Shown here one piece after another: positions 1-11,518 of a DNA stretch of 11,518 nt. Under the pieces are notes generated by a model. It searched no databases, was not told the origin of the DNA, and saw only the letters and a program-made list of their open reading frames with translations. Both the position numbers and the translations under genes were made by a program. Location: assembly GCA_030591745.1 (NCBI GenBank), contig JAUVAM010000039.1, positions 1 to 11,518 of the forward strand. Reading direction: 5' to 3'. The first letter of the stretch is position 1. Each line of letters begins with the position of its first letter. Origin of the DNA: Deltaproteobacteria bacterium. GTDB lineage: Bacteria > Myxococcota > B64-G9.

Positions 1-1059
1 GCACTGCGCCGAGACAGAGACCAGCGCTTCGTCGATTGCAGAGAGATGCGCAAGGATCTGGAACAATACCTGGTCGATGGGGGTCGACAGGTCGACGACT
101 ACCTGCTGGCCGATTTCCTGCACTGGGCAGTGCCCAAACCAGGCAGCATCGTCAATGAAAACATGCCGCCGAGCTCTACTCCTTTGTCCTCCTCCCGAGA
201 TCGGGCTTCCCCCGGCCATGCCGAAAAAAAAATTAAATCTAAAACATCCCCCTTGACCCTGTTCGCCCTGTTCGTTTTTGTGGCCCTGGGCCTCGCTGGC
301 CTGATCTGGATCATCGAAGCGAATGATCAGCCCCCGCCCGAAACCCAAATCATCGAACCATGGCCTCCAAGACCGCAAAAGAATAACAAGCAGCAACAGA
401 CCAAGAGACAGGACAACAAACCCCAGTCCCTTTTGGCCGAGACCAGCAAGCCCAAGGAAAAAGAAAAACAACAAGAAGAAACAACGTCCAATGAGAATCA
501 AAAACTAAAACAAAAAGAAAAGTGGCGGAAGAAATACCAACACCATTTAACCATGGCCTTGGGCTTGGTCGGAAATCCAAAAAAAAACACCGAGGCGGTC
601 AATCACTTGAATGCAGCTCTGAGCCTCAGCGAGCTGGCCGGATGCAGCCCAAAAGAAGTGGAGCAGCTTCGTGGGCAAATCGAAGAGCTGCATCGGCAGC
701 ATCAAAAAGCCGCCCACAAAGACCACAAAGCTCTGGTGGCCGAAAAAAAAAGGTACAGGCGCGCCCGCAGATATCGAAAAACTGGGCAGAAGGCATACGA
801 AGAAGGGAATTACAGGGGATCCCTCATGGCATATAAACGTTCCCATAAAACAAATCACAGCAATGCCGAACTTTACCTTGATATAGCAGAAGCCTACGAG
901 GCCATGAAAAACTACAAGATGGCGAAAAAATATTGTGGGAGATATCTGTCACGCTGTAAGCCTTCCCAGTACACCAAGCGCTGCGAGTCCGAAAGGATGG
1001 CAAAAATAATGTACGGTGAAATGACAGAGGCCATTCGCCGTAAAGCAAAGAAGAGATAA
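1..1059 (+). CDS. Transmembrane Ser/Thr protein kinase, 3' part, with C-terminal TPR region (5'-truncated by window)
   Basis: The reading frame is open from base 1, so the first ATG (46) is probably internal. The residues encoded by 1-75 fit the last kinase helix (subdomain XI): 'DRDQRF' with its conserved Arg, then 'REMRKDLEQYL'. A Pro/Ser-rich linker follows, then a basic stretch and one hydrophobic segment (about 253-315, 'LTLFALFVFVALGLAGLIWI') that should cross the inner membrane. Beyond it lies a Lys/Gln/Glu-rich charged region (about 330-530), then helical repeats. At least two TPR-like units are visible near 765-960 ('GQKAYEEGNYRGSLMAYKRS', 'IAEAYEAMKNYKMAKKYCGR'). This is the PknB-like plan: cytoplasmic kinase, one membrane helix, extracytoplasmic protein-binding domain. 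The ligand is unknown. Three A9 runs lie inside the coding region. The kinase assignment rests on a short segment, but the architecture supports it. The gene is convergent with the lipoprotein gene, 35 bases away. Confidence 0.75.
   Translation, partial: ALRRDRDQRFVDCREMRKDLEQYLVDGGRQVDDYLLADFLHWAVPKPGSIVNENMPPSSTPLSSSRDRASPGHAEKKIKSKTSPLTLFALFVFVALGLAGLIWIIEANDQPPPETQIIEPWPPRPQKNNKQQQTKRQDNKPQSLLAETSKPKEKEKQQEETTSNENQKLKQKEKWRKKYQHHLTMALGLVGNPKKNTEAVNHLNAALSLSELAGCSPKEVEQLRGQIEELHRQHQKAAHKDHKALVAEKKRYRRARRYRKTGQKAYEEGNYRGSLMAYKRSHKTNHSNAELYLDIAEAYEAMKNYKMAKKYCGRYLSRCKPSQYTKRCESERMAKIMYGEMTEAIRRKAKKR
224..751 (+). repeat. Three A9 homopolymer tracts inside the kinase gene
   Basis: Runs of nine adenines lie at 224-232, 579-587 and 743-751, all in the coding strand of the kinase 3' region and all in Lys-rich stretches. 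I noticed no comparable A-run in the rest of the window; the longest other one I saw is A7 near 7416. Such tracts can cause polymerase slippage. No functional effect is shown here. Confidence 0.8.
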
Positions 1060-1094
1060 GGGAGAAGGCGGAATTCGGGGGGGGGGCGTCAAGC
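1060..1094. repeat. Convergent intergenic gap with a G10 tract
   Basis: The 35 bases between the stop codons of the kinase gene (+) and the lipoprotein gene (-) contain an uninterrupted run of ten G at 1077-1086. I see no stem-loop with a T tail, so no intrinsic terminator can be called. A tract of this length is prone to replication slippage and to sequencing error. Being outside both genes, it would not change either protein. Confidence 0.7.
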
Positions 1095-3158
1095 TCAGTA
1101 GCCCAGGCTGTAATTGTGGTGGCTGCTGCCCCCCGGCCCGACCACGCTGATGTGCACCCAGAAACTCGGGGCCAGATTGGTCCAGTGAAAGGGAATCCAG
1201 ACCTCTTGCAAGCGGTCGGGCTGATCGGCGTGATTGGCGCCGTAGTTGGGATCCACCGACCCTGAGCTCATCGGCACGGGCAGGTCCTGGACTTGCCAGG
1301 CACTATCGTAATAGGTGAGATTCACTTGATCCGAGCAGATGTGATAGCCGCGCAGGACGATGCCCGGCTCGCCACTCACGTCCCATCGAAAGGCCTGGGT
1401 GATGAGGGGACGCTGCCAATCGGCCTCGATCTGCTCGACCAAAAGCTCACCGAGACCGCCGTCACAAACAAAGTTTTCCCATTTGTAGCTGATCAGCTTC
1501 TCGGCGAAATTGCCGTTAAACATGATGGCCTTGTCCATGCGTTCCTTGGTCGTTTGCTTGAGGTCCGGATAGCAAGGTCCCAGGCCGGGATCGAAACTTT
1601 CCACGTTCGCCCAGAGCAAGACCCCGTTGCCCAATTCGTCCAGGGCTTCGCGGGCCGCCCGGTAGTAATCCGTGGTCGTGGCGTAGTATCCGCCGGCATC
1701 CTCGAATGGCCAGAACAACTTGGACTTGGCGGTGCCCACCCCGTCCTGTGGCGCGATGATATCGACGTTTCTTTGCGCCAGGGTCTTGATGCCCTGCTTG
1801 GCGACAGCCACCGAGCTGCCACCTGAAATGGTGGCCACCCAGTATGGAGAGATCATGATCTGCTTGCCCGGCAAGATGGATCGCATCTGCGCATGCTGAT
1901 CGCTGTACCAACTGAGCACACTGTTGGGCGTGTTGCCGATCATCGCCTCCATGCCCTGATAGACACCCTGCCAGGACGTCATGCCCGCATAGCGCTCAGC
2001 ATAATCGGTCAGTATTCTTTTCGACAACTCCAAAGAAGTGGCCCTGGCATAGGCGGACACGTTCCAGGTTTGGTTCGGCTCGACCGCCGGGGCCGGCAGT
2101 CCGAGAAAAACCTGCATGCCCATGATATGAGCCTGCTCCTGCAAGAGCCTGACCGAATCGTTGCTCTGACGGCCCTGGATGAGCACCAAATCGTAGGCCA
2201 TGCCCTGCCCAAAGTCGCAACTGCGATCCGCCGGGTTGTCGTGGCGAAGAAGAATCGAGAGATAGAGCTGCCCACCCACCTCGATGCGCTTGTCCATGAC
2301 GGGACAAGTCAGCAAGGAAGAACCAAAATTTTCGTAGGTCGTGTATTCGTAAACGGTCTCGATCAGATTGCCGGCGTGGACGGCTTGCAGGTCACCCAAG
2401 GCAGCCTGATAGCAGCTTTTCCCGTCCCTCTGGCAGTCGGGCATGGATGAGGCATCGCCCCATGCCAATCGGGGGCCAAACTGAATGACCGTATCGCCGC
2501 CCAACCTGTGCATGCGCGTGAGTTTTCGTCGCCAGTCACAAGCATCCGGGGCCCCAAAAGCCCAAAAGCCCGACAAGACATAAGGGTAAGGCACGCTGAT
2601 ATCCGGAGCACCGCAAGGATCCGAGGCGAGGCAGACACCCGACAAACACGCCATCTGATCGCCGCAGGCCGTGCCGTCAGGCGCATCGGCGTGGGCACAA
2701 CCGTCGACCGGATCGCAGGCATCCTGAGTGCACAGATCCTGATCATCGCAGTCCAAAGGATCCCCGGCAAAACACTGGGCGTCCAGGCATGTCTCGACTC
2801 CGTTGCAAAGGTCACCATCATCGCAGTCGTCATCCCCCTGACAGACGAGACAGTATCCCTCCTGGCAGCCCCCCTCACAAATCTCTTCTTCGGTCGAGTA
2901 GCGACATTCACCATCGTCACAGATGCCCTGATCGGCATAACGAAGCAAGCGACTCGAATCCAGACATTCGTCAGGCGGCGGCGAATCGCAGACAAGCCCG
3001 AAGCAGGGGTCCACTGGCTCCTCGCAACGGCCCGATACGCAAACCCGATCCCCCGTGCAATCGTCATCCGTCTTGCAAACATCTTCACCACATGCAACCA
3101 AACTCAGTACCGACCAAACACCAGCCAGACACAGAAGGCCCCAGTTCACTCGCTTCAC
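1095..3158 (-). CDS. Secreted lipoprotein: Cys-rich stalk plus DUF4434-like (glycosidase-type) domain
   Basis: The 687-residue protein starts at GTG (3156-3158), with GGAGG six bases upstream. Residues 1-22 form a lipoprotein signal peptide: basic start, hydrophobic core, lipobox 'LVAC' with Cys23. The residue after the Cys is Gly, not the inner-membrane retention Asp, so outer-membrane or surface anchoring is plausible. Residues about 25-185 are Cys- and Asp-rich with repeated patterns such as 'CKTDDDCTGDRVC' and 'CDDGDLCNGVETC', as in many myxobacterial surface proteins. Residues about 187-560 resemble DUF4434, a TIM-barrel family related to glycoside hydrolases. Visible are 'GMQVFLGL', 'QIMISPYW', the hallmark-like 'IIAPQDGVG' and 'LLWANVESFDPG'. 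Candidate catalytic acids are the Glu of 'QGMEAM' and of 'WANVESF'. The C-terminal ~110 residues look like an appended beta-rich domain. The substrate is unknown. Family assignment is from motif memory, not a search. Confidence 0.72.
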   Translation of the reverse strand: MKRVNWGLLCLAGVWSVLSLVACGEDVCKTDDDCTGDRVCVSGRCEEPVDPCFGLVCDSPPPDECLDSSRLLRYADQGICDDGECRYSTEEEICEGGCQEGYCLVCQGDDDCDDGDLCNGVETCLDAQCFAGDPLDCDDQDLCTQDACDPVDGCAHADAPDGTACGDQMACLSGVCLASDPCGAPDISVPYPYVLSGFWAFGAPDACDWRRKLTRMHRLGGDTVIQFGPRLAWGDASSMPDCQRDGKSCYQAALGDLQAVHAGNLIETVYEYTTYENFGSSLLTCPVMDKRIEVGGQLYLSILLRHDNPADRSCDFGQGMAYDLVLIQGRQSNDSVRLLQEQAHIMGMQVFLGLPAPAVEPNQTWNVSAYARATSLELSKRILTDYAERYAGMTSWQGVYQGMEAMIGNTPNSVLSWYSDQHAQMRSILPGKQIMISPYWVATISGGSSVAVAKQGIKTLAQRNVDIIAPQDGVGTAKSKLFWPFEDAGGYYATTTDYYRAAREALDELGNGVLLWANVESFDPGLGPCYPDLKQTTKERMDKAIMFNGNFAEKLISYKWENFVCDGGLGELLVEQIEADWQRPLITQAFRWDVSGEPGIVLRGYHICSDQVNLTYYDSAWQVQDLPVPMSSGSVDPNYGANHADQPDRLQEVWIPFHWTNLAPSFWVHISVVGPGGSSHHNYSLGY

Positions 3159-3354
3159 AATAAACCTCCAAGAAAAAGTAAAAGCATCATTCCTGCCTCT
3201 TTGCCTTAGTGCTTGACGTCAACCTTGTATATAGGCTTTGATGAATAACTCATAATGAGAAGTGTATCGCCTAGCAAGGGGGGGCCATGCACAGACGAAG
3301 GCAGCAATACTCGATTTCTCCGTGGGCCCATTTTCATTCAGGGAGGCCCGAGCC
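3159..3354. promoter_or_regulatory. Divergent intergenic region between lipoprotein gene and sigma-54 activator
   Basis: This 196-base gap must carry the promoters of both divergent genes. It is more AT-rich than its surroundings around 3225-3256. A perfect 10-base palindrome, TTGACGTCAA, lies at 3213-3222 and could be an operator. For the activator gene a -10-like CATAAT is at 3251-3256 but has no convincing -35. For the lipoprotein gene TATATA at 3228-3233 is a weak -10 candidate. A G7 run is at 3278-3284. I cannot assign either promoter firmly. Confidence 0.35.
3341..3346 (+). promoter_or_regulatory. Ribosome binding site fixing the activator start at 3355
   Basis: GGGAGG lies eight bases before the ATG at 3355. 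The frame stays open to an earlier candidate start near 3262, but that start lacks a good site and would add 31 residues unrelated to a receiver domain. The 3355 start places the first receiver beta-strand (TVMLLD) right at the N-terminus, as is normal for the family. Confidence 0.75.
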
Positions 3355-4716
3355 ATGACCCGTCCGACCGTGATGCTCTTGGACGGAGACAAGGCCTTCT
3401 GTCGACGAGCCAGGACACGACTCACCAGGCGCGGCTATCGAGTGCTTTGCGCCCATAATGGACTGGACGGCCTGAGCCAATGCGCCTGTCATCGGGTGGA
3501 CGTGGTCATCTTGGGCATGGACCTGCCTGGAACCTCAGTCGAAAAACTCTGTCCCTCCCTGCTCAAATGTGAAGCCAGCATCCAAATCCTGGTTCTAAGC
3601 GATGGCGATCATTTGGAACGAGCAGCCAAGGCCCTCAGGGCCGGAGCCCAGCATCACATGATGCGCCCGGATAATCTGGACGAACTTGAGGAAGTCATCG
3701 GCCGGGCACTCCGCGCAACCCAGTTGGAACAAATGACCCATCTGGAGTCCTACCGTGCCGATCAGCTGAAACAACAAGCCACCCTGGTGGGCGACAGCCC
3801 CATGCTTCAGGACGTGAGACGCGTGGTGGACCTGGCCGCCTCGGTGAACGCCTCGGTGCTCATCACCGGAGAGACGGGCACTGGCAAAAACGTGGTCGCC
3901 AACGCCATCCACCACCGCAGCCGAAACAACAACACCCCCTTCGTCAGCATCAACTGCGCGGCCCTGCCGGAAAACCTCATCGAGGCCGAACTCTTCGGCT
4001 ACGAGAAGGGGGCCTTTACCGGTGCGGTAGCAGCCAAACGCGGCATCTTCGAGATGGCTCAGGGCGGCACTCTGTTCCTTGACGAAATCGGAGAGATGCC
4101 TCGCCACTTGCAAGGCAAGCTCTTAAGCGCCATTGACGAAAAACAAATCAAGCGCCTGGGCGGAGAAAGTTCCTTTCCTGTGCGGGTACGCATCATCGCC
4201 GCCACTTGCCTTGATCTGGAAACAATCGACGACCATCGCTTTCGACGAGACCTCTACTTCCGCCTCAGCGTCATCCGGGTTCATCTCCCACCGCTTCGGC
4301 AAAGAAGAGAGGATATTCCGGCCCTCTGCGAGCACCTACTGGGCGGTTTGGTCAGCGGTCGACAAGTGAAATTGAGCCAAGATGAGCTGACCCGGGTCAA
4401 GGCCTACCACTGGCCAGGCAACGTGCGAGAATTGCGCAACATCCTGGAACGGGCCGCCATCATCCAACCCGACCAACAATTCAAGCCCTCCCAACTCCTC
4501 TTGCCCGCCTTTGCCGACAACCCGCCAGGTTCACTCTCGAATTCGGTCGAGGATCTCTTGCCCCTCAAGGAAATTGAAAAGCAGCACATCGCCAAAGTGT
4601 TGACCGCCTACCGACACAACTTGTCACAGTCCGCGCGCAGCTTGGGCATCTCCCTCTCCACGCTCAAACGAAAGATCAAATCCTACGGCATTCCGCGAAA
4701 ACCCGGCTCAAAATGA
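3355..4716 (+). CDS. NtrC-family sigma-54 activator with degenerate (pseudo)receiver domain
   Basis: The 453-residue protein has the order receiver (about 1-120), AAA+ ATPase (about 143-385) and Fis-type HTH (about 405-450). The central domain is intact: Walker A GETGTGKN (172-179), GAFTGA loop that contacts sigma-54 (219-224), Walker B 'GGTLFLDEIGEM' with Asp243-Glu244, and the sensor II region 'WPGNVRELRN'. The HTH reads 'SQSARSLGISLSTLKRKI'. The receiver is abnormal. In 'DVVILGMDLPG' the phospho-acceptor Asp is replaced by Gly54 (codon GGC at 3514-3516). The conserved Lys is Arg104 ('MMRPDNLDEL'), and one of the two metal-binding acids is Gly11 ('LLDGD'). Ser82 keeps the Thr/Ser switch position. 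Phosphorylation by a His kinase is therefore unlikely; control by protein contact, ligand or expression level is inferred. A sigma-54 promoter with dyad sites follows directly, so the next operon is its probable target. The sigma-54 activator call is near certain; the specific role is unknown. Confidence 0.93.
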   Translation: MTRPTVMLLDGDKAFCRRARTRLTRRGYRVLCAHNGLDGLSQCACHRVDVVILGMDLPGTSVEKLCPSLLKCEASIQILVLSDGDHLERAAKALRAGAQHHMMRPDNLDELEEVIGRALRATQLEQMTHLESYRADQLKQQATLVGDSPMLQDVRRVVDLAASVNASVLITGETGTGKNVVANAIHHRSRNNNTPFVSINCAALPENLIEAELFGYEKGAFTGAVAAKRGIFEMAQGGTLFLDEIGEMPRHLQGKLLSAIDEKQIKRLGGESSFPVRVRIIAATCLDLETIDDHRFRRDLYFRLSVIRVHLPPLRQRREDIPALCEHLLGGLVSGRQVKLSQDELTRVKAYHWPGNVRELRNILERAAIIQPDQQFKPSQLLLPAFADNPPGSLSNSVEDLLPLKEIEKQHIAKVLTAYRHNLSQSARSLGISLSTLKRKIKSYGIPRKPGSK

Positions 4717-4730
4717 CCCGCTCAAAATGA
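4702..4730 (+). repeat. Near-perfect tandem repeat spanning the activator stop codon
   Basis: CCCGGCTCAAAATGA (4702-4716) is followed at once by CCCGCTCAAAATGA (4717-4730), which differs only by loss of one G. The first copy holds the TGA stop of the activator gene. Each copy carries a (G/C)GCTCAAA half-site, and a third GGCTCAAA occurs at 4736-4743. The arrangement suggests duplicated binding half-sites. Confidence 0.8.
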
Positions 4731-4741
4731 GCCATGGCTCA
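4720..4741. promoter_or_regulatory. Overlapping dyads: candidate upstream activator sites (UAS)
   Basis: Two perfect inverted repeats overlap here: GCTCA-AAA-TGAGC (4720-4732) and the 14-base palindrome TGAGCCATGGCTCA (4728-4741). The second is centred about 86 bases upstream of the start site predicted from the downstream sigma-54 promoter, within the usual range for enhancer-binding proteins. With the half-sites at 4705 and 4719 this makes a cluster of GGCTCA-like elements. The sigma-54 activator encoded just upstream is the natural candidate to bind. Dyads are seen; the binding protein is inferred. The dyads lack a T tail, so a terminator is unlikely. Confidence 0.6.
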
Positions 4742-4793
4742 AAGAGAACCAGACCCCGCAACCCTAAGTGTCTGACAAGAAGCAGAGGAAGAC

Positions 4794-4809
4794 TGGCATG
4801 CCCCTTGCT
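4794..4809 (+). promoter_or_regulatory. Sigma-54 (-24/-12) promoter of the acetyltransferase-receiver-GGDEF operon
   Basis: TGGCATG-CCCC-TTGCT matches the sigma-54 consensus (TGGCAYR, four bases, TTGCW). The invariant GG (4795-4796) and GC (4807-4808) are exactly ten bases apart. Transcription is predicted to start near 4820, giving a leader of about 42 bases before the ATG at 4862. Its position between a sigma-54 activator gene and a same-strand operon, with dyads upstream, makes chance occurrence unlikely. I noticed no comparable match in the other intergenic gaps. Confidence 0.82.
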
Positions 4810-4850
4810 TTATCATCGGCGGACAGTTTCAAACCGAGGCGTCTTCCACA

Positions 4851-4857
4851 AGGGGGG
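4851..4857 (+). promoter_or_regulatory. Ribosome binding site fixing the start at 4862
   Basis: AGGGGGG lies just before the ATG at 4862. The same frame is open from an ATG at 4727, but that codon is upstream of the sigma-54 promoter and inside the dyad cluster, so it would not be on the transcript. The extra 45 residues it would add are Arg-rich and unlike a folded domain. Confidence 0.65.
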
Positions 4858-4861
4858 AAAT

Positions 4862-5923
4862 ATGACGCGCAGCAAAGTTCGATCAATCCAATGGCCACCC
4901 ACAGGGCTCACTTCTGAAATACTGAGGCTCCTTGTGCTGGATCCGCACACCCGAGAGCACGCAGCCGCCCTTGGGATCACCCAGGAAGACATGGCCGCAT
5001 GCCGCTACTTTGGGCTCAGTTCGCCCTCCAGCGGCCTGTTTGTGGCCGACGATGGGCACCGTCTCGTGGGCCTGTTGCAGATGGAACCCGATCTTTGGGC
5101 CTCGGCCTTGTTCGGGGTTCACGTATGGCGAATACGCAATATGGCCATCGACGCATATGCGCCACCGAGTTGTGTTGAGGCTCTGCTGGAACACGCGGTC
5201 ACCAGCATCGTCGCGCCGGTCGATTGCATCACAGCACCGACCCCCAGCCAGGCCCACGCTATTTTACAGGGGCTGGTCCAGGTCGGGTTTAGAACCGTCG
5301 GCACCCAGATTCAAACCGTGGCCCGCATCGAACCCATGCCCGCTTCCGACATCCGCATGGTGCCCCTAGACACCCACCATCTCCAAGAGCAGCCCAATTG
5401 GCTCTTGGACTGCTCAGACCTCAGCGGATTCGCTTGCGATCCCGGCTTCTCAAGCAATGGACTGCGAGCCCTCCAACGCAGGCGCCTCTTTGACAGTCTT
5501 GATGATCCCGAGTCCTGGGTCTTCGTCGCCGAGGACGGGAATGGCAAGGCCTTGGGCCTGATCGGCTTCCGCACCAACCGCCAGACCGCCCAGTTCTCTG
5601 ATGCTCGCCTGGCTCTTCAGCACATTTGCGGCCTCCAGGTCGCCCACGCCGACGCGGGTATCGGCGATGACCTTCACCAGGGCTTGATGACGCAACTTCA
5701 CCGCCAAAAAGTTAATGCCATCACCGTGCGCATCACCATGACCGGTCACGGTGCCACCCGAGCCCTGGCGCAACACTTGCGTCAAGGCTACCGCATGACC
5801 CGAAGCGACCAGGTATTGCATCTCTGGTTGAGCCGCCCCCTGCCCAAAATCTCCAAACTCGATTTTCAAAATCCGCTAAGAGACCACAGTCAACCTCACT
5901 ATGCTTGCAGGAGCGCACTATGA
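4862..5923 (+). CDS. Tandem GNAT-like N-acetyltransferase (WecD-like C-terminal half)
   Basis: The 353-residue protein appears to contain two GNAT-like halves. The first (about 10-155) has the strand pattern 'SGLFVADDGHRLVGLLQMEP' followed by a paired strand and helix, with no clear acetyl-CoA loop. The second (about 160-345) has 'ESWVFVAEDGNGKALGLIGF', then 'LQHICGLQVAHADAGIGDDL' and a C-terminal 'ATRALAQHLRQGYRMTRSDQ'. This resembles dTDP-fucosamine acetyltransferase-type GNATs (WecD/RffC style). The 'HADAGIGDDL' segment sits where the acetyl-CoA pyrophosphate loop (Q/R-x-x-G-x-G/A) is expected and fits it only partly, so activity is uncertain. It is first in a three-gene operon; its TGA overlaps the next ATG (ATGA at 5920-5923). 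Transcription from the sigma-54 promoter is expected. The substrate could be an amino sugar, an amino acid or a protein lysine. A non-enzymatic sensor role is equally possible. Confidence 0.55.
   Translation: MTRSKVRSIQWPPTGLTSEILRLLVLDPHTREHAAALGITQEDMAACRYFGLSSPSSGLFVADDGHRLVGLLQMEPDLWASALFGVHVWRIRNMAIDAYAPPSCVEALLEHAVTSIVAPVDCITAPTPSQAHAILQGLVQVGFRTVGTQIQTVARIEPMPASDIRMVPLDTHHLQEQPNWLLDCSDLSGFACDPGFSSNGLRALQRRRLFDSLDDPESWVFVAEDGNGKALGLIGFRTNRQTAQFSDARLALQHICGLQVAHADAGIGDDLHQGLMTQLHRQKVNAITVRITMTGHGATRALAQHLRQGYRMTRSDQVLHLWLSRPLPKISKLDFQNPLRDHSQPHYACRSAL
5909..5913 (+). promoter_or_regulatory. Ribosome binding site for the second operon gene
   Basis: AGGAG lies six bases before the ATG at 5920, inside the end of the upstream coding region. 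Together with the ATGA overlap it favours 5920 over a TTG at 5905 or an internal ATG at 6076, and it points to translational coupling. Confidence 0.7.
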
Positions 5924-6513
5924 TCAAAACAAGCAGAGGCCCGAAAAGCCCGAAGGTACCCTTGGGGGAAATCGACTGTTTTCGTCGCCCTGCCTGCGGA
6001 CAGCCCATCCATCGCCGACTGCAAACCATGGACCCCTTCGGCTTGCATCAGCGTCGAAAACGCCGCCCCCCCACGATGAACAACGCGCGGGTCTTGCTGG
6101 CGGCCACCGACATAAGCCTGCGGGCAGCGCTCTCCAAGGAATTCCGCGTGGACGGCTGCAAAGTACACGAACTCCAGGACGGTCTCTCTCTCATCGCCTG
6201 GCTCGGAGACGCGCTCCTCGAAGATCGTGAGCTGCTGCTGCCCGATCTGATCGTCACCGAAGCGGAGTTGCCCGGCTGCACCGGCATCCACATCCTGAGA
6301 GATTTACGCAATGCGGGATGGCGCACACCCTTCGTGCTGCTCGGGCGCCCCTCCTCCGCCGAGCATCTCCGAGAAATCCTGGAGATGGGGATGGCCGTAT
6401 TGTTCGAACCGCCATTCGACAATGACGATCTGCTCACGGCAGCCTATTTTCTGCTGGACCGGATGATGTGCTTCTATCCCGGCCCCACAACGAAGCCCGA
6501 GCCAAGTGCATGA
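5920..6513 (+). CDS. Stand-alone degenerate receiver protein with Glu at the phospho-acceptor site
   Basis: The 197-residue protein has a basic, Pro-containing N-terminal extension of about 53 residues without recognised domain, then one receiver-like domain (about 55-183) and no output domain. The core alignment is clear: 'RVLLAATDISLRAAL' for beta1, 'LPDLIVTEAELPG' for beta3 and 'MAVLFEPPFDNDDL' for beta5. Every key residue is changed. The acidic pair is Ala62-Thr63, the phospho-acceptor Asp is Glu114, the Thr/Ser switch is Gly142 and the conserved Lys is Glu163. Glu at the acceptor site often mimics the phosphorylated state, so a permanently 'on' adaptor is a reasonable inference. Without the acidic pair, classical Mg2+-dependent phosphorylation is improbable. 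It is coupled on both sides by ATGA overlaps, which suggests fixed stoichiometry or physical association with the GGDEF protein. The N-terminal extension is real only if the 5920 start is used; 6076 is the alternative. Confidence 0.75.
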   Translation: MIKTSRGPKSPKVPLGEIDCFRRPACGQPIHRRLQTMDPFGLHQRRKRRPPTMNNARVLLAATDISLRAALSKEFRVDGCKVHELQDGLSLIAWLGDALLEDRELLLPDLIVTEAELPGCTGIHILRDLRNAGWRTPFVLLGRPSSAEHLREILEMGMAVLFEPPFDNDDLLTAAYFLLDRMMCFYPGPTTKPEPSA

Positions 6514-7439
6514 GCGCAGAAACCCAATTCGATTTGCTTCCAGTGCCCAGCATTATTTTCGATTCCAGGGGACTCTTGCGCCACGCCAACCTGGCCTGGC
6601 GCCGTCTTGGCGGTCGAGGCAGCCGTGATGCCATCGGCCTGCCGGCCGCCTCACTGCTGGAACCCACCTGCGGCCTCCCGGCCGGTGTTTGGCTTGCGGA
6701 TTGGCCCAAGGCACAACACACGCCACGCTGGGCATATTGTCGGGGTACCCACCCACGCCTTTGCTTGGCCTTCATGAGCAGCCGCATCGAGGCAGGCCTA
6801 TTGCTTCAGGGCGTTGATGTGAGCCCAGCGGTAAAACGGATACGCCAACTCAGCGAACTCAGCCTCACCGATCCCCTGACGGGACTCCTGAACCGCCGTG
6901 GTTTGCGCATCCGCCACAGCTCTTTGCTGAATCTCGCAAAACGCAAAGGCTGGCCCCTCATCGTCCTGGCCATCGATCTGGACAACTTGAAAATGATCAA
7001 CGACATGTATGGTCATCGCATGGGTGATCGGGCACTGGAAGAGACAGCCACCGCCTTGCGCACGGTCTTGCCCAACGAGGCTGTTGTTGCCCGAATGGGA
7101 GGCGATGAATTCACGGCCCTGTTGGTCCATCCAGGTGGCCAAGAGACAGGCGAAGCCGTGCTCAGAGATCTGCGCCGACATTTGGCCGGCTCATCAGTTT
7201 CCGCGACCACCTGGCAGCTCAGCGTCAGCGGTGGCATCCGCGTCTTGCCGGTGAACGAAGACCTTCACCTGGCCAGCTTGCTGCAGGCCGCCGACCAAGA
7301 CATGTACCGGGACAAATCAGACAAACAAAGAAGACCAGAATCCAAGCCCTACCAGCCCAAACCCAACCAACCCAAACTCAATCAACCCAAACTCAATCAA
7401 CACTTCATGGCACAGCAAAAAAATCGTGATCGATGTTGA
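6510..7439 (+). CDS. PAS-GGDEF diguanylate cyclase
   Basis: The 309-residue protein makes c-di-GMP from two GTP, judging by an intact GGDEF domain (about 115-272). Visible are 'LTDPLTGLLNRRG', the metal-binding Asp and GTP-binding residues in 'AIDLDNLKMINDMYGHRMGD', the active-site loop 'ARMGGDEF' (GGDEF 197-201) and the closing 'AADQDMYRDK'. Residues 1-105 look like a PAS-type sensor ('LPVPSIIFDSRGLLRHANLA'). No membrane segment is seen, so it is cytoplasmic. The primary inhibitory I-site RxxD is absent: 'PNEA' (188-191) occupies its place, so product feedback through it is not expected. The C-terminus is a low-complexity Gln/Pro/Lys/Asn tail with 15-base repeats. The ATG at 6510 overlaps the previous TGA (6511-6513) and has only a weak ribosome site, implying coupling. 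The last 35 bases overlap the convergent GNAT gene. A GTG at 6468 is a less likely start. Confidence 0.9.
   Translation: MSAETQFDLLPVPSIIFDSRGLLRHANLAWRRLGGRGSRDAIGLPAASLLEPTCGLPAGVWLADWPKAQHTPRWAYCRGTHPRLCLAFMSSRIEAGLLLQGVDVSPAVKRIRQLSELSLTDPLTGLLNRRGLRIRHSSLLNLAKRKGWPLIVLAIDLDNLKMINDMYGHRMGDRALEETATALRTVLPNEAVVARMGGDEFTALLVHPGGQETGEAVLRDLRRHLAGSSVSATTWQLSVSGGIRVLPVNEDLHLASLLQAADQDMYRDKSDKQRRPESKPYQPKPNQPKLNQPKLNQHFMAQQKNRDRC
7353..7397 (+). repeat. Three 15-base tandem repeats in the GGDEF gene tail
   Basis: CAACCCAAACTCAAT occurs twice in identical form (7368-7382, 7383-7397). A degenerate copy, CAGCCCAAACCCAAC, precedes it (7353-7367). The units encode QPKPN, QPKLN and QPKLN. The unit length is a multiple of three, so copy-number change would keep the frame. 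Confidence 0.85.
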
Positions 7440-8040
7440 GGTCTTCCATTTTCTTCCAGAGCCGATTCAAATCGCTGGAATACACGATGACATCGTGCTT
7501 GCGACCGGCGCCGTCCACGGCATGACCCTTGAATAAGGCCTCCTTGCGGAAACCAAGACGGCGCAAGAGACGGACCGCGCCTTCGTTGTCCTCGCGGGCC
7601 AAGGCCTGCACTTTGTCGACGCCCCGCAAGATTGCCCGATCGTATAGTTCACGCAGCATGATCTTGCCCAGGCCCATGTTGCGAAACATCTGATGGATGG
7701 TCAGCCGAATCTCAGCCACATGGGTTGACCAGCCATGACGGTTCATATGCAATGTGCCGTCAGCCACGATGCGCTCCCGGCCCTCCTCATCGGTCCACAA
7801 GGCAAGCAAAGGCAAAACCCGATCATATTCGATGCTGGAGCACCAATTGGTGATGACCTCCCGCTGGGTCACATCATGCTGCAAATAGCGACGATCTTTG
7901 CGGGGTAAGTGCCTGAAAAAGGAAAAAAGCCGGTCCCGGTCGTCGGGGTACAAGGGTCGTATTTGGACATTCCGGCCATCCTCAAGAGCACACTCCTTGG
8001 GGTACTCGCTGAAATCCACCATCGCATTGGAATCGGGCAT
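7405..8040 (-). CDS. GNAT-family N-acetyltransferase
   Basis: The 211-residue protein is a single GNAT domain. The acetyl-CoA pyrophosphate loop is well formed: 'FRNMGLGKIML' with R120-x-x-G123-x-G125, preceded by the strand 'AEIRLTI'. It is followed by the C-terminal GNAT signature 'EDNEGAVRLLRRLGFRKEAL' and a final strand 'HDVIVY'. The N-terminal 'VQIRPLYPDDRDRLFSFFRH' is the usual first strand and helix. Transfer of acetyl from acetyl-CoA to an amine is the expected activity. The long first helix region and 'LPRKDRRYL' resemble GNAT modules linked to protein acyltransferases, but the substrate cannot be named. The ATG at 8038-8040 has GGAGG six bases upstream. The 3' end overlaps the GGDEF gene by 35 bases on the opposite strand, so neither gene can have an intrinsic terminator in a gap. 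It is divergent from the FHA gene, 73 bases away. Confidence 0.85.
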   Translation of the reverse strand: MPDSNAMVDFSEYPKECALEDGRNVQIRPLYPDDRDRLFSFFRHLPRKDRRYLQHDVTQREVITNWCSSIEYDRVLPLLALWTDEEGRERIVADGTLHMNRHGWSTHVAEIRLTIHQMFRNMGLGKIMLRELYDRAILRGVDKVQALAREDNEGAVRLLRRLGFRKEALFKGHAVDGAGRKHDVIVYSSDLNRLWKKMEDLNIDHDFFAVP

Positions 8041-8074
8041 ACCCTACCTCCATACAGGTTCGTCATTCGAAAAA

Positions 8075-8083
8075 ATCATAGCA
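8075..8083 (-). promoter_or_regulatory. Candidate extended -10 promoter for the GNAT gene
   Basis: Read on the minus strand, TGCTATGAT is an extended -10 element (TGn plus a 5-of-6 match to TATAAT). Initiation would fall near 8068, about 28 bases before the start codon, which leaves room for the GGAGG site. No good -35 is present, which is compatible with an extended -10. Confidence 0.45.
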
Positions 8084-8113
8084 TGTTGGCTCTGTCCCAC
8101 CTAATATGACCCC

Positions 8114-8650
8114 ATGATACGAATTGAACCGACATTGACCGATTACCACAGCGCGGCCATCTCCATGGACCGGGATAAATTTTGCCAGCGCTTTCGAACC
8201 CCCGTCCTGGTTTCCACCGATACCGATTTGGAAGATGGCTTCGACGGCTTTCAGACAGTCAAAACCAGCTTGAGCATCCGCCGCCCCTCCGCCGCCGATC
8301 CCGGGCAGGATCCACCCCAGGTCGAAGGCCTGGCGCCGGTGATTTCCCTGCAGTCCGACCGCCCTGGCATCGAACACCAGGTAACCCTTGGCCGACTGGA
8401 AGAAAACGATCTGGTCTTCAACCACGAAACGGTCTCGGGCAATCAAGCCATTTTCCGCGGCACGCCCGGCAAGGAAAACTTCACCGTGGAAAACCTGGGC
8501 AGCACCAATCCAACCTTGGTTAATGAAATCGAGCTGCAAACCCAAAAACGGGTTGCCCTGAGAAACAAAGATTTAATCACCATTGGCGAATTGGTTTTCG
8601 TCTTCTACTACCCAGCAGGCTTGTACGACGTTCTGGATGAAGTCGGCTGA
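8114..8650 (+). CDS. FHA-domain protein
   Basis: The 178-residue cytoplasmic protein has one FHA domain in its C-terminal half (about 75-168). FHA domains bind phosphothreonine peptides, usually made by Ser/Thr kinases. Visible are G93-R94 ('VTLGRLEENDLVF'), S108 in 'VSGNQAIF' and N132 in 'NLGSTNPTLVN'. Thus the phosphate-contacting Arg, Ser and Asn are kept, while the usual structural His of the S-x-x-H motif is Gln111. The first ~70 residues have no recognised domain and include an acidic Asp-rich patch (36-45). The ATG at 8114 has no clear ribosome site. TAATAT at 8102-8107 would place a start of transcription at or next to this ATG, so a leaderless message is possible. The next gene begins 14 bases after the stop, suggesting an operon. 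A Ser/Thr kinase such as the one at the window start could supply the ligand; that link is a guess. Confidence 0.85.
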   Translation: MIRIEPTLTDYHSAAISMDRDKFCQRFRTPVLVSTDTDLEDGFDGFQTVKTSLSIRRPSAADPGQDPPQVEGLAPVISLQSDRPGIEHQVTLGRLEENDLVFNHETVSGNQAIFRGTPGKENFTVENLGSTNPTLVNEIELQTQKRVALRNKDLITIGELVFVFYYPAGLYDVLDEVG

Positions 8651-8664
8651 ACGACGCGACAAAG

Positions 8665-9111
8665 ATGAACCCCTTCACCCAAACGCCAAGCAAACAAAAC
8701 TTCATCAAAGCGGTTTATGACTTCTTCCGCTGTCTCTCCAAAAACGACCAGGCTGGTGCCCGAGATCTACTTGGCGGCATCAACGGCCGGCAGGGAGACA
8801 TCAGTGATGATGCGTGGCGGCAGATGATGCATTCCCTTTGGGACGACGTGGAAGACTGGCATGAGGATTTTGATGACGCCCACTTCGAAGGCTCCTGGCT
8901 CACCCATCTGACCCCGCCCGATCTGGTCAGTGAGCCCAGCCTCCTTGGCGTAGATTGGACCAAGGCGGCAGACCCCATGGAAAAAGGTGACGGTTTACTC
9001 ATCAACGTCTTTTTCCTGGATGAGCCTACGGACGACACAGCCCGCTTCAGCCTCGGGAAAAGCAAAGCCGATCAATGGCTGCTGCTGCTGGACAACATCG
9101 AGGTCATGTAA
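8665..9111 (+). CDS. Hypothetical protein, 148 residues, acidic
   Basis: I do not recognise this protein. It is soluble and acidic, with no signal peptide or membrane segment. The N-terminal half looks helical ('NFIKAVYDFFRCLSKNDQAG', 'WRQMMHSLWDDVEDWHEDFD'). The C-terminal half alternates strands and turns ('GLLINVFFLDEP', 'ADQWLLLLDNIEVM'). A helical start followed by strands ending in a 'W-x-L-x-L-x-x-I' strand recalls small NTF2-like folds, but this is only an impression. The ATG at 8665 is 14 bases after the FHA stop and has no clear ribosome site, so translation may be coupled to the FHA gene. No stop or overlap argues against the frame, and the length and codon use are like those of its neighbours. 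It may be a partner of the FHA protein. Confidence 0.7.
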   Translation: MNPFTQTPSKQNFIKAVYDFFRCLSKNDQAGARDLLGGINGRQGDISDDAWRQMMHSLWDDVEDWHEDFDDAHFEGSWLTHLTPPDLVSEPSLLGVDWTKAADPMEKGDGLLINVFFLDEPTDDTARFSLGKSKADQWLLLLDNIEVM

Positions 9112-9156
9112 CGTCACAGGCAAGATCCTGGCTGTTCAGAACATCATGGGAGGATT

Positions 9157-10527
9157 ATGAAGATCTTCGTGGTCAACGGCAGCCCGAAGGGCGAGTTGAG
9201 CATCACCCTGCAATACGTACGTTTCCTGGCCAAGCATCGAAAGGATCTGCATTTCGAAGAGATGCATCTGGCTCAGAAGATACGCCACTTTGAACGCGAT
9301 GCCACGGCGCTCGACGCCACGATCCAAACCATGGGCGAGGCCGACATCGTCCTGTGGTCCTTCCCGGTTTACTGCTTCCTGGTACCGGCAGATCTGAAGC
9401 GCTTCATCGAGCTGCTATTCAAGCACGAGGCGGGCCCCGCATTGAAGGGCAAAGCCTGTAGCAAGATCTCCACTTCCATCCACTTCTTCGATCACACGGC
9501 CCACGCCTACATGCGAGCCATCAGTGAGGATCTGGGCATGCGGGTCCTGACCGGCTTCTCGGCGCGCATGGACAACCTGATGAACCCCGGCGTACAAAAA
9601 TCTCTCCTGGGATTCATCGACGAACTTGGCGACCTGGCTTTGGATGCTGACCTGTCCGTGCCACGCGCCTACGCCCCCCTTGTCCATCGACCCAAAGCAT
9701 ACCGCCCTCGGCGAATCACACCATCCCCCCCCAGGACGCAGGGCAAGGTGGTCCTGGTCACCGACAACGGCACGACCAAGTTGCGCGCCATGCAGAAGGT
9801 GTTCTGCGCCCAACTGGGCCAAGAGTTGGCCATCGTCGAATTGGATCAACTCCGCATGGACAGCGCCTGCATCGGCTGCCTGCGTTGCGCCTGGAGCGGG
9901 GAGTGCATCTTCCATGATGAGGTAGCCCAAGCCTGGGAGACTCTATTGGAGGCCGATGCCCTGATCTTTGCCGGGGCGACGCAAGACCGTTTCCTGTCGG
10001 CGCGATGGAAGACCTTTTTGGACCGTTCGTTCTTTCACGGCCACCGCCCCGTATTGGCCGGCCGACATGCGGTCTGGCTTATCGACGGGCCCCTGGGGCA
10101 ACTCGCCACGCTGCGAGACGTACTCGAGGGCCATGCCTCGGTGGCCGGCATGCAACTCTTCGACCTGATCGACGGAGAGGCCGACTCAATGCAAGCCTTG
10201 ACCCGATTATTGGAAGACAGCGCCAAGCGTTTCACCCAGGGGATATCCAAACCGGTACGCCGGCCCAGACTGTTTCCCGGGGTGGCCGGCATGAAGCTAT
10301 TTCGAGATTTCGTCTACCTGACCAGCGGCATCTTCCAGGAAGACCACCGCTACTATCAACAGCATGGCATCTATGATTTTTCCCAGCGGGAATGGAAATC
10401 GCGATTCTTAAATGCCGCAATGAGCGCGGTCATGCACTTGCCGCCGATCCGGCAGCGCATGCTCAAAAACATGCGCCATCTCATGCTGCGACCCTATTTG
10501 CGGGCGGTAGAGCGCTCCCGGCCCTGA
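9157..10527 (+). CDS. Two-domain flavodoxin-like iron-sulfur flavoprotein / NAD(P)H-dependent oxidoreductase
   Basis: The 456-residue protein carries two flavodoxin-like domains. The first (about 1-165) begins 'MKIFVVNGSPKG', the FMN phosphate-loop form of NADPH-dependent FMN reductases, with 'ADIVLWSFPVYCFLVPADLK' as the second cofactor loop. The second (about 196-360) begins 'KVVLVTDNGTTKLRAM' and contains the compact cysteine motif C238-x2-C241-x2-C244-x5-C250. After it come 'EADALIFAGATQDRFLSARW' and 'KTFLDRSFF'. That motif matches the 4Fe-4S ligands of archaeal and clostridial iron-sulfur flavoproteins (usual spacing CX2CX2CX4-7C). The last ~95 residues are basic and helical with no known domain. 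Electron transfer with FMN and one Fe-S cluster is expected; donor and acceptor are unknown. The start has GGGAGG only three bases before the ATG. The 3' end overlaps the convergent PLP-enzyme gene by 34 bases. It lies 45 bases after the 148-residue gene, possibly in one transcript. Confidence 0.8.
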   Translation: MKIFVVNGSPKGELSITLQYVRFLAKHRKDLHFEEMHLAQKIRHFERDATALDATIQTMGEADIVLWSFPVYCFLVPADLKRFIELLFKHEAGPALKGKACSKISTSIHFFDHTAHAYMRAISEDLGMRVLTGFSARMDNLMNPGVQKSLLGFIDELGDLALDADLSVPRAYAPLVHRPKAYRPRRITPSPPRTQGKVVLVTDNGTTKLRAMQKVFCAQLGQELAIVELDQLRMDSACIGCLRCAWSGECIFHDEVAQAWETLLEADALIFAGATQDRFLSARWKTFLDRSFFHGHRPVLAGRHAVWLIDGPLGQLATLRDVLEGHASVAGMQLFDLIDGEADSMQALTRLLEDSAKRFTQGISKPVRRPRLFPGVAGMKLFRDFVYLTSGIFQEDHRYYQQHGIYDFSQREWKSRFLNAAMSAVMHLPPIRQRMLKNMRHLMLRPYLRAVERSRP

Positions 10528-11486
10528 GACCAGGGCAGGTTATCCAGGCTCACGTTCCCGCCGGACAAAATCACCCCCACGCGACGTCCTGTGAACAATT
10601 TTCGATTGTCCAGAATGACCGCCAGAGACACAGCCGCCGAGGGTTCCACCACAATCTTCATGCGCTCGAAAATCAAGCGCATGGCATGGGCGATGGCCTC
10701 GTCATCCACACAGAGGATGGTGTGCAGATGCTCGCGGAGCACGCCAAAGGTTCTGGGGCTCAAGGAAGTCAAGAGTCCATCGGCGATGGTGTTGGGGGAT
10801 ATCGAAGGGATAAGCCGCCCTGCCGCCAAGGATCGGGCGGCGTCATCCGCGCCGACGGGCTCGGCACCAAAAATGCGCAAACCGGCCTGGAGACCATGAC
10901 CCGCGATGCAAGTGCCGGAGGCCAGTCCCCCGCCCCCCACCGGCACAATCAGATCGTCCAAATCCTCAGCCTGCTCCAAAAATTCCAAAGTCGCGCTGCC
11001 CTGCCCCGCGATGACCCAGGGGTCGTCATAGGGATGCACCACGTGAGCGGAGGTTCTCTCAACCACCTCGGCAAGCCCCTGCTCTCGGGCCTCCAGCGTG
11101 GAGACGCAATCGGTGATCTCGGCTCCATAAGCCGAGACCGCCGCTCGCTTAACCGCAGGCGCCGCCTCCGGCATGACGATGAAAGCAGGAATACCGCGAT
11201 TTTTGGCCGCGAGCGCCAAGGCCGCCGCGTGGTTACCCGAAGAATGGGTGGCCACCCCGCGAGCGGCCTGCGTGTCGGACAGCCTGAAGACCGCGTTGTG
11301 GGCACCCCGGGCCTTGAAAGCACCGACTTTCTGTAAATTTTCACACTTAAAAAACAGCTCGCAGCCGGCCAGGTGGTTCAGACCTTCGCTGCGCATGACC
11401 GGTGTGCGATGAACAAATGGCGCGATTCGCAATGCAGCCGTGCGAATTTCGGCCAATTCGGGCACATCAAGTTCATCAAATGGCAC
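10494..11486 (-). CDS. PLP-dependent serine racemase / threonine dehydratase-like enzyme
   Basis: The 330-residue protein is a complete fold-type II PLP enzyme of the short, single-domain threonine dehydratase group without a C-terminal ACT domain. Key residues are present: Lys58 in 'KVGAFKARGA' forms the aldimine, 'SSGNH' (82-86) holds the substrate carboxylate and 'GGGGL' (184-188) cups the phosphate. 'SGGN' (308-311) contacts the pyridine ring. The sequence 'EPVGADD' (209-215) matches the divalent-cation site of serine racemase and threo-3-hydroxyaspartate dehydratase. Likely reactions are deamination of Ser/Thr to pyruvate/2-oxobutyrate or racemisation of Ser. Lack of a regulatory domain argues against the feedback-inhibited biosynthetic IlvA form. 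The start is GTG (11484-11486) with GGAGG ten bases upstream; an in-frame stop at 11514-11516 excludes a longer protein. The 3' end overlaps the flavoprotein gene by 34 bases. Confidence 0.9.
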   Translation of the reverse strand: MPFDELDVPELAEIRTAALRIAPFVHRTPVMRSEGLNHLAGCELFFKCENLQKVGAFKARGAHNAVFRLSDTQAARGVATHSSGNHAAALALAAKNRGIPAFIVMPEAAPAVKRAAVSAYGAEITDCVSTLEAREQGLAEVVERTSAHVVHPYDDPWVIAGQGSATLEFLEQAEDLDDLIVPVGGGGLASGTCIAGHGLQAGLRIFGAEPVGADDAARSLAAGRLIPSISPNTIADGLLTSLSPRTFGVLREHLHTILCVDDEAIAHAMRLIFERMKIVVEPSAAVSLAVILDNRKLFTGRRVGVILSGGNVSLDNLPWSQGRERSTARK

Positions 11487-11518
11487 CTTGGGAAAGCCTC
11501 CTTGGTCACCATGCTAAC

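Follow-up and report, generated by a model that had tools for sequence, protein, structure and literature searches.

Sigma-54 activator genes beside the operons that they control are already established. EBP genes of Desulfovibrionales frequently sit beside their sigma-54 targets (PMC4641369). In the available part of that regulome study, Desulfovibrio vulgaris offers the closest layout to the one described here, with an EBP gene adjoining its target operon, a conserved -24/-12 element, predicted upstream sites and local control. In one case out of ten among co-localised one-component EBPs, that of DVU0569, the promoter lies downstream of the EBP gene, as it does for the activator studied here (PMC4641369). 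The window analysed (the whole stretch of DNA, 11,518 nucleotides) differs in what lies behind the promoter, as the main text of the regulome study, so far as it is available, does not contain the words diguanylate, GGDEF or acetyltransferase. FleQ, as described in the accessible portion of PMC10723142, resembles the window's activator in its order of receiver, AAA+ and DNA-binding domains, in a receiver incapable of phosphorylation and in its link to c-di-GMP, but the residues with which it contacts c-di-GMP (R185, E330 and R334) are not kept. In Escherichia coli, yeaJ and yhjK are cyclase genes behind predicted sigma-54 promoters and are similar in that respect, whereas the account of them, in the part at hand, names no adjacent dedicated activator, tandem-GNAT or receiver gene (PMC3162934). 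A search of the literature, as far as the sources were available, found no description of this gene set, which is weak evidence of absence. What appears to be new is the gene set itself, i.e. tandem-GNAT, receiver and cyclase behind a bEBP, together with an activator receiver that lacks its acceptor Asp.

The features of the locus (Table 1) probably form a local sigma-54 circuit, in which the bEBP drives the neighbouring tandem-GNAT, receiver and cyclase operon through the element at 4794-4809. In a deltaproteobacterial lineage that is uncultured, this would be a clean and testable local circuit, probably leading to c-di-GMP synthesis.

Table 1. Features of the sigma-54 module in the window, with the basis of each assignment.
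Feature	Position	Strand	Basis and counterparts
bEBP, sigma-54 activator, 453 aa: degenerate receiver, AAA+ with GAFTGA, Fis-type HTH	3355..4716	+	Pfam, alignment
Imperfect dyad copy GGCTCAAAATGACCC, overlapping the activator stop codon	4705..4719	+	Also in L001
Perfect 5-3-5 dyad GCTCAAAATGAGC, proposed enhancer (UAS) for the activator	4720..4732	.	Counterpart GTTCATTTTGAAC in G005, L041:6145-6157
Perfect palindrome TGAGCCATGGCTCA, overlapping second enhancer candidate	4728..4741	.	In L001, absent from L041
Predicted sigma-54 promoter, -24/-12 (TGGCATG-N4-TTGCT); predicted start ~4820	4794..4809	+	Exact motif, gap shuffles; counterparts L001:9933, L041:6235
Tandem-GNAT-fold protein, 353 aa	4862..5923	+	Model with GNAT matches over both halves; relatives
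Stand-alone degenerate receiver	5920..6513	+	Acceptor Asp to Glu, acid pair lost, Lys to Pro
Predicted diguanylate cyclase, GGDEF motif intact	6510..7439	+	Pfam GGDEF 1.9e-34, alignment

The -24/-12 element reads TGGCATGCCCCTTGCT and has the GG-N10-GC spacing of a sigma-54 promoter. The initial annotation had given both the motif and its exact spacing correctly, and its distances also hold, i.e. 77 bases after the activator (stop codon at 4714-4716) and 52 bases before the operon ATG, which is preceded by AAGGGGGG. Exact matches to TGGCAN6TTGCW number one in the window, this one. Allowing one mismatch gives three matches vs 2.31 expected, so the motif carries weight only through its context. 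Within that context, the 145-base gap between activator and operon, TGGCAN6TTGC arose in 0.07% (about 7e-4) of 20,000 dinucleotide shuffles.

Relatives of the locus differ in the weight that they carry. The closest genome found, Deltaproteobacteria MAG AB_03_Bin_195 (G001), has a syntenic locus (L001) with a GNAT protein 94% identical to the window's and a motif, TGGCACGCCCCTTGCT, nearer the consensus; as G001 is a near relative, this conservation is weak evidence. A distant relative, G005, keeps the order of activator, tandem-GNAT, receiver and GGDEF cyclase on contig C599 (L041) at identities of 55%, 25%, 43% and 31%, respectively, with TGGCACGACCTTTGCT between the activator and GNAT genes. 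The initial annotation had proposed looking in relatives for the four-gene order together with the -24/-12 motif; both are kept in G005. Its reading of a sigma-54 promoter is thereby supported alongside the gap shuffles, and the conserved gene order speaks for its linkage of activator and target. The receiver-less activator of G005 has a parallel in D. vulgaris DVUA0024/DVUA0025, with an EBP that likewise lacks its receiver; there, according to the part of the study available, the missing receiver is encoded directly upstream (PMC4641369), whereas the stand-alone receiver of G005 instead matches the receiver of the window operon (45%).

Among the genomes searched, the complete four-gene module turned up in G001, of the window lineage, and in G005, and in no others. 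Searches with GNAT alignments matched 6 of 193 and 6 of 195 genomes, largely the same ones; one of the six, G150, matched over only ~100 residues and was left out of the family. A second protein search by alignment, scoring the 7998 candidates that shared most words, returned three proteins, one of them new, and missed the previously found P0003. The plasmid records searched for the GNAT protein gave no match, and no relative was confirmed on viral contigs. With the alignment of the stand-alone receiver as query, and up to 20 candidates scored in each genome, matches at E<=1e-12 came from 72 of 193 genomes. The scores of G001 (5.9e-86) and G005 (2.4e-76) were followed next by 2.7e-26, and the remaining matches, far below those two, were taken as ordinary receivers. 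The second G001 hit of this search lies behind a different activator (contig C11, L076:4765-6934), on the same strand, and is a stand-alone receiver (34-35% identical to the window's); the fetched 16.5 kb there contain no sigma-54 motif.

The upstream dyads of the initial annotation were recovered as GCTCAAAATGAGC and TGAGCCATGGCTCA. The former stands just 3' of the activator stop codon and is followed by CAT; GTTCATTTTGAAC in L041 lies shortly 3' of the activator stop and is followed by CAT as well. From dyad centre to the GG of the promoter there are 69 bases in the window vs 85 in L041. Shuffling the L041 gap produced a perfect 5-3-5 dyad of whatever sequence in 12.7% of cases, YTCAWWWTGAR in 0.48% and GYTCAWWWTGARC in 0.01% (1e-4), the pattern having been chosen after seeing the window. 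Since any such dyad is common in shuffles, what carries the argument is how alike the two dyads are. In their HTH recognition stretches, the window and L041 activators share 16 of 19 residues. A related activator in a third genome, G008, has a similar HTH (13/19), but no such dyad was found at its locus. Copies of YTCAWWWTGAR vs control number 25 vs 13 in G001, 41 vs 13 in G005 and 2 vs 2 in G008; this short form exceeds its control in the first two and may have other uses there. Of the 25 places in G001, only this locus is near any of the 73 listed sigma-54 sites, at 73 bases, with the next-nearest pair on a shared contig 1365 bases apart. With the dyad near only one of the 73 sites, the circuit looks local. 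A candidate autoregulation site, CTCATAATGAG at 3249, was dropped, as L001 does not keep it, and a sigma-70-like promoter for the activator was looked for and not found.

Pfam matches of the activator, scanned from a longer start at 3262, are Response_reg, Sigma54_activat (1.6e-64) and HTH_8; ATG 3355, with GGGAGG in front, is a more likely start than GTG 3262. The Walker A and B motifs (GETGTGKN and FLDEIG) and the GAFTGA loop of the AAA+ domain, present in both the window and L001, together with the Fis-type HTH, identify it as a bEBP. Aligned with PmrA and others, its receiver has Gly in place of the acceptor Asp and Arg in place of the conserved Lys, the two residues expected of a phosphorylation-controlled NtrC-type bEBP. 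The G005 activator (L041:5066-6127), adjoined by promoter and dyad, has no receiver domain at all. With the phospho-acceptor lost in one and the receiver in the other, phosphorylation is unlikely as input, and judging by these residues the activator probably responds to something else. The loop of the G005 activator reads GAFTHA. In NorR, according to the part of the study available, substitution of that Gly gives a non-functional protein except with D, N, Q, S, C or M (PMC2941729), and the GAFTHA loop counts against the local circuit. The G008 activator, 51% identical, keeps Asp and Lys and lies directly behind a 657-aa frame that is sensor-kinase-like by eye. Related activators thus occur with an intact receiver (G008), a dead one (window lineage) and none (G005), which raises the question of how such activators are controlled after phosphorylation is lost. 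At the places aligned with FleQ R185, E330 and R334 (numbering anchored on Walker A K180) the window's activator has Asn, His and Gly, i.e. it lacks the residues of FleQ-type c-di-GMP binding; R144 falls outside the aligned stretch.

For the protein of the first operon gene, Pfam gives nothing above cut-off (the best match being GNAT, E=0.047). Its structure model, of low confidence (pLDDT 58.9), matches tandem GNAT structures over both halves, and by this model each half has a GNAT fold. A start at ATG 5920 is possible for the receiver gene and would overlap the stop codon of the GNAT gene (ATGA), and the cyclase start overlaps the receiver stop likewise (ATGA); the gene junctions in L041 differ. 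The naming of the second gene as a pseudo-receiver in the initial annotation agrees with the residue changes in Table 1, and its L041 counterpart keeps Asp and not Lys. The annotation of the third gene as a diguanylate cyclase is likewise upheld at the level of sequence by an intact RMGGDEF, found in the window, L001 and L041 proteins. A weak PAS match precedes it (PAS_4, E=0.0024, below cut-off). Ahead of GGDEF, the window and L001 have PNEA and L041 has RGSD. The RxxD pattern at this place is presumably the I-site of product-inhibited diguanylate cyclases, so that the window and L001 proteins lack it.

The sigma-54 DNA-binding domain (Sigma54_DBD) was found in all five relatives checked; the sigma-54 domain itself matched in 4 of 14 named control genomes. 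TGGCAN6TTGCW occurs at 73 sites in G001, vs 5 for the reversed control pattern, and at 145 in G005, vs 9. Judged from these relatives, the organism is predicted to have sigma-54 and to use the motif widely. Activator-domain matches range from 43 to 53 per relative (five relatives; up to 43 in G001), figures that are upper bounds because the control search matched 14 of 14 named genomes. Thirty of the 73 G001 sites were read in context, ~1.5 kb on each side and with the module's own site left out. Two of the 30 have an activator gene directly upstream on the same strand, so this layout is not the rule in G001.

With the window and L001 counted as one, the tandem-GNAT gene occurs at six independent loci (seven sequences). 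Exact TGGCAN6TTGC is upstream of four of the six (five of the seven sequences), with a shuffle chance of 0.06-0.12% each. L042 has a variant, TGGCACGGCTTATGCT, seen by eye ahead of its presumed operon, and L043 has no TGGCAN6TTGC. Four of the six independent loci have a bEBP gene no more than 4 kb away, a limit set post hoc (chance ~2.4e-4 at 0.065 per locus). Contig ends truncate part of both loci that lack one, L040 and L043, and the L040 contig yielded no bEBP relative. Within the fetched stretches of L039, L040, L042 and L043, blastp detected no cyclase relative; the first three of these loci combine the tandem-GNAT gene with a sigma-54 motif or a nearby activator. Tandem-GNAT loci of this kind imply that the system may have something other than c-di-GMP at its core. 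Activator and sigma-54 seem to be tied more lastingly to the tandem-GNAT gene, and the c-di-GMP part was found in two lineages. The tandem-GNAT protein of G007 (L042:8433-9572) has an N-terminal cysteine motif, CWCGSGKKYERCH, in which we presume a likeness to the SEC-C zinc motif. In G008, tandem-GNAT, ferritin-like and kinase-like frames and the intact-receiver activator run in one direction behind a sigma-54 motif (L039:7722-12877), possibly a self-activating operon; the ferritin and kinase labels were given by eye.

The promoter, the dyads, the gene order, its recurrence in a distant relative and the intact AAA+ and GGDEF motifs are all read from the sequence; from them we infer binding, activation and c-di-GMP output by the circuit. 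The bEBP would bind the dyads at 4705-4741, ~70 bases before the -24 element, form a ring, contact the RNA polymerase-sigma-54 held at 4794-4809 and open the promoter at the expense of ATP. Products of the tandem-GNAT, receiver and cyclase genes would then be made together and c-di-GMP would rise. The self-contained module that the initial annotation proposed, with local c-di-GMP synthesis turned on by the activator, is partly supported: promoter, linkage, dyad and cyclase motif fit it, and the activation step is hypothetical. Weighing against the circuit, besides the GAFTHA loop, are the unequal dyad-to-promoter distances, the G008 locus with its similar HTH and no dyad, the motif's absence from L043 and variant form in L042, and the limitation of the complete module to G001 and G005 among the genomes searched. 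As the activator's receiver has no phospho-acceptor, the switch would most likely be set by the level of activator or by a partner protein and not by a kinase. The partner could, as a conjecture, be the stand-alone receiver or the GNAT protein. In an extended and improbable form of the kinase-free switch, two operon products, the dead receiver and the tandem-GNAT protein, the latter acting through acetylation or by sensing acyl-CoA, would set bEBP activity and make c-di-GMP synthesis self-reinforcing. The bEBP's receiver, dead in the window lineage and gone in G005, would on this reading be in decay.

Other readings of the locus were weighed against the local circuit. The promoter could be a true sigma-54 promoter that answers to some other bEBP among the many in the genome, with the neighbouring activator acting mainly elsewhere. 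The number of activator-domain matches and consensus sites in G001 leaves room for this, as do the sigma-54 motifs without a dyad at L039 and L040, the latter with no bEBP relative found on its contig. Such an arrangement is unlikely, given that L041 retains activator, dyad and promoter side by side despite diverged proteins and that none of the other listed sigma-54 sites in G001 has the dyad close by. Transcription of the GNAT, receiver and cyclase genes could also come mainly by read-through from the activator gene, leaving the -24/-12 motif minor or idle. Activator and operon share a strand, and no terminator-like site was found on the + strand of the gap between them, but the motif recurs with correct spacing and orientation in a distant relative, and read-through as the main source is quite improbable.

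A FleQ-like closed loop, in which the activator binds, and is controlled by, the c-di-GMP that the cyclase makes, is very improbable. It would fit the FleQ receiver, which is also phosphorylation-incompetent according to the accessible text of PMC10723142, and Myxococcus xanthus Nla24, given as a c-di-GMP-binding enhancer binding protein in the available part of PMC8844925. The replacement of all three FleQ contact residues in the window's activator speaks against it, as far as a FleQ-type binding mode is concerned.

Two further observations lie outside the module. Upstream of the activator gene, on the minus strand (window 1095-3158), a large protein is encoded whose N-terminal part is rich in Cys and which has a DUF4434 domain (Pfam 1.4e-16). 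Among the 30 G001 sigma-54 sites read in context (L002-L031), approximately seven precede frames with lipoprotein-like signal sequences, as judged by eye, hinting at a cell-envelope sigma-54 regulon.
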